This document shows positions 1 through 64,000 of a stretch of DNA of 64,000 nt, piece by piece. The notes beneath the pieces were generated by a model. The model was not told the origin of the DNA and did no database searches. It was given only the letters and a program-made list of their open reading frames with translations. Within the stretch, counting starts at the first letter, position 1; every line of letters begins with the position of its first letter. Where the stretch lies: assembly GCF_026247885.1 (NCBI RefSeq), contig NZ_CP110921.1, forward strand, positions 2,599,001-2,663,000. The letters are read 5' to 3'. Source of the stretch: Methylococcus mesophilus (GTDB lineage: Bacteria; Pseudomonadota; Gammaproteobacteria; Methylococcales; Methylococcaceae). The translations under genes were made by a program, and so were the position numbers.

Positions 1-642
1 TTCGACAACATACGCAAGTTCATCAAATACACGATGACGAGCAATTCGGCGGAGATATGGACGCTGTTCCTCGCGCCGTTCCTCATGCTCCCCATTCCAC
101 TGCTCCCCATCCACATCCTATGGATCAATCTGGTCACCGACGGCCTGCCGGGCCTGGCCCTTGCGGCCGAGCCCCAGGAACGCGGCATCATGCAGCGCCC
201 CCCGCGGCCGCCGCAGGAAAGCATCTTCGCGCATGGCATGTGGCAGCACATTCTCTGGATCGGGCTGCTGATGGGGGGCGTCTCCCTGCTGTCGCAGGCC
301 TGGGCCTACCATACCGGTTCGGCTCGCTGGCAAAGCATGGTGTTCACCGTGCTCACCCTGTCGCAGATGGGGCATGTCCTTGCCATCCGGTCGGAGCGGG
401 AGTCGTTCTTCGCACAGGCGTTCTTCTCGAACAAGCCCTTGCTCGGCGCCGTGCTGCTCACGTTCCTGCTGCAGATGGCGGTGCTCTATATTCCGGCCTT
501 ACAGCCCATCTTCAGGACACAGGCGCTGGAACCGCACGAACTGGTGGTCTGTCTCGTCCTGTCCACCGTGGTGTTCTGGGCGGTGGAACTGGAGAAATGG
601 ATGCGTCGGCGCGGCTGGATTTACCGGGAAAATACAGCGTGA
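1..642 (+). CDS. Cation-transporting P-type ATPase, C-terminal part (cut by window edge)
   Basis: The reading frame is open from the first base, so this is the 3' end of a longer gene; 213 residues are visible. They begin with FDNIRKFIKY, the stretch that in P-type ATPases follows the P domain and leads into transmembrane helix 5. A helix with the LVTDGLPG motif follows, typical of helix 6 of the P2 (Ca2+/Na+,K+-type) group, then about four more hydrophobic helices. The family pumps cations across the cytoplasmic membrane at the cost of ATP. The phosphorylation and ATP-binding domains lie outside the window, so the ion cannot be assigned. The convergent JAMM gene ends 4 bases downstream. Confidence 0.9.
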   Translation, partial: FDNIRKFIKYTMTSNSAEIWTLFLAPFLMLPIPLLPIHILWINLVTDGLPGLALAAEPQERGIMQRPPRPPQESIFAHGMWQHILWIGLLMGGVSLLSQAWAYHTGSARWQSMVFTVLTLSQMGHVLAIRSERESFFAQAFFSNKPLLGAVLLTFLLQMAVLYIPALQPIFRTQALEPHELVVCLVLSTVVFWAVELEKWMRRRGWIYRENTA

Positions 643-646
643 CCGC

Positions 647-1069
647 TCATTCGGAGGCCAGCAGGAGCTCGACTTCGCTCAACGCCGACGCCGGCCCGAT
701 CCGGAAACCCCGCAATTCCAGCACCCCCTTGGTATTCAGCGAGACAATGAGGTGCAGCGCTTCCGGATAGGCGGCGAATTCCAGATCGACCGAGGAGGGG
801 ACGGCCGCGGCCATGGGGTGCGAATGGAAAATCGCGAACAGCTCTTCCCCCCGCTCCCGCATCGTGCGCATGGCATCGATTTGCCCCTTCGAGTCGAGCA
901 GGAAGCGGCATTCGGGGCGGTCGGCGACGTTGGGCACCGGATAACAGCGCATTCTTCCCCGCGCGGCAGCACCGATCAGGCCGCAGACCTCGATCCCAGG
1001 CGATGCCTGGGCCAAATGGAGGATCTGGTTGACCAGATGCCTGGGGAGCGCGCATTGCTCGTGGGTCAC
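647..1069 (-). CDS. M67 family JAMM/MPN metallopeptidase
   Basis: A 140-residue single-domain protein with a complete JAMM zinc-protease signature: Glu27, then HSHP (His82, His84), Ser92 and Asp95 in H-x-H-x7-S-x2-D spacing. Bacterial members of this group (Mec-like) remove C-terminal extensions from ubiquitin-like sulfur carriers or cleave related conjugates. No MoaD/ThiS-like carrier, E1-like enzyme or cysteine synthase lies beside it, so the substrate is unknown. The start is a GTG with AGGAG nine bases upstream. It lies downstream of the ABC ATPase gene on the same strand with a 26-base gap and may be cotranscribed with it. Confidence 0.85.
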   Translation of the reverse strand: MTHEQCALPRHLVNQILHLAQASPGIEVCGLIGAAARGRMRCYPVPNVADRPECRFLLDSKGQIDAMRTMRERGEELFAIFHSHPMAAAVPSSVDLEFAAYPEALHLIVSLNTKGVLELRGFRIGPASALSEVELLLASE

Positions 1070-1095
1070 TGATGATGTCTCCTAGTAGAAGGGGG

Positions 1096-2316
1096 TCAGT
1101 ACGACTTGGCTGAAGGAGCCGTCCGCATATGCGCTTCGATGACACCGAAGCCGCCGGGGCGGTCGCAGACCGCCTGCATCACACGTATCCGCCGGGTCTC
1201 CCCCTTGTAAGTCAGGCAGCATCCGCCCGAATTCGCCGACAGGGCAACATCATAAATTCCGGCGCTCAACCCCAGGAAAGGCAATTCCACCAGAACGCGC
1301 CCTCGCCCTCCGGCCAGGGATAGCCGGCGTTCCCCCGGCGCCACGGTGGCGGCCGCGAGCAGGCCCGCCGTGTTCCAGAACTCGAGCCGCAGCTCGACCC
1401 CCTCGAAATTCCGCTCCGCCCGGTATTCCAGTTCGAATGCAAGCGGCTGGCCGGGGACGGCCTGGATGGGCTCGGCCCCCGGACCGGTAAATTCCAGCCC
1501 GGCCGAGAAATCTTGAGGCCTGACCGGCAGCGCGCCCAGCGACTTCAGATCGCGATTGAAGTAGCCAACGGCCTCGTAGTATTTCCCGAACACCGCTTCC
1601 GGACGGCCCTCGGCCACGGTCTGGCCGTCGAACAGCAGCAGGCAGCGGTCGGCCACCTGGAGCACGTTCATCTCGGAATGGGAAACGAACACCAGCGCGC
1701 TGCCTTCTCGCTTCAGGGAATTGAGCCTCTCCAGGCAGCGCAGCTGGAACGCGACGTCACCCACCGCCAGCACTTCATCGATGAGCAGGACGTCGATCGG
1801 CATGCAGGTGGCGATAGCAAACTCCAGCCGGGCGTACATGCCGTCGGAGTAATGCTTGACCGGCCGCTCCAGCGCCGCCTCCAGGTCCGCGAAGGCGACG
1901 ATTTCGTCCAGTCTGGCGTCGGTGTCGCGCTTGGACAGCCCCAGCTCGGCGCACTTGAGATAGACGTTTTCGCGCCCGGTGTACATCGGCTGGAGCCCGC
2001 TGCCCAAGCGGATCAGCGATTTCACCGCGCCGTGCAGCGCGATCCGCCCCGCATCCGGACGGTATTCGCGGCCAAGCATCCGCAGCAAGGTGCTTTTGCC
2101 GGCGCCGTTGGGGCCGATCAGGCCTAGGCATTCGCCCGCCCCAACTTTTAGGGACACGTCCCGCACCGCCCAGAATTCGCCGGCACGCAAGCCCGACGCC
2201 GGCCGGCGCCCGATCAGACGACGCCCCAGATCCTGCGCGGAATGCCACAAAGAATGTCCCAGGGCGCGGGAGAACTTCTTGCTGACCCGGTCGGCCAGGA
2301 TACGGGGAAAACTCAC
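1096..2316 (-). CDS. Polysaccharide-export type ABC transporter ATPase (Wzt-like)
   Basis: A 406-residue protein. The N-terminal half is an ABC ATPase with Walker A GPNGAGKST (about residues 68-76), an unusual signature loop HYSDGM typical of the Wzt/TagH/KpsT branch, and Walker B LLIDEVLAVGD. The C-terminal part, from about residue 250, is a beta-rich domain resembling the Wzt carbohydrate-binding domain. Wzt energises export of undecaprenyl-linked O-antigen or other glycans through a membrane partner, Wzm. No Wzm-like permease or glycosyltransferase is adjacent; the flanking genes are rlmM (divergent) and a JAMM peptidase. The start is GTG with only a weak ribosome binding site, so the exact N-terminus is uncertain. 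Confidence 0.85.
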   Translation of the reverse strand: MSFPRILADRVSKKFSRALGHSLWHSAQDLGRRLIGRRPASGLRAGEFWAVRDVSLKVGAGECLGLIGPNGAGKSTLLRMLGREYRPDAGRIALHGAVKSLIRLGSGLQPMYTGRENVYLKCAELGLSKRDTDARLDEIVAFADLEAALERPVKHYSDGMYARLEFAIATCMPIDVLLIDEVLAVGDVAFQLRCLERLNSLKREGSALVFVSHSEMNVLQVADRCLLLFDGQTVAEGRPEAVFGKYYEAVGYFNRDLKSLGALPVRPQDFSAGLEFTGPGAEPIQAVPGQPLAFELEYRAERNFEGVELRLEFWNTAGLLAAATVAPGERRLSLAGGRGRVLVELPFLGLSAGIYDVALSANSGGCCLTYKGETRRIRVMQAVCDRPGGFGVIEAHMRTAPSAKSY

Positions 2317-2395
2317 GGTCGGGACGAAAGATGTCGGTTAGAATGCGCGGCTGCGCCGTTTTCAACTTAAACCAGGCCCGGCCACAGGTAAAGCC

Positions 2396-3457
2396 TTGAC
2401 ATCGCCCTCATCGATCCTGCTCTACTGCCGCCGCGGCTTCGAAAAGGAATGCGCAGCCGAAATCCAGGCCCAAGCCCTGGCTGCGGGGATTTCCGGCTAT
2501 GTCAGGGCGAAGGAGAACTCGGCCTATGTGGTCTTCGTGGCGCACGAGCCCGATGTCCTGGCGACGCAGGCCGCCAGGCTGCGGTTCGACGCGCTGGTCT
2601 TCGCCCGCCAGCGGATCTTCGCGATCGGCCCCTTGTCCGGCATCCCGGTCGACGACCGGATCACCCCGCTCATCGGTACCGCGGCCGGTTTGCAACGCCG
2701 ATATTCGTTGTTCTGGCTGGAAACCGCGGACACCAACGAGGCCAAGGAACTGGCCGCATTCACCCGCAAGTTCGAGCGTCCGTTCGCAGCCGCGGCAGCC
2801 GAAACCGGCCTGCTGAGCGGCGGACCGCATGCCCCACGCCTGCACGTATTCTTTCTGACGTCGACCGCCGCCTACGTCGGCTACACGCTGCCGGACGATT
2901 CGGCCCCCTGGCCCGGCGGTATCCCCCGCCTCAAGTTTCCCCGCTCCGCACCGAGCCGATCCACACTCAAGCTCGAAGAAGCCTTCCTGGTATTCGTCGA
3001 CCAGCCCGAAACCATGCTGCGCCCTGGCATGAGCGCCGTCGACCTGGGCGCTGCCCCCGGCGGCTGGACCTGGCAACTGGTGCGGCGCCATATCCGTACC
3101 ACTGCCATCGACAACGGCAACCTGGATCCAGCGCTGCTGGAATCCGGCCTGGTGACCCACTTGCGGGCCGACGGCTTCCGCTACCACCCTGCCAAGCCGG
3201 TCGACTGGCTGGTCTGCGACATGGTGGAGCAGCCCTCGCGCATCGCCCGGCTGGTGGCCGACTGGGCCGACGATGGCGCATTCCGTTACGCCGTATTCAA
3301 TCTAAAATTGCCGATGAACAAGCGCTACGAAGAAGTCAGGCGCTGCCGCGAGCTGATCGAGGAACGGCTGGCCGCACAAGGGGTGTCCTACCGCCTGAGA
3401 TTCCGCCAGCTCTACCACGACCGGGAAGAAGTCACCGGATTTCTCGATCTGTCGTAG
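2396..3457 (+). CDS. rlmM: 23S rRNA 2'-O-ribose methyltransferase RlmM
   Basis: 353 residues, the normal length for RlmM, which methylates the 2'-OH of C2498 in 23S rRNA using S-adenosylmethionine. An N-terminal THUMP-like RNA-binding region begins LLYCRRGFEKECAAE. The Rossmann methyltransferase domain has the SAM loop DLGAAPGGWTW (about residues 217-227), the acidic CDMVEQP strand, and NLKLPMNKRYEE, which carries the conserved Lys of the KDKE tetrad. The start is TTG, chosen because the recognised N-terminus begins there. It diverges from the Wzt-like gene across about 80 bases. Confidence 0.92.
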   Translation: MTSPSSILLYCRRGFEKECAAEIQAQALAAGISGYVRAKENSAYVVFVAHEPDVLATQAARLRFDALVFARQRIFAIGPLSGIPVDDRITPLIGTAAGLQRRYSLFWLETADTNEAKELAAFTRKFERPFAAAAAETGLLSGGPHAPRLHVFFLTSTAAYVGYTLPDDSAPWPGGIPRLKFPRSAPSRSTLKLEEAFLVFVDQPETMLRPGMSAVDLGAAPGGWTWQLVRRHIRTTAIDNGNLDPALLESGLVTHLRADGFRYHPAKPVDWLVCDMVEQPSRIARLVADWADDGAFRYAVFNLKLPMNKRYEEVRRCRELIEERLAAQGVSYRLRFRQLYHDREEVTGFLDLS

Positions 3458-3508
3458 CATTGCCCCTCTCCCCGAGGGCAACGCTGTTGAGTCGAGAAGA
3501 ACTCGTCG

Positions 3509-3529
3509 TTCCGGCATGGATTGCCGGAA
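3509..3529. repeat. REP-like palindrome downstream of rlmM
   Basis: A perfect inverted repeat of TTCCGGCA and TGCCGGAA with a 5-base TGGAT loop, in the 248-base gap between rlmM and the pilus operon. The sequence and its flanks resemble a dispersed intergenic palindrome common in high-GC proteobacteria. It has no T-run, so an intrinsic terminator role is not shown. The rest of the gap (3458-3705) has no convincing gene. Confidence 0.55.
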
Positions 3530-3705
3530 CCCAGAAGCCAAGGAAGGCGACAGGTGCACACGTCCATGCGACCAGGGCTCGTGCCGGTATGACGAGCGAT
3601 GCGAGATTCATTTCTTAACGCTTAGTAACCTAACGGCATCGTCCCCTAGAAGGGGCGATCATCTGACAAGAATTCAAACGTTCGCACAGCCACCGAGAAC
3701 CGCCG

Positions 3706-4254
3706 ATGCCTTGCACCGCTGCCTTTACGTTGATCGAGCTCATGGTCGGAATCGCGGTGGCAGCCATACTCATCACCGTGGGCATTCCCGGCTTCCGCGA
3801 CCTGATTTTGGACAACCGCATGGCGGCCCAGATCAATTCGCTGGTAGCCGACTTGAGTTACGCCCGCAGCGAGGCCGTGAAGCGCAATAGCGCGGTCACT
3901 GTATGCAAGCGGAATATCAACGGCACTGCCTGCGACGATTCGAGAAGCTGGACGGACGGATGGATCGTCCTGGCTGGCACGACAGTACTGCGGGTTCATG
4001 AATCCGTGTCATCGGGCATGGCTATGAACCTCAAATATACGGGGAGCAACAAAGTTGTGTATGACGGTAAAGGCTTCCTGAACGGCGTGAACAATGGCAC
4101 CTTCATCTTCTGTGACGGCCGGGGTTACACCAAAGCCCGAGGTCTGGTGCTGGCAATGACGGGACGCCTGAGGACCACCCGCGACGACGACGGCGATGAC
4201 ATCCAGGAGAAAGGCAGTGATCGCACCAATATTTCCCAAGACGACTGCAGCTAA
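3706..4254 (+). CDS. fimT: Minor type IV prepilin, FimT/GspH family
   Basis: A 182-residue prepilin-like protein with a very short leader (MPCTA) before AFTLIELMVGIAVAAILI, a classic class III signal with Glu at +5 and a hydrophobic N-terminal helix. The residue before the predicted cleavage site is Ala, not the usual Gly. The globular part carries paired cysteines and resembles the FimT/GspH domain. Such minor pilins are processed by PilD and help prime pilus assembly at the inner membrane. It is the first gene of the fimT-pilV-pilW-pilX-pilY1-pilE run and its 3' end overlaps pilV. No prepilin peptidase gene is in the window. Confidence 0.85.
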   Translation: MPCTAAFTLIELMVGIAVAAILITVGIPGFRDLILDNRMAAQINSLVADLSYARSEAVKRNSAVTVCKRNINGTACDDSRSWTDGWIVLAGTTVLRVHESVSSGMAMNLKYTGSNKVVYDGKGFLNGVNNGTFIFCDGRGYTKARGLVLAMTGRLRTTRDDDGDDIQEKGSDRTNISQDDCS

Positions 4255-4858
4255 CGCGGACGCCTGCTGCCCTCTCCGCTCGTGTAAAGGCTTCACCCTC
4301 ATCGAAGTGCTCATCAGCGTTTTCGTCTTCGCGGTGGCGCTGCTGGGGCTCGCCGCCCTGCAGATCACCGCCCGCAAAACCGCGTTCGAATCCGCCCAGC
4401 GCAGTCTGGCCGCAGCCATCGCCCAGGACGTGCTGGAGCGGATGCGGCTGAATACCGAAGCCCTGGCCAGCTACACCGCGACCATCAACGCGAACACCAC
4501 GTTCAGCGACTCGCTCGACTGCACGGGGCCGGCCAACCTCGCGGCCTGTGACCGCCGCGACTTCCAGCGCAGTCTGCTGGGCTCCACCGAAACGACCGGC
4601 ACCGGCGCGAACACCTCCAAGGTGGGTGGGTTGGCCAACCCCACGCTGTGTGTGACCAGCAGCAACGCCGGTGGCTCCGGCCGGTACACCGTCACCATCG
4701 TCTGGCGCGGGCGGGACCAGTCCCTGCCGGAACCCGGTTCGGAAAACGAGTCCGATACCTGCGGCAACGGCCAATATGGGACCAACAACGAATACCGCCG
4801 GATCTTCCGGCTCAGTACCTATATCTGCCGGGAAGGCATCAGCGGAGGGTGCATCTGA
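4217..4858 (+). CDS. pilV: Type IV pilus minor pilin PilV
   Basis: A prepilin with the class III signal KGFTLIEVLISVFVFAVALLG, cleaved after Gly, followed by about 170 residues containing the pattern usual for PilV (LAAAIAQDVLERMRLN). I chose the GTG at 4217 because AGGAG lies seven bases upstream; an in-frame ATG at 4196 has a poorer ribosome site. The gene overlaps fimT by 38 bases and ends 2 bases before pilW, so translational coupling is likely. In related systems PilV joins PilW, PilX and FimU/T in the tip complex that carries PilY1. Confidence 0.88.
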   Translation: MIAPIFPKTTAANADACCPLRSCKGFTLIEVLISVFVFAVALLGLAALQITARKTAFESAQRSLAAAIAQDVLERMRLNTEALASYTATINANTTFSDSLDCTGPANLAACDRRDFQRSLLGSTETTGTGANTSKVGGLANPTLCVTSSNAGGSGRYTVTIVWRGRDQSLPEPGSENESDTCGNGQYGTNNEYRRIFRLSTYICREGISGGCI

Positions 4859-4860
4859 GC

Positions 4861-5931
4861 ATGAAAATTCCGACACAGGGCGGCCATCCGGGATTTTCCA
4901 CGGTGGAACTGCTGATATCGATGGTGCTAGGCCTTTTGGTCGTCGGCGCCATCGGCAGTCTGTTCGTGCAGCACAAGACCAATTACCGCCAGAACGAACA
5001 ATTCGCGCTGATGCAGGAAAACGGGCGCTTCGCTCTCAACTTGCTGGCCAGCGACTTGGCGCTGGCGGGATTCTGGGGCGGCGCCGATTGCAAAAACATG
5101 ACCAACTGCCCTCCCGCCTCGGCCATCAACGTCCAGAACGACTGCGGAACTAACTGGACCACCACGACGACGCCCTCGGCTCCGGCGACGCACTACCTCA
5201 TGGCGCCGTCGGCAGGCTCGGCTCCGGCCGATTGGCCCTGCTTCAACTCCGGCGACTATCTCAAGCCTGGAACCAACCTGCTTGTCCTCAAGCATGCCGA
5301 AGGCAATCCCGTCTATTGCAAAACCGGATCGGCCGACGACTTCGCCGGACTGATCTACCTTCAAACCAGCGGCTCAGCCGGCAGCCTCGTCAAATCTCCC
5401 GTCCCGCCCGACTGCCCGGCCTCCGCCACTGCAACCGCCTTTTGGCGGTACATCGTCCACGTCTATTACATCAGTCGAGGCTACTCGGCGACACAATGCG
5501 CCAACAACCCCACCGATCCGCGATGCGTTCCCAGGCTGGTACGAAAGACTTTGGGCCGACAAACCGGAAACCCCATCATTTTCGAGTTGGGCGACGGCGG
5601 CGAACTCGCCGAAGGAATCGAATACTTCCATACCGAATTCGGCATCGACGATGGCGACGGCAGCATGACCGACGATTCCTGCGACATGGACGGCATCCCA
5701 GACAGGTATCTCTCCTCCGTCGCCGATTACGACGCCATCACTCCCGACGAACTCGACTGCGCCATCAGCGCAAGAATCCACGTCCTGGTCCGTAGCACGC
5801 AATCCGATTCAAGCTACACTGATGATAAAACTTATACATTCGGCACGGTGACACTGGGGCCGTTCCGTGACCACTTCCGACGGAAGGTGTTCACGACCAC
5901 GGTGCAGTTGCGGAACCAGCAATATCACTGA
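4861..5931 (+). CDS. pilW: Type IV pilus minor pilin PilW
   Basis: 356 residues starting at an ATG immediately after the pilV stop, with GGAGGG upstream. The class III signal is GFSTVELLISMVLGLLVVGAI, with Gly at -1 and Glu at +5. The large C-terminal globular region with several cysteines fits PilW. Near residues 260-280 it has an acidic stretch (DDGDGSMTDD), a plausible cation-binding loop but not a proven one. PilW and PilX are needed for surface export of pili and PilY1 in characterised species. Next in the operon is pilX, 28 bases downstream. Confidence 0.88.
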   Translation: MKIPTQGGHPGFSTVELLISMVLGLLVVGAIGSLFVQHKTNYRQNEQFALMQENGRFALNLLASDLALAGFWGGADCKNMTNCPPASAINVQNDCGTNWTTTTTPSAPATHYLMAPSAGSAPADWPCFNSGDYLKPGTNLLVLKHAEGNPVYCKTGSADDFAGLIYLQTSGSAGSLVKSPVPPDCPASATATAFWRYIVHVYYISRGYSATQCANNPTDPRCVPRLVRKTLGRQTGNPIIFELGDGGELAEGIEYFHTEFGIDDGDGSMTDDSCDMDGIPDRYLSSVADYDAITPDELDCAISARIHVLVRSTQSDSSYTDDKTYTFGTVTLGPFRDHFRRKVFTTTVQLRNQQYH

Positions 5932-5959
5932 GCATTTCGTCGGAAGGGAGGAAGCGGCG

Positions 5960-6640
5960 ATGGCCCGGAAAAGAAGCTCGCAGAACGGCGCCGCCCTGGT
6001 CGTCGGCATGCTGTTCACGATCGTACTGACGGTACTGGGCATCGCGGCGATCCACTCCAGCAGCACCAGCGTCCGCATGGCGCGCAACGCCGAGGCCCGC
6101 ATCAACGGCCTGCAGCAGGCTCAGGCGGCGTCCGACTACGTCGCGGCGGAGGCGCTCGATCTCAACCTGGACCGGATGGGCAGCCATGCGCGCTGCACCG
6201 CAAGCTATCCCTATGGCGGCTGCAACGGCCTGTCGCTGCCCACCCTACCCTCGCCGCTGCTGACGCCCCCGGTTCACGTCCGGGTGCGGAGCAGCGTCGC
6301 CTTCGGCTCTTCCAAGAGCGAGGAGAGCAACAAGGTCTTCGAACGCGTCATCGACAGCGATTATGACGGCTCGACCGCCGAATCGTCCGCCGATGCCACC
6401 CGTGTCGGCGTGGTATCCGCCGTGCGCGGCACCATCGTCTCCAGCGGTTCGGTGCGCTACGACAGCGAAACCCCCGACCCGACGCCGACACCCGCCGCAA
6501 CGCCCGCGCCCACCCCCTCGGACGACGGCGACCATGAAGGAGACGACGACCACGAGGATGGAGATGGAGATCACGACGGCGGGGACCATGAAGATGACGG
6601 GGAGCAGGACGACGGTGAGAACGAGGGAAACCATAGCTGA
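5960..6640 (+). CDS. pilX: Type IV pilus assembly protein PilX with Asp/His-rich C-terminal tail
   Basis: 226 residues; the ATG is preceded by GGGAGG. The N-terminus (QNGAALVVGMLFTIVLTVLGIAAI) is the PilX_N membrane helix, followed by the usual RMARNAEARINGLQQAQAA segment. The family part ends around residue 170. A Pro/Thr linker (TPTPAATPAPTPS) follows, then about 39 residues made almost entirely of Asp, His, Glu and Gly, ending at the C-terminus. Ordinary PilX proteins have no such tail. It looks like a flexible, strongly acidic, His-containing metal- or cation-binding extension. The next gene, pilY1, has a similar tract near its N-terminus. Confidence 0.88.
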   Translation: MARKRSSQNGAALVVGMLFTIVLTVLGIAAIHSSSTSVRMARNAEARINGLQQAQAASDYVAAEALDLNLDRMGSHARCTASYPYGGCNGLSLPTLPSPLLTPPVHVRVRSSVAFGSSKSEESNKVFERVIDSDYDGSTAESSADATRVGVVSAVRGTIVSSGSVRYDSETPDPTPTPAATPAPTPSDDGDHEGDDDHEDGDGDHDGGDHEDDGEQDDGENEGNHS

Positions 6641-6699
6641 TTGAATCCGGCCCCGGCCATTCCTTGCCCGGGCACGCCTGTCGAATTCGGAGAATAACA

Positions 6700-9600
6700 A
6701 TGAAAATCCAACCCGCAATCGTCGCAATCTCGATCGCCGCCCCCTTCTGCGTCAGCCGGGCGGACGATACCGACATCTATTTCGCCGGCGGCGGCTCGGT
6801 GGGCGGGAAGCCGCTGGTGATGTTCAGCCTGGACTACCGACCGAACCTGGGCGCAACGGTATGCCAGGGAAGCGGTGAGGAAGATGATGATGAACACCAT
6901 GACGAAAGCGGTGCCCAAAGCGGCGATGACCTGGGAGGCGACGATGAACATGAAGACGACGATCACGAACACGGCGACGACTGCCGCTCGCTGAGGACGA
7001 CGGTGTCCCCCAGTTCGGGAACGACCTATCTCCCCTCGAGCGGCGACGTCACTCATTTCGACCTGATCCGCGCCGCATTGCGCAAGACCATGGACGATCT
7101 CGGCACCGAACTCGCCGACGTCAAAGTGGGGCTCATGATCAACCACAACGACTCCACCACCGGCCAGTGCGGCGCCGGCCCCAGCGGCCAGTGCAGCAAC
7201 GGCGCCTACGTGCTGAGAGGCTTCAGCACCGACAAGGCGCGCTTCCACGACGCCCTGGCCCGGATTCCCGTACCCCAGGGCAACCTGGCCCACGACTTCC
7301 AGGGGAAGGAGCTCTATTTCGAGCTGTTCCGCTACCTGACCGGCCAGGGCATCTTCAACGGCCACAAGGGCTGGCAGGACTATGGCGACACCAACGCCAA
7401 CGACAATCTGGACGTCGACAATCCGGGCACGCCCTTCGATGACACCCTTCTTCAGTGGGACGGCACGATCGAGAACGGCGCCAATTACGTGAGCCCCCTG
7501 GCGGACAACTGCTCCAAGGTGTTCATGATCAACTTCATGTTCCAGGTCTCCAACAAGGACAACGACTCCGACAGCTCGATCAGGCAGAGCAAAGGTTCGG
7601 GCGGCATGAACGGCCTCAATCCAGGCACCAGCAACAGCGCCTTTGCCAACGTCATCCGCTGGATGCGCGACGCCGACCTGGCGGACGGCACCTACGGCAG
7701 CGCCGGCAACCTGGAAGACGTGCAGAACGTCACCTCGTATTTCTTCGTCGCTCCTACGCACATCAACACCACGACCAACAGTTACGCGACCGCCGGCGGA
7801 ACCAACGCCGCGCTTCCCCTCAGCACCGACCCGGAGCTGTTGATCGCGTCGCTCAAGGAGGTCTTCAAGGAAGTGCTCAGCGTCAGCGCCACCTTCGTCT
7901 CGGCCGCCTCGCCGGTCAACGTGTTCAACCGCACGGAGTCGCTGAACCACGTGTTTTTCTCCATTTTCCAGCCCGAACAGGCCCCCCGCTGGAACGGCAA
8001 CCTGAAACGGCTCAAGCTGGCGTCCGACCCCACGACGCACCGGCTCAAGGTCCTGGACGCATCCAGCCCGCCGATCGAAGCGATTTCCAGCGTCGACGGC
8101 AGGATCAAGCACGAAGCGCTCACCTACTGGACCGGCGCCTCCGGCTTCGACGTGCAGACCTATGCCGATACCACCAAGGGCGAGGTGGTGGGGAAGGACG
8201 GCCGCAGCGTGGGCCGCGGCGGCGGCGGCCAACGGATTCCCGGATTCCTGACGAACTCGCCCGGCGACGGTAACTCCACCAGCGGCGCCCGGAAGCTCTA
8301 CACCGAACCCGACAGCCTGAGCAACGGCAGCGCGACGGCCCTGCGCGCACTGAACGCCGACTCCACCACCGCGACCGCGGTCTGGAGCACGCTCCGCCTG
8401 AACGGGGCGAAAAGCGGCGACGCCTGGAGCGATGCCGCAACCTTCGGTGCCGCCACCAGCGACGATCAGGCCACAGCCGTGAAGCTGCTCAAGTTCGCGC
8501 GGGGACAGGACGCCAATGACGAAGACGGCGACGGCAATTACACCGAGGCTCACCCCTGGGCATCGCCCGCCAACCAGCTCAAGCGCAAGTGGCTGATGGC
8601 CGATCCGCTGCATTCGGCCGCCGTGCCGCTCAACTACGGTGCGCGCACCGGCTATTCGCGGGACGTTCAGGACGTCCGGATCCTGGTCTCCGGCAACGAC
8701 GGCTTCCTGCACATGTTCCGCAATTCGGCTTCGGGAAGCTCCACCACCGAATCGCCCAGCGGCGTGGAGGACTGGGCCTTCATCCCCCGCCGGCTGCTCG
8801 GCAACCTCAAGCCGCTCTCGGACAACGGCGCGGCGACCTCCCACGTTTACGGGCTCGACGGCACTGTGGCGGTCTACGTCAACGACATGGACCGCGACGG
8901 CACCGTGAACGGCTCCGACCAGGTCATCGCCTTCGTCGGCATGCGCCGGGGCGGTAAAGGCTATTACGCGCTCGACATCACTAATCCCGACAGTCCCAAG
9001 ATGCTCTGGACGATCGAGAAGAACGACGCCAGCGGAAACTTCGACGAACTCGGCTACAGCTTCTCGGATCCCACCATCGCCCAGCTCGACTGGGGCGAGG
9101 GGCGCAAACCCGTGATCATCTTCGGCGGTGGCTACAGCACCAACAAGGACGAATCCAGCACGGCGAATGCCAGGAATGGAGCGGCCGGCACCGACGACAC
9201 CCAGGGCAACGCGATCTACATCGTGAACGCCAAGACCGGTGCGCTGATCTGGAAGGCAAAACAAGGCTCAAGCGCTGCGTCTGCGACGACGTTCCAGCAT
9301 TCCGGGCTGGCCGACAGCATCCCCTCCAAGGTCACCGCGGTCGATACCGATGAAAACGGTTCGGTGGACCGCCTGTACGTCGGGGATACCGGCGGGGTGC
9401 TCTGGCGCGCCGACCTTGCCTACGTGAAACAGGACGGCACCACGTCCTACAACGAGCCTGCGCACTGGACCGTCACGCCCGTGCTTTCGGTCGGCCGCCA
9501 TGCCGGACAGCCGGACCGGCGCTTCTTCCACCGCCCGGACTTCGTGCCAACCTCCGCCGGCTCAAGCCGCTTCGATGCCATACTGATCGGCTCCGGCGAC

Positions 9601-10134
9601 CGCGAGCACCCGCTCGACACCAACGTCCAGAACCAGTTCTACATGTTCAAGGATACCCATGTCGCCAGCGGGTCGCCGCCCACGGGGTCGGCCAAGACCG
9701 TGACCGACCTCGACAACCTGACGAGCTCGACCACCGTCCATACCGACAAATCCGGCTGGTACATCGACATCGGCAGTTCGGCCAGCGGCGAAAAAGTGCT
9801 TTCCAGCCCGCTCACCTACAACGGTTCGGTCTATTTCGGCACCTATGCGCCTCAGGGCGGGAGCGTTTCCGGACAGTGCGGGCCCAACGAGGGCGAATCG
9901 CTGACCTACGTCGTCCGTCTCGCCGACGCGTCCGGCGTTTTCAACTTCAACACCGCGACGGCGGCCAACGAGCGTTTCACCGCCACCGGCAGGGGATTGC
10001 CCAGCGACCCCGTCACCGTCGCCGTCAACGGTAAGCTCTACGTCACTGCCGGCAACCTGCCGGCGAATTCCGACCTGTCCAAGCCGGTCGGCAATTCCGG
10101 CATCAGCCGGCTCTACTGGTACGAAAAGGAGTGA
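6700..10134 (+). CDS. pilY1: PilY1/PilC-type pilus tip adhesin and biogenesis factor
   Basis: 1144 residues with a signal peptide (residues 1-21, ending VSRA). The N-terminal third has a von Willebrand A-like layout, but the usual DxSxS metal site after the first strand is replaced by LDYRPNLG. Between Cys55 and Cys95 sits a tract of Asp, Glu and His (about residues 60-94). The C-terminal half is the PilY1/PilC beta-propeller, with the calcium site DTDENGSVD (about 882-890). Further Asp-rich DxDxDG-like loops lie near residues 607 and 729. In other bacteria PilY1 caps the pilus, mediates adhesion and controls retraction through Ca2+. The start was chosen at the ATG with CGGAG upstream. Pfam-level function is sure; the acidic loop's role is not known. 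Confidence 0.92.
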   Translation: MKIQPAIVAISIAAPFCVSRADDTDIYFAGGGSVGGKPLVMFSLDYRPNLGATVCQGSGEEDDDEHHDESGAQSGDDLGGDDEHEDDDHEHGDDCRSLRTTVSPSSGTTYLPSSGDVTHFDLIRAALRKTMDDLGTELADVKVGLMINHNDSTTGQCGAGPSGQCSNGAYVLRGFSTDKARFHDALARIPVPQGNLAHDFQGKELYFELFRYLTGQGIFNGHKGWQDYGDTNANDNLDVDNPGTPFDDTLLQWDGTIENGANYVSPLADNCSKVFMINFMFQVSNKDNDSDSSIRQSKGSGGMNGLNPGTSNSAFANVIRWMRDADLADGTYGSAGNLEDVQNVTSYFFVAPTHINTTTNSYATAGGTNAALPLSTDPELLIASLKEVFKEVLSVSATFVSAASPVNVFNRTESLNHVFFSIFQPEQAPRWNGNLKRLKLASDPTTHRLKVLDASSPPIEAISSVDGRIKHEALTYWTGASGFDVQTYADTTKGEVVGKDGRSVGRGGGGQRIPGFLTNSPGDGNSTSGARKLYTEPDSLSNGSATALRALNADSTTATAVWSTLRLNGAKSGDAWSDAATFGAATSDDQATAVKLLKFARGQDANDEDGDGNYTEAHPWASPANQLKRKWLMADPLHSAAVPLNYGARTGYSRDVQDVRILVSGNDGFLHMFRNSASGSSTTESPSGVEDWAFIPRRLLGNLKPLSDNGAATSHVYGLDGTVAVYVNDMDRDGTVNGSDQVIAFVGMRRGGKGYYALDITNPDSPKMLWTIEKNDASGNFDELGYSFSDPTIAQLDWGEGRKPVIIFGGGYSTNKDESSTANARNGAAGTDDTQGNAIYIVNAKTGALIWKAKQGSSAASATTFQHSGLADSIPSKVTAVDTDENGSVDRLYVGDTGGVLWRADLAYVKQDGTTSYNEPAHWTVTPVLSVGRHAGQPDRRFFHRPDFVPTSAGSSRFDAILIGSGDREHPLDTNVQNQFYMFKDTHVASGSPPTGSAKTVTDLDNLTSSTTVHTDKSGWYIDIGSSASGEKVLSSPLTYNGSVYFGTYAPQGGSVSGQCGPNEGESLTYVVRLADASGVFNFNTATAANERFTATGRGLPSDPVTVAVNGKLYVTAGNLPANSDLSKPVGNSGISRLYWYEKE

Positions 10135-10140
10135 GCGGAC

Positions 10141-10626
10141 GTGGCTGAACCGAACGGAAAGGTAAGCGCTTTCCCTGGCTTCCGGGCGGCAGACGGCCGG
10201 GAGTCTGCCCCGGACTTGATCCGGGGAGGGCAGGGATTCTCGCTGATCGAACTGATGATCACTGTGGCCATCATCGGCATCCTCGCCGCCGTCGCCTACC
10301 CGTCCTACAAGGAGCACATCGTCCGGACCCGCCGCGCCGACGGCAAAGCCGCCCTGCTGCGGGCCGCCGCGCGCGAGGAGCAGTACTTCATGGACAACAA
10401 GACGTATACGAGCGACGTCACCAGACTCGGTTTCGCCTCCAACGGGAAATCCGACGAAGGCTATTACGTCATTTCCGCGACCACCGCCGACGCCAACACC
10501 TTCGCGCTGCAAGCGACGCCGCAGAGTCCGCACACCGACGCACTCTGCGGCAACCTGACCCTGAACTCCCTGGGTGTGAAAGGAAAGTCCGGCTCGGGTT
10601 CCGTTGCCGATTGCTGGAACTGGTAA
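10141..10626 (+). CDS. pilE: Type IV prepilin, PilE family, with a long leader
   Basis: 161 residues starting at a GTG six bases after the pilY1 stop, with AAGGAG nine bases upstream. The prepilin core [28 protein letters not shown] is typical, with Gly at -1. The leader is 32 residues, against the usual 6-10 for type IVa prepilins, and its DNA contains a palindrome (10208-10226). An alternative TTG at 10216 would give a 7-residue leader but has no visible ribosome site. The C-terminal part has two cysteines (ALCGNLTL and ADCWNW) forming the D-region. It is the last gene of the pilus operon and resembles the minor PilE that closes such clusters. Confidence 0.88.
10208..10226. repeat. Palindrome inside the pilE leader region
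   Basis: A perfect inverted repeat CCCCGGA-CTTGA-TCCGGGG located within the coding sequence for the unusually long pilE leader. The sequence resembles a dispersed intergenic palindrome known from several proteobacteria, so it may have inserted between the ribosome site and the original prepilin start. Confidence 0.5.
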
Positions 10627-10671
10627 AAGGCGGGAAGGGCTGTCAACCCACCGCAGCGGAAGCGGCGAAAT

Positions 10672-11031
10672 TCAATCCCCGATTCGGGCCAGCGAATCGA
10701 TCACCGCTTTGGCCTCTGCCGGTCGCAGCCCGGTCGCCTCCCTCAGCCGCTTGACCGCCCCGCCCGGATTCCCGTCCCGAATCAGGCCGCGGATTTCCGC
10801 CGCGGTATCGGAGGGCAGCCGGACCATTTTGCCGTTCACGACCACGTCGACGGGCTGCGCATCCCGCGCCACGCGGGTACCGGCGACATTCTCCTCCGCG
10901 GCACTGCGAGCGGGACCGCCAATACGGGCCACCAGCCAGCCGAGAAAGAAGCCGAGCCCCAGGCCGAGGAGCAGGAAGGTATATTCCTTGGGGAATCCGG
11001 ACAGGTTCGCGGCGGCTTCGTTCATGGGCAT
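10672..11031 (-). CDS. Single-pass membrane protein with ribosomal L7/L12 C-terminal-like domain
   Basis: 119 residues: one transmembrane helix (YTFLLLGLGLGFFLGWLV, about residues 17-34), a short linker, a beta strand pair (VDVVVNGKMVRLP), and a final helical segment with LREATGLRPAEAKAVIDSL. That segment matches the shape and key Gly/Leu/Ala-Lys positions of the L7/L12 C-terminal domain. The function of such membrane-anchored L7/L12-like proteins is not known to me. It is convergent with pilE and lies 33 bases downstream of the secreted-protein gene on the same strand. Confidence 0.7.
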   Translation of the reverse strand: MPMNEAAANLSGFPKEYTFLLLGLGLGFFLGWLVARIGGPARSAAEENVAGTRVARDAQPVDVVVNGKMVRLPSDTAAEIRGLIRDGNPGGAVKRLREATGLRPAEAKAVIDSLARIGD

Positions 11032-11064
11032 GTCGCTGGTGGGGGTTGAAAGGACTCGAGGACT

Positions 11065-12120
11065 TCAGCCGTTCACGCTGGCCTTGAGCGCCTGGAACTT
11101 CTTGATCATTTCCTTCTCCATCTGCTTGCGTCCGATGGAATGCTTCAAGGCCTCGCCCACGCCGCTGACCTGGTCGGTCGACGAGCGCACCGAATACAAG
11201 ACCAGGGCGCCGTCCTGGTATGGGACGGTGCCGGCGAAAATCTGGCTGACATTGTAGGAATGGCCGACGTAGAAGGCGCGCTGTAGCAGGATGGCACCGT
11301 CGTTCCTGGCATAAATGATGCGGTGGACCAGGATCGGGGTGGGCCGACCCTGCACCGTGCGGTTGGCCCAGCCGAACGAATTATCCACATCCGCCGGCAT
11401 CTCCGCCGGAAATCGCAGGAGGGCCTTCTGCAGATCGGGGAACTGGTCGCCGAGCAGCTTGCTGGACCGGGCGAAGTCCGTCAGATCGGCGGCCGGATCG
11501 GCTTTTTCGCCGTCGCCCCGGTCGTAAGCGGCGATGCCGGCAAGCCCTTTGCTCCGGTAAGCCTGCATACGGGCGGCGAGCACCGACCGGTACTGCCTGG
11601 ATACGGCTTCGACGACCGCCTTGTCGTCGTCGGTATCGAGGCTCGCCTTCAGTGCGGCGAAACCGGCCATTTCCGCGGCCGACAGATTGAAGTCCGAACC
11701 TGGGTGGACGTTCAGCAGGTCGCGTGCCTCGTCCGCCTCGGCCGGCGTGTAAGCGAACTTTGCGAAGGCTTCGACGCCGGCACCGGTAGGCACGACGCCG
11801 CGGGCCTTGACGTCCGGGTCGCGGGCGACGAGTTCGCCGCGCTTGACGACGTCGACGATCCGCGCCGGCGCCGTCTTGAGAACCATGGCGATGCCGGTCG
11901 CCAGTGATTTGCTGCCCGATTCGGCTACCGAATAGGAAACGATCTCTCCTTTCTGCAAGCGCGCGACGTCGGCCTGCGCGATGCCTACCCGCTCGATGAG
12001 CTGTTCCGCGGTAAACCCGGCGTGGACGGGGGATGTGGCCAGCAGCAGAAGACTCGAAAACAGGACTTTTCGGAGGCCAGTGGGAACGGGGAACGGAGAG
12101 ACGGTGTTCATCATTTTCAC
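11065..12120 (-). CDS. Secreted protein of unknown function
   Basis: 351 residues with a clear signal peptide (hydrophobic KVLFSSLLLLATSPVHA, cleavage near residue 34). The mature part has no cysteine, no transmembrane helix and no motif I recognise. It reads as a soluble, mixed helix/strand periplasmic protein with conserved-looking segments FGWANRTVQGRPTPILVHR and GHSYNVSQIFAGTVPYQDG. It is separated from the methyltransferase gene upstream by an apparent terminator. A second Met at codon 3 or 4 could also be the start. No function is proposed. Confidence 0.7.
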   Translation of the reverse strand: MKMMNTVSPFPVPTGLRKVLFSSLLLLATSPVHAGFTAEQLIERVGIAQADVARLQKGEIVSYSVAESGSKSLATGIAMVLKTAPARIVDVVKRGELVARDPDVKARGVVPTGAGVEAFAKFAYTPAEADEARDLLNVHPGSDFNLSAAEMAGFAALKASLDTDDDKAVVEAVSRQYRSVLAARMQAYRSKGLAGIAAYDRGDGEKADPAADLTDFARSSKLLGDQFPDLQKALLRFPAEMPADVDNSFGWANRTVQGRPTPILVHRIIYARNDGAILLQRAFYVGHSYNVSQIFAGTVPYQDGALVLYSVRSSTDQVSGVGEALKHSIGRKQMEKEMIKKFQALKASVNG

Positions 12121-12144
12121 TCCCGGCGCGAAAAAAATGGGTCT

Positions 12145-12166
12145 GCCTGGGACTCCGGTCCCAGGC
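12145..12166 (-). terminator. Intrinsic terminator of the methyltransferase gene
   Basis: A perfect stem GCCTGGGA/TCCCAGGC with a 6-base loop. Read on the minus strand it is followed by AGACCCA and then seven T residues, the layout of a Rho-independent terminator just past the methyltransferase stop codon at 12180. Confidence 0.65.
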
Positions 12167-12179
12167 TACGCGCACCAGC

Positions 12180-13097
12180 TTACAACGGTTTTTTCGCCCG
12201 GAAAATGCAGTAGCGCACCATGCCTTCGTTGAATACTTTCCACTGCGCCAGAGCCACCTTGTAGTTGGCGGTCTGGGCCTTTTTGCGCAGTCCCAGCCAA
12301 TGCATCATCCATTGCATGGGCGCAGTCCAGAGCGCCGTGAGATACATGCGGCGGGACGAGGGCAGGGTTTCCCTGGTGGCTTCGGTGATGTGGACCTCGC
12401 AGAAACCGCACTCTTCCATGCCGGCCTGGAACTCCTCCACGGTCGACAAATTGGGCACCGCCCAGCCGTTCAGGCAGTCCATCACCGCCTGCCATTCGGC
12501 TTCGTCGAACTCGCGCTTGGTGGCGTAGCCGTCGCAGGCGATCAGGGTGCCGCCCGGCTTGAGTACCCGGTAGGCCTCGCGGAAGAATTCGCGCTTGTCG
12601 GTAGCGTAGCAGCTGCTCTCGACGGCCCAGACCACGTCGAAGGAGGCATCCGGGAACGGCGTCTTGCAGAAATCGGCCGCCCGGAATTCGGTCTTGTCGG
12701 ACACACCATGCCGCCGCGCATTGCGACGGGCGTGCTCGACCTGCTGCTCACTGACGGTGATGCCGGTGGCGTGGGCGCCGAGGTGCTTGGCCAGCCAGAT
12801 GGAGCTGCCGCCGATGCCGCAGCCGGCGTCCAGGACATGATCGCCCGCCTTGATCCCGGCGATCGCGGCCATGATCCGGTTCTTGTTGATGAGGGCCTGG
12901 CTGTGGGTCTTGATGCCCTCTTCCCAGTAGCCGTAGTGCAGCGCCAGGTTTTCATTGTCGAACCAGGCGGTGCGGTAATCCCAGTAACAGTCGTCGTAAT
13001 GCTTGGCGGTATCGACGCGGATTTCGTCTTCGGAAAACTCGGTGCCCTTGCGCAGGGAATCGTTGCGGTAGTCTTTGTTGGGTTCGAGGTAATACAT
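12180..13097 (-). CDS. Class I SAM-dependent methyltransferase (tocopherol/sterol methyltransferase-like)
   Basis: 305 residues from the ATG encoding MYYLEPNKDY. Residues from about 85 form a class I methyltransferase core with motif I VLDAGCGIGGSS, the acidic post-strand, PFPDASFDVVWAVESSCY, and REAYRVLKPGGTLIACD. The long N-terminal region with HYGYW and the sequence after the core resemble gamma-tocopherol, sterol C-24 and sarcosine/dimethylglycine methyltransferases, which act on small or lipophilic acceptors. The acceptor cannot be named from sequence. It stands alone, diverging from rimO across a gap that contains a long inverted repeat. The hydrophobic stretch near residue 255 could give membrane association. 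Confidence 0.8.
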   Translation of the reverse strand: MYYLEPNKDYRNDSLRKGTEFSEDEIRVDTAKHYDDCYWDYRTAWFDNENLALHYGYWEEGIKTHSQALINKNRIMAAIAGIKAGDHVLDAGCGIGGSSIWLAKHLGAHATGITVSEQQVEHARRNARRHGVSDKTEFRAADFCKTPFPDASFDVVWAVESSCYATDKREFFREAYRVLKPGGTLIACDGYATKREFDEAEWQAVMDCLNGWAVPNLSTVEEFQAGMEECGFCEVHITEATRETLPSSRRMYLTALWTAPMQWMMHWLGLRKKAQTANYKVALAQWKVFNEGMVRYCIFRAKKPL

Positions 13098-13151
13098 GGG
13101 GTTGTTCCAGAGCTGCTCGCCTTGCGCCCGATGCGGCAAAAAGATGCGAAG

Positions 13152-13202
13152 TGTACCCCGGAACTCTCGCCCGAGGCATGCCTGGATAGAGTTCCGGGTA
13201 CA
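13152..13202. repeat. Long imperfect inverted repeat between divergent genes
   Basis: The left arm 13152-13167 and the right arm 13188-13202 are complementary over about 15 pairs, with a single unpaired C in the left arm. The loop is 20 bases and contains its own GGCATGCC palindrome. It lies in the 179-base gap between the methyltransferase and rimO starts. It may act as an operator, a cruciform or an RNA hairpin in one of the two 5' leaders; which one is not shown. Confidence 0.7.
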
Positions 13203-13276
13203 GCAACCGTTAAAATAATCGGTTGTCCTTCCCATCCTTCCAACCTGCCGTTCCGATCCGCGAATTCCATCCCAAC

Positions 13277-14590
13277 ATGAAAACTCCCCAAATCGGCTTC
13301 GTCAGCCTTGGCTGTCCCAAGGCGCTCGTGGACAGCGAGCGCATCCTCACCCAGTTGCGCGCCGAGGGCTACGGCGTCGTGCCGACCTACCGGGACGCCG
13401 ACCTGGTGGTGGTGAACACCTGCGGCTTCATCGACGCGGCGGTCGAGGAGTCGCTGGAGGCGATCGGCGAAGCGTTGGCGGAAAACGGCAAGGTGATCGT
13501 CACCGGCTGCCTCGGCGAGCGTCCGGAGGAGATCCAGGCGCGTCACCCGTCGGTGCTGGAGGTGACCGGCGCCCATGCCTACGAGGAAGTCATGCGCGCG
13601 GTGCACCAGCACCTTCCGCCGCTGCACGATCCCTTCATGGATCTGGTGCCGCCGCAGGGCGTCCGGCTGACCCCTCGCCATTATGCCTACCTCAAGATAT
13701 CGGAAGGCTGCAACCACCGCTGCAGCTTCTGCATCATCCCTTCGCTGCGCGGCGATCTGGTCAGCCGCCCGATCGGCGAGGTGATGACCGAGGCCGAGCG
13801 CCTGGTGGCCGCCGGCGTGAAGGAAATCCTGGTGGTGTCGCAGGACACCAGCGCCTACGGGGTGGACCTGGGCTATCGCACCGGCTTCTGGGGCAGCCGG
13901 CCGCTACGCACGCGCTTCCAGGAGCTGGCGCGGGCGCTGGGCGATTTGGGCGTTTGGGTGCGACTGCACTACGTCTATCCGTACCCCCATGTCGACGAGG
14001 TAATCCCGCTGATGGCGGAAGGGCGGATCCTGCCTTACCTCGACATCCCATTCCAGCACGCCAACGCCCGTGTGCTGAAAGCCATGAAACGACCGGCGGC
14101 GGCGGAAAACACTCTCGCCGCCATCCACCGCTGGCGCGAAACCTGTCCGGAGCTGACCTTGCGCAGTACTTTCATCGTCGGCTTCCCTGGCGAGACCGAA
14201 GACGAGTTCCGCGAGCTGCTCGATTTCCTGGAGGACGCCCAGCTCGACCGGGTCGGTTGCTTCGAATATTCGCCGGTGAAGGGTGCGGCGGCCAACGCCC
14301 TGCCCGATCCGGTGCCGGACGAGGTGAAGGCCGAGCGCCATGCCCGCTTCATGGAAGTGCAGGAGCGCATCAGCGCGGCGCGGCTACAGGCGAGAGTCGG
14401 GCGAACCGAAACTATGCTGGTGGACGAGGTGGTGGAAGAAGGCGCGGTCGCCCGCAGCCGGGCCGACGCCCCGGACATTGACGGCCAGGTATTCATCGAT
14501 GGCGCCACTCACCTCAAGGTCGGCGAGTTCGTGGATGCGACTTTCGAGGATGCGGACGAGCACGATTTGTGGGCCCGCCTGGAGGACTGA
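13277..14590 (+). CDS. rimO: Ribosomal protein S12 methylthiotransferase RimO
   Basis: 437 residues. RimO adds a methylthio group to Asp88 (E. coli numbering) of ribosomal protein S12 by radical SAM chemistry. The N-terminal UPF0004 domain starts [16 protein letters not shown] and carries three cluster-binding cysteines (in GCPKA, NTCGF and TGCLGE). The radical SAM motif is CNHRCSFC around residue 147. A C-terminal TRAM domain ends the protein. [10 protein letters not shown] distinguishes RimO from MiaB. The start is the ATG giving the family N-terminus. It is followed by a convergent FKBP gene with a shared hairpin between. Confidence 0.95.
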
Positions 14591-14604
14591 AACCTTGAGC
14601 GCGA

Positions 14605-14622
14605 CCCCGCTCCCCGGCGGGG
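14605..14622. terminator. Hairpin between convergent rimO and FKBP genes
   Basis: A CCCCGC/GCGGGG stem with a 6-base loop in the 49-base gap between two converging stop codons. The position fits a shared terminator, but there is no T-run on either side. Confidence 0.4.
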
Positions 14623-14639
14623 CCGCGAGCCTTGCGAAA

Positions 14640-15122
14640 TCAGTGGTGGTGACCGCCGGGACCGTGGACGTGGCCGTGTTCGAGCTCTTCGGAGGTTGCA
14701 TCGCGGATTTCGGCCACTTCGACGTCGAAATGCAGGGTCATGCCGGCCATGGGATGGTTGCCATCCAGCACCACCTCTCCTTCCAGCACTTCCAACACCG
14801 TCACGATCTGCATGCCTTCGTTGGATTCGGCATGGAACTGCATGCCGGGCAGGATTTCGTCGACGCCTTCGAATGCGTCGCGCGGCACCGCCTGAACCAG
14901 GTTCTCGTCGTGCAGGCCATAGGCTTCTTCGGGCGGAACGGTGACCTTGAAGCTGTCGCCGACGGTCCGGCCGGTCAGCGCCTCTTCGAGGCCGGAAATG
15001 ATGTTGCCCAGCCCGTGGATGTAGGCCAGCGGCTCGTCCGCGCTGGAGCTGTCGAGGACGTCTCCCTCGTCGTTGGTTAGGGTATAGTGGATGAGAACAA
15101 CCTTGTGGGGGGAGATTTGCAT
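14640..15122 (-). CDS. FKBP-type peptidyl-prolyl isomerase, SlyD-like
   Basis: 160 residues from the ATG encoding MQISPHKVVLIHYTL. The layout is that of SlyD: a short FKBP domain (LDSSSADEPLAYIHG, GLEEALTGRTVGDSF) interrupted by an insert-in-flap chaperone domain (EEAYGLHDENLVQAVPRDAF). The protein ends in a His-rich tail, GHVHGPGGHHH. SlyD proteins isomerise prolyl bonds, chaperone unfolded chains and bind nickel or other transition metals through such tails. The tail here is short compared with enterobacterial SlyD. AGGT precedes the start; longer in-frame starts (for example an ATG 12 codons upstream) are less likely. Confidence 0.88.
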   Translation of the reverse strand: MQISPHKVVLIHYTLTNDEGDVLDSSSADEPLAYIHGLGNIISGLEEALTGRTVGDSFKVTVPPEEAYGLHDENLVQAVPRDAFEGVDEILPGMQFHAESNEGMQIVTVLEVLEGEVVLDGNHPMAGMTLHFDVEVAEIRDATSEELEHGHVHGPGGHHH

Positions 15123-15276
15123 GGGAATACCTGCTGAGATTGGAATCGCCATCATAGTCTTTTTCCCCGGATGCAGACAGGTTTTCGACGTCACAGCGGA
15201 CGGTGGACGGCTCCCCCCATCTTCTCCCGCCTGACCGGGATCCGTCCCTTTTCGAGAATACTCCCGGTCCTCCCCG

Positions 15277-16302
15277 ATGCCGCATTTCCGCATGGCGCCC
15301 CGTTCCTCGCGCGCGGCCGCCCTGCTCTGTTGTCTGCTCGCAGGCTCTGCTCGCGCCGGTGACGAAGCCGAGGCGGTTTCCGAACATCCGGCCCGGGTGG
15401 CACAAGAATTCGGGGTCGTACTTGAACCGGCGCGGCAGCGACTCGCCGGCATCGAAACCCGTGTCCTGGAGGCCGTCGAATACCAGCCCGAGACGCGGTC
15501 GTTGGGCCGGATCGTGGACATCCAGCCGCTGCTCGAGCTGCGCTCGCGCTACCGCGCGGCCCAGGCCGACGCCAAGATCACCGACGCCGCCCTTCGGCTC
15601 GCCCGCAAGAACCGCGACCGGCTCGCCAGCCTGCACAGCGAAGCCATCGTCGCCACCCGCGAACTGATCCATGCCGAATCCCAGCTCGCCGCCGACGAAG
15701 CGCGGGCCGTGACGGCACGCCAGCATCTCCGGGAATTGCAGGAGGAAGGCCTGCAGGTTTGGGGGGCCGAGCTTTTCAAGGCCGCCGTGGCGGGGGACTC
15801 CCGCTTGTTCGACGACCTGCTGCAACGGCGCCGGGTGCTGATCCTGGTCACCCTGCATCACAACCAGGCTCTGCCCGCGGACGCTTCCCGCGTCATGGTG
15901 GCGCGCGAGGGCGACCGGCAGGCGGCGCAGCCCGCCGAACTGGTCTCGGCGGCGCCGAGAACCGACGACATCGTGCAAGGGGAAACCTGGTTCTTCCACA
16001 CCGACGCCCGCAAGCTGCGCACCGGAATGCGCATCGAGGCCTGGATTCCGGTATCGGGCGAAAAGCTGAGCGGCGTCGTGATTCCCCGCTCGGCGCAGGT
16101 CTGGCACGAGGGCCGGACCTGGGTCTACCTGCGGGCCGCGGAAGACCGTTTCATCCGGCGCCCGGTGGACGCCCACCGCGACTACGGCGACGCCTGGTTC
16201 GTCGATGCCGGCATCGCGCCGGGCGAGTCGCTGGTGACACGGGGAGCCCAACTCCTGCTGTCGGAGGAACAGCGCCACGCGATCCCCGAAGAGGACGACT
16301 GA
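15277..16302 (+). CDS. RND efflux periplasmic adaptor (membrane fusion protein), compact
   Basis: 341 residues with a signal peptide (ALLCCLLAGSARAG). The mature protein has the order of an HlyD/CusB-like adaptor: a first strand region, a coiled-coil hairpin (RSRYRAAQADAKITDAALRLARK and the return helix to about residue 155), then beta-barrel and membrane-proximal regions (IEAWIPVSGEKLSGVVIP). Such adaptors link an inner-membrane RND pump to an outer-membrane channel. The first half of the lipoyl-like domain before the hairpin looks abbreviated. Its stop codon overlaps the pump's start codon (TGATG), so the two are translationally coupled. No outer-membrane factor follows. Confidence 0.82.
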   Translation: MPHFRMAPRSSRAAALLCCLLAGSARAGDEAEAVSEHPARVAQEFGVVLEPARQRLAGIETRVLEAVEYQPETRSLGRIVDIQPLLELRSRYRAAQADAKITDAALRLARKNRDRLASLHSEAIVATRELIHAESQLAADEARAVTARQHLRELQEEGLQVWGAELFKAAVAGDSRLFDDLLQRRRVLILVTLHHNQALPADASRVMVAREGDRQAAQPAELVSAAPRTDDIVQGETWFFHTDARKLRTGMRIEAWIPVSGEKLSGVVIPRSAQVWHEGRTWVYLRAAEDRFIRRPVDAHRDYGDAWFVDAGIAPGESLVTRGAQLLLSEEQRHAIPEEDD

Positions 16303-19300
16303 TGCTGGGGCCGGTGGTCCGCTTCGCCGTGCGCCGCAGCGGCGTCGTGGTCGCGCTCGCCGTCCTGCTGGCGGCCTACGGCCTGTACCGCGCGGCGACG
16401 GCGAAACTGGACATCTTCCCCGAATTTTCCGCCAAGCGGGTGGTGGTACAGACCGAGGCCCAAGGCCTCACCGCCCGCCAGGTCGAGACCCTCCTGACCC
16501 TGCCCATCGAACGGAAGCTGGCCGGCATCGTCGGGCTGGACACCCTGCGCTCGGAGTCGATCCAGGGCTTGTCGGTGGTGACGGCAGTGTTCGAGGACGA
16601 CACCGACCTCTACCGCGACCGGCAGCTGGTGAGCGAGCGCTTGGCGCTCCTGGCCGGGCAGCTTCCGGAGGGCGCCGGCACGCCTGTGCTGGTGCCGCTG
16701 TCCTCCTCTTCGGCCACAGTGCTGACGCTGGGCCTGACCGCCAAAACGGTCAGCCCGATGGAACTGCGGACCCTGGCGGACTGGGTAGTGACGCCGCGTA
16801 TCCTCGCCGTACCGGGCGTCGCCGACGTCAACGTCTTCGGCGGCGCGGTGCAGCAGTTGCAGGTCGAAGTCGACCCCGCACGGCTCAAGCGCTTCGGCTT
16901 GGACCTCAACGCCGTGAGCGTGGCGGTGCGCCAGTCGTTCCGCACCCAGGGCGCCGGCTTCGTGGAGAACGAGAACCAGCGTTTGGCCCTTCAGGTCACG
17001 GGCCTCCCGCTCGGCCCGGAAAGCCTCGGCAACGTCATCCTCAACCGTTCGCCCGGCGCGGTGCTCAAGCTGCAGGACGTCGGGACGGTCGCTTTCGGTC
17101 CCAGGCCGCCGATCGGCGCGGCCGCGGTCAATGGCGCCGCCGGGATCGTCATGATGGTGATCGGCCAGTATGGCGCCAACACCCTCGAGGTATCGCGCGG
17201 CGTGGAACGCGGCCTGGCGGAACTCGCCCCCGTGCTCGCCGAACAAGGCGTGACGCTGCATCCCCATCTCTTCCGCCCCGCCGACTATATCGAGCGGGCG
17301 CTGGACAGCCTTGCCGGCCACCTGTTGGCGGGCGGGCTGCTGGTGGTGGCGGTGCTCTACGCCTTCCTGTACAACCTCCGCAGCGCCCTGATCTCCGCGG
17401 TGGCGATCCCGCTCTCGCTGCTGGGCGCCTTCGTGGTGCTCCAAGCCTTCGGCGTCAGCCTGAACCTCATGGTGCTGGGGGGACTGGCGATCGCCCTGGG
17501 TGAAGTCGTCGACGACGCCATCATCGACACCGAGAACATCTTCCGCCGGCTGCGGGAAAACCGCGCCGCTGCGCTTCCCCGCCCGGCGCGCGAGGTCGTT
17601 TACGAAGCCTCCATGGAAGTCCGCGGTTCGGTGGTTTACGCCAGTTTCATCGTGGCCCTGGTGTTCGTGCCCCTGCTGGGGCTGGGCGGGGTCGCCGGCC
17701 GTCTGTTCGCGCCGCTGGGCTATGCCTACATCGTCGCCATCCTGATCTCGCTGGCGACCGCGCTGACCGTCACGCCCGCGCTTTGCGTCGCCCTGCTGGC
17801 GGGCTCGAAGGAAACCGCCGGGACGCCGCCGCTGATCCGTTGGCTCCAGCCCCTTTACGGGCGATGGCTGCGGCGGACCGCGAAGCGGCCGGGACGGCTC
17901 GCGGCCGGCAGCCTCACGATCTGCATCCTGGCGGTTGCCCTGGCACCCGGGCTGGGCGGGGACTTCCTGCCGCGCCTGCGCGAGGGGCATTACATCGTGC
18001 ACACGGCCAGCCTCCCCGGCACCTCGCTGCAGGAGTCGCTGCGCATCGGCGGCTTGATCGTGCGCGCCATCCTGCAGATTCCCGGCGTCGAATCGGCCTC
18101 GCAATGGGCGGGGCGGGCCGAGCGCGGCGCCGATACCTATGGCAGCCATTACAGCGAATACGAGGTGCGCCTCCACCCAATGTCCGGCGGCGAACAGCAG
18201 GCCGTGCTGGACCGGCTGCGCGGACTGCTGGAAGGCTTTCCCGGGATACGCGCCGAGGTGAACACCTTCCTGACCGAGCGGGTCAACGAGACCATTTCGG
18301 GCTACACCTCGCCGGTCGCGGTCAACCTGTACGGCGACGATCTGGACCTGCTGGACCGGAAAGCACGCGAGCTCGCGGCCGAGATCGGCAAAGTCGCGGG
18401 AGCCGCGGACGTACAGCTACGCTCGCCGCCCGGCTCGCCGCTGGCGGAAATCCGGCTGCGGCCCGATCAGCTCCAGATCTGGGGGCTGCGTCCGGGAGAC
18501 GTCATGGATGCCGTGGACACCGCCTTCGCCGGCCGGACCGTGGGCCGCTTCGCGCTCGGCCAGCGCATCTTCGACGCTGCCGTCATCCTCCGGCCGGACC
18601 TGCGGCATTCGCTCGAGGGGCTGCGCGAACTACCGCTCAAAGGCCAGGACGGCATTCTCGTGCCCCTCGGCGAGGTGGCCGAAGTCGCGGAAACCGGGGA
18701 GCGCTACAACATCCTGCACCGCGGCGGCCGCCGCATCCAGACCGTGACCGCTGGCGTCGAGGGACGCGACCTCGCCTCGTTCCTGGAGGAAATGCGGACC
18801 CGGCTGGACGCAGTGCTGAAACGCTCGTCCGGCGTTTACGGGGAGATAGCCGGCGCCGCGGTAGAACAGGGCATCGCCCGGCGTGACCTGATCGCCCGCG
18901 CCTGCCTGGCCGGCGGCGGTGTGCTGATCCTGACCTATCTCGCGATCGGCAGCTTTCGGCACACCGTCATCGCCCTGGCCAACCTGCCGTTCTCGCTGGC
19001 CGGCGGGGTGCTGGCGGCGGTATTGTCCGGCACCAGCCTTTCGGTGGGCGCGCTGGTCGGCTTCGTGACGCTGTTCGGCATCACCATCCGCAACTCCATC
19101 ATGCTGCTTTCGCATTACCGCCATTTGGTGGAAAGGGAAGGGCAGAACTGGAACCTCGACACCGCCGTACAGGGCGCCCAGGAACGCCTGCCGTCGATTC
19201 TGATGACGGCGCTGGTGACCGCCCTGGCGATGCTGCCCATCGCCATCGGCAGCGACAATCCGGGGCGGGAGATCATGGGGCCGATGGCCGCCATCATCAT

Positions 19301-19403
19301 CGGCGGACTGCTCTCTTCCACCTGCCTCAATCTCGCTCTGCTGCCGGCGATGCTGCTGCGCTGGGGCCGGTTTTTTCGAAAACCGGTAGAATGTCGCCCG
19401 TGA
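16302..19403 (+). CDS. RND efflux pump, heavy-metal (CzcA/CusA-like) family
   Basis: 1033 residues, normal for an RND transporter. It begins VVRFAVRRSGVVVALAVLLAAYGLY, then KLDIFPEFSAKRVVVQTEAQGLTARQVE, a pattern of the HME (heavy-metal efflux) branch. The duplicated 12-helix plan is visible, with two large periplasmic loops. The fourth helix region contains the acidic proton-relay motif GEVVDDAIIDTENI. It should export a divalent or monovalent metal cation or an organic substrate from the periplasm or cytoplasm with its adaptor. The specific metal cannot be read; the usual three-Met copper-site context was not verified. It overlaps the adaptor gene by 1 base. Confidence 0.9.
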   Translation: MLGPVVRFAVRRSGVVVALAVLLAAYGLYRAATAKLDIFPEFSAKRVVVQTEAQGLTARQVETLLTLPIERKLAGIVGLDTLRSESIQGLSVVTAVFEDDTDLYRDRQLVSERLALLAGQLPEGAGTPVLVPLSSSSATVLTLGLTAKTVSPMELRTLADWVVTPRILAVPGVADVNVFGGAVQQLQVEVDPARLKRFGLDLNAVSVAVRQSFRTQGAGFVENENQRLALQVTGLPLGPESLGNVILNRSPGAVLKLQDVGTVAFGPRPPIGAAAVNGAAGIVMMVIGQYGANTLEVSRGVERGLAELAPVLAEQGVTLHPHLFRPADYIERALDSLAGHLLAGGLLVVAVLYAFLYNLRSALISAVAIPLSLLGAFVVLQAFGVSLNLMVLGGLAIALGEVVDDAIIDTENIFRRLRENRAAALPRPAREVVYEASMEVRGSVVYASFIVALVFVPLLGLGGVAGRLFAPLGYAYIVAILISLATALTVTPALCVALLAGSKETAGTPPLIRWLQPLYGRWLRRTAKRPGRLAAGSLTICILAVALAPGLGGDFLPRLREGHYIVHTASLPGTSLQESLRIGGLIVRAILQIPGVESASQWAGRAERGADTYGSHYSEYEVRLHPMSGGEQQAVLDRLRGLLEGFPGIRAEVNTFLTERVNETISGYTSPVAVNLYGDDLDLLDRKARELAAEIGKVAGAADVQLRSPPGSPLAEIRLRPDQLQIWGLRPGDVMDAVDTAFAGRTVGRFALGQRIFDAAVILRPDLRHSLEGLRELPLKGQDGILVPLGEVAEVAETGERYNILHRGGRRIQTVTAGVEGRDLASFLEEMRTRLDAVLKRSSGVYGEIAGAAVEQGIARRDLIARACLAGGGVLILTYLAIGSFRHTVIALANLPFSLAGGVLAAVLSGTSLSVGALVGFVTLFGITIRNSIMLLSHYRHLVEREGQNWNLDTAVQGAQERLPSILMTALVTALAMLPIAIGSDNPGREIMGPMAAIIIGGLLSSTCLNLALLPAMLLRWGRFFRKPVECRP

Positions 19404-19443
19404 GACCGAACCATTCCCCTCCGCCTCAAGGATCGACCGCTCG

Positions 19444-20166
19444 ATGATCAAAAAAATCCTGGCGGTGCTGATCGTCCTGGCCGCCGTATTCGGCTTTTCG
19501 TGGCACATGGGAGTTCGCCAGCGCCTCGCGAACGAGGCGAAGCTCGCCCAGGCGCGGACACCGGCACCAACGCCAACCGCCAGTGCGACTCCCGCACCCA
19601 TACCGCTTGCAGCGCCGGAAGAGCAGGCGGCGCCCGCGGCCTCGGCCGAACCCCAGCCGCCGGTGGATCTGCTGAAAAAAGCCGCGAAGATTCACACGGG
19701 CGGACAAAAAAAGGTTTGCAAAAAGGTATTCGGCCTCGAGACTTGCGCCGATACCGAATGGAACGTCGACGTGGTGACCGAAGGCCAGCCGTCCGTCATC
19801 CGCAACGGGGACCTCTTCCATGTCTCCATCCCCGTCCGGTTCACCGGCGAAGCGGCGGCCTCCAGCGAGGACTTCAAGAGCCTGAAGCTCGACAGCCGGA
19901 AATTCACCGGAGCGGTCGATGCCTGGGCCGATGTGGGCATCGATCCCGCCGACGGCTGCACGATCAACGCGGTGTCGACCGGCATCGAATGGCGGGAAGA
20001 GCCGGAAATCGAGCTCGTGGGCGGCCTGCAGGTGAAGGTGGGCGATCTCGTGAGGAGCCATTTCGAGAAAGCCCTGCAGGAGGCGGTCGACTCGCTGAAA
20101 CTCCGGGCCACCTGCGAAATGGTCAGGCAGCAGATCGAACGGCTGCGCGAAGCGGGCGGAAACTGA
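19444..20166 (+). CDS. Membrane-anchored or exported protein of unknown function
   Basis: 240 residues. A single N-terminal hydrophobic helix (ILAVLIVLAAVFGFSWHM) anchors or exports the protein. A Pro/Ala/Thr-rich linker (about residues 38-72) follows, then a soluble domain of about 165 residues with cysteines at KKVCKKVFGLETC, DGCTIN and RATCEM. The domain has alternating strands and a final amphipathic helix and somewhat resembles lipid-binding DUF4403-type folds, but I cannot assign it. It lies 40 bases after the RND gene on the same strand and could belong to that operon. Confidence 0.65.
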   Translation: MIKKILAVLIVLAAVFGFSWHMGVRQRLANEAKLAQARTPAPTPTASATPAPIPLAAPEEQAAPAASAEPQPPVDLLKKAAKIHTGGQKKVCKKVFGLETCADTEWNVDVVTEGQPSVIRNGDLFHVSIPVRFTGEAAASSEDFKSLKLDSRKFTGAVDAWADVGIDPADGCTINAVSTGIEWREEPEIELVGGLQVKVGDLVRSHFEKALQEAVDSLKLRATCEMVRQQIERLREAGGN

Positions 20167-20173
20167 CGCCGCG

Positions 20174-20503
20174 TCAGAACTTGAGCGGAGCCTCTCCTTC
20201 CTGCTCCCACAGCACGTCGCAGTCGTGCTTCAGTGCGTCCTTGAACAGTCCGATCAGCGGGAAAGCCCGGACGCGCAGGGACGGCTTCTCTTTCTTGTCC
20301 TCTTCCTCGTCTTCGGGCGAAGCGGAAACCGGAGCCGCTTCGGCCGTCAGGGCACCTTCGAGCTTCTCGAGCGCAGCCGGGATGTCCCCGGCCAGCAAGG
20401 CGCCCGGTACCGAGCCGGAGTTCCCCATCATCCTCAGCAGTTGCAGCGCGACATCGCCGAACATCGTCACCCGTCCGACTTTGCTTTCGAAGGTTATCAG
20501 CAT
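20174..20503 (-). CDS. DUF1840-like small protein
   Basis: 109 residues starting MLITFESKVGRVTMFGDVALQLLRMMGNSG, the characteristic opening of DUF1840 proteins. A central stretch is low in complexity and rich in Glu/Lys (EDEEEDKKEK). The C-terminus (FPLIGLFKDALKHDCDVLWE) matches the family end. The function is unknown. It has a strong ribosome site (AAAGGAGG) and sits 11 bases after the glutathione transferase gene, so the two are almost certainly cotranscribed, probably behind amrS. It is convergent with the exported-protein gene. Confidence 0.8.
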   Translation of the reverse strand: MLITFESKVGRVTMFGDVALQLLRMMGNSGSVPGALLAGDIPAALEKLEGALTAEAAPVSASPEDEEEDKKEKPSLRVRAFPLIGLFKDALKHDCDVLWEQEGEAPLKF

Positions 20504-20514
20504 GAGGGCCTCCT

Positions 20515-21126
20515 TTATCCGGTCAGTCCTTCGGCCTTCATCGCGGCCTGAACCGTCGGCCGTGACAGACTCCGCTCCAGGTAGGCGAGAATGCGCGGCC
20601 ACTTCGAGAGATCGATCTTGAGGTATTCGCACCAACCCAGCACGGTAAAGAGATAAGCGTCGGCCACGCTGTAGCGGTCCCCCATCAGCCAGGGACCGCC
20701 CGCCGCCAGCTGATCTTCCACGTAATCCAGCCTCCGCGACAGCAGCCCGAGTGCAATCTGCTTGCTGGCCTCGGGAGATTCCGGATTCCAGAACGGGCCG
20801 AAGGTTTTGTGGATCTCGGTGGAGATGAAGGCCAGCCACTCCAGGAGCCGGTAGCGCTCGAACGTCCCCGACGGCGGCATCAGGCCGGACTCGGGCTTGA
20901 GGTCCGCGAGGTATTGCAGGATGACCTGGTCCTCGGTCAGCACCTGACCATCGTCCAACTGCAATGCCGGTACGTAGCCCTTGGGATTGACCTGGAGAAA
21001 CTCTGCGCCGCTTCCGGTCTTCTTGGTGCCGAGATCGACGTTCTCCAACTCGAAATCCAGACCTGCTTCGCGCAGCACGATGTGGGGCGCCAGGGAACAG
21101 GCACCGGGGAAATAGTAGAGTTTCAT
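20515..21126 (-). CDS. Glutathione S-transferase, bacterial beta-like class
   Basis: 203 residues. The N-terminal thioredoxin-like domain begins MKLYYFPGACSLAPHIVLREAGLDFE; Cys10 is the beta-class catalytic cysteine. PALQLDDGQVLTEDQVILQYLAD gives the cis-Pro and the Glu/Asp glutathione-binding loop. The C-terminal helical domain contains the usual ADAYLF motif. It conjugates or reduces electrophiles with glutathione in the cytoplasm. It lies between amrS (40 bases upstream) and the DUF1840 gene (11 bases downstream) on one strand, suggesting shared expression with the radical SAM gene. Confidence 0.9.
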   Translation of the reverse strand: MKLYYFPGACSLAPHIVLREAGLDFELENVDLGTKKTGSGAEFLQVNPKGYVPALQLDDGQVLTEDQVILQYLADLKPESGLMPPSGTFERYRLLEWLAFISTEIHKTFGPFWNPESPEASKQIALGLLSRRLDYVEDQLAAGGPWLMGDRYSVADAYLFTVLGWCEYLKIDLSKWPRILAYLERSLSRPTVQAAMKAEGLTG

Positions 21127-21166
21127 GGGTGCATCCTCATTTCGGTAGGATTGAAGGGGGCTGCCG

Positions 21167-22264
21167 TCAGACACGCCCGGCCATGCTGACGGGCATGCGT
21201 TTCGCGCCCCAGTCGCCCGGCTCGGCCTCGAACACGCCGGCACAGGGCGTGCCGCAGCGGTTGCAGCGGCCTTCCGGCGTGAGGTTCCACTCCGACAGCT
21301 CGTACCAGTCGCGGCCGATCAGCATCTGTCCGCAATGGTGGCAATAGGTGCTGTCGCCTTCCTTGTGATGGATGTTGCCGACATAGGCGTAGCGCACGCC
21401 GTTCTTCATGGCGATCCGCCGCGCCTCGAGCAGCGTCGTGGGCGGGGTGGCGCTCTTGTTCAGCATCTTCCAGTCGGGATGGAAGGCCGAGAAATGCAGC
21501 GGCACGTCCGGCCCCAGCTTCTCGACCACCCATCGCGTCAGCGCCTCCAGCTCCTGTTCGGAATCGTTTTCGTCCGGAATCAGCAGGGTGGTTATTTCCA
21601 GCCAGACGCTCGTTTCATGTTTGATGTATTCCAGCGTCTCCAGCACCGGCTGCAGATGGCCGCCGCAGATCTTGTGGTAGAAGTCCTCGGTGAAGGCCTT
21701 CAGGTCGATGTTGGCGGCGTCCATGTAGCGGTAGAACTCGGCGCGCGGCTCGGCGCACTGGTAGCCGGCGGAGACGGCGACCGACTTGACGCCGAGCTCC
21801 CGGCAGGCGCGCGCGGTATCGATCGTGTATTCGTGGAAAATGACCGGGTCGTTGTAGGTGTAGGCGACGCTGCGGCAGCCGAGCGCCTTGGCGGTCTGGG
21901 CGATCGCCTCGGGGCTGGCCCGGTCCAGCAGCGAATCCATTTCGCGCGACTTGCTGATGTCCCAGTTCTGGCAGAACTTGCAGGCCAGGTTGCAGCCGGC
22001 GGTGCCGAAGGAGAACACCGGCGTCCCCGGCAGGAAATGGTTCAGCGGCTTCTTCTCGATGGGATCGACGCAGAACCCGCTGGAGCGGCCGTAGGACAGC
22101 AGCGCCACCTTGCCGCCGACGTTGCCGCGCACGAAGCACAGGCCCCGCTGGCCCTCGTGCAGCTTGCAAAAGCGGGGACAGACGTCGCACTGGACGCGGC
22201 CGTCGTCCAGGGTATGCCAGAAACGGGTGGGAAAGGCTTCCGCGGCATCGATGTAGGTGTCCAT
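21167..22264 (-). CDS. amrS: AmmeMemoRadiSam system radical SAM enzyme
   Basis: 365 residues. The radical SAM motif is CNLACKFCQNWD (Cys91, Cys95, Cys98). Before it lie four more cysteines (Cys26, 29, 33 and 43), consistent with an extra metal site. At the C-terminus a CHHCGQ...CNRCGTPC pattern forms a zinc-ribbon-like or rubredoxin-like end. The family name comes from its co-occurrence with AMMECR1 and MEMO proteins; relatives include pyruvate formate-lyase activase-like proteins. The reaction was unestablished as far as I know. It diverges from amrB across 100 bases. Confidence 0.9.
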   Translation of the reverse strand: MDTYIDAAEAFPTRFWHTLDDGRVQCDVCPRFCKLHEGQRGLCFVRGNVGGKVALLSYGRSSGFCVDPIEKKPLNHFLPGTPVFSFGTAGCNLACKFCQNWDISKSREMDSLLDRASPEAIAQTAKALGCRSVAYTYNDPVIFHEYTIDTARACRELGVKSVAVSAGYQCAEPRAEFYRYMDAANIDLKAFTEDFYHKICGGHLQPVLETLEYIKHETSVWLEITTLLIPDENDSEQELEALTRWVVEKLGPDVPLHFSAFHPDWKMLNKSATPPTTLLEARRIAMKNGVRYAYVGNIHHKEGDSTYCHHCGQMLIGRDWYELSEWNLTPEGRCNRCGTPCAGVFEAEPGDWGAKRMPVSMAGRV

Positions 22265-22364
22265 GGCGCACCCCCGGAACGACGGGAAGTTGACAGATGA
22301 GGCTACAGTATGAATTCTGTATCCGCCAAGCAAGTGTTTCTTCTTCGCAAAGCCGGAGGGCGCC

Positions 22365-23168
22365 ATGCGATCCGTTCGAACTCCCGCCGTCGCCGGCCTG
22401 TTCTATCCCGCGGACCGTCGCCAGCTCCACGCCATGCTGCAAGGCTACATCGGCGAAGCGAGAACCGTCGGCACACCGCCCAAGGCCCTGATCGCCCCTC
22501 ATGCCGGCTACGTCTATTCCGGCCCCGTCGCCGCCAGCGCCTATACCTTGCTGAAGCCTGCGCGGAGCAGCATCCGCCGCGTCGTGCTGCTGGGCCCTTC
22601 GCACCGCGTAGCCTTCCGGGGCCTCGCCTTGAGCAGCGCGCAAAGCTTCTCGACACCGCTAGGGGACATCCCGCTGGACCTCGACGCCGAAGCGACCCTG
22701 GCCGCGCTGCCGTTCGTACATGTCCTGGATCAGGCCCATGTGCTGGAACACAGCCTCGAAGTCCAACTGCCGTTCCTGCAGGAAGTACTGGAAGATTTCA
22801 AACTGGTGCCGATCGTGGTCGGCGATGCCGCTCCCGCCCAGGTCGCCGAGGCGATCGACCTGTTGTGGGGCGGAGACGAAACCCTCATCGTCGTCAGCTC
22901 GGACTTGAGCCATTATCACGACTACGCCACGGCCAAGCGGATGGACCGGGCGACCTCCGAGGCCATTGAGTCGCTGCGCCCCGAGGACATCGGCTTCGAC
23001 GACGCCTGCGGACGGCTGCCGGTGGCGGGCCTCCTCATCGCCGCACACCGCCGGGGCCTCACGGCGATTACGGTCGATCTGCGCAATTCCGGCGATACCG
23101 CCGGTTCCAAGGACAGCGTCGTAGGATACGGAGCCTATGTCATCGAATCAGGACACTTGTCCGCTTGA
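22365..23168 (+). CDS. amrB: AmmeMemoRadiSam system protein B (MEMO family)
   Basis: 267 residues. The MEMO fold resembles class III non-heme dioxygenases. Candidate metal ligands are visible: His46 (IAPHAGYVYSG), His80 (GPSHR) and Cys216 (DACGRLP), plus the conserved SSDLSHYHDY segment. Human MEMO1 has been reported to bind iron or copper; the bacterial protein's reaction is unknown. GGAGGG precedes the ATG. The 3' end overlaps amrA by 32 bases, so the two are translationally coupled. Confidence 0.9.
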   Translation: MRSVRTPAVAGLFYPADRRQLHAMLQGYIGEARTVGTPPKALIAPHAGYVYSGPVAASAYTLLKPARSSIRRVVLLGPSHRVAFRGLALSSAQSFSTPLGDIPLDLDAEATLAALPFVHVLDQAHVLEHSLEVQLPFLQEVLEDFKLVPIVVGDAAPAQVAEAIDLLWGGDETLIVVSSDLSHYHDYATAKRMDRATSEAIESLRPEDIGFDDACGRLPVAGLLIAAHRRGLTAITVDLRNSGDTAGSKDSVVGYGAYVIESGHLSA

Positions 23169-23721
23169 ACCCGCCTACCGGCAACACCTGCTCGACCTTG
23201 CGCTTGCCTCGATCCGGCACGGCCTGGAAACCGGCAGGCCTCTCCCGGTCGATCTCTCGAACCTGCCCCCGCCGCTCCGTGAACGGCGGGCGACTTTCGT
23301 CACGCTGAAAAAGGGCGGCGAACTGCGCGGCTGCATCGGCTGCCTGGAAGCGGTGAAGCCGCTGGCCGCCGACGTGGCCGACAATGCCTTTTCCGCCGCC
23401 TTCCGCGACCCGCGCTTCCCGCCCGTCACGGCGGACGAAATCGACGGCCTGGACATCCATATCTCCCTGCTCACCCCGCCCGAACCCATGAATTTCGTTT
23501 CCGAGCGCGACCTGATCGGACAACTGAGGGCCGGCATCGACGGCCTGATTCTTCAGGACGGCCTTCTGCGCGGCACCTTTCTGCCTTCCGTGTGGGAAGC
23601 CTTGCCGCGGCCGGGGGAGTTCTTCCGCCAGCTCAAGCTCAAGGCGGGTTTGCCGGAGGACTATTGGTCGGACACATTGAGGATTTCCCGGTACCGGGTC
23701 GAGAGCATCGAACAGGCTTAA
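23137..23721 (+). CDS. amrA: AmmeMemoRadiSam system protein A (AMMECR1 domain)
   Basis: 194 residues of the AMMECR1 family. The signature LRGCIGCLE is present (about residues 61-69), with ATFVTLKKGGELRG before it and FRDPRFPPVTADEIDGLDIHISLL after it. The C-terminal GTFLPSVWEALPRPGEFFRQLKLKAG segment is also standard. The family is conserved from bacteria to humans but has no established enzymatic reaction; the paired cysteines in the signature suggest redox or metal chemistry. It starts inside the end of amrB. Confidence 0.9.
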   Translation: MSSNQDTCPLEPAYRQHLLDLALASIRHGLETGRPLPVDLSNLPPPLRERRATFVTLKKGGELRGCIGCLEAVKPLAADVADNAFSAAFRDPRFPPVTADEIDGLDIHISLLTPPEPMNFVSERDLIGQLRAGIDGLILQDGLLRGTFLPSVWEALPRPGEFFRQLKLKAGLPEDYWSDTLRISRYRVESIEQA

Positions 23722-23783
23722 TATCGTCCGCTTAACTTTCTTCCAGAATTGCACACAATCCCCAACTGCCCGGAAAAACCACC

Positions 23784-24749
23784 ATGAAAAAACCCAGGCC
23801 AGCCCAAGGCGCTGCTGAACCGGAAGCGAGCGGCATGTCGAACCCGCTCGAGCGCGCCGGGATCAAGCTGGCCGAGATGGCAAGGCGGGCAGCGTCCTTG
23901 GGCAGCGCAGCGGCGAAGAAGGTGCGAAATACGGCGCGGTCCGCAGCCAAGAAGACGGCGATAACGGTCACTCCGGCGATCGAGGCGACGAAACAGGCGG
24001 CCCAAAGTGCCAGTGAAAAAGTGGACCCTGCGGCAGTGGGCGGAGCCGTAGCGGGCTTGGCGGCGGGGGAAGCGCTCGGGGGGGTGATCGGCGGCGTGCT
24101 GGGCTCGGTAGCAGGACCGGGAGGAACCGTGGTGGGTGCCCAGATCGGCGCCTTCGCCGGCCAGACCGTGGGGGCGAAGATGGGCTACGACCTGACCCAC
24201 GAGGCCATGCACCCGGAGGCCGCCCAACCGCAGGCCGGCTCCGGAAAGCACTTGGGAGATGTCGCCAAGGCCGTCACCCGCAAGGCGGGCGAAAAAGCCG
24301 GAGAAGCCGCCGGCATCGCCGCAGGCACAGCCGTTGGCGCAGTGCTGGCCGGACCGGCGGGCGGCCTGGTAGGCGCCATGATCGGCGAGGCACTGGCCAG
24401 CGAGGCCGGGGGCAAGGCCGCCGCGGAAGTCTGCCGCCAGGTGCAAGGCGACGATCCGGACAAACCGGTGCCAGCAGATGAGCCGGCCAAGGCCGGGGTG
24501 GGCGAGTGGCTGGGCCAGGTCGCTCGCGACTACACTGGGGAAACCGTCACGGCTGCCGTTTTGGGCGCGGTGGGAGGGAGCCTGGCGGGCCCGGCCGGCG
24601 CCGCGATCGGCACTCGCGCCGGCGTCATCGCGGCAACCCGGGTCGACTGGTCGTTCAAGAAGACGCCCCGGGCGAAAAACTCCGTTAAGACCAAGCGGAA
24701 GAGAGGAAAGCGCGGCGGTGGGAAGGACGGCGAGCCGGAGTCACCCTGA
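23784..24749 (+). CDS. Glycine-zipper-rich protein of unknown function
   Basis: 321 residues with three Gly/Ala-rich blocks of glycine-zipper type: about residues 85-140 (AGEALGGVIGGVLGSVAGPGG), 170-210, and 255-290 (GAVGGSLAGPAGAAIGTRAG). They are separated by Lys/Ala-rich helical segments. The N-terminal 70 residues are Ala/Lys-rich and may form amphipathic helices; the C-terminus is very basic (KTKRKRGKRGGGK). There is no cleavable signal peptide. Repeated glycine zippers can form membrane-inserting hairpins or granule-associated helices. Its role is unknown. The 3' end overlaps the convergent Na/Pi transporter gene by 9 bases. Confidence 0.72.
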   Translation: MKKPRPAQGAAEPEASGMSNPLERAGIKLAEMARRAASLGSAAAKKVRNTARSAAKKTAITVTPAIEATKQAAQSASEKVDPAAVGGAVAGLAAGEALGGVIGGVLGSVAGPGGTVVGAQIGAFAGQTVGAKMGYDLTHEAMHPEAAQPQAGSGKHLGDVAKAVTRKAGEKAGEAAGIAAGTAVGAVLAGPAGGLVGAMIGEALASEAGGKAAAEVCRQVQGDDPDKPVPADEPAKAGVGEWLGQVARDYTGETVTAAVLGAVGGSLAGPAGAAIGTRAGVIAATRVDWSFKKTPRAKNSVKTKRKRGKRGGGKDGEPESP

Positions 24750-26351
24750 AGCACGGGCCATCGGCCTGAAAGCCAAGCCTGGGAGCAGTTTGGCGAAGCG
24801 ATGCAACAGCCAGACGCACAGCTCGAAGTCCGTATCCAAGATGCCGGCCTCGATGCTCTGCTCTGTTTCCAGGGCAGCGACCCCGTCCAAATACGCCTGC
24901 CGGAGCGCTGTGACCGGCTCGCCGTGGCGGCGGGTCTGCGCGTGGAATTCGGCGATCCCTGCCGAGTCCAGCGAGGTGACCGCTCCCGCCGCCAGGATGA
25001 GCAGGTGCTCCAACCGGGCTCGCAGAGGAGCGGCCACCACCTCGACCGGTCCGGGCAGGGCACCGAGATGGATGGAGAACTCGGCGGAAGCTTCCGCGAC
25101 ATGCCACACGATGGCGAGCGCCGTCCGGAATCGGTGCAGACGGGCGGTCTCGGCCGGCCCGAGCCCGTCGCGCAAGGCCAGCTTGACGCAGAAGCTCTCG
25201 ATGGCGGCGGCGAGCCGGAGGAATTCCGGCTCCAGCAGGTCGGGGTCGGTATCGGCGGACGGCTTTCTTCCGTCCGATCGGCGCGGTGCCACCCGCACAG
25301 AACCGAGCAGCCTCCCCAGTTCCTTCGCGAGAAGATCGAGCGCAGTCGGCGGATCCGTGAGCGCATGGCTGAACAGGAACGCCGGCTCGCCCAGCGCCTT
25401 TTCCGGCGCGGGCGGCCAGAAGCGGTCGAGCAGGCGGGCGCAGGCGGGCAGGAAAGGCGAAAGCGCCAGCGCAGGCAGCAGATTCGAGAGCAGAAACGCC
25501 ACGGCGAGTTGGCCAGAGGAAGAAGCCGTCAGTTCCGCCGCCAAAGCGCCCACCAGGGGCACGCCGAAGTGCTCGCCCACGAACAGCGCCATCATCAGCA
25601 GCCCGCTGGCGAGGCAGAACAGGTCCTCGGTGCGGACCAGACGGATGGCGTCGCCTTGCATGCCGAGAGCCAGCATGGCCCGCAGCGGAATCGCTCCCAG
25701 GTTGGTGCCGTAAATCATCGGAAGCGCGGCGGATGCCGGCATCGCACCCGCCCCGCACAAGGTGATCACCAGCATCGTTGCCCCCGCGTTGGATTGCAGC
25801 AGCGCCGCGGCACCGAAGCCGCAGGCGAAGGCGAACCACGGCGAAGCCAGCGCCGTCTCCAGACCTGCCCGGAACCAGGGCTCGTTCTTCAACGGGGCGG
25901 CACCTGCCCCCATGTTTTCCAGCGCGAACAGCAACAGGCCGACGCCGAGTAGGGCAGCGGCGACGGTACTCCAGGGCTTGGCGCGCACGGAACCCAGGGC
26001 GATGCCGGTCCCGCCGACGAAATAGGCCACCAACGGATGGATGTCGACGGCGGCGAGAAAAGCCAGGGCGGTGAGGCCGACGTTGGACCAGACGACAACG
26101 AGGCGGGCCGCCGCCGGCTTGATCAGGCCGCTGCCGAGCATGCTGGCCAGAATGAAGGTCACGGCGGTGGCGCTCTGGGTCAGCGCACCGCTCATGACGC
26201 CGAGCATCGAAGCCAGCGGCGGGGTATGGGTGGCAGCCTTGACCGCGTGGCGGAATCCGCCGCCGCCCAACTCGGAAAGGCTCTGGCCGATCAGTCTGAG
26301 GCCGAGAAAGAACAGGCCCAAGCCCAGGACGAGTTGGTCGAAGGATTCCAT
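24741..26351 (-). CDS. Na/Pi cotransporter family protein with PhoU-like C-terminus
   Basis: 536 residues. The N-terminal 320 residues hold about eight or nine membrane helices with the duplicated Na/Pi-II motif in diverged form: GALTQSATAVTF (about 55-66) and AALLQSNAGATM (about 160-171). The C-terminal 200 residues are soluble and helical, like the PhoU-like half of YjbB-type proteins. Such proteins move phosphate across the inner membrane; in E. coli YjbB exports it. It lies downstream of the histidine phosphatase on the same strand with a hairpin between, and near ppk1, supporting a phosphate role. Confidence 0.85.
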   Translation of the reverse strand: MESFDQLVLGLGLFFLGLRLIGQSLSELGGGGFRHAVKAATHTPPLASMLGVMSGALTQSATAVTFILASMLGSGLIKPAAARLVVVWSNVGLTALAFLAAVDIHPLVAYFVGGTGIALGSVRAKPWSTVAAALLGVGLLLFALENMGAGAAPLKNEPWFRAGLETALASPWFAFACGFGAAALLQSNAGATMLVITLCGAGAMPASAALPMIYGTNLGAIPLRAMLALGMQGDAIRLVRTEDLFCLASGLLMMALFVGEHFGVPLVGALAAELTASSSGQLAVAFLLSNLLPALALSPFLPACARLLDRFWPPAPEKALGEPAFLFSHALTDPPTALDLLAKELGRLLGSVRVAPRRSDGRKPSADTDPDLLEPEFLRLAAAIESFCVKLALRDGLGPAETARLHRFRTALAIVWHVAEASAEFSIHLGALPGPVEVVAAPLRARLEHLLILAAGAVTSLDSAGIAEFHAQTRRHGEPVTALRQAYLDGVAALETEQSIEAGILDTDFELCVWLLHRFAKLLPGLAFRPMARASG

Positions 26352-26397
26352 GGAACGCGTGGCTATGCAGTTCGGGGGCTGTGCGGCAGCGGCATGG

Positions 26398-26422
26398 CAA
26401 GGAATACGGCGCCTATTCCTTG
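26398..26422 (-). terminator. Hairpin at the end of the histidine phosphatase gene
   Basis: A perfect CAAGGAATA/TATTCCTTG stem with a 7-base loop spanning the phosphatase stop codon (26413-26415), 46 bases before the cotransporter start. No T-run follows, so it may be an intercistronic processing or attenuation structure rather than a full terminator. Confidence 0.45.
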
Positions 26423-27156
26423 CACTCGCTGCCGGAGGGAAACTCGGGTTTCTTCCCCCAGTCGTTCGAGGGCAGATCGTCGTACGGCGCGGCGTAGACC
26501 TGCTTCAGCATCCGGAAACCGGTGGGGACGGCCGAGCCGGGGTTGCCGTAGGTGACGATCCACAAGTAGTCGTAGTTGGAGCCATCCCAGCTCGCCGGCA
26601 CACCGTCGAGGCGGTCCAGGTTGAGAAGCTGGCGCAGCGTGATTTTCTCCCCCGGATAGTCCTTTTCCAGACTCTTGCTGGCGATGCGCTTGTGCTCCCA
26701 TGCCATCACGACCGTCTTGCCCTCCCACAGCGGATTGTTCAGCACATCACGGGCGGCAGCTTGGGTAAGCTTGTTGAGCAGCAGGTCTTTCTCCTCGTCG
26801 GACTGGTCCGGCAACGGTACGGCAGAATAGGTGACGACTGGCTTGCCCCAGATGTTCGCCACCGGCGAGACGGTTTCCAGCGTGTGCAGGGTGATGGCGA
26901 GCAAGGCCGCCGGGCCTTCGGACGGTAGAACCGAATCGGCGGCATTCCCGCCCAGATACCGAAACCCCAGCGCCAGTGAGCGCTCTCTGCCGACATCGCA
27001 CAATGCGTATTTGTCCTGCTTTTCGCCGTGGCGCAGGATGACGATCTTGCCCGGAACGGCAAGTGCATGGGAAGAAACCGCCAGCATCCCCGCCACCACT
27101 GCGAGGCGGCAGAATCCGGACCGCTTCTCGCCGCTTCTCGTACCCGTCATCTGCAA
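26413..27156 (-). CDS. Exported histidine phosphatase family protein
   Basis: 247 residues with a signal peptide (residues 1-33, CRLAVVAGMLAVSSHALA). The mature N-terminus KIVILRHGEK holds the catalytic RHG of the histidine phosphatase (phosphoglycerate mutase-like) superfamily, and WEHKRI near residue 153 supplies the second conserved His. Substrates of the superfamily range from phosphosugars to proteins; this one is unknown, and the periplasmic location suggests release of phosphate from external esters. It diverges from ppk1 over 208 bases. I saw no clear Pho box in that gap. Confidence 0.82.
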   Translation of the reverse strand: MQMTGTRSGEKRSGFCRLAVVAGMLAVSSHALAVPGKIVILRHGEKQDKYALCDVGRERSLALGFRYLGGNAADSVLPSEGPAALLAITLHTLETVSPVANIWGKPVVTYSAVPLPDQSDEEKDLLLNKLTQAAARDVLNNPLWEGKTVVMAWEHKRIASKSLEKDYPGEKITLRQLLNLDRLDGVPASWDGSNYDYLWIVTYGNPGSAVPTGFRMLKQVYAAPYDDLPSNDWGKKPEFPSGSECKE

Positions 27157-27364
27157 CCTAGCCTCCAGAATGCTCGACCGGCATCAAGGGGACGCCATCG
27201 GCCCCATGGTATCCGAGCTTAGACGCCGAATGTTACGAATGAATCCGCAAAGGCATCCGTTTCCGTCAATCTGCCTTAACAAACGTCCGGTACCGTTCCT
27301 GACGAGTTTGACCGCTTAGGTCCGCCTTTGGGAACGGGCCAGCCCCTTTGCCAGGAAATCCGAC

Positions 27365-29479
27365 ATGAGCATCGAGACCGCCAAACCCGCCGCCGCTGCG
27401 GCCACGGAGCATTTTTTCAACCGCGAACTGAGCTGGCTCGATTTCAACGACCGGGTTCTGCAAGAGGCGCTGGACGCACGCACGCCGCTGCTGGAACGCC
27501 TGAAATTCGCGGCGATCTTCAGTTCCAACCTGGACGAATTTTTCATGGTCCGGATTTCGGGCCTGATCGAGCGGGAACGGGCCGGCGCCGCCGGTTCCGC
27601 GCCGGACGGCATGTCGCCCTCGCAGCAGCTCGACGCCATTCGCGTCCATCTGGCCAGGCAAACCGACCGGCAACACCGGCTGTTCGACGGCGAACTACGG
27701 GAGCTCATGAGGCGGCACGGCATATTTCTGCTCGACTACGCCGCGCTGGACGAGCCGCAGCGCAGCGCACTCGAAGCGCATTTTTCCGAACAGGTGTTTC
27801 CGGTGCTCACGCCGCTGAGCGTCGATGCGGGCCATCCGTTCCCGCAGATGTCGAATCTCAGCCTGAACCTGGCCGTCGTCGTGGAGGATCCGGCAACCGG
27901 CCTGCGGAAATTCGCCCGGATCAAGGTGCCGGACACCCTTCCGAGGTTTGTCGCATTGCCGCAAGGACCAGCGGAGCCGGTCTGGGCCGGGGTCCCGCTG
28001 GAACAGCTCATCGCCGGCAACCTGGCGCGGCTGTTCCCCGGCATGATCGTCCGCGGCCACCATATGTTCCGGATCACCCGGGATGCGGATTTCACGGTCC
28101 GGGAGGATGAAGCCGAGGACCTGATGCTGGCCATCGAGGAGGAAATCGGCAAGCGCAGGCTGGACGGCTTCGTCTGCCGCCTGGAAATCGAAGGTTCGAT
28201 GCCGGCCGAGCTGCGCGAGTCGCTGATGGAGGAACTGGAGGTTTCCGGCCGGGACGTCTACGAATTCGACGGGCTGCTGAACCTCAAGGACCTGTTCTAT
28301 TTCCTGTCACTCCCGCTGCCCGAACTCAAGGATGCTCCCTGGACGCCCGTGGTGCCGGCCCGCTTTCACGCCGCGCCCGATGAATCCGGCGAGCCCCGCG
28401 CCACGCTGTTCGACGAGATCAGGAAGGGCGACCTCCTGGTCCACCATCCCTACCATTCCTTCGCCGCCACGGTGCAGGAGTTCATCACCCAGGCCGCCCA
28501 CGATCCCCAGGTGCTCGCGATCAAGCTGACCCTGTACCGGACGTCGGGCGATTCGCCCATCGTCCGCGCGCTGGTCGATGCCGCTGCGGCCCGCAAGCAG
28601 GTCGCCGCGCTGGTCGAGCTGAAGGCGCGGTTCGATGAAGAGAACAACATCGCCTGGGCGAACAGGCTGGAAGACGCCGGAGCGCACGTGGTCTACGGCG
28701 TCATGGGACTGAAGACCCATACCAAGATCGCCCTGGTGGTCCGCAAGGAGGGCGACGCCCTGCGTCGCTACGTTCACGTCGGAACCGGCAACTACAACCC
28801 GAAGACGGCGAACCTTTACACCGACCTCGGCCTGTTCAGTTGCCGGGACGATCTGGTGGCCGATGTCGGCGACCTCTTCAATTACCTGACCGGCTATTCC
28901 CGCCAGGACGCCTACCGCAAGCTGCTGGTCGCTCCGCTCACCCTGCGCCGCCGGATGTACGAGCTCATCGCGCGGGAGATGGAGCATGCCCGCAGCGGCG
29001 CCGGCGGCCACATCGTCGCCAAGATGAACGCGCTGGTCGATCCCGACATGATCCGGCACCTGTACGACGCCTGCCGCGCCGGGGTGCGGATCGAACTGGT
29101 CGTCCGCGGTATCTGCTGCCTGCGCCCCGGCATCGCCGGCCTCAGCGAAAACATCCGGGTGGTCAGCGTCGTCGGCCGTTACCTCGAGCATTCGCGCATC
29201 TTCCGCTTCAAGAACGGCGGCGCCGACGAATTCTACATCGGCAGCGCGGACTGGATGACGCGGAACCTCGACCAGCGCGTCGAAGCGGTCGCGCCGGTGG
29301 AGGACCCCGCCGCCGTCCGCCACCTCGAGCAGGTGCTGGATTTCCTGCTGAATGACAACCGCCACGCCTGGGACCTGCAGCCGGACGGACGCTATCTGCA
29401 GCGGCAGCCAGCGGAAGGCGAACCCGAACGAGCCGCGCAGTCGCTGTTGATGGAAGGCGCCCGGCTGGGCGAATTCTAG
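27365..29479 (+). CDS. ppk1: Polyphosphate kinase 1
   Basis: 704 residues, the usual PPK1 length. The N domain begins FFNRELSWLDFNDRVLQEA and contains FSSNLDEFFMVRISGL. The phospholipase D-like catalytic domains have KLTLYRTSGDSPIV, VELKARFDEENNI and YVHVGTGNYNPKTA, where the His is the residue autophosphorylated in PPK1. GSADWMTRNLDQRVE is the second catalytic block. The enzyme reversibly makes inorganic polyphosphate from ATP. AGGAAA lies upstream of the ATG. glgP follows 79 bases downstream on the same strand. Confidence 0.96.
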   Translation: MSIETAKPAAAAATEHFFNRELSWLDFNDRVLQEALDARTPLLERLKFAAIFSSNLDEFFMVRISGLIERERAGAAGSAPDGMSPSQQLDAIRVHLARQTDRQHRLFDGELRELMRRHGIFLLDYAALDEPQRSALEAHFSEQVFPVLTPLSVDAGHPFPQMSNLSLNLAVVVEDPATGLRKFARIKVPDTLPRFVALPQGPAEPVWAGVPLEQLIAGNLARLFPGMIVRGHHMFRITRDADFTVREDEAEDLMLAIEEEIGKRRLDGFVCRLEIEGSMPAELRESLMEELEVSGRDVYEFDGLLNLKDLFYFLSLPLPELKDAPWTPVVPARFHAAPDESGEPRATLFDEIRKGDLLVHHPYHSFAATVQEFITQAAHDPQVLAIKLTLYRTSGDSPIVRALVDAAAARKQVAALVELKARFDEENNIAWANRLEDAGAHVVYGVMGLKTHTKIALVVRKEGDALRRYVHVGTGNYNPKTANLYTDLGLFSCRDDLVADVGDLFNYLTGYSRQDAYRKLLVAPLTLRRRMYELIAREMEHARSGAGGHIVAKMNALVDPDMIRHLYDACRAGVRIELVVRGICCLRPGIAGLSENIRVVSVVGRYLEHSRIFRFKNGGADEFYIGSADWMTRNLDQRVEAVAPVEDPAAVRHLEQVLDFLLNDNRHAWDLQPDGRYLQRQPAEGEPERAAQSLLMEGARLGEF

Positions 29480-29558
29480 GCCCGATCTTGACAGGAACGA
29501 GCGTTTGACCCTTTATCGGGAGAGTTGCCGACACACCCTCCTCGACCCGGAGTTCCCC

Positions 29559-32057
29559 ATGGCGAGCAAGAAATCCGACCCGAAAAAGACCACACCGGCC
29601 CCGGACGCGCCGGAGCACACCCGCACCGGCATGAGCCAGGAGATCCTCAAGGCCGCCTTCGTCGACAACCTCAACCTGGCCGTGGGGCGGCCGCTGGAAA
29701 CCGCCGTGCCCGAGGACTGGTACCAGGCCATCGCGCTGTCGGTGCGCGACCGCATCATGCAGCGCTGGGTCCGCCAGTACGAAAAGCGGAATGCCCCCGA
29801 CGTCCGCCAAGCCGCCTATCTGTCGGCGGAATTCCTGCCCGGCCCTCATCTGGGCAACAGCCTGCTCAACCTCGGCCTCGCCGACAATGCCCGCGAGGCG
29901 CTGGCCGGCCAGGACCTCGACCAGTACATCGGGCTGGAGGAGGAGCCGGGCCTCGGCAACGGCGGCTTGGGACGGCTCGCCGCCTGTTACCTGGACTCCC
30001 TGGCGACGCTGCGCTATCCGGCGACCGGCTACGGCATCCGCTACGAATTCGGCATCTTCGACCAGGCCGTCAAGAACGGCTGGCAGGTGGAGGTCACCGA
30101 CAAGTGGCTGCTTTACGGCAATGTCTGGGAAATCAAGCGCCCGAATTTCGCCCAGGTCGTCAAGCTCGGAGGGCACACCGAGACCTATACCGATGAGCAC
30201 GGCGCCTTTCGCGTGCGCTGGATGCCGGACCGCGTGGTGGTCGGCGTGCCCTACGACACGCCGGTCATCGGCTACCGCTCCGACTCCTGCGTCCTGCTCC
30301 GGCTGTGGAGCGCGGAAGCCGCCCAGTCGTTCGACTTCGCCGATTTCAACCGGGGCGACTATTACGGCGCGGTGGAGGAGAAGGTCTTTTCCGAGAACAT
30401 CTCCAAAGTCCTTTATCCCAACGACGAGCAGCTCGAAGGCAAGCGGCTGCGGCTGGAGCAGCAATATTTCTTCGTCGCCTGCTCGATCAAGGACATGATC
30501 CGCCTGTGCCTGCGGCGCGGCTCGACCCTGGAGCGCTTCCACGAGATGTACTGCATCCAGCTCAACGACACCCATCCCGCCATCGCGGTGGCGGAGCTGA
30601 TGCGCCAACTGGTGGACAAATACGCCCTGTCCTGGGAGCAGGCCTGGGACATCACCCGCAAGACCTTCTCCTACACCAACCACACCCTGCTTCCGGAAGC
30701 CCTGGAGAAATGGCCGCTGCCGCTGTTCGGCTCGGTCCTGCCCCGGCACCTGGAGATCATCTACGAGATCAACCGCCGCTTCCTCGACGAGGTCCGCACC
30801 CGTTTCCCTGGGGACGAGGGCAAGATCGCGCGGCTGTCGATCATCGACGAAAGCGGGGAGAAATACGTGCGCATGGCCAACTTGGCGATGGTCGGCAGCC
30901 ACACCGTCAACGGCGTTGCGGAATTGCATTCGGAACTGGTGAAGACCCAGCTCTTCCCGGACTTCCACGACCTCGACCCGAAGCGTTTCCAGAACGTGAC
31001 CAACGGCGTCACGCCGCGGCGCTTCCTGGGGCTGAGCAATCCGGGGCTGACCCGACTGATCGACGGCCGCATCGGCGACAGCTGGCTGTCGGATCTGGAC
31101 CGGCTCATGGAGCTGGAAACGTTCGCCAACGATGCCGGCTTCCAGCAGGACTGGGCGCGGGTCAAGCGGGAAAACAAGGCGCGGCTGGCCCGGATCATCC
31201 GCGACCGCACCGGTGTCGTCGTCGACCCGGTTTCCCTGTTCGACATCCAGGTCAAGCGCATCCACGAATACAAGCGCCAGCACCTCAACGTGCTGCACAT
31301 CATCACGCTGTACCAGCGCCTCAAGCACGACCCCAGGCTGCAGATCACGCCGCGGACCTTCCTGTTCGGGGGCAAGGCCGCGCCCGGCTATTTCATGGCC
31401 AAGCTGATCATCAAGCTGATCAACGCCGTCGGCGAAACCGTGAACCAGGACCCGGCCGTGCGCGATCTCATCAAGGTCGTGTTCCTCCCGGACTACAACG
31501 TCAAGCACGCGCAGAACATCTATCCGGCGGCCGACCTGTCCGAGCAGATATCGACCGCGGGCAAGGAAGCCTCGGGCACCGGCAACATGAAGCTGTCGCT
31601 GAACGGCGCGCTGACCATCGGCACGCTGGACGGCGCCAACGTCGAAATCCGCGAAGAGGTGGGAGCGGAGAATTTCTTCCTGTTCGGCCTGACCTGCGAG
31701 CAGGCGGCCAGACTCAGGGCCGACGGCTACAACCCCGGTGACTATTGTCATGGCGACCCCGAACTGCGCGGCGTCATCGAACTCATCGACAGCGGGCTGT
31801 TCTCACACGGCGACACCGAGCTGTTCCGGCCGCTCACCGCACATCTGCTGGAGCGGGACGATTACTTGCTGATGGCGGACTACCGGCCCTATGTCAACTG
31901 CCAGCAGGAGGTGGATCACGCCTACCGCGACTGGCAGCACTGGACGCGCATGTCCATCCTCAACGTCGCCCGCATGGGCAAATTCTCCTCGGACCGGGCG
32001 GTGCGGGAGTATGCGGAGAACATCTGGAAGCTGCAGCCGTTCGCGCCCGATGCGTGA
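29559..32057 (+). CDS. glgP: Glycogen/starch/alpha-glucan phosphorylase
   Basis: 832 residues from the ATG preceded by CCGGAG. It releases glucose-1-phosphate from alpha-1,4-glucans using PLP. Visible family blocks are the N-terminal AAYLSAEFLPGPHLGNSL, GLGNGGLGRLAACYLDSLATL, RRFLGLSNPGL, VKRIHEYKRQHLN and KEASGTGNMKLSLNGALTIG, where the Lys in GNMK binds PLP. The frame is open 18 codons further upstream to a TTG, but the ATG matches the family length. Location directly after ppk1 suggests coordinated use of carbon and phosphate stores. Its end converges with coaD, 22 bases away. Confidence 0.96.
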   Translation: MASKKSDPKKTTPAPDAPEHTRTGMSQEILKAAFVDNLNLAVGRPLETAVPEDWYQAIALSVRDRIMQRWVRQYEKRNAPDVRQAAYLSAEFLPGPHLGNSLLNLGLADNAREALAGQDLDQYIGLEEEPGLGNGGLGRLAACYLDSLATLRYPATGYGIRYEFGIFDQAVKNGWQVEVTDKWLLYGNVWEIKRPNFAQVVKLGGHTETYTDEHGAFRVRWMPDRVVVGVPYDTPVIGYRSDSCVLLRLWSAEAAQSFDFADFNRGDYYGAVEEKVFSENISKVLYPNDEQLEGKRLRLEQQYFFVACSIKDMIRLCLRRGSTLERFHEMYCIQLNDTHPAIAVAELMRQLVDKYALSWEQAWDITRKTFSYTNHTLLPEALEKWPLPLFGSVLPRHLEIIYEINRRFLDEVRTRFPGDEGKIARLSIIDESGEKYVRMANLAMVGSHTVNGVAELHSELVKTQLFPDFHDLDPKRFQNVTNGVTPRRFLGLSNPGLTRLIDGRIGDSWLSDLDRLMELETFANDAGFQQDWARVKRENKARLARIIRDRTGVVVDPVSLFDIQVKRIHEYKRQHLNVLHIITLYQRLKHDPRLQITPRTFLFGGKAAPGYFMAKLIIKLINAVGETVNQDPAVRDLIKVVFLPDYNVKHAQNIYPAADLSEQISTAGKEASGTGNMKLSLNGALTIGTLDGANVEIREEVGAENFFLFGLTCEQAARLRADGYNPGDYCHGDPELRGVIELIDSGLFSHGDTELFRPLTAHLLERDDYLLMADYRPYVNCQQEVDHAYRDWQHWTRMSILNVARMGKFSSDRAVREYAENIWKLQPFAPDA

Positions 32058-32079
32058 ACGGAGAGGATGAGAAACCGGT

Positions 32080-32568
32080 TCAGCCGGAAACGGCGAACTT
32101 GCGCATCAGCGCCGCCTTCACGTGCCCCGGCACGAAGGCCGAAACGTCGCCGCCGAATTTGGCGATCTCCCGGATGACCGAGGAGGAAAGGAAGGCGTAG
32201 CGTTCGCCGGGGGTAAGGAAGATCGTTTCGATCTCCGGGCCCAGCGAGCGGTTCATGCCGGCCATCTGGAACTCGAATTCGAAATCGGAGACGGCGCGCA
32301 GGCCGCGCAGGATGACGGTGGCGCCATGGGTCCGGGCGCAGTCGACCAGCAGCGAATTGAAGCCGACCACCTCGACGTTGGCCATTTCGGCCACCGCCTC
32401 CCGGGCCAGCGCCAAGCGCTCGGCGAAATCGAACAGCGGGGTCTTGGCCTTGCTCTCGGCCACCGCCAGGATGACGCGGTCGAAGATCCGGCTGGCCCGG
32501 CATACCAGGTCCACGTGGCCCAGCGTCATCGGATCGAAAGTGCCGGGGTAGATCGCGGTGACATTCAA
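32080..32568 (-). CDS. coaD: Phosphopantetheine adenylyltransferase
   Basis: 162 residues. It transfers AMP from ATP to 4'-phosphopantetheine to give dephospho-CoA, the penultimate step of CoA synthesis. The nucleotidyltransferase motif is [15 protein letters not shown] (the TxGH form), followed by [21 protein letters not shown] and the C-terminal [11 protein letters not shown]. Length and motifs are standard. The start overlaps the rsmD stop by 4 bases, a frequent rsmD-coaD arrangement. Confidence 0.96.
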
Positions 32569-33152
32569 ACTCGAGACTCCTTGAGACGCTGATACAGACG
32601 GTAGGCGACGTCGCCGCTGGCTTTCTCCCGCAGCAGCGTCCAGTTTGCCGGGATCCCTTCGGGCTGAGGGCCGGCCTCCGCCTCCACGTAAATCCTGGCT
32701 CCGGCCTCAAGCCAGCCGCCATCCTCCAGTCTCCGGCAGCACGGCCCGACTTGGCCGGTGCGGAATGGCGGGTCGAGAAACACCAAGTCGAATGCCTCCG
32801 GCTTGCCTGAGAGAAATTTCATGGCTTCGGCGCACACCACGGTGATCTGCCCGGCATCCAGCATCGCACAGGATTGTTTCAGTACCGCGCAGACCCTGGG
32901 ATTGCGCTCGACCTGGACGACCCGGGCGGCCCCCCGCGAGGCCGCCTCGAAGCCCAGGGCGCCGCTGCCGGCGTAAAGATCGAGGCAGGCCGCTCCGGCC
33001 ACAGCGGTCTGCAGCCAGTTGAAGACGGTTTCCCGCACCCGGTCGGGCGTCGGGCGCAATCCCGGCTCCGGCGCGAACCGGATCCGGCGGCTGCGCCACA
33101 GCCCGCCGATGATGCGCAGCTCATTGCGCACTTTTGCCGGCGGAATTCGCAC
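32565..33152 (-). CDS. rsmD: 16S rRNA (guanine-966-N2)-methyltransferase RsmD
   Basis: 195 residues. Motifs are [47 protein letters not shown] (SAM site) and the catalytic DPPF (in [11 protein letters not shown]). The enzyme methylates N2 of G966 in 16S rRNA during 30S assembly. The start is a GTG at 33152 with GGTGG upstream; a second GTG seven codons in would give the more usual N-terminus [10 protein letters not shown]. Either start lies within the 3' end of the upstream protease gene. The downstream end overlaps coaD. Confidence 0.93.
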
Positions 33153-34446
33153 CCACCAGCACCGTCTGCAGCCGGTCCGGATGAATGCGCGCCTGCCAGA
33201 CCCGGCGGACGTCGTCCTTGGTCACGGCCTCGATTTTCGGGATGTAGGTCGCCAAGTAGTCGAGCGGCAAGCCGTAGAACGCCATGGAGGCGATCTGCTC
33301 GACCAGTTTCTGGTTGCTGTCGAGCCGCAGCACGAAGCCGCCGACGATGTTCTTCTTCGACGCCTCCAGCTCCTTGTCGGTCGGTCCCTTGGCGATGAAA
33401 TCCCTGAGCGTCTGGAGCAGCACGTTCAAAGCCTCGTCGGCCTTTTCGTTGCGGGTCTGCAACCCCATCAGGAACGGGCCCTCGACCCGGAACGGATAGA
33501 AGTGGCTGTGCGCGCTGTAGGACAGCCCTCGCTTCTCCCGCACCTCCTCACTGATCCGCGACACCAGTCCGCTGCCGCCGAGGATGTGGTTGCCGACATA
33601 CAGCGGGAAATAGTCCGGATCGTTGATGCGCATGCCGGGCTGGCCGGAATACACGTGGGTCTGCTCCGAGGGGAAGGCCCGCTTGAGCGTCTGTGCCGGC
33701 TTGTCCATCGGCACCGGCGGCAAGACGGAGGGTGCTTCGCCCGGCGCGAGGCCCGACATCAGCTCTTCCGCGATCTTTTCCGCCTGGGCCCGTTCGATGT
33801 CCCCGACCAGCGCCACCACCGCGTTCCTGGCCACGTAGAACTTGCGGTAGAAGGCTTCCAGGTCATCCCGCGTCAGCTTCTCCACGGTCGCGATATGGCC
33901 GTCCTTGGGGTGAGCGTAAGGGTGATCGCCGTACATCGCCTCGAAAAAGGCGATGCCGGCCAGGTCGGCGGGCGATTCTTCACGCTGTTTCAGCACCAGC
34001 AACACGCGGTTCTTTTCCCGTTCGAAATCCTCCGCGGCGAAACGGGGTTTCGCCAGGATGACCTTGGCGGTCTCCAGCGCCGGCTCCAGCAGGTTCGGCT
34101 GGGTCAGGCTGCGCAGCGAGAGCGAGGCGGTGTCGCGGGAAATCCCGGTGCCGAGCACCGCGCCCACGCCGTCCAAACGCTGGGCGATGGCATCGGCGTT
34201 CCAGTCGCCGGCACCGGTGTCCAGCACCGAGGACGTCAGCGAGGCCAGACCGAACTGGTCGCGGTCGCGGGCGCTGCCGGCGTCGAACACGACGCGGACG
34301 TCCAGCAGCGGCAGGCCGTGGGTCCGGGCGAAATACACCCTGGCCCCGTTGGCCGTGCTCCAGGTCTGGATTTCCGGGAGGGCGAAGACCGTCCGCAACG
34401 GCAGCAGGACGAAAAAGAGAATGGCGACGAAGCGCTTAGTGGACAT
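33121..34446 (-). CDS. M16 family peptidase-like protein, non-catalytic subunit
   Basis: 441 residues with a signal peptide (FVAILFFVLLPLRTVFA). The M16 fold is clear (FDAGSARDRDQFGLASLTSSVLDTGAG, then KRAFPSEQTHVYSGQPG and GSGLVSRISEEVREKRGLSYS, the R/Y substrate-binding block). At the place of the zinc motif HxxEH the sequence reads LTSSVLDTG, so it cannot bind zinc. Paired M16 proteases often consist of one active and one inactive chain, the inactive one supplying the R/Y pair, which is kept here. It overlaps the catalytic gene upstream by 11 bases. Expected location: periplasm. Confidence 0.9.
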   Translation of the reverse strand: MSTKRFVAILFFVLLPLRTVFALPEIQTWSTANGARVYFARTHGLPLLDVRVVFDAGSARDRDQFGLASLTSSVLDTGAGDWNADAIAQRLDGVGAVLGTGISRDTASLSLRSLTQPNLLEPALETAKVILAKPRFAAEDFEREKNRVLLVLKQREESPADLAGIAFFEAMYGDHPYAHPKDGHIATVEKLTRDDLEAFYRKFYVARNAVVALVGDIERAQAEKIAEELMSGLAPGEAPSVLPPVPMDKPAQTLKRAFPSEQTHVYSGQPGMRINDPDYFPLYVGNHILGGSGLVSRISEEVREKRGLSYSAHSHFYPFRVEGPFLMGLQTRNEKADEALNVLLQTLRDFIAKGPTDKELEASKKNIVGGFVLRLDSNQKLVEQIASMAFYGLPLDYLATYIPKIEAVTKDDVRRVWQARIHPDRLQTVLVGANSAGKSAQ

Positions 34447-35815
34447 GGCCGCCTCCCATGCTGTCAGCCCCTTCCTGGATCTTCGCCCCTTCCGGGATCG
34501 GCTGCGGGTCGAGATGGGCGATGGTGAGCCCGTCTTCGATCAGGTATTTCCGGGCCACTTCACGTACCTGCTCGGCCGTCACGGCATTGATCTTGTCCAC
34601 GTATTCCTCCACTTTGCGCCAGCCCAAGCCCACCGTCTCGGCCATGCCGAGCTGCATCGCCTGATAGAACACCGAATCCCTCTGATACACGTTGCTCGCC
34701 AGCACCTGGGCCTTGACCCGGGCCAGCTCATCCTGGGCGACCGGCTCCTCGCGCAGCCGCCGGACCTCGTCCAACAGCGCCGCTTCCAGCTCCGGCATGG
34801 TCTTGCCCTGTGCCGGCGTGCCTTCCAGGGTGAACAGCGACGACAGCCGCGCATAAAGGTCGTAGCCGGCGCCCGCGCCCGCGGCGACTTGCTGGCCCCG
34901 GACCAGGCGGCTGGAGAAACGCGCGCTGTTGCCGCCATCGAGGATGCCGGCCGCGACTTCCAGGGCGTAGGCCTCCCATTCCGCGCCAGCGGTCTTGAGC
35001 GAGGGCACCTTGTAGCCCATCTCCAGATGCGGCAGCTTCGCCGGCACCTTGACCACCATCCGCCGCAAGCCGAGCTGCTGCACCTCGCCCTGCGGCTTCA
35101 GCACAGGCAGCTTGCTCGGCTTGAGCGGACCGAAGTGCTTCTTCGCCTGCTCGAACACGGCCTTGGGATCGACGTCGCCGACCACCACCAGCGTGGCGTT
35201 GTTGGGCGCGTACCAGCGCTGGTACCAGGTGCTCAGATCGTCCAGGCTCAGGCCGGCCACGTCCTCGGGCCAGCCGATCACGGGATTGCGGTAGGGGCTG
35301 TCGGTGAAAGCGACCGCCTGGAAATGCTCGTCCATGCGCGCATGGGGCTGGTCCTCGGTGCGCAGGCGCCGTTCCTCGATCACCACCTGCTGCTCCTTGA
35401 CGAATTCGTCCTGCAGCAGCCGCAGATTGCGCATCCGGTCCGCCTCCAGCTCCAGGCTAACCGGCAAGCGGCTCTGCTCCAGGGTCTGGAAATAGGCGGT
35501 ATAGTCCTGGCCGGTGAAGGCGTTTTCACTCCCTCCGTTTGCTGAGATAATGCGGGAAAACTCGCCCGGCGGATGCTTTTTCGTGCCCTTGAACATCATG
35601 TGTTCGAGCATGTGCGACACGCCGGTGATGCCGCCGTATTCGTAGCTCGAACCGACCTTGTACCAGACCTGCGACACGGCGACCGGCGCACGGTGGTCCT
35701 CCTGAACCAGTACCCTGAGGCCATTGGCCAAGGTAAATTCGTGCACCTTGGGCGGTGCCGCCGACGCAGCCAGAGGCAGCGCCATGAGCAATAATCCGAA
35801 TCTCGGCATCGACAT
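34436..35815 (-). CDS. M16 family zinc metallopeptidase, catalytic subunit
   Basis: 459 residues from the ATG of MSMPRFG, giving a signal peptide ending AASA. The inverted zinc motif HMLEH is at residues 68-72, within GVSHMLEHMMFKGT, and the third ligand Glu is in ELEADRM. Two M16 domains follow in the usual order. These pitrilysin-type enzymes degrade peptides inside a closed chamber. The protein ends GGGHVH. It is the first gene of a run with the inactive partner, rsmD and coaD, and diverges from cyoE across 79 bases. Confidence 0.92.
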   Translation of the reverse strand: MSMPRFGLLLMALPLAASAAPPKVHEFTLANGLRVLVQEDHRAPVAVSQVWYKVGSSYEYGGITGVSHMLEHMMFKGTKKHPPGEFSRIISANGGSENAFTGQDYTAYFQTLEQSRLPVSLELEADRMRNLRLLQDEFVKEQQVVIEERRLRTEDQPHARMDEHFQAVAFTDSPYRNPVIGWPEDVAGLSLDDLSTWYQRWYAPNNATLVVVGDVDPKAVFEQAKKHFGPLKPSKLPVLKPQGEVQQLGLRRMVVKVPAKLPHLEMGYKVPSLKTAGAEWEAYALEVAAGILDGGNSARFSSRLVRGQQVAAGAGAGYDLYARLSSLFTLEGTPAQGKTMPELEAALLDEVRRLREEPVAQDELARVKAQVLASNVYQRDSVFYQAMQLGMAETVGLGWRKVEEYVDKINAVTAEQVREVARKYLIEDGLTIAHLDPQPIPEGAKIQEGADSMGGGHVH

Positions 35816-35894
35816 TGAATTGAACTCCGTTGATAAAGCGGCCGGCTTGGCCGTCGTGAAGCCGGGGCATTTTAACCCAACAGATTCTTGAGCG

Positions 35895-36791
35895 ATGACG
35901 ACGAATTCCAGCGTCAAGCCGGCTGGCGGCATCTCCTGGCGCACCTATCTGGCCCTGTGCAAGCTGAAAGTGGTGGGCCACATCGTGTTCACCGCCATCA
36001 TCGGCATGTTCCTCGCCGTGCCGGGCGTGCCGCCGCTGGATACCGCCTTCTGGGCCTCGCTCGGCATCGGCTTCGCCGCGGCCTCGGCGGCGGCGCTCAA
36101 CCATTTCCTCGACCGCCACGCCGACGCCGAGATGGCCCGGACCCAGAATCGTCCGCTGCCCTCCGGCGACATCCGGCCCGCCCAGGTCGTCGGCTTCGCG
36201 CTGTTGCTGGGCATCCTCGCCATGGCGATCCTGATCGCCTTCGTGAACCTACTGACCGCCTTCCTGACCTTCCTGTCCCTGATCGGCTATGCGGTCATCT
36301 ACACCGTCTATTTGAAACGGGCGACTCCGCAGAACATCGTGATCGGCGGCGCCGCCGGGGCCGCGCCGCCGGTGCTCGGCTGGTGCGCCATCACCGGAAC
36401 GGTGCACCCCTATGCGCTGCTGCTGTTCCTGCTGATCTTCGTCTGGACCCCGCCGCATTTCTGGGCCTACGCCATCGCCAAGCGCGACGACTACGCCAAG
36501 GTCGATATCCCGATGCTGCCGGTCACCCACGGCATCGCCTTCACCCAGCTCCATATCCTGCTGTACACCATCCTGCTGTTCCTGGCCGGCCTCATGCCCT
36601 ATGTCACCGGCATGAGCGGGGAAATCTACCTGGCCGCCGCGGTGGTCTTCGGCGGCATCTTCGTCTACTACGCCATCCGCCTGAAGCGCAAGGCCGATCC
36701 CCGCCTCGCCATGCAGACCTTCGCTTACTCGCTGGTCTATCTCGTCGGGATATTCACGGCGCTGCTGGTGGATCACTACGTGGTGCTGTGA
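35895..36791 (+). CDS. cyoE: Heme o synthase (protoheme IX farnesyltransferase)
   Basis: 298 residues with about eight or nine transmembrane helices of the UbiA prenyltransferase superfamily. The first Asp-rich motif is NHFLDRHADAEMARTQNRPLP (in parts NHFLDRHAD and ARTQNRPLP); the second is AKRDDYAKVDIPMLPVTHG. It attaches a farnesyl group to heme b to form heme o, needed by heme-copper oxidases. No oxidase subunit or heme a synthase gene is adjacent, so it appears uncoupled from its usual operon. The alternative name is ctaB. The ribosome site is weak. Confidence 0.93.
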   Translation: MTTNSSVKPAGGISWRTYLALCKLKVVGHIVFTAIIGMFLAVPGVPPLDTAFWASLGIGFAAASAAALNHFLDRHADAEMARTQNRPLPSGDIRPAQVVGFALLLGILAMAILIAFVNLLTAFLTFLSLIGYAVIYTVYLKRATPQNIVIGGAAGAAPPVLGWCAITGTVHPYALLLFLLIFVWTPPHFWAYAIAKRDDYAKVDIPMLPVTHGIAFTQLHILLYTILLFLAGLMPYVTGMSGEIYLAAAVVFGGIFVYYAIRLKRKADPRLAMQTFAYSLVYLVGIFTALLVDHYVVL

Positions 36792-36974
36792 ACGGTTGAC
36801 CTGCATCCGTCCGCTCGAACCTAAGGACGCTTCGCTTCTGCTGGCAGGCGTCAGTGGTTCCCTGCGCATTCGCGGCAACTTGCCCCGGTCGTGCATTTTT
36901 CGCGTTCCTGCGATTGTTGCCCATGTTCCGTTGATTCGGATTACCATTGCCGAATTCTCCCCGGTCGAGAAACG

Positions 36975-38609
36975 ATGTACACCCAATTCTTCCGGCTCAA
37001 TGACGCGCCCTTTTCGATCGCGCCGAACCCCCGGTTCCTTTACCCCAGCGCCAAACACCGCGAGGCCCTGGCACACCTGCTTTACGGCATCAAGGAAGAG
37101 GGCGGGGGGTTCGTCGCGCTCACCGGCGAAGTCGGCACCGGCAAGACCACGCTGTGCCGCTGCCTGATCGAGCAGTTACCGGAAAACGTCGACGTCGCCC
37201 TGATCCTGAATCCGCGGCTGGATGCGCTGGAGCTGCTGGCCGCCGCCTGCGACGAACTGCGCATCACTTACCCGCGGGCAGGCGCCAGCCTGAAAATTCT
37301 GGTCGATGCCCTGAACGAGCACCTGCTCGCCGCCCATGCCAAGGGACGGCGGACGGTGCTGGTGATCGACGAGGCGCAGAATCTCAGCTTCGACGTGCTG
37401 GAGCAGGTTCGCCTCCTGACCAATCTCGAAACCAGCGAGCACAAGCTGCTCCAGATCATCCTGATCGGCCAGCCGGAACTGATCCGGCTGCTGGAACAGA
37501 AGCGGCTGCGGCAGCTCGCCCAGCGCATCACCGCGCGCTACCATCTGGCGCCTCTCACCCGCGCCGAAACCGTCGACTACATCAAGCATCGGCTCACGGT
37601 CAGCGGCTGCCCCGCCCCGCTGTTCACTCCAGGGGCGCTGGCGGCGGTTCACCGGCTGTCCGGGGGCATTCCGCGTCTGATCAACATCATCTGCGACCGG
37701 GCATTGCTGGGCGCCTATGCCCAGGGCAAGTTCCAGGCGGACCGTGCCACGGTGCGGCGGGCGGCCCGCGAAGTGCTGCCCTCGGACCTGCTTCCCCGCT
37801 ACTGGCGGCCGCTGGCCCTGGGGGCAGCCGTCGCGATCCTGATCGGCGCCGCGGCCCTGATCAGCGACCGCTCCCCGGACGGCAATGCGGCGTCATCCGC
37901 TCAGGAAGCACCATCGCCCACACCGGCAAATGTGCCCGCCGCCTCACCGCAAGCCGCTCCGGAACAACCCAGCGACGCCGCTCAGGAAACGCCCCTCCCG
38001 ACCACGCCAACCGGCCGCGCCCGCTTCGAAGATATGCTCAAGTCGAAGGGAACCGGCGAAGCCGCAGCCTTTGGCCGGCTGTTCGCGCTCTGGAGAGTCG
38101 AAGGAGACGCCGGCAAGCCGTGCGAAACCGCCGAACGCCAAGGCTTGCGCTGCCTCAGCGAGAGCGCCACCTGGCCGGCTTTGCGCCTGCTGAACCACCC
38201 GGCGGTCCTTGAATTCGCTCTTCCCGGCGGCGAAAAGCGCTTCGGCACCCTGACCGGCATTGCCGGCGGTCTGGCGACGGTGGAAATTGGCGGCGAGCCG
38301 GCGGCCCTACCGCTGGCGGAAAGCCCGCCGTTCTGGGAAGGCAGGTTCACGCTGCTGTGGCGCCCACCGGTGACGGACGTCGCGGTGCTGAAACCGGGCC
38401 AGTCGTCGCCGGCGGTGAAATGGCTGCGCCAGCGCTTCCCTGCGAAGAAGAAACCCGCCGATCCGCAACGCTTCGACGAAGCCTTGAAAGCCCAGATCGC
38501 GGCCTTCCAGAAACAGCACGGCCTGATTGTCGATGGCGCCGTCGGACCGCATACTTTCATCGTCCTGACCAATGAAATGAAGCGTCCCGATATTCCCCGC
38601 CTGGATTGA
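36975..38609 (+). CDS. gspA: ExeA/GspA-type ATPase with peptidoglycan-binding domain
   Basis: 544 residues. The N-terminal AAA+ ATPase has MYTQFFRLNDAPFSIAPNPRF, the ExeA hallmark, with Walker A GEVGTGKTT (51-59) and Walker B VLVIDEAQ. One membrane helix (LALGAAVAILIGAAALI, about residue 285) is followed by a Pro/Ala-rich periplasmic linker, a Peptidase_C39-like region, and a C-terminal PG_binding_1 domain (SSPAVKWLRQRF, FQKQHGLIVDGAVGP). ExeA with ExeB/GspB remodels peptidoglycan to insert the type II secretin. gspB follows 21 bases downstream; no gspC-M genes are in the window. I start at the ATG of MYTQFF. Confidence 0.92.
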   Translation: MYTQFFRLNDAPFSIAPNPRFLYPSAKHREALAHLLYGIKEEGGGFVALTGEVGTGKTTLCRCLIEQLPENVDVALILNPRLDALELLAAACDELRITYPRAGASLKILVDALNEHLLAAHAKGRRTVLVIDEAQNLSFDVLEQVRLLTNLETSEHKLLQIILIGQPELIRLLEQKRLRQLAQRITARYHLAPLTRAETVDYIKHRLTVSGCPAPLFTPGALAAVHRLSGGIPRLINIICDRALLGAYAQGKFQADRATVRRAAREVLPSDLLPRYWRPLALGAAVAILIGAAALISDRSPDGNAASSAQEAPSPTPANVPAASPQAAPEQPSDAAQETPLPTTPTGRARFEDMLKSKGTGEAAAFGRLFALWRVEGDAGKPCETAERQGLRCLSESATWPALRLLNHPAVLEFALPGGEKRFGTLTGIAGGLATVEIGGEPAALPLAESPPFWEGRFTLLWRPPVTDVAVLKPGQSSPAVKWLRQRFPAKKKPADPQRFDEALKAQIAAFQKQHGLIVDGAVGPHTFIVLTNEMKRPDIPRLD

Positions 38610-38630
38610 CCCCTTCGCCCAAGTAGATCG

Positions 38631-39428
38631 ATGTCCTATATTCTCGATGCGCTCCGCAAGTCGGAGCGGGAACGAAAACTCAGCCAACCCGCTTCGCTGG
38701 ACAGCATGATCTTCTCGCCGGAACCGGCGCGGAGGCGCCCCTGGCTGCCGTGGGCTCTGGGCGCGGTGGCCGTGGCCAACGTGGCTGCCCTGGGCTATTT
38801 TCTCGGGCTGACCTCCGGCACCCCGACGGAGCCCCAAGCGACGGCAAGCCAGTCGCCGCCGACTTTGGCCCGGGAAAACCCGCCGCAACCGACTCCCGCT
38901 ACGACGGTTCCGCCCTTCGCACGACGGTTCGGCGGCGCCGACGCGCCCCCCGGAGGGCCCCATCAGCGCTTGGCCGCGCCGCCTGCAGCCAAGCCGGCAG
39001 TTCCGCCGCCGGCGGCAGTCCAGCCCGCCGGACGCAAGGGACCGGAAACCGAGGCCGAAGACACGGCGGGAGAGAATGCCGAGGAAGAATCGATGGCAGG
39101 GGAAACCGACGATACGGCCGATGCGGAGGACGGGCCGGAAACCGGCGAGCCGGCGCGGAAGACGCCGCCGGCCGCTACCCCTGCACCGCGGCGAAATGCG
39201 GTTCCGTTGCTCAGCGAAATGCCGCCCTCATTCCAGAGCCGGGTCCCCCAGCTCAAGATCAACCTGTTCGCGTACGGTTCGCACCCTGACGAGCGCTTCG
39301 TCGTCATCAACATGAACCGGCATTCGGCGGGCGACACCGTCGCCGAAGGGGTAAGCCTGGAAAGCATGGACGAGGACAGCGTGACCCTGGTGTTCGAGGG
39401 CCAGCGCTTCCGCCTCGAGCGCCCCTGA
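38631..39428 (+). CDS. gspB: General secretion pathway protein B-like (ExeB/GspB)
   Basis: 265 residues opening MSYILDALRKSERERKL, the signature of GspB/ExeB. One transmembrane helix (WLPWALGAVAVANVAALGYFL) is followed by about 120 residues of Pro/Ala/Glu-rich linker. The C-terminal domain of about 65 residues (LKINLFAYGSHPDERFVVINM, then EGVSLESMDEDSVTLVFEGQRFRL) is the conserved T2SSB domain. It partners ExeA/GspA at the inner membrane for secretin assembly. The pairing with the upstream gene supports both calls. Confidence 0.9.
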   Translation: MSYILDALRKSERERKLSQPASLDSMIFSPEPARRRPWLPWALGAVAVANVAALGYFLGLTSGTPTEPQATASQSPPTLARENPPQPTPATTVPPFARRFGGADAPPGGPHQRLAAPPAAKPAVPPPAAVQPAGRKGPETEAEDTAGENAEEESMAGETDDTADAEDGPETGEPARKTPPAATPAPRRNAVPLLSEMPPSFQSRVPQLKINLFAYGSHPDERFVVINMNRHSAGDTVAEGVSLESMDEDSVTLVFEGQRFRLERP

Positions 39429-39432
39429 AGCC

Positions 39433-39461
39433 GCCGCGGCGCGTCTTGAACGCGCCGCGGC
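39433..39461. terminator. Very strong GC hairpin after gspB
   Basis: A perfect 12-pair stem (GCCGCGGCGCGT with its complement) around a CTTGA loop, four bases past the gspB stop. It lacks a T-run on the plus strand; a hairpin of this strength could still stop transcription or protect the 3' end. It is also downstream of the small minus-strand gene. Confidence 0.55.
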
Positions 39462-39470
39462 CGGAAAAAC

Positions 39471-39581
39471 TCAGGCGACGAACGCAGCCACCAGCATCAT
39501 GGCCGCCAGCCAACCCAGCGCCAGGCTGAAACCGGCGATCAGCCCTTCGAATACCGTGGAAAAAAGACGTGTGCCAAACAT
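39471..39581 (-). CDS. Small single-helix membrane protein (36 residues)
   Basis: An ATG with GGAGG eight bases upstream opens a 36-codon frame (MFGTRLFSTVFEGLIAG...), almost wholly one hydrophobic helix from residue 8 to the end. The frame can be extended upstream to a TTG at 39716 (81 residues), which would add a Trp/Pro-rich soluble part, but the good ribosome site favours the short form. It has no recognised family. The surrounding gap (39582-39800) contains nothing else I can support. Confidence 0.5.
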   Translation of the reverse strand: MFGTRLFSTVFEGLIAGFSLALGWLAAMMLVAAFVA

Positions 39582-39800
39582 GAGAGGACCCTCCGAATCG
39601 GTCAGTGGTTTGCGGGGCTTCCAGAACCAGTCCCCGACCGGATGGTAGAAGAGGTTCTTCAGGCCTGTCCAGATGACGCCAGGGCGGCCTGACCGAAAGC
39701 TTGGGCTTTCATCCAAACGTCACCGAGTCTTAGCAAATCTGTCAATTCCGCTCCGTATCTTCTGCCGAACGTCCTTACCAAGTTCGCTGGGAGATATACG

Positions 39801-40577
39801 TTGGGAGCACCGGAATCACGCACAAGCCGGCCGGGCCGGCTACAGGCATTCGTCGCGAGAGACGAAGCAACGATCGTCGCCGCGCAGAAACTGCGCTACC
39901 GCGTCTTCGCCGAGGAAATGGGCGCGCGCCTTCACACCCCCGTCGACGGTCTCGACATCGACGAATTCGACGCCTACTGTGACCACCTGGTGGTCGTGGA
40001 CAACCGCGAGAAACGCGTCATCGGCAGCACCCGCCTGCTGAGCGACAGCCAGGCCAAACGGCTGGGCCGCTTTTATTCGGAGGGCGAATTCAGCCTGTCT
40101 GGCATTCTCGCCCTGGAGGGCCGATTCCTCGAGATCGGCCGCACCTGCGTGGACCCGAACTACCGCGGCGGCGCCGTCATCGCCTGCCTGTGGGGAGCAT
40201 TGTCGGAATACGTCACGCAAGGCGGCTTCGACCACCTGATGGGTTGCGCCAGCATCCCGCCGGGCCCCAGCGGTTTCGCGGTGGACGCGGTCTACCGCAA
40301 CATCGGGGAAGAGCGGCTGGGTCCGACGGAACTGGGCGTCAAACCCCGCCAGCCGGTCCCCGCATGGAAACGCTGCCAGCGCGACGAGAGCGGGGTCCCG
40401 CCTTTGCTGCAGGCTTATCTGCGGCTGGGCGCCTGGGTCTTCGGCGAACCTTGCTGGGATGAGGACTTCGACGTCATGGACGTCTTCGTCCTGCTGAAAA
40501 TGGAACGTCTGCAAGGACGCTATGAACGCCACTTCGTCGGAGGCGACCGGAATGCCACGCTTCAGACAGGCCTATAG
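39801..40577 (+). CDS. olsB: L-ornithine N(alpha)-acyltransferase-like GNAT (OlsB)
   Basis: 258 residues with the OlsB/hemolysin-like acyltransferase pattern: AAQKLRYRVFAEEMGA, then DEFDAYCDHLVVVD, VIGSTRLL, LEIGRTCVDPNYRGGAVI and HLMGCASIPP. OlsB acylates ornithine with a 3-hydroxy fatty acid from ACP, the first step of ornithine-lipid synthesis. The start is TTG with GGGAG seven bases upstream. The next gene, an O-acyltransferase, overlaps its 3' end, as expected for the second step. N-acylamino acid products other than ornithine lipid remain possible. Confidence 0.85.
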   Translation: MGAPESRTSRPGRLQAFVARDEATIVAAQKLRYRVFAEEMGARLHTPVDGLDIDEFDAYCDHLVVVDNREKRVIGSTRLLSDSQAKRLGRFYSEGEFSLSGILALEGRFLEIGRTCVDPNYRGGAVIACLWGALSEYVTQGGFDHLMGCASIPPGPSGFAVDAVYRNIGEERLGPTELGVKPRQPVPAWKRCQRDESGVPPLLQAYLRLGAWVFGEPCWDEDFDVMDVFVLLKMERLQGRYERHFVGGDRNATLQTGL

Positions 40578-41319
40578 AGCCCTCCTGGTCGCGCTGGCCT
40601 GCCTCGGCGGCATAGCGGCGGCAGTACTGTTCTTTCCGCCGCTGCGCATCCTCGGCGAAAACCGCGCGCAGGCGCTGAGGGACAGGGTACAGATGGCCTG
40701 GTTCCGCAGTTTCCTGCTCATCCTCGGCGTGCATGTCGAATGTCGGGGCCAATGGAGCCCGAATGCGCCGCTGTGGGTCGCCAACCACATCTCGTGGCTG
40801 GACATCGTCGTCATCGGCGCCCAGGCCCCGCTGACTTTCATTTCCAAGCAGGACGTCGCCGGCTGGCCGGTCTTCGGCTTCCTGGCCAGCCGCACGGGAA
40901 CCCTGTTCCTGCGGCGCGGCGACCGCGAAGACACTCAGCGGGTAGGCGAGCGGATGACCTGGCTGCTGCGCCAAAAACGCACCCTTCTGCTGTTCCCGGA
41001 AGGCACCAGTTCAAGCGGCGAAAGGGTGCTGCGCTTTCATCCCCGCCTGTTCCAGCCGGCAAAGCGGGCATGCGTCGCGGTTCAGCCAATCGCGCTCGCC
41101 TACCGCGGCAGCGCGGGCGAGATCGTGCCTTTCGTCGGCGAGGCATCGTTTCTTCCACACCTGCTGCAGATGCTCATGGTTCCTCGGACCGTGGTCGAAC
41201 TCAGCTTCGGCCCCGCTATCGACAGCGAGCATCTCAATCGCGACGAGCTGGCCCATGCGGCCCGCCAGACCGTGGTCGACTGCCTGGGTAAAACCGAAGT
41301 GCGGCGTCAGGTCGCCTGA
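40552..41319 (+). CDS. olsA: PlsC-type 1-acyl acyltransferase, probable OlsA
   Basis: About 255 residues; I start at the ATG at 40552 with GGAGG eight bases upstream, although an ATG at 40522 is also in frame. An N-terminal membrane segment (LLVALACLGGIAAAVLFFPPL) precedes the acyltransferase motifs NHISWLD (HX4D, catalytic), GTLFLRRGD and LLFPEGTSSSG. The family transfers an acyl chain to lyso lipids; directly behind olsB it most likely O-acylates lyso-ornithine lipid. General lysophosphatidate acyltransferase activity is the alternative. It overlaps olsB by 26 bases. Confidence 0.85.
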   Translation: MPRFRQAYRALLVALACLGGIAAAVLFFPPLRILGENRAQALRDRVQMAWFRSFLLILGVHVECRGQWSPNAPLWVANHISWLDIVVIGAQAPLTFISKQDVAGWPVFGFLASRTGTLFLRRGDREDTQRVGERMTWLLRQKRTLLLFPEGTSSSGERVLRFHPRLFQPAKRACVAVQPIALAYRGSAGEIVPFVGEASFLPHLLQMLMVPRTVVELSFGPAIDSEHLNRDELAHAARQTVVDCLGKTEVRRQVA

Positions 41320-41482
41320 ATCCGTCGCCTCCACGGCCCCCGGGGCACCGCCATCGTGAAGAGGGCTTGCATCCATTACGTTTTGGCCCGAAAATGCCAG
41401 CCATCTACGCAATCACAGCCCGCTGCAGGCACGCCTTTAGTCCAGGGAGCGGGCCGGTGATCACCTACGAGGAGCCGCCCAA

Positions 41483-41812
41483 GTGAGCAGTGATAAAATC
41501 CTTCACGTTACCGACGCTGAATTCGAAGACAAGGTCCTCCAGGCATCCGGACCGGTGCTGGTGGACTACTGGGCCGAATGGTGTGGCCCCTGCAAGATGA
41601 TCGCACCGATCCTCGACGAAATCGCAGGTGAATATGAAGGCCGCCTCACCGTAGCCAAGCTCAACATCGACGAGAACCCGGCGACACCGCAGCGTTACGG
41701 CGTGCGGGGCATCCCGACCCTGATGGTATTCAAGGGCGGCGAAGTGATCGCCACCAAGGTGGGCGCATTGACCAAATCCCAGCTCGCGGCGTTCCTCGAA
41801 GGCAATCTGTAA
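41483..41812 (+). CDS. trxA: Thioredoxin 1
   Basis: 109 residues with the active site WCGPCK, the cis-Pro loop GIPTLM, and the buried Asp in [10 protein letters not shown]. It reduces protein disulfides using electrons from thioredoxin reductase. The GTG start is preceded by GAGGAG at eight bases. The order trxA then rho is the same as in E. coli and supports vertical inheritance of this stretch. The 163 bases before it carry no gene. Confidence 0.96.
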
Positions 41813-41813
41813 G

Positions 41814-41844
41814 CTCCCGGGGCATTCGCCGTCATTCCCCGGAG
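41814..41844 (+). terminator. Possible trxA terminator in the trxA-rho gap
   Basis: Arms CTCCCGGGG and CCCCGGAG pair with a single bulge and a 14-base loop right after the trxA stop; a TTTT lies 10 bases further on. A second small stem CCGGCAG-TTT-CTGCCGG is at about 41896-41912. The gap corresponds to the rho leader, where attenuation is known in E. coli; nothing more specific is visible. Confidence 0.4.
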
Positions 41845-41997
41845 CGAGTGCCCTTTTCGTCCGAAGCATCGAGCACCCCGTTTTTTCCCCTGACCCGGCA
41901 GTTTCTGCCGGATTGACTCTGACCCCAAGTCCAGCGGCCTTCCTGGCCACTTCTCCCGGACTTTTTCCATATCCCGATAATTCCTTAATGGAAACGC

Positions 41998-43248
<1,251 letters not shown>

Positions 43249-43254
<6 letters not shown>

Positions 43255-43275
43255 AGGAAGGCAGCGCCTTCAGCG
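43249..43275. terminator. Hairpin across the converging rho and DedA ends
   Basis: A perfect CGCTGAAGG/CCTTCAGCG stem with a 9-base loop. It covers the rho stop codon and the stop codon of the convergent DedA-LssY gene (43270). It has no T-run, and the position suggests a bidirectional terminator. Confidence 0.45.
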
Positions 43276-45180
43276 CCCCCGGATCAGAACGGTACGGTAT
43301 CCGGCGTCCCGGATCGCCACGGTGACCATGAGATCGGGCATGTGCTCCGGCGCCAGCAGCGCCGCAGCGTCGACGCGGTCAGACACCCTCGCCTCCCTGA
43401 AATAGCCCAGAAAGCCGAAGCGGCTGGTCGTTTCGAGCAGATCGACCCTCCCCACCCAAAGCGGGACCCCGCCCTCCGTCAGGACGTGCCGGCTCGGCCA
43501 CAGGCGCAGCACCGCCCACCGCCCACCGCCTTCGGGATGCAGCATCCGCAAGGCGTCTTCGCTGTCCTGGTTGAAGCGCGCCAGCACCGGCCAGTCTTCC
43601 GGCTTCGCACGGGGATTGAACCACTGGAGCGCCGAGACCCAGGATAACGGTATCGCCATGCGCCAGCCCTGCTTTTCGAGATCCGCCCGGGCGGCAGCCA
43701 GATTGGACGCCCACTGAATCGGCAGGGGCTGATGCGGCCTCCCCAGAGGCTGTATCCGGTAAGCCGGCAACCGTTTCCAGCCGTCCGACAGCCACTCGGC
43801 GGTCGTCATTGGCCGAATCCGCTGATCGTGGGCGAAATCGGCTGGACCATGCCGGATCGCTTCGGCCGCCAGGACCGCCGCCAGGCTGGCCGCCAGCAAC
43901 GGCGCGGCGCCGAGTGACGCCGCCTTCGCTTCGCAATGTCTGCGGCAGGCGATCCCGAGCGGAACCAGCCAGGCCAGGCCGATTACCAGCGCGAACAGGA
44001 CTGCGGGTATTTCGCTGCGGTCCAGGTAAATCCGGGCGAACCCCAAGGCCGCGACCAGTGCCGCCGCGAACGCGTACACCACCCGTCCCCCGATCGTCCG
44101 GAATGCAGGGGCGAGCAAGGTCGCGACAAACCCGAATCCCACACATCCGCGGAGGAGATAGGCGTCGAAGGGCGGCGCGGCGAACGCGTGCTCTCCGATC
44201 CAGGCCATCAGCAATGCGAAAGTCACCGCAATCAGCCAGTGGGCAAGGGCGACGAACGAACGCCGGGAGCCTAGCCAAAGTGCCAGGGCGCCAAACTCGA
44301 TCAGCAAGGACTCGGGACTCCCCAGCGACTCCAGCACCGTAAAGCCGTAGTCCGCCTCCGGCGTGCGCCAGGCGTCGAAAGAGACGGGCAGCGGGGGGCC
44401 GGCGAATATCCGCCCCACGGCGAACGACATCGCGATGATGAGGCCGCCGACCAGCGCCAAACCGCCGTAATCGCGCTGCTCGGCGTCGAGCAGCGGCAGG
44501 GTGATGCGTCCGAGCAGACGGTGTTCCCCGGCGAGGCGGAACATCATCAGGATCAGGTCGCGAGTTCTGGGCTGAAGGAAAGCGTAAACCCGCGCCGTCA
44601 ACCAGACCGCGAACCAGAGCAGGGCGATGAGGCCGAGGCCGAGGCCGACCAGTCTGGCCGTCGTTCCAGAGGCCAGTTCCAGCGATGCGCCGAACAGGAT
44701 GCCGGGGGCCAGGAAGACCGGAACCCACAAGGCTGCCGCCACGGCGCTGTAACCGACGAAGCGGCCGGCCGGCATGCCGGCCATGCCGGCCACCAACGGA
44801 ACGATACCGCGCACGGCGCCGAAAAACCGCCCGAACAGGACGCTATGGCCGCCGTAGCGCCGGAAGAAGCCGATGCCGCGCTCCAGCACCGCCGGGAAGC
44901 GGCTGAACGGCCAGGTGGTCCGGATCCGCTGGCGATGGCTCCAGCCCAGCCAGAAGCTGATGCCGTCGCCCAGCAGCGCACCGCTCAGCGCCCAGGCGTA
45001 AGTGGAGGCGAAATCCATGGAGCCGCCGCCCACCAGCGTCCCGAAGGTGAAGATCAGCAGCGTGCCCGGCAGCAGCAGGCCGACGACCGCGAGCGATTCG
45101 GCCAGGACGATGGCGAAGACCGCCAGCCCGGCGAGATGCGGGTGCTGGCCAACCCAGAGATGGACGGCTTCCAGGCTCAA
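43270..45180 (-). CDS. DedA - degenerate PAP2 - LssY C-terminal fusion protein
   Basis: 636 residues. Residues 1-190 are a DedA membrane domain ([46 protein letters not shown], the conserved F/YxR-G segment). Residues about 225-430 form a multi-helix region aligned with PAP2 phosphatases ([23 protein letters not shown] resembles the last PAP2 helices), but the catalytic KX6RP, PSGH and SRX5H motifs are absent. Residues about 450-636 are an LssY_C-type domain ([29 protein letters not shown]). DedA proteins are linked to lipid-carrier flipping and membrane homeostasis. The start is TTG, overlapping the hemL end by 4 bases. Confidence 0.82.
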
Positions 45181-46457
45181 AGCCCGGCGAACACCCGCTC
45201 GGCCGCGGTGAGGGTGCGGTCCAGGATGTCGTAGTCATGGGCCGCGGACACGAAGCCTGCCTCGAAAGCCGAAGGCGCGAGGTAGACGCCCTCTTCGAGC
45301 ATGCCGTGGAAAAACCGGCGGAAACGCTCCGGGTCGCAGGCCATGACCTGATCGAACCGGCTCACCCCCTGCTGTTCGGTGAAGAACAGGCCGAACATGC
45401 CGCCGACCCAGTTGACGCTCAAGGGCACTCCGGCTTGCTCGGCCCGGATCCTCAAGCCTTCGGCCAGATGGCGGGTCTTTTCCGCCAGGTCTTCGAAAAA
45501 CTTCGGCCGCGAGATCAGTTCCAGGGTCTTCAGCCCCGCCGCCATGGCCACGGGATTGCCCGACAGCGTGCCGGCCTGATACACCGGACCCAGAGGCGCG
45601 AGCTGGTCCATGATGTCGAGCCGCCCGCCGAAGGCACCGACCGGCATGCCGCCGCCGATGACCTTACCCAAGGTCGTCAGATCCGGGCAGATGCCGTAAT
45701 GCGCCTGGGCCCCGCCCAGGGCCACCCGGAATCCGGTCATCACCTCGTCGAAAATCAGCACCGCGCCGCTGGCGTCGCAGACATCGCGCAGGGTCTCCAG
45801 AAAGCCCGAAACCGGCGGCACGCAGTTCATGTTGCCGGCCACGGGTTCCACGATGATGCAGGCGATCTCGCGGCCATGGCGTTCGAAGGCTTCCTGGACC
45901 GCGGCGGCGTCGTTGTAGGGGAGGGTCAGGGTGTGTTCGGCGAGGCCTGCCGGTACGCCGGGAGAACTCGGCACGCCCAGGGTGAGGGCCCCCGAGCCGG
46001 CCTTGACCAGAAGCGAATCGGAATGGCCGTGGTAGCAGCCCTCGAACTTCACGATCTTGTCGCGACCGGTATAGCCGCGCGCCAGCCGGATCGCGCTCAT
46101 GGTCGCCTCGGTGCCCGAGCTGACCATCCGCACCCGGTCCAGCGACGGCACCAGCGCGCAAACCGTCTTGGCCATGGCCGTCTCGCTCACGGTGGGAGCG
46201 CCAAAACTCAGACCGCGATCGACGGCGTCGTGCACCGCTTGCAGCACGTCCGGGTGGGCATGGCCGAGCACCATGGGTCCCCAGGAGCCGACATAGTCGA
46301 TGTAGGCCTTGCCGTCAGCGCCATAGAGGTAAGGACCTTCGGCGCGTTCGACGAACACCGGTGTCCCGCCCACGCCGCGGAATGCGCGGACCGGCGAGTT
46401 GACACCGCCTGGGATGAAGCGGTTGGCATCGGCGAAAAGGGTAGTCGAATCGAGCAT
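45177..46457 (-). CDS. hemL: Glutamate-1-semialdehyde 2,1-aminomutase
   Basis: 426 residues, standard for HemL. It converts glutamate-1-semialdehyde to 5-aminolevulinate with PLP, in the C5 route to heme. Motifs: [57 protein letters not shown] and the PLP lysine in [17 protein letters not shown]. Downstream is the TTG-started DedA gene with a 4-base overlap; upstream is dcd, 28 bases away on the same strand, so these form an operon-like run. Confidence 0.96.
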
Positions 46458-46485
46458 AAACGACGTTCTCCAAAAATCGTTGAAA

Positions 46486-47055
46486 TCAAGCCTTGGGCAG
46501 GGTCACGCCGGTCTGGCCCTGATATTTGCCGCAGCGGTCGCGGTAGGAGGTTTCGCAGACGTCGTCGGCGCCGACGAACAGCACCTGGGCGACGCCTTCA
46601 TTGGCGTAGATCTTGGCGGGGAGCGGTGTGGTATTGGAAAACTCAAGGGTGACGTGACCCTCCCATTCCGGCTCCAAGGGCGTCACGTTGACGATGATGC
46701 CGCAGCGGGCATAGGTCGACTTGCCCAGGCAGATGGTCAGTACGTCGCGGGGGATGCGGAAGTACTCCACGGTCCGGGCCAGCGCGAACGAATTGGGCGG
46801 AATGATGCACACGTCCGACACCAGGTCGACGAAACTGTTCTCGTCGAAGTTCTTGGGATCGACGATGGCGGAATTTATGTTGGTGAATATCTTGAACTCG
46901 TTGGAACAGCGGACGTCGTAGCCATAGCTCGAGGTGCCGTAGGAGATGACGCCGGCGTCGCCGCCGCCGTGCCTGACCTGATGCGGCTCGAACGGCTCGA
47001 TCATGCCGTGCTCATACGCCATCTTCCGTATCCAGCGGTCTGATTTGATGCCCAT
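46486..47055 (-). CDS. dcd: dCTP deaminase
   Basis: 189 residues. It deaminates dCTP to dUTP, feeding dUTPase and thymidylate synthesis. Key segments are [49 protein letters not shown] (catalytic Ser and Arg in GKSTYAR), and [15 protein letters not shown] with the catalytic Glu. It is the E. coli-type homotrimeric monofunctional form by length. It lies 10 bases after the apbC stop on the same strand. Confidence 0.96.
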
Positions 47056-47065
47056 GTCGATCCAG

Positions 47066-48151
47066 TCAGTTGTTTACGATGCTGATGGTGGGGAAGCGGC
47101 TGCTGTAGTCCTTGGCCTTGAGCGCCAGCCGCGCCGCGATCTTACGGGCGATGTTCCGGTACATTCGGGCAGGCTCGCTGTCCGGCGCCGCGATCACCGT
47201 GGGCCGGCCGCCGTCGACACTCTCGCGGATGCTGCGGTCCAGCGGCAACTGGCCGAGCAGTTCGGTGCCGTATTTCCGCGCCATCTTCTCGCCGCCGCCC
47301 TCGCCGAAAATCGGCTCGGCATGGCCGCACTGGCTGCACACATGGACGCTCATGTTTTCGATGATGCCCAGCACGGGGATGCCGACCTTCTCGAACATCT
47401 TGAGACCCTTTTGCGCGTCCAGCAGGGCGATGTCCTGCGGGGTGGTGACGATCACCGCCCCGGACACGGGAATCTGCTGCGCCAGCGACAGCTGGATGTC
47501 GCCGGTGCCGGGCGGCAGGTCGACGATGAGGTAATCGAGGTCATCCCACAAGGTGTCGCTCAGAAGCTGCTGCAAGGCGCCGACGACCATGGGACCGCGC
47601 CAGATCATCGGGGTGTCTTCGTCGATCAGGTAGCCGATGGACATGGATTGCAGGCCGTGCGCGATAATCGGGTGGATTTTCCTGCCTTCCGTTTCGGGCC
47701 GTCCGGACACGCCCAGCATCAGCGGCTGGCTGGGGCCGTGGATATCGGCGTCGAGAATGCCGACCCGTGCGCCTTCCGCCGCGAGCGCCAGCGCCAGGTT
47801 GACCGCCGTGGTCGATTTGCCCACACCGCCCTTGCCCGAGGCGACCGCGACGATGTTCCTTACCCCCGGCATCGGCTTCAAGCCCTTCTGCACGGCATGG
47901 GAGACGATGTCCGACACGATGTCGATATCGACTTCGGCCGCCCCGGTCGCGGTGCGAACCGCCGCCGTCGCGGCCTGCGCCAGTTCGCCGCGACAGGAAT
48001 CGGCGGGATAGCCCAGCACGATGCGCAGGCTCACGCGGTCGCCGTTCACGTCGACCTTTTTCACCGACTTCGCGGCGAGCCAGTCGACGCCGAGGTTGGG
48101 ATCGATGAAGTCTTTCAGGGCGGTTTCGACATCCGCCGTTGTAACGCTCAT
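47066..48151 (-). CDS. apbC: Fe-S cluster carrier/loading ATPase ApbC (Mrp)
   Basis: 361 residues starting at an ATG with AGGAG seven bases upstream. The N-terminal MIP18/DUF59 domain (about 1-95) precedes a P-loop NTPase with deviant Walker [20 protein letters not shown], Walker A' [11 protein letters not shown] and VDLPPGTGD. The cluster-binding CxxC is in VCSQCGH. It binds and transfers [4Fe-4S] clusters to apoproteins. It is probably the first gene of the apbC-dcd-hemL run and diverges from gcvH. The 262-base gap between (48152-48413) holds no gene I can support. Confidence 0.95.
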
Positions 48152-48413
48152 TTCGGGGCTCCTGACTTGGCATGTCTTGAACTGAATTGCGGCTAGTTTA
48201 CCCGCAAACGGTCGAGGCGGAGTCGGACACCTCTCACGGCGCCAGCTCCCGCGCCGCAAGGAACGGCCCGATGCAGGGAACAGCGCAGACAGGGACCGGG
48301 ATCGCACAGGTAAGCGACACAGCGTTCCTGCCGCGCGGCTTTACCTGCCTTCCGATTTCACTTAAGTTGTGGCCACCGCCGTTTCACCCACCAGAGGAAG
48401 AGGACACGGACTC

Positions 48414-48797
48414 ATGAGCAATTTGCCGGCCGGGCTGAAATACGCCAAGACCCACGAATGGGCCCGCCAGGAACCCGACGGAACCGTCAAGGTGGGAATT
48501 TCCGACCATGCCCAGGAAGCGCTGGGGGATCTGGTCTACCTGGAACTGCCGGCCATCGGCCGCCGGGTCGGCGCCGGCGAGGCGTGCGCAGTGGTCGAAT
48601 CGGTGAAAGCGGCATCGGACGTCAACAGTCCCTTGAGCGGAGAGATCGTGGCCCGCAACGAGGCGCTGGCCGATTCGCCGGAACGGGTCAACCAGTCGCC
48701 CTACGAGGCTTGGCTGTTTGCCGTGAAGCCCGACGACATCTCCGAACTGGACCGGTTGCTCGATGCCGAAGGCTACCGCGCCGTAGCCGAAGATTGA
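48414..48797 (+). CDS. gcvH: Glycine cleavage system H protein
   Basis: 127 residues with the lipoylated lysine in [18 protein letters not shown] and the typical opening [28 protein letters not shown]. It carries the methylamine intermediate between the P, T and L proteins of the glycine cleavage complex. No gcvP, gcvT or gcvL is nearby, so it is a separated H gene; H proteins can also serve in lipoate relay. A GAGGA sequence precedes the ATG. A hairpin follows directly. Confidence 0.94.
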
Positions 48798-48800
48798 AAA

Positions 48801-48828
48801 GGGAGCGGGAACTAGACAACCCGCTCCC
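48801..48828. terminator. Bidirectional terminator between gcvH and the cellulose-binding gene
   Basis: A perfect 9-pair stem GGGAGCGGG/CCCGCTCCC with a 10-base loop between two converging stop codons. On the minus strand it is followed by TTTTC, fitting intrinsic termination of the cellulose-binding gene. Confidence 0.6.
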
Positions 48829-48843
48829 CGGTTCGATTGGAGC

Positions 48844-51048
<2,205 letters not shown>

Positions 51049-51051
51049 GAC

Positions 51052-51219
51052 TCACTCCTCTGCGTAGGCCGATTGCACGACGCTCTCGGACGGATGCGTG
51101 GCCCACGGCCCGCTCAGCACCGTCAACCCGCCATCATCCTGGCGATAAAGCCACCATCGCTTCTTGACTGCAAAGCATAGCGCTTTTTCGCGTTCAGTTT
51201 GATAGCCGAGCCACAACAC
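51052..51219 (-). CDS. Possible 55-residue protein upstream of the cellulose-binding gene
   Basis: A GTG with GAGG eight bases upstream opens a 55-codon frame that ends three bases before the ATG of the CBM2 gene. The peptide (MLWLGYQTEREKALCFAVKK...) is rich in aromatic and charged residues and reads like a small soluble domain, with RWWLYRQDDGGLTVLSGPW in the middle. I do not recognise it. The stop overlaps the ribosome site region of the CBM2 gene, so translational coupling is possible. A leader peptide or chance frame are alternatives. Confidence 0.4.
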   Translation of the reverse strand: MLWLGYQTEREKALCFAVKKRWWLYRQDDGGLTVLSGPWATHPSESVVQSAYAEE

Positions 51220-51292
51220 GGTTGTAACCTCTAAGTGTGATAGTGGCTGATTGCAACTTTGGCTTTTGACAACCGTTTTCGAAGGAAATTGC

Positions 51293-51655
51293 ATGGCTGG
51301 ACAAAATCTCAAGGGCTTTGCCCGCCTTTACGCCGCGTTCATCAATTCTCTCGCCGGCTTCCGCGCTACCTGGCACCACGAAGAGGCTTTCCGCCAGGAG
51401 TGCTGGCTGGCCCTGGCCGGCGTGCCGCTCGGACTGTGGCTGGGCCAGACGGGGATCGAGCGGGCGTTGCTGGTAGGCGTGCTGATCAACGTCCTGATCG
51501 TGGAGCTGCTCAACACCGCCGTCGAGGTGACGATCGACCGCATCGGCATCGAGCGGAATAACCTCTCCGGCCGGGCCAAGGACATCGGTTCCGCGGCGGT
51601 GCTGAGTTCGCTGATCCTTGCCGGAGCCGTGTGGCTCCTCGTCTTGATTCGTTGA
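51293..51655 (+). CDS. dgkA: Diacylglycerol kinase
   Basis: 120 residues with three transmembrane helices. The DgkA signature ELLNTAVEVTID is present, with EEAFRQE before it, the catalytic and Mg-binding glutamates of the family. It phosphorylates diacylglycerol or undecaprenol in the inner membrane, recycling lipid by-products of periplasmic glucan or LPS modification. The start is the ATG with AAGGAAA upstream. It diverges from the cellulose-binding gene across a 244-base region that includes the possible small gene. Confidence 0.94.
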   Translation: MAGQNLKGFARLYAAFINSLAGFRATWHHEEAFRQECWLALAGVPLGLWLGQTGIERALLVGVLINVLIVELLNTAVEVTIDRIGIERNNLSGRAKDIGSAAVLSSLILAGAVWLLVLIR

Positions 51656-51710
51656 AGCACTCTCGGCACACTAGGTCGTTTAACTCCGACCACAGCAGGA
51701 CGATACCGGC

Positions 51711-52643
51711 ATGAGCGCTCTCATCTGCGGCTCCATGGCCTATGACACCATCATGGTGTTTCAGGACCGTTTCAAACACCACATCCTGCCCGATCAGGTT
51801 CATATCCTGAACGTTTCCTTCCTGGTACCCGAGTTGCGCCGCGAATACGGCGGCTGTGCCGGCAACATCGCCTACAACCTCAAACTGCTGGGCCACGACC
51901 CGCTGCCGATGGCCACCGTCGGCAAGGATTTCGGACCGTATGCCCAATGGATGGCGTACTGCGGCGTCCGGCGCGACTACATCCGCACGGTCGAAGACAG
52001 CTACACCGCGCAGGCGTACATCACCACAGACATGGACGACAACCAGATCACGGCTTTTCATCCGGGAGCCATGTCCTTCTCCCATCTGAACGACGTGCCG
52101 GCCGACGCCGGCATCCGCCTCGGCATCGTGGCACCCGACGGCAAGGACGGTATGCTCCAGCATGCGCGCCAGTTCGCCGATGCCCGCATCCCCTTCATCT
52201 TCGATCCGGGCCAGGGCATGCCCATGTTCGACGGCGAGGAGCTGCTCAAGTTCATCGAGCTGGCGAACTGGGTCACGCTGAACGACTACGAGGCGCGCCT
52301 GATGCAGGAGCGGACCGGCCTGAATCCGGCCCAGCTCGCCGAACGGGTCGATGCCGTGATCGTCACGCGCGGTGCCGGCGGCTCGGTCGTCTACGCCGCC
52401 GGCGCCTGCCATGAAATCCCCGCCGCGCGTCCCACTGCCGTGCTCGATCCCACCGGCTGCGGAGATGCCTACCGAGCCGGGCTGATCTACGGCCTGCTCG
52501 AAGACCTGGACTGGGTGACCACGGGCCGGATCGCCTCACTCATGGGCGCGATCAAGGTGGAAACCGCCGGTACCCAGAATCACAGCTTCTCGCTCGAGGC
52601 CTTCCGGGAACGCTTCCGCGAAAACTTCGACTACACCTTCTGA
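51711..52643 (+). CDS. PfkB family carbohydrate/nucleoside kinase (adenosine kinase-like)
   Basis: 310 residues of the ribokinase/PfkB fold. The substrate-binding opening is ALICGSMAYDTIMVF. The C-terminal signature DPTGCGDAYRAGLIYG holds the anion hole and catalytic Asp. Also present are GGCAGNIAYNLKLLGH and WVTLNDYEARLM. The overall layout resembles the bacterial adenosine kinase-like or ribokinase-like proteins of proteobacteria; the substrate is not certain. mazG follows after 2 bases, then nfi after 3, so the three form a tight operon around nucleotide metabolism. Confidence 0.85.
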   Translation: MSALICGSMAYDTIMVFQDRFKHHILPDQVHILNVSFLVPELRREYGGCAGNIAYNLKLLGHDPLPMATVGKDFGPYAQWMAYCGVRRDYIRTVEDSYTAQAYITTDMDDNQITAFHPGAMSFSHLNDVPADAGIRLGIVAPDGKDGMLQHARQFADARIPFIFDPGQGMPMFDGEELLKFIELANWVTLNDYEARLMQERTGLNPAQLAERVDAVIVTRGAGGSVVYAAGACHEIPAARPTAVLDPTGCGDAYRAGLIYGLLEDLDWVTTGRIASLMGAIKVETAGTQNHSFSLEAFRERFRENFDYTF

Positions 52644-52645
52644 CC

Positions 52646-53434
52646 GTGCAGCAGACCCGCCGCCTCATCGGGATCATGGCCCGCTTGCGGGACCCGGACA
52701 CGGGCTGCCCGTGGGACCGCCAGCAGGACTTCGCCAGCCTGATCCCGTACACGCTGGAAGAGGCCTACGAAGTCGCCGATGCCATCGAGCGGGGAGATTT
52801 CGCCGATCTGCGCGACGAGCTGGGCGATCTGCTCTTGCAGGTCGCGTTCCATTCGCGGATGGCGGAGGAACAGGGACTGTTCGATTTCGAAGCCGTCGCC
52901 GCAGCGATCGCCGACAAGCTGGAGCGCCGCCATCCACACGTCTTCGCCGGCCTCGACTTCGACAGCGACGCAGAACGGCTGCGCTACTGGGAGGCGTCCA
53001 AGCTCGAAGAACAGTCGGAGAAGACCGGCCGGACCCCCGGCAGCGTTCTCGAAGGCGTCGCCGCCGCGCTGCCAGCTTTGATGGAAGCCCAGAAGCTGCA
53101 GAAGCGCGCGGCCCGCCACGGCTTCGACTGGAATGCGCCCGAAGCGGTATTCGGCAAAGTCCGCGAAGAGTTGGACGAGTTGGAAGAAGCCGTGGCCTCC
53201 GGCGATACGGCGCATGTGCGGGAGGAAATGGGCGATCTGCTGTTCGTGCTGGTCAACCTCGCCCGCCACCTGGACGTGGATGCCGAAACCGCGCTGCGCG
53301 ACGGCAACCGCAAGTTCCGCCGGCGTTTCCAATTCATCGAGGAATGCGTCAACCGGACCGGCAAACGGCTGGCCGACTGCACCCTGGCCGAACTCGATGC
53401 CTTCTGGGACGAGGCCAAGCGGGCCGGGCACTGA
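52646..53434 (+). CDS. mazG: Nucleoside triphosphate pyrophosphohydrolase MazG
   Basis: 262 residues with two MazG domains. The first has LRDPDTGCPWDRQQDFASL and the metal-binding EEAYEVADAIE; the second has KVREELDELEEAV and EEMGDLLFVLVNLARHLDVD. It hydrolyses NTPs, including noncanonical ones, to NMP and pyrophosphate. The GTG start follows the kinase stop by 2 bases. Its neighbour nfi cuts DNA at deaminated purines, which fits a shared role in limiting damaged nucleotides. Confidence 0.94.
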   Translation: MQQTRRLIGIMARLRDPDTGCPWDRQQDFASLIPYTLEEAYEVADAIERGDFADLRDELGDLLLQVAFHSRMAEEQGLFDFEAVAAAIADKLERRHPHVFAGLDFDSDAERLRYWEASKLEEQSEKTGRTPGSVLEGVAAALPALMEAQKLQKRAARHGFDWNAPEAVFGKVREELDELEEAVASGDTAHVREEMGDLLFVLVNLARHLDVDAETALRDGNRKFRRRFQFIEECVNRTGKRLADCTLAELDAFWDEAKRAGH

Positions 53435-53437
53435 TTC

Positions 53438-54106
53438 ATGGGCTTGGCGCTCTGCCACGAGCATCGCTGGGATCTGAGCCCAAAGGAAGCGGCCAACCTG
53501 CAGACCCAGCTCCGCCCGCTGGTGCTGGCCGAAGACGCGCTTCCTGCCGAAATCCGCACCGTGGCCGGCGTGGACGTGGGCTTCGAGGACCAGGGCAGCA
53601 TCACCCGGGCCGCGGTCGCCGTGCTCGAATTTCCCTGCCTCCGCCTGATAGACCAAGCCATCGTTCGCCAGCCGACCCGTTTCCCCTACGTTCCCGGCCT
53701 GCTTTCCTTTCGCGAACTGCCCGCGCTGCTCGAAGCGCTGGAGCGGCTGAATCTCCTCCCCGAACTCATCCTGGTGGACGGCCACGGCTACGCGCACCCG
53801 CGGCGTTTCGGCATCGCCTGCCATCTCGGGGTGCTTACGGGAATTCCGACCATCGGCGTCGGCAAGACGCGCCTCGTCGGAACACAGGGAGAATTGGGGG
53901 AGGAGCGGGGAAGTTGGATACCGCTGATCGACAGGGAGGAGACCATCGGCGCGGTAGTGCGGACCCGCCGGGGCGTCCAGCCGGTGTACGTCTCGGTCGG
54001 CCATCGGCTGAGCCTGCCGACCGCGGTGGACTGGGTGCTGCGCTGCGCCCCCAGGTACCGCCTGCCGGAAACGACCCGGCAGGCACACCGTCTCGCTTCC
54101 GGCTGA
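53438..54106 (+). CDS. nfi: Endonuclease V
   Basis: 222 residues. The enzyme nicks DNA near deoxyinosine and other deaminated bases. Active-site residues are visible: Asp in [10 protein letters not shown], Glu in [11 protein letters not shown] and Asp in [13 protein letters not shown]. The [15 protein letters not shown] segment near the C-terminus carries the conserved His. It is the last gene of the kinase-mazG-nfi operon. Its stop codon lies inside an intrinsic terminator. Confidence 0.95.
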
Positions 54107-54124
54107 AGCCGGAAGTTATTTTTT
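54096..54124 (+). terminator. Intrinsic terminator of the mazG-nfi operon
   Basis: A CTTCCGGC-TGAA-GCCGGAAG hairpin followed by TTATTTTTT, the textbook arrangement. The loop contains the nfi stop codon. The T-run codes the last Lys-Lys-stop of the convergent small gene, so the two ends share bases. Confidence 0.85.
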
Positions 54125-54337
54125 CAACTCGCTATCGCGGTAGTGGGGATCGACCCAGCAGCGGGGCAAATCCTCGCCCGAGGGGAACACCAAGTCCGAC
54201 TTGTCGAACTTCTCCGGATCCTGCATCTCTTCCCCGTAATGCAAACGGCCCGGCACCAGCTTGTGGATGGGATTGAACAAATCGCCGAGGCCGAGAATCT
54301 CGACCAGATGTCCGTTCTGTTTTTTCTTGAGAAACAT
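54116..54337 (-). CDS. Small conserved-looking protein of unknown function (73 residues)
   Basis: From an ATG with GGAG about seven bases upstream: MFLKKKQNGHLVEILGLGDL, then a middle with HYGEEMQDPEKFDKSDLVFPSGEDLPRCW split by one Arg/Gly turn, ending in Lys-Lys. It is soluble and acidic, has no signal peptide, and holds one cysteine in LPRCW. I have an impression of similar proteins in other methylotrophs and nitrifiers, sometimes labelled acetyltransferase without basis, but cannot name a family. The gap upstream to the SDR gene (54338-54465) is empty. Confidence 0.65.
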   Translation of the reverse strand: MFLKKKQNGHLVEILGLGDLFNPIHKLVPGRLHYGEEMQDPEKFDKSDLVFPSGEDLPRCWVDPHYRDSELKK

Positions 54338-54465
54338 GGGTCTTCTCCATCTATGGCTGAAACGGCAATCCGAAGGCGATTCGCATATCGACGATCGATC
54401 CATCGGTCCCGCGCAAAGACTACTCCCTCCGCGAAAACATTTTCAACATGCGGTGCGCTTAGACA

Positions 54466-55269
54466 TCACCCTCGCGGCCTAAGCAGCATCGCATTGATCG
54501 CGAGGGTGATGCGCCGGGGCGCCATCTGCCCGCCAAACGCGAGAAGTTTCGCGAACGGCCCGGGAACGCAGACCATCCGACCCCGCTGCATCGCGCGATA
54601 GCCCGCCTTCGCCACCGACTCGGGCCGGCCGGTCATGAAAGAGCGGTATAACAGGGTCCTGGCAAACTCCCCCGCTTCCTGGAACCGGGTCTCGATCGGA
54701 CCGGGACACAAGGCCGTGACACCGACCCCCGAACCTCGCAGCTCGGCGCCGAGCCCTCCGGAAAAGGAAAGCACGAACGCTTTCGACGCGTAATAGACCG
54801 CGGCGCCGGGGCCGCCCGGCTGCAGGGCGGCGAGCGAGGCCACGTTCAAAATCCTGCCGGACCGGCGCATCAGCATGCCGGGCAGGAACAGTTTGGTGAG
54901 ATGAACCACGGCGGCGGTGTTCAACCGCATCATCGCCAGTTCGTCCTCCAGCCCCGTGTCCCGGAAACCGCCCTGCACTCCAACTCCCGCGTTATTGACC
55001 AGATAGTCGACGGCAATCCCCGCCGCAGCCACGGCGGCGTGGACGGAGGCGGGCGCTTCCGGTTCGGACAGATCCGCCGTAATGGTCATCGCGTCGATGC
55101 CGTGGCGGCTCCTGAGCTGCCCGGCGAGGGTGTCCAGACGATCCCGGTTGCGTGCCACCAGGATCAGGCCAATGCCGTCGGCGGCGAACAGCCGAGCGAG
55201 GTCGGCGCCGATGCCGGAAGAAGCCCCGGTGATCAGCGCCGTTTTCTTGCCATCTGCTGTCGTATTCAT
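54466..55269 (-). CDS. Short-chain dehydrogenase/reductase
   Basis: 267 residues of the classical SDR family: nucleotide site TGASSGIGADLARLFAADG, NNAGVGVQG, catalytic Ser in NVASLAAL, and YYASKAFVLSF (Tyr and Lys). The pattern is of the DltE/YqjQ-like group, which reduces ketones or oxidises alcohols of unknown identity with NAD(P)(H). The C-terminus has a modest hydrophobic stretch (FGGQMAPRRITLAINAMLL). It precedes nothing obvious in metabolism; rpiB lies 60 bases upstream on the same strand. Confidence 0.88.
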   Translation of the reverse strand: MNTTADGKKTALITGASSGIGADLARLFAADGIGLILVARNRDRLDTLAGQLRSRHGIDAMTITADLSEPEAPASVHAAVAAAGIAVDYLVNNAGVGVQGGFRDTGLEDELAMMRLNTAAVVHLTKLFLPGMLMRRSGRILNVASLAALQPGGPGAAVYYASKAFVLSFSGGLGAELRGSGVGVTALCPGPIETRFQEAGEFARTLLYRSFMTGRPESVAKAGYRAMQRGRMVCVPGPFAKLLAFGGQMAPRRITLAINAMLLRPRG

Positions 55270-55329
55270 GACAGTGTCTCCATTGCGGTTTCACACACCC
55301 CGTTCAACATTCCCCGGCGGACGCTGGAT

Positions 55330-55758
55330 CTATTCGTCGATCGCCACGATCCGGGGAATGTGCCTGCCGCCCTCGAAGCCGGTCGAGAGAAACGTCTCCA
55401 CGATCTTCTTGGCCATGTCCAAAGTGACGATGCGCTGGCCCATGGCGATGCAGTTGGCGTCGTTGTGCCAGCGGGTGAGGTAGGCGGTTTCTTCGTTGAA
55501 ACAGTAGCCGCAGCGGCAGCCTTTGACCCGATTGGCGACGATGGCCTCGCCATTGCCGCTGCCGCCGAGGACGATGCCGCGCTCGACGTCGCCGCGGGCC
55601 ACGGCCAAGGCGCAGGGGCGTATCCAGGTGGGGTAGTCGGTACGCTCGTCGCTGAAGCAGCCGTAGTCGACGACTTCATGGCCGAGCGAGGTCAGCCAGG
55701 CGCGGAGTTGTTCCTTGTGGTCGAAACCGGCGTGATCGGATGCGATGCCTATTTTCAT
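55330..55758 (-). CDS. rpiB: RpiB/LacA/LacB family sugar-phosphate isomerase, Glu-type active site
   Basis: 142 residues. The opening MKIGIASDHAGFDHKE and the phosphate-binding GGSGNGEAIVANRVKG are RpiB hallmarks. In E. coli RpiB the catalytic base is Cys in ICGTGIG; here the aligned residue is Gly65 and a Glu (71) follows in GNGEA. That is the pattern of Mycobacterium tuberculosis RpiB, in which Glu75 is the base. It should interconvert ribose-5-phosphate and ribulose-5-phosphate, although 4-carbon or 6-carbon sugar phosphates are possible in this family. Ribulose-5-phosphate is the formaldehyde-acceptor precursor in RuMP organisms. Confidence 0.88.
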   Translation of the reverse strand: MKIGIASDHAGFDHKEQLRAWLTSLGHEVVDYGCFSDERTDYPTWIRPCALAVARGDVERGIVLGGSGNGEAIVANRVKGCRCGYCFNEETAYLTRWHNDANCIAMGQRIVTLDMAKKIVETFLSTGFEGGRHIPRIVAIDE

Positions 55759-55797
55759 GAGGGATTCCTTGCGTAAGGTTGCGGACGGGTAGCCTCG

Positions 55798-56304
55798 CTA
55801 CAGATGCGCCAGCACGGCCTCCGCATTCGAGACTTCGAACTTGCCGGAGGCTTCGACGCCGAGGTATTTGACCACACCGTCGTCGACGATCATGGCGAAG
55901 CGGTGGCAGCGGACACCCATGCCATTGGCGGTGAGGTCGCGATCGAGGCCGAGCTTTTTGGCATAGTCGGCGCTGCCGTCGGCCATCATGCGCACCTTGC
56001 CGGCGGCCTTTTGCTCGCGGCCCCAGGCGGCCATCACAAAAGCGTCGTTGACGGCCATGCACCAGATTTCGTCCACGCCTTTGGCCTTGAGCGAGTCGTA
56101 GTTGGCCACGAAGCCAGGCAAATGCTTGACCGAACAGGTGGGGGTGAAGGCGCCGGGCACGCCGAAGATCACGAGCTTCTTGCCTTTGGCCTGTTCGCCG
56201 ACAGCGAGCCCCTTGGGATTCATCGGACAAGCGGTGGCCGGATCGAACTCGGTGCATTCGGTGAGCGTGCCGTCGGGCAGGCGATCTCCTACTTGGATGG
56301 TCAT
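55798..56304 (-). CDS. Peroxiredoxin, Prx5-like
   Basis: 168 residues from an ATG with GGAGGA upstream. The peroxidatic Cys is in VPGAFTPTCSVKHLPGF, a Prx5-type loop, and the conserved Arg follows in GVRCHRFAMIVDDG. An insertion of about 15 residues after the first strand (CTEFDPATACPMNPKG) has two further cysteines that may act in resolution. It reduces hydrogen peroxide or alkyl peroxides with glutathione/glutaredoxin or thioredoxin. It is 39 bases upstream of rpiB on the same strand and diverges from the Gfo/Idh gene. Confidence 0.88.
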   Translation of the reverse strand: MTIQVGDRLPDGTLTECTEFDPATACPMNPKGLAVGEQAKGKKLVIFGVPGAFTPTCSVKHLPGFVANYDSLKAKGVDEIWCMAVNDAFVMAAWGREQKAAGKVRMMADGSADYAKKLGLDRDLTANGMGVRCHRFAMIVDDGVVKYLGVEASGKFEVSNAEAVLAHL

Positions 56305-56485
56305 GGAATATCCTCCGGATACTTTGTTATAGGATGGGCGAAACGGAGAATGGCCCAAGCGATTGCGGAAGTCAAAACCTGGCGGCCGACAAAACCTCAT
56401 GAGTTTCATGGATTTGGAACGCCGAGCCGGCGCCGCCGTCCTGTGCTAGAGTCCCCGCCCTGAATCTGCGATCAGGAGACACACC

Positions 56486-57502
56486 ATGGACAAGCCATCC
56501 AAACTCCGCTGGGGCATCCTCGGCGCGGCGCGCGTCAACGAGCGCCTGATGCCCGCCATCGTCGAAGCCTCGAATTCCGAACTCATCGCCATCGCCAGCC
56601 GGCGCCCTGGCGCCGCCGCGGAAACCCTGGCCAAATACGCCCCGCACGAGCTGGGAGTACGCTGCTACGACCAGCCCGAAGCCCTGCTCGCCGATGCCGA
56701 GGTGGAGGCCGTCTATCTCCCCATGGCCAATCACGAGCACGCCGAATGGGCGGTGCGGGCGCTGCAGGCCGGCAAACACGTGCTGTGCGAGAAGCCCATG
56801 GCGCTGACGGCGGCGGATATCGACGCGATCGAGGCCTCGGCCCGCGGACGCGGCCTCACGGTGATGGAAGGCTTCATGTACCGCTTCCATCCCCAGCACG
56901 CCCGTGTGCTGGAGATCGTCCGCTCCGGTGTGATCGGCGAAGTGCGCTATGCCCGCGCCAGCTATTCGTTCATGATGCGCCCGGCCCGGCGCTATCGCCT
57001 GGCGCAGGATGTCCGGCACGGCGGCGGCGCGATGTGGGACATCGGGCCCTATGCAGTGCATTCCTTGCGCCTGTGCTTCGAACAGGACCCGATCGCGGTA
57101 GCGGCGATGGCGAAATACGTCGAGAGCGGCGCGGACATCGCCACCAGCGGCATCATCGACTTCGGCGACGGCCGGCGCGGCCATTTCGACATCAGCTTCG
57201 AATGCGCGCGGCGTTCGGAGTACGAAATCACCGGCACCCTGGGCGGCGTGAAATGCCACACCGCCTGGCAGAATCCGGGCGACGTGCCGGTCATCTCGTG
57301 GTGGACCGAGGACGGCCGCCAGTGGGTCGAGCAGCTGCCGGTCGCCAACCATTTCCGGCTGGAGATCGAACACTTCGCCGACTGCGTGATGAACGGCAAG
57401 CTGCCGCTGCTGTCGCTGGACGATGCCAAGATGAATTGCCGGACCCTCGTGGCCGCGCTGGAATCCGCCGCCAGCGGCCAAACCGTGAAATTGAACGACT
57501 GA
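56486..57502 (+). CDS. Gfo/Idh/MocA family oxidoreductase
   Basis: 338 residues. The N-terminal Rossmann domain begins LRWGILGAARVNERLMPAI (GxGxxA-like) and includes HVLCEKPMALTAADIDAIE with the conserved EKP motif. The C-terminal alpha/beta domain has MEGFMYRFHPQHARVLEIV and GGGAMWDIGPYAVHSLR, where the Asp and His are probable catalytic residues. These enzymes oxidise or reduce sugars or polyols with NAD(P). The close match of MYRFHPQ to trans-1,2-dihydrobenzene diol/glucose-fructose oxidoreductase types gives no firm substrate. dhaK follows by 26 bases and is probably cotranscribed. Confidence 0.9.
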   Translation: MDKPSKLRWGILGAARVNERLMPAIVEASNSELIAIASRRPGAAAETLAKYAPHELGVRCYDQPEALLADAEVEAVYLPMANHEHAEWAVRALQAGKHVLCEKPMALTAADIDAIEASARGRGLTVMEGFMYRFHPQHARVLEIVRSGVIGEVRYARASYSFMMRPARRYRLAQDVRHGGGAMWDIGPYAVHSLRLCFEQDPIAVAAMAKYVESGADIATSGIIDFGDGRRGHFDISFECARRSEYEITGTLGGVKCHTAWQNPGDVPVISWWTEDGRQWVEQLPVANHFRLEIEHFADCVMNGKLPLLSLDDAKMNCRTLVAALESAASGQTVKLND

Positions 57503-57528
57503 ATCTTTTGTCGGCCCCAAGGAACCCC

Positions 57529-58518
57529 ATGAAAAAATTCATCAACACGGTCGAGGATTTTCTGGACGAAAGCCTGCGCGGCTTCGCCAAGGCCCATGCC
57601 GACATCGTCGATTTCAGCCCCGAACCCCGTTTCGTGTCCCGCAAGGCGCCGGCAAAGGCGGGCAAGGTGGCGCTGGTCTCGGGCGGAGGATCGGGGCACG
57701 AGCCCCTGCATACCGGCTTCGTCGGCCTGGGCATGCTGGACGCCGCCTGCCCCGGCCAAGTCTTCACCTCGCCCACCCCGGACCAGATGTTAGCGGCCGC
57801 CCAGGCCGTGGACCACGGCGGCGGCATCCTGTTCATCGTCAAAAACTACGCCGGCGACGTGATGAACTTCGAAATCGCCGCCGAGATGCTGGACATTCCC
57901 CACGACTCGCTACTCGTGCACGACGACGTCTCCCTCCCCGAAAACCGGGGCATGGGCCGGCGCGGCATCGCCGGCACCACGGTGGTGGAGAAGATCGTCG
58001 GCGCGGCGGCGGAAGCCGGCTACGACCTCGCCGCCTGCAAGGCCTTGGGGGAACGCGTGGTCCATGCCACCGCCTCCATGGGCGTCGCCCTGACCAGTTG
58101 CACCGTGCCAGCCTTGGGCAAGCCGATGTTCGAGCTCGGGGGGCAGGAAATGGAAATGGGGGTCGGCATCCACGGCGAGCGCGGGCGGGAGCGCATGGCA
58201 CTGGGCAACGCCGGCGAGATCGTGGACTACATCGCCGCCGTCATCGACGAGGAACTGCAGCCTCAAGCCGGCCAGCCGGTGCTGCTGCACGTCAACGGCT
58301 TCGGCGGCACTCCCTTGATCGAGCTGCATCTGGTGTACGGGCTGGCGCACCGGTACTGGAGCGGACGCGGCGTCGACATCGCGCGCTCACTGGTAGGGAA
58401 TTACACCACTTCGCTGGACATGGCCGGCTGCTCCCTCACCCTGACCCGGCTGGACGAGGAAATGCTCCGGCTGTGGGACGCGCCGGTACACACGGCCGCC
58501 TTGCGCTGGGGATGCTGA
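57529..58518 (+). CDS. dhaK: Dihydroxyacetone kinase subunit DhaK
   Basis: 329 residues, the length of separate DhaK subunits. GGGSGHEPLHTGFVG is the phosphate and substrate loop, KNYAGDVMNF follows, and the substrate His that forms a hemiaminal is His215 in GVGIHGERG. The protein binds dihydroxyacetone covalently and accepts phosphate from DhaL-bound nucleotide. DhaL is encoded convergently just downstream, but no DhaM or PTS component is in the window. An AAGGA sequence precedes the ATG. Related proteins also act on erythrulose, so the true substrate could be a 4-carbon ketose. Confidence 0.92.
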   Translation: MKKFINTVEDFLDESLRGFAKAHADIVDFSPEPRFVSRKAPAKAGKVALVSGGGSGHEPLHTGFVGLGMLDAACPGQVFTSPTPDQMLAAAQAVDHGGGILFIVKNYAGDVMNFEIAAEMLDIPHDSLLVHDDVSLPENRGMGRRGIAGTTVVEKIVGAAAEAGYDLAACKALGERVVHATASMGVALTSCTVPALGKPMFELGGQEMEMGVGIHGERGRERMALGNAGEIVDYIAAVIDEELQPQAGQPVLLHVNGFGGTPLIELHLVYGLAHRYWSGRGVDIARSLVGNYTTSLDMAGCSLTLTRLDEEMLRLWDAPVHTAALRWGC

Positions 58519-58609
58519 GGCGGTCGGGGAAGTCAAGACGCGCATCTCGCACAGATACAAAGGCGGATGCCGACAGGCGATCCACCGACCAAGTGACCCG
58601 TTTCGAACC

Positions 58610-58637
58610 GGCGGAACCCGAAAAAGACGGTTCCGCC
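58610..58637 (-). terminator. Hairpin between convergent dhaK and dhaL
   Basis: A perfect GGCGGAACC/GGTTCCGCC stem with a 10-base A-rich loop, immediately after the dhaL stop codon. There is no strong T-run; it probably marks the dhaL end and could serve dhaK in the other direction. Confidence 0.55.
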
Positions 58638-59276
58638 CTACCGCGATTTTCCGGTCAGGACCTCGGCGATGGCCGAAATCATCAACTGGCTGCTGCGGGC
58701 GCCGGCATCGACGTGGCCGATGGCGCGCTCGCCAAGGAATGAAGCGCGGCCCTTGGTGGCGATCATATCGCGGGTGGATTCCATGCCCGCCTCGGCGGCG
58801 CGGCTCACCTCGTCCACCAGTTGCGGCAAAGGCAGCGCATGCTCAGCCGCCGATTTCAGGGCGTCAGCCACCGGGATCAGCACGTCCAGCATGGTCTTCT
58901 CGCCCCGATCCGCCTTGCCGCGCGCCTTCATTGCCTCCACGCCCTGAGCGAAGGCCTCGGCCAGATTCGCCAGATTCATTTCCCGGTCTTTCATGGCCTT
59001 GCCCGTGGCGATGAACAACGTACCGTACAGCGAGCCCGACGCCCCGCCCACCGACGACATCAGAGTCATGCCGATTTTCTGCAGAGCAGCCGGCCAGTCC
59101 AGTGCCGAGATACTTTCGGCCTGCTTCGCCAGGGCATCCAGGCCCCGCTGCAAGTTGAGGACATGATCGCCGTCGCCGATGGCCTGATCGAGAGCGGTCA
59201 CCTCCTCGGCATGGGTGTGGATAGCCGAAGCGGCGCCTTGGACGAGGCTGGGGATGAGATGGGGAGTAGCCGGCAT
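58638..59276 (-). CDS. dhaL: Dihydroxyacetone kinase subunit DhaL
   Basis: 212 residues from the ATG preceded by AAAGGTGA. DhaL binds the adenine nucleotide with two Mg ions held by the Asp cluster ALDQAIGDGDHVLN. The other conserved block, GKADRGEKTMLDVLIP, is present, as are SSVGGASGSLYGTLF and TKGRASFLGERAIGHVDAGA. It is encoded on the strand opposite to dhaK, so the two genes end facing each other instead of forming the usual dhaKL(M) operon. The next 295 bases (59277-59571) hold no gene; they include a 12-base AATTCCGGAATT palindrome at 59403. Confidence 0.92.
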   Translation of the reverse strand: MPATPHLIPSLVQGAASAIHTHAEEVTALDQAIGDGDHVLNLQRGLDALAKQAESISALDWPAALQKIGMTLMSSVGGASGSLYGTLFIATGKAMKDREMNLANLAEAFAQGVEAMKARGKADRGEKTMLDVLIPVADALKSAAEHALPLPQLVDEVSRAAEAGMESTRDMIATKGRASFLGERAIGHVDAGARSSQLMISAIAEVLTGKSR

Positions 59277-59534
59277 CGGATCACCTTTCATACAGATGGT
59301 GGAAGCTGAAGCGTTTGGTGACTTCGATCAACGCGTCCAAGGGCGATGAATATTGAATCGTCGGTTTTCGCATGGCAGTCTCGCGACAGCCGTCGGCGAT
59401 TGAATTCCGGAATTACTCGCCGCATAAACTCGTCGAACGAGGGCACAGTAGACGCCGCATCGCCGTGAGCGGAGCTACAGACCATCCCCCCTTGATCAGC
59501 TTGGCGCGGACTCGATACGTCCGTGGAACGATGC

Positions 59535-59558
59535 GGACGGCCCATCGACGGGCCGTCC
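59535..59558 (-). terminator. Hairpin downstream of eda
   Basis: A perfect GGACGGCCC/GGGCCGTCC stem with a 6-base loop, 13 bases past the eda stop codon. No T-run is seen. It is the likely 3' end of the edd-eda transcript. Confidence 0.5.
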
Positions 59559-59571
59559 CTGCCAGGACGCT

Positions 59572-60195
59572 TCAGGGCTTGAGCGCGGCCGCTTCTTTCG
59601 CCAGGCGGGTGATTTCCGCCCAGTTGCCGGCGGCGACGAGGTCCTTGGGGGTCAGCCAGGAGCCGCCGACGCAGACCACGTTGGGGAGCTTGAAGAAATC
59701 CGGGGCGTTCTGGGCGTTGATGCCACCGGTCGGGCAGAACCGGACCTGCGGGAACGGGCCGCGGAAGGAGTCCAGCATCTTGATGCCGCCGGCGGCCACC
59801 GCCGGGAAGAATTTCATCACGGTCAGCCCGCCTTCGAGCACCTGCATCACCTCGGTAGTGGTGGCGACGCCGGGGAAGAACGGCAGCTTGCTGTCGACGA
59901 TCGCCTTGAGCAGGGTCGGGGTGGTGCCGGGCGAGACGCCGAACTGGGCGCCGGCGGCGATCGAGGCTTCGAGCTGGGCCGGGGTGGCGATGGTGCCGAC
60001 GCCGACGATGGCGTCCGGGACTTCCTGGCGGATGGCTTTGACGGCTTCGAGCCCGGCGGCGGTGCGCAGGGTGATTTCCAGCACGCGGATGCCGCCCTCG
60101 ACCAGGGCGCGGGCCAGCGGCACAGCGTCTTCGGGGCGGTCCACCACCATCACGGGCATGACGCTGGTGGCGTCGATGATCTGATCCAGATTCAT
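59572..60195 (-). CDS. eda: 2-keto-3-deoxy-6-phosphogluconate (KDPG) aldolase
   Basis: 207 residues. The class I aldolase Schiff-base lysine is in LTVMKFFPAVAAGG; the catalytic Glu is in RVLEITLRT and the phosphate site in CPTGGINAQN. It splits KDPG into pyruvate and glyceraldehyde-3-phosphate, the last step of the Entner-Doudoroff route; it also may act on 4-hydroxy-2-oxoglutarate. An AGGA sequence precedes the start. It follows edd by 31 bases on the same strand. In the KDPG-aldolase variant of the RuMP cycle this enzyme cleaves the C6 product of formaldehyde fixation. Confidence 0.95.
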   Translation of the reverse strand: MNLDQIIDATSVMPVMVVDRPEDAVPLARALVEGGIRVLEITLRTAAGLEAVKAIRQEVPDAIVGVGTIATPAQLEASIAAGAQFGVSPGTTPTLLKAIVDSKLPFFPGVATTTEVMQVLEGGLTVMKFFPAVAAGGIKMLDSFRGPFPQVRFCPTGGINAQNAPDFFKLPNVVCVGGSWLTPKDLVAAGNWAEITRLAKEAAALKP

Positions 60196-60226
60196 AGTTT
60201 TTCCTAAGGTTGCAGAAGGGCGCGCC

Positions 60227-62056
60227 TCAGCGGCCGCCGTCGTCGAAATTGAAGGTGAAGGCGCCGCGTTCCGGCGTGTCGGCCAGATGGCGGAAGCCGC
60301 TGAACAGTTCCCGTCCGCTGCCGAACTGGTTACCGGACAGGTCGTCCGTCACAGGTTCGCGCAGCGACCAGCGGTCGGCCGGCACTTCGGCTTCCAGTTT
60401 GCCCTGCACGGCGTCGAGCAGAATGGTATCGCCGGTGCGCAGCAGAGTCAGCGGGCCGCCCATGGCGCATTCCGGCGAGATGTGGATGGCCGCCGGCACC
60501 TTGCCGGAGGCGCCGGACATGCGGCCGTCGGTGATCAGGGCGACCTTGAAGCCGCGGTCCTGCAGCGAGGCCAGGGCCGGCGTAAGCTGGTGCAGCTCGG
60601 GCATGCCGTTGGCGCGGGGGCCCTGGAAGCGCAGCACGGCGACGAAATCGCGCTCCAGCTCGCCGCGCTTGAAGGCGTCGATCAGCTCGTCCTGGCTCTC
60701 GAACACGATGGCGGGAGCGCGCACCACCCGGTTTTCCGGCGCCACCGCCGAAACCTTGATGACGCCACGGCCGATGTTGCCGGTGACCAGGCGCAGGCCG
60801 CCGTCCGGGCTGAACGGTCCGCTCGCCGGGGCGAGCACCGCCGGGTCGTGGCTCTTTTCCGGCGCATCGCGCCAAGCCAGGGTACCGTTCTCCAGCCAGG
60901 GCTCTTCCGCCCAGCGGCGCAGGCCGGGGCCGAGGATCGTCTGCACGTCTTCGTGCAGCAGGCCGGCGTCGAGCAGTTCCCGGATCAGGAAGCCCATGCC
61001 GCCGGCGGCATGGAAGTGGTTCACGTCTGCCTTGCCGTTGGGGTAGACCCGGGCCAGCAGGGGCACGACAGCGGAGAGGTCGTTGAAGTCGTCCCAGTTG
61101 ATCTCGATCCCCGCGGCACGGGCGATCGCCACCAGATGGATGGTGTGGTTGGTCGAACCGCCGGTCGCCAGCAGGCCGACAATGGCGTTGACGATGACGC
61201 GCTCGTCCACGATGTGGCAGAGGGCGGGCGCGGTGGCGTCCTGGGCCAGCTCCGCTGCCACCCGGGTGGCGGCGCGGGTCAAGGCATCGCGCAGCGGCGT
61301 GCCGGGGTTGACGAAGGACGAGCCCGGCAGTTGCAGGCCCATGATCTCCAGCAGCATCTGGTTGCTGTTGGCGGTGCCGTAGAAGGTACAGGTGCCGGCG
61401 CCGTGATAGGACGCCATCTCGGATTCGAGCAGCGCGTCGCGGCCGACCTTGCCTTCGGCGAATTCCTGCCGGACCTTGGCCTTCTCCGAGTTCGAGATGC
61501 CGGACACCATCGGGCCGGCCGGCACGAACACGCCGGGCAGATGGCCGAAGCGCAGCGCGGCGATGAGGAGGCCCGGCACGATCTTGTCGCAGACGCCGAG
61601 GTAGAGGCTGGCGTCGAACACGTGGTGCGAAAGGGCCACGGCGGTGGACAGCGCGATCACGTCGCGCGAGAACAGCGACAGCTCCATCCCGGTCTGGCCC
61701 TGGGTCACGCCGTCGCACATCGCCGGCACGCCGCCTGCGACCTGTGCGGTAACGCCGGCCCGGCGTGCCTCGGCCTTGATGATCTCGGGGTAGTGCTCAT
61801 AGGGCTGATGCGCCGAAAGCATGTCGTTGTAGGCGGTGACGATGCCGATGTTCGGCGCGGTCGCGGCCTTCAGCACCAGCTTGTCGTTGGCGGGCGTCGC
61901 CGCATAGGCATGGGCCACGTTGGTACAGGCGATGTGGGAGCGCTCGACACCCTTCTGGCGTGCGCGGTGCATGAGTTCGAGGTAGGCCGCCCGGCGGTCG
62001 TGGCTGCGGGCGCGGATGCGGTCGGTCACGTCGACCAGTGTCTGGTGCAGGAACAT
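60227..62056 (-). CDS. edd: 6-phosphogluconate dehydratase
   Basis: 609 residues of the IlvD/Edd family, standard for Edd. Motifs include [23 protein letters not shown], with a cluster cysteine, [19 protein letters not shown], and [20 protein letters not shown] further cysteine lies in [15 protein letters not shown]; three cysteines bind the Fe-S cluster needed for dehydration of 6-phosphogluconate to KDPG. It is transcribed leftward into eda and diverges from zwf, so both halves of the Entner-Doudoroff pathway are driven from a common intergenic region. Confidence 0.96.
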
Positions 62057-62327
62057 GGGTTCGTCGATGCTCTTCTTCTGTGGGGCGCCGGGAAAGCACC
62101 CATCGCCGGAGATAAAACCTTCGCATTTAAGCCAAGCGGGAAACGAGTGTCAAGAAACGGCAACACACTGTCTTCTGCTGTGAATTTCTCGCCATTGCTC
62201 GACAGCCCGTATCGCGGCGACTAACATTTGTCGATTTTTGGCCGGGCTTTTTCGTTGTAGACCCGGCGCGTCACGCGCACCCTGCCGGCCACGCACTGGC
62301 GGGGGCCATAACAAGAGGATGTCAGCG
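62057..62327. promoter_or_regulatory. Divergent edd/zwf intergenic region
   Basis: This 271-base gap must hold the promoters for edd-eda (leftward) and zwf-pgl (rightward). The middle (about 62115-62240) is visibly more AT-rich than its surroundings. A small GCGCGT-C-ACGCGC palindrome is at about 62266-62278. I looked for a HexR-type TGTA-N8-TACA site and found none I can defend, and I cannot place -35/-10 boxes with confidence. Confidence 0.5.
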
Positions 62328-63806
62328 GTGAGTCAGCTCCCATTTCCCGAATCGTTCAACATGGTTTTCTTCGGCGGCGCCGGCGACCTGGTCACGCGCA
62401 AGCTGCTGCCGGCGATGTACCAGTGCCACAAGAACGGCCTGCTGGTCGAAGCCGGCCATATTCTCTGCGTCGACCGGCAGGATCTGAGCGAGGAGACCTT
62501 CCTCGAACTGGCGGACGAAAAGGCCCGCCACTTCATTCCCGCCGCCGATTGGGACGAGACGGTGTGGGCCGAATTCCGCCCGCGCCTGACCTATCTGCGC
62601 ATCGATGCGACCCAGCCCGAGCAGTACGCGCCGCTGAAGGAGCGGCTGAAAAAAGCGCCGGCCGCCGTCACTGTGTTCTACCTGTCCACCGCGCCGTTCC
62701 TGTTCGCGACGATCTGCGCGCATCTGACCCGGCAGGGCCTCAACGGCCCCAACAGCCGGGTGGTGCTGGAAAAGCCGCTGGGGCACGACTTGGCCTCCGC
62801 CAATGCGATCACCGCCGACGTGGACCGCTACTTCCACGAGAATCAGGTCTACCGGATCGACCATTACCTGGGCAAGGAGTCGGTGCAGAACCTGATGGCC
62901 CTGCGCTTCGGCAACGCGCTGTTCGAGCCGCTGTGGCGAAGGATGTGGATCCGCGACGTCCAGATCACCATCGCCGAGGACGTCGGCATCGGCACCCGCG
63001 CCGGCTTCTACGACAAGGCCGGGGCGCTGCGCGACATGGTGCAGAACCATCTGCTGCAGCTGCTCTGCTTCGTGGCGATGGAGCCGCCGGCCAGCCTGGA
63101 TTCCAACGCCATCCGCAACGAAAAGCTCAAGGTGCTGGAATCGCTGGTGCCGTTCACCGACGAGGGCGTGCACGAAAAAACCGTGCGCGGCCAGTATCGT
63201 GCCGGCATTTCCGGCGGCAAAGCGGTGCCGGGCTACCTGGAAGAGGAGGGCATTCCGCCGGGCAGCCACACCGAGACCTTCGTCGCCATCAAGGCGGAAA
63301 TCGCCAACTGGCGCTGGGCCGGGGTGCCGTTTTACCTGTTCACCGGCAAGCGGCTGGCAGAGCGGCTGGCGGAAATCGTCATCCATTTCCACGACGTCCC
63401 GCACCCGATCTTCCCGCTGCCCAAGAGCGGCGCCTGCGCGCCGGCCAAGCTGGTGATCCGCCTGCAGCCGGACGAATTCATCCGGCTCTATCTGTATGCC
63501 AAGCAGCCGGGCGATTCGATGGAACTGCAGCCCGTGTCGCTGGACTTGAACTTCGCCGAGCAGTTCAAGGTACGCCGCACCGAAGGCGGCTACGAGCGCC
63601 TGCTGCTCGACGCCATCCGCGGCAACCAGGCGCTGTTCGTGCGGCAAGACGAACAGGAGCAGGCCTGGCGCTGGGTCGAGCCGATTCTCAACACCTGGGC
63701 CAACGATCCGAAAGGACCGTTGCCCTACGCCGCGGGCACCTGGGGACCGGCCGCTTCCCTGGATCTGCTCGAACGCGACGGCATTTGCTGGCACGAGGGG
63801 AACTGA
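62328..63806 (+). CDS. zwf: Glucose-6-phosphate 1-dehydrogenase
   Basis: About 492 residues. FFGGAGDLVTRKLLPAMY is the N-terminal dinucleotide site (GxxGDLA-type with Val), EKPLGHDL follows, and the active site RIDHYLGKESVQNLMALRFGN carries the catalytic His and the substrate Lys. It oxidises glucose-6-phosphate to 6-phosphogluconolactone with NADP or NAD. I chose the GTG at 62328 because AGAGGA lies eight bases upstream; an ATG at 62319 is also in frame. pgl starts 1 base after the stop. The enzyme feeds Edd or cyclic oxidation of formaldehyde-derived hexose phosphate. Confidence 0.95.
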   Translation: MSQLPFPESFNMVFFGGAGDLVTRKLLPAMYQCHKNGLLVEAGHILCVDRQDLSEETFLELADEKARHFIPAADWDETVWAEFRPRLTYLRIDATQPEQYAPLKERLKKAPAAVTVFYLSTAPFLFATICAHLTRQGLNGPNSRVVLEKPLGHDLASANAITADVDRYFHENQVYRIDHYLGKESVQNLMALRFGNALFEPLWRRMWIRDVQITIAEDVGIGTRAGFYDKAGALRDMVQNHLLQLLCFVAMEPPASLDSNAIRNEKLKVLESLVPFTDEGVHEKTVRGQYRAGISGGKAVPGYLEEEGIPPGSHTETFVAIKAEIANWRWAGVPFYLFTGKRLAERLAEIVIHFHDVPHPIFPLPKSGACAPAKLVIRLQPDEFIRLYLYAKQPGDSMELQPVSLDLNFAEQFKVRRTEGGYERLLLDAIRGNQALFVRQDEQEQAWRWVEPILNTWANDPKGPLPYAAGTWGPAASLDLLERDGICWHEGN

Positions 63807-63807
63807 A

Positions 63808-64000
63808 ATGACCGAGATTCGTTGGTTCGATGACAACGCAAGCCTGGCCCCGGCGCTGGCCGCGGCGGTCGCCGAGGATCTGCGCGCCGCATTGCAGGCC
63901 GCGCCTTCCGCCACGCTCGCCGTGTCCGGCGGCCGCTCGCCGGTGCCGGTGTTCGAAGCCCTGCGCGAAGCCGATCTGGACTGGGCGCGGATCGTCGTCA
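63808..64000 (+). CDS. pgl: 6-phosphogluconolactonase, N-terminal part (cut by window edge)
   Basis: The first 64 residues are present: MTEIRWFDDNASLAPALAAA, then LAVSGGRSPVPVFEALRE, with the SGGRSP phosphate loop of the DevB/NagB-like lactonase family, and DWARIVV at the window end. It hydrolyses the lactone made by Zwf to 6-phosphogluconate. The 1-base spacing to zwf means tight coupling. The rest lies beyond the window. Confidence 0.9.
   Translation, partial: MTEIRWFDDNASLAPALAAAVAEDLRAALQAAPSATLAVSGGRSPVPVFEALREADLDWARIVV

Follow-up and report, generated by a model that had tools for sequence, protein, structure and literature searches.

The window (the whole 64,000-nucleotide stretch analysed here, part of the single 4.34-Mb contig of a Methylococcus genome, hereafter G000) contains a minor-pilin operon on the forward strand (3706-10626, +; from ORFs with Pfam and NCBIfam matches). 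In order, and all on the + strand, these are a FimT/GspH-type gene (3706-4254), pilV (4196-4858), pilW (about 4861-5931, its start counted by hand), pilX (5960-6640), pilY1 (6700-10134) and a PilE/ComP-type pilin gene (10141-10626). The minor pilin PilX (226 aa) has the PF14341 PilX N-terminal domain (PilX_N; E=7.1e-10, 39.2 bits vs. a cut-off of 25.5), and the tip protein PilY1 (1144 aa) has the C-terminal T4P_PilY1 beta-propeller (PF05567; E=3.2e-21, 76.2 bits vs. a cut-off of 28.1) and matches PDB 3hx6 (E=8e-14). With GspH, PilV, PilW and PilX matches upstream of pilY1 and a ComP-type pilin downstream, the gene has the minor-pilin neighbours of a PilY1/PilC tip protein. Within the same operon, PilW has an Asp-rich stretch of its own at residues about 246-284 (about 5596-5712; 14/39 Asp/Glu/His), DDGDGSMTDDSCDMDGIPD, which resembles a calcium-binding loop and is found as a shorter version in relatives. 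Outside the operon, the C-terminal part of a cation-transporting ATPase lies upstream (34-642). About 4.7 kb downstream, past other genes, there is an RND pump of the AcrB type next to its partner gene (15277-19403).

Two tracts rich in Asp, Glu and His are encoded in neighbouring genes of this operon. PilX runs through a Thr-Pro linker (6470-6520, +) into a C-terminal tract of 39 residues (188-226; 6521-6637, +) with the composition D15 E6 H5 G9 N2 Q1 S1, i.e., 26 of 39 residues are Asp, Glu or His and nine are Gly, with no Lys or Arg. The PilY1 tract proper is also 39 residues long (56-94; 6865-6981, +), with D13 E7 H5 G7 S3 Q2 A1 L1 (25/39 Asp/Glu/His, no Lys or Arg), and is exactly bounded by Cys55 and Cys95, which we infer to close the loop (6862-6984, +) by a disulfide. 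A six-frame scan of all stop-to-stop frames of at least 60 aa found these two tracts to be the only sites in the window with at least 16 Asp/Glu/His per 33 residues, and the chance of such a composition in a 39-mer, given the background of the protein itself (binomial), is 3e-17 for PilX and 7e-14 for PilY1. The presence of both tracts, in genes of the tip complex, had been pointed out in a sequence-only reading of this DNA, and is confirmed by coordinates, composition, binomial excess and GC3 (see below); its description of the PilY1 tract is refined here by the two bounding cysteines, which it did not mention.

In many cases a run of GAN and CAN codons simply mirrors a membrane helix encoded on the other strand, an artefact that GC3 and homology rule out for the pil tracts. 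GC3 in the stated frame is 0.83 for PilX and 0.86 for PilY1, vs. 0.59 for the long antisense ORF at 6571-9264 (897 aa), and on the same two grounds the PilX and PilY1 frames are retained and this ORF is rejected as a gene. Across the G000 genome, nine consecutive GAN/CAN codons occur at 57 places, five of them within the PilY1 tract, in a scan that is blind to glycine-broken tracts of the PilX type. The first 30 places, which are those covered by the locus rows (22 other places outside PilY1 fall beyond them), correspond to 27 distinct rows and 13 sites, with a hydrophobic opposite strand in each row and a higher GC3 on that strand in 22 of the 27. This shows only that uninterrupted GAN/CAN runs are seldom genuine protein sequence in this genome.

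The PilY1 tract lies in an N-terminal, divergent von Willebrand A (VWA) domain (about residues 34-400; 6799-7899, +), assigned by fold or homology, and more precisely in the connection between strand 1 and helix 1, i.e., the MIDAS loop of such a domain, a spot where canonical PilY1 proteins likewise have variable insertions. Where the DxSxS of a MIDAS is expected, the window has D45-Y-R-P-N49 (6832-6846, +; from alignment column counts), and the motif DxSxS...T...D is degenerate across the 11 rows of the subfamily to which this protein belongs: the first D is present in 11, the first S in none (R in 10, Q in one), the second S in none (N in 11), the T in one and the last D in one. The 14 canonical rows used for comparison were picked by DxSxS, so that only the T and D columns are independent, and the loop alignment is uncertain. 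Three histidines, His149 (7144-7146), His198 (7291-7293) and His222 (7363-7365; span of the three codons 7144-7365, +), are invariant in 11/11 subfamily rows and are His in 0/14 canonical PilY1 rows, where the His222 column is a gap; Cys55 is also present in 11/11 subfamily rows. The subfamily with D-Y-R-x-N in place of DxSxS and three invariant His (N-domain alignment of 11 genomes, 6700-7960 in the window) has members in Methylococcus, in two further genera of its family and in three genomes from beyond the order. Further downstream, the beta-propeller match (residues 654-916; 8659-9447, +) includes a calcium-type loop D-x-D-x-N-G-x-x-D (residues 882-890, counted from the alignment; 9343-9369, +). 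Its counterpart in P. aeruginosa PilY1 (3hx6) is the aligned loop DxNxDGxxD, and it has N, not D, at the fifth place of Dx[DN]xDGxxD.

Pfam VWA matched none of eight N-domains, and a PDB sequence search likewise gave nothing related to the N-domain; it recovered the 3hx6 propeller and one chance-level match (E=0.29). The structure model of the N-domain was poor (4 sequences, mean pLDDT 35.8, 357 of 440 residues below 50), and because this holds for the whole model, low pLDDT over the tract is uninformative. Foldseek with this model gave no match at E<=0.001. The second match, weak at E=5.6e-3, was to the mammalian Pactolus I-domain (PDB 2iue), which we take to be an I-domain with a lost metal site and for which we know of no acidic tract; PilB of Streptococcus sanguinis, matched by the same low-confidence model, is described as a modular pilin with a grafted VWA domain, not a PilY1.

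To place the tracts among relatives, six Methylococcus genomes were compared (G000, G021, G041, G003, G017 and G093), all of which yielded PilX and PilY1. The Cys-Cys loop of PilY1 is 39 residues long in G000, G021 and G041, 28 in G003, 27 in G017 and 36 in G093, and is Asp/Glu/His-rich in 6/6, the weakest being that of G003 (13/28, with two Arg). The PilX tail is found in three of the six (G000, G041 and G093); in G003, G021 and G017, PilX terminates within the Thr-Pro linker, and the gap between pilX and pilY1 is 25-28 bp vs. 59 or 111 bp in genomes with the tail. The two tracts had been proposed to act together on the pilus tip, with constant co-occurrence among relatives as the check, and the three genomes that have the PilY1 tract and lack the PilX tail rule out an obligate pair. 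Loss is one-sided (PilX only), not random in both proteins, since every Methylococcus genome compared retains the PilY1 tract.

Outside Methylococcus, the five subfamily loops have 4 (G067), 4 (G052), 7 (G480), 4 (G466) and 5 (G599) residues, none includes a tract (0/5), and no frame of these five regions reaches 13 Asp/Glu/His per 25 residues. A VWA domain with a degenerate MIDAS does not need the tract, because these relatives manage with loops of 4-7 residues; by the same observation (5/5 MIDAS-degenerate relatives outside the genus), the tract as an immediate replacement of the MIDAS is ruled out. In a wider sample drawn from 27 genomes outside Methylococcus, with 32 pil regions in total, some of them cut by contig ends, no PilX or PilY1 frame reached 13/25, and the two frames above this threshold were an Asp/Asn run in PilV (locus L148 of genome G105) and a frame of 122 aa, apparently non-coding (L145). 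At 15/25, a scan of 94 loci, many of them partial, gave matches in Methylococcus alone and also missed the weak G003 tract; a plasmid search returned eight distant records. Overall, the tracts are a genuine genus-specific elaboration of the pilus tip, are not obligatorily paired and show no evident link to copper, and the homologue comparison agrees with the earlier view that they stand outside the standard family architecture, as lineage-specific additions. The PilV Asp/Asn run, in another Methylococcaceae genome (ORF start near 4145), is independent of them and lies in what is also a tip-complex pilin.

Evolutionarily, a PilY1 tree from which the loop was excluded places G093 as the first branch in the genus, G003 as sister to G000 (89/95) and G021 with G017 (100/100), one inner fork being weak (57/32). 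The fewest changes that explain the PilX tail on this tree are three, probably one gain and two losses, and the tail could alternatively have been moved by recombination. In-frame tandem repeats, i.e., with periods divisible by three, were detected in pilX of G041 (15 bp x 4.6, 98%), G093 (24, 36 and 48 bp) and the window (21 bp x 2.1), as well as in the PilY1 loop of G041. The repeat units vary by species and the palette of Asp, Glu, His and Gly is constant; Lys and Arg are absent from 3/3 PilX tails and 4/6 PilY1 loops. This composition holds and His positions mostly do not, since both the number and the position of His shift between species, with as many as nine in the G041 PilY1 loop and 2-3 in those of G003 and G093. 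Neither Met nor Cys was found inside any of the nine tracts. The last ten codons of the PilY1 loop show only synonymous differences in four of the six genomes, and differ in sequence in G017 and G093. The RTX calcium-binding repeat motif is the nonapeptide GGxGxDxUx, and as GGxGxD does not occur in any of the nine Methylococcus tracts (PilX tails and PilY1 loops, inspected by eye), an RTX reading of the tracts is ruled out.

A segment that contains the loop (6857-7348, +) is nearly identical between G000 and G021, with 2 differences in 492 bp, for PilY1 proteins that are 92% identical overall and a G021 that otherwise groups with G017. It has apparently been recombined between the G000 and G021 lineages, as judged from this sequence identity. 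A second stretch of pilY1, in the bin 7600-7800, likewise shows 99% identity between the two, which suggests patchy recombination along pilY1 and means that exchange reaches beyond the tract.

We tentatively interpret the tracts as a weak, multivalent cation or electrostatic brush on the adhesive face of the tip, for which Ca2+ and divalents in general fit better than copper, a reading that we favour and still hold at somewhat less than probable. Two probably disordered, strongly negative and His-dotted segments would then be displayed on the type IVa pilus tip complex of Methylococcus. The Cys55-Cys95 loop of PilY1 would lie on the former MIDAS face of the VWA domain, at the extreme tip, and the optional tail of PilX, tethered by its Thr-Pro linker, would extend from the pilin directly beneath PilY1. 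This placement follows models from other species, as published, in which the pilus ends in the N-domain of PilY1, and PilX, directly beneath, is joined to the PilY1 C-terminus by strand addition (PMC11046646, PMC13190605). The most likely mode of action is bulk chemistry, in which a multitude of weak sites (carboxylate and imidazole) would concentrate Ca2+ and other divalents and would determine how charged and hydrated the adhesive face is, and tip adhesion or PilY1 stability may then depend on ambient cations. In M. xanthus, PilY1 function is reported to require calcium (PMC8833165).

Several observations argue for such a brush: an acidic, His-dotted composition persists while sequence and length change (nine of nine tracts are Asp/Glu/His-rich), the PilY1 tract has never been lost in the genus (6/6) and its end codons are synonymous among 4/6, it occupies the MIDAS loop that connects strand 1 to helix 1, and a putative calcium-type loop is retained in the propeller. 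Arguing against it, the PilX tail is missing in 3/6 and the G003 tract is short and weak (n=6 genomes), and repeat growth by itself can maintain composition. As for the cation-binding tip device envisioned in the sequence-only reading, the composition does suit cation binding, and what finds no support is the pairing and, in the sequence, a specificity for copper.

The same repeats lend themselves to another explanation, in which low-complexity sequence grew neutrally or nearly so, by in-frame tandem duplication of GAN/CAY-rich DNA at a tolerant variable loop and a free C-terminus, and has no function of its own. We consider this quite possible, if doubtful. It would account for periods divisible by three in pilX (G041, G093 and the window) and in the G041 PilY1 loop, for repeat units that are unlike between species, for a PilX tail missing in 3/6 and for the unrelated Asp/Asn run in G105 PilV. 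However, it sits less well with the absence of Lys and Arg from 7/9 tracts and the dominance of Asp/Glu/His/Gly-type residues despite divergence, as well as with a PilY1 tract kept in 6/6 and a loop end that differs only synonymously among four genomes, though ten codons are few.

Selection for variability of the tip surface is, in our opinion, unlikely to be the main explanation. Under this hypothesis, loop and tail would vary under pressure from pilus phages, predators or substrates and be swapped between species by recombination, their acidic composition being mainly that of a soluble, variable decoy. A tip-exposed loop that varies in length and sequence, at a spot that is variable across PilY1 proteins, and a 492-bp loop-bearing segment apparently imported between the G000 and G021 lineages are in line with this, but the residue choice is narrow, and the identity of the bin 7600-7800 extends the exchange beyond the loop.

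It is also tempting to speculate, improbable as it is, that a VWA adhesin lost its ordered MIDAS and rebuilt a cation dependence in two steps, i.e., a subfamily ligand face (D45, N49, H149, H198 and H222) followed by the Methylococcus-only disordered Asp/Glu/His loop over this face and the optional PilX tail. Such a "disordered MIDAS" would couple adhesion by the tip to the divalent metals of the surroundings.

Least credible is a joint device in which the tracts of PilX and PilY1 together capture metal, copper above all, at a specific site: Methylococcus depends on copper and each window tract has five His (the G041 PilY1 loop up to nine), but no tract contains Met or Cys, His are down to 2-3 in the G003 and G093 loops and the drift of their positions disfavours a specific copper site, the PilX half is missing in 3/6 genomes, and among Pfam and NCBIfam matches the operon includes no metal-transport gene, the RND efflux gene and its partner being located downstream beyond other genes. 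Pili that capture copper would be a striking case, but nothing in the sequence evidence points to it.

Among known systems, the VWA tip adhesins P. aeruginosa PilY1 and M. xanthus PilY1.3 share with the window protein the PF05567 propeller, a VWA-type N-domain, a minor-pilin operon and apparently a calcium-type loop in the propeller, and differ from it in that here the MIDAS is degenerate and a loop of 27-39 residues, rich in Asp/Glu/His and placed between two Cys, is specific to Methylococcus; the VWA domain of P. aeruginosa PilY1 is described as having a conserved MIDAS (PMC8806160). A flexible His/Asp/Glu-rich loop within a folded extracytoplasmic protein is reported for ZrgA, PA4063 and ZnuA (PMC9820375; PMC8561739), but these serve zinc import or trafficking and are more His-rich, whereas here the loop, with putative binding, belongs to a protein of the pilus tip. 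Both window proteins match pilus families and lie in a pilin operon, and are not zinc-import proteins of the ZnuA/ZrgA type; ZrgA matched one PilY1 subfamily row, at no better than E=2.5. The disordered ZrgA loop is reported to have 4-5 mostly low-affinity zinc sites and to be non-essential (PMC9820375), which shows what such loops are capable of, and also that they may be dispensable. TfcP of Myxococcus xanthus is reported to be a periplasmic cytochrome that was not found in purified pili and has a charged tail serving its own stability, the purified protein with this tail showing no detectable calcium binding (PMC8833165). In Methylococcus itself, the PilY1 homologue MCA0087 of M. capsulatus Bath is listed as a predicted, secreted tip adhesin (PMC4257694), and the titles and abstract openings of the papers listed yielded no report of such tracts in PilX or PilY1.

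These tracts may bear on how pilus tips adhere. The VWA domain of PilY1 is a leading candidate for the part that adheres at the pilus tip and senses surfaces, and its metal dependence is presumably supplied by the MIDAS. A subfamily that retains the VWA fold, with its MIDAS degenerate, and to which one genus has added a polyacidic loop dotted with His at the same spot, amounts to a natural experiment, which asks whether tip adhesion needs an ordered metal site or just a cation-binding surface. Since Methylococcus has strains with and without the PilX tail, part of this question is testable without engineering. Elsewhere in the window, an FKBP-type isomerase (14640-15521, -) ends in HGHVHGPGGHHH, a C-terminus reminiscent of the metal-binding tails of SlyD-like proteins.
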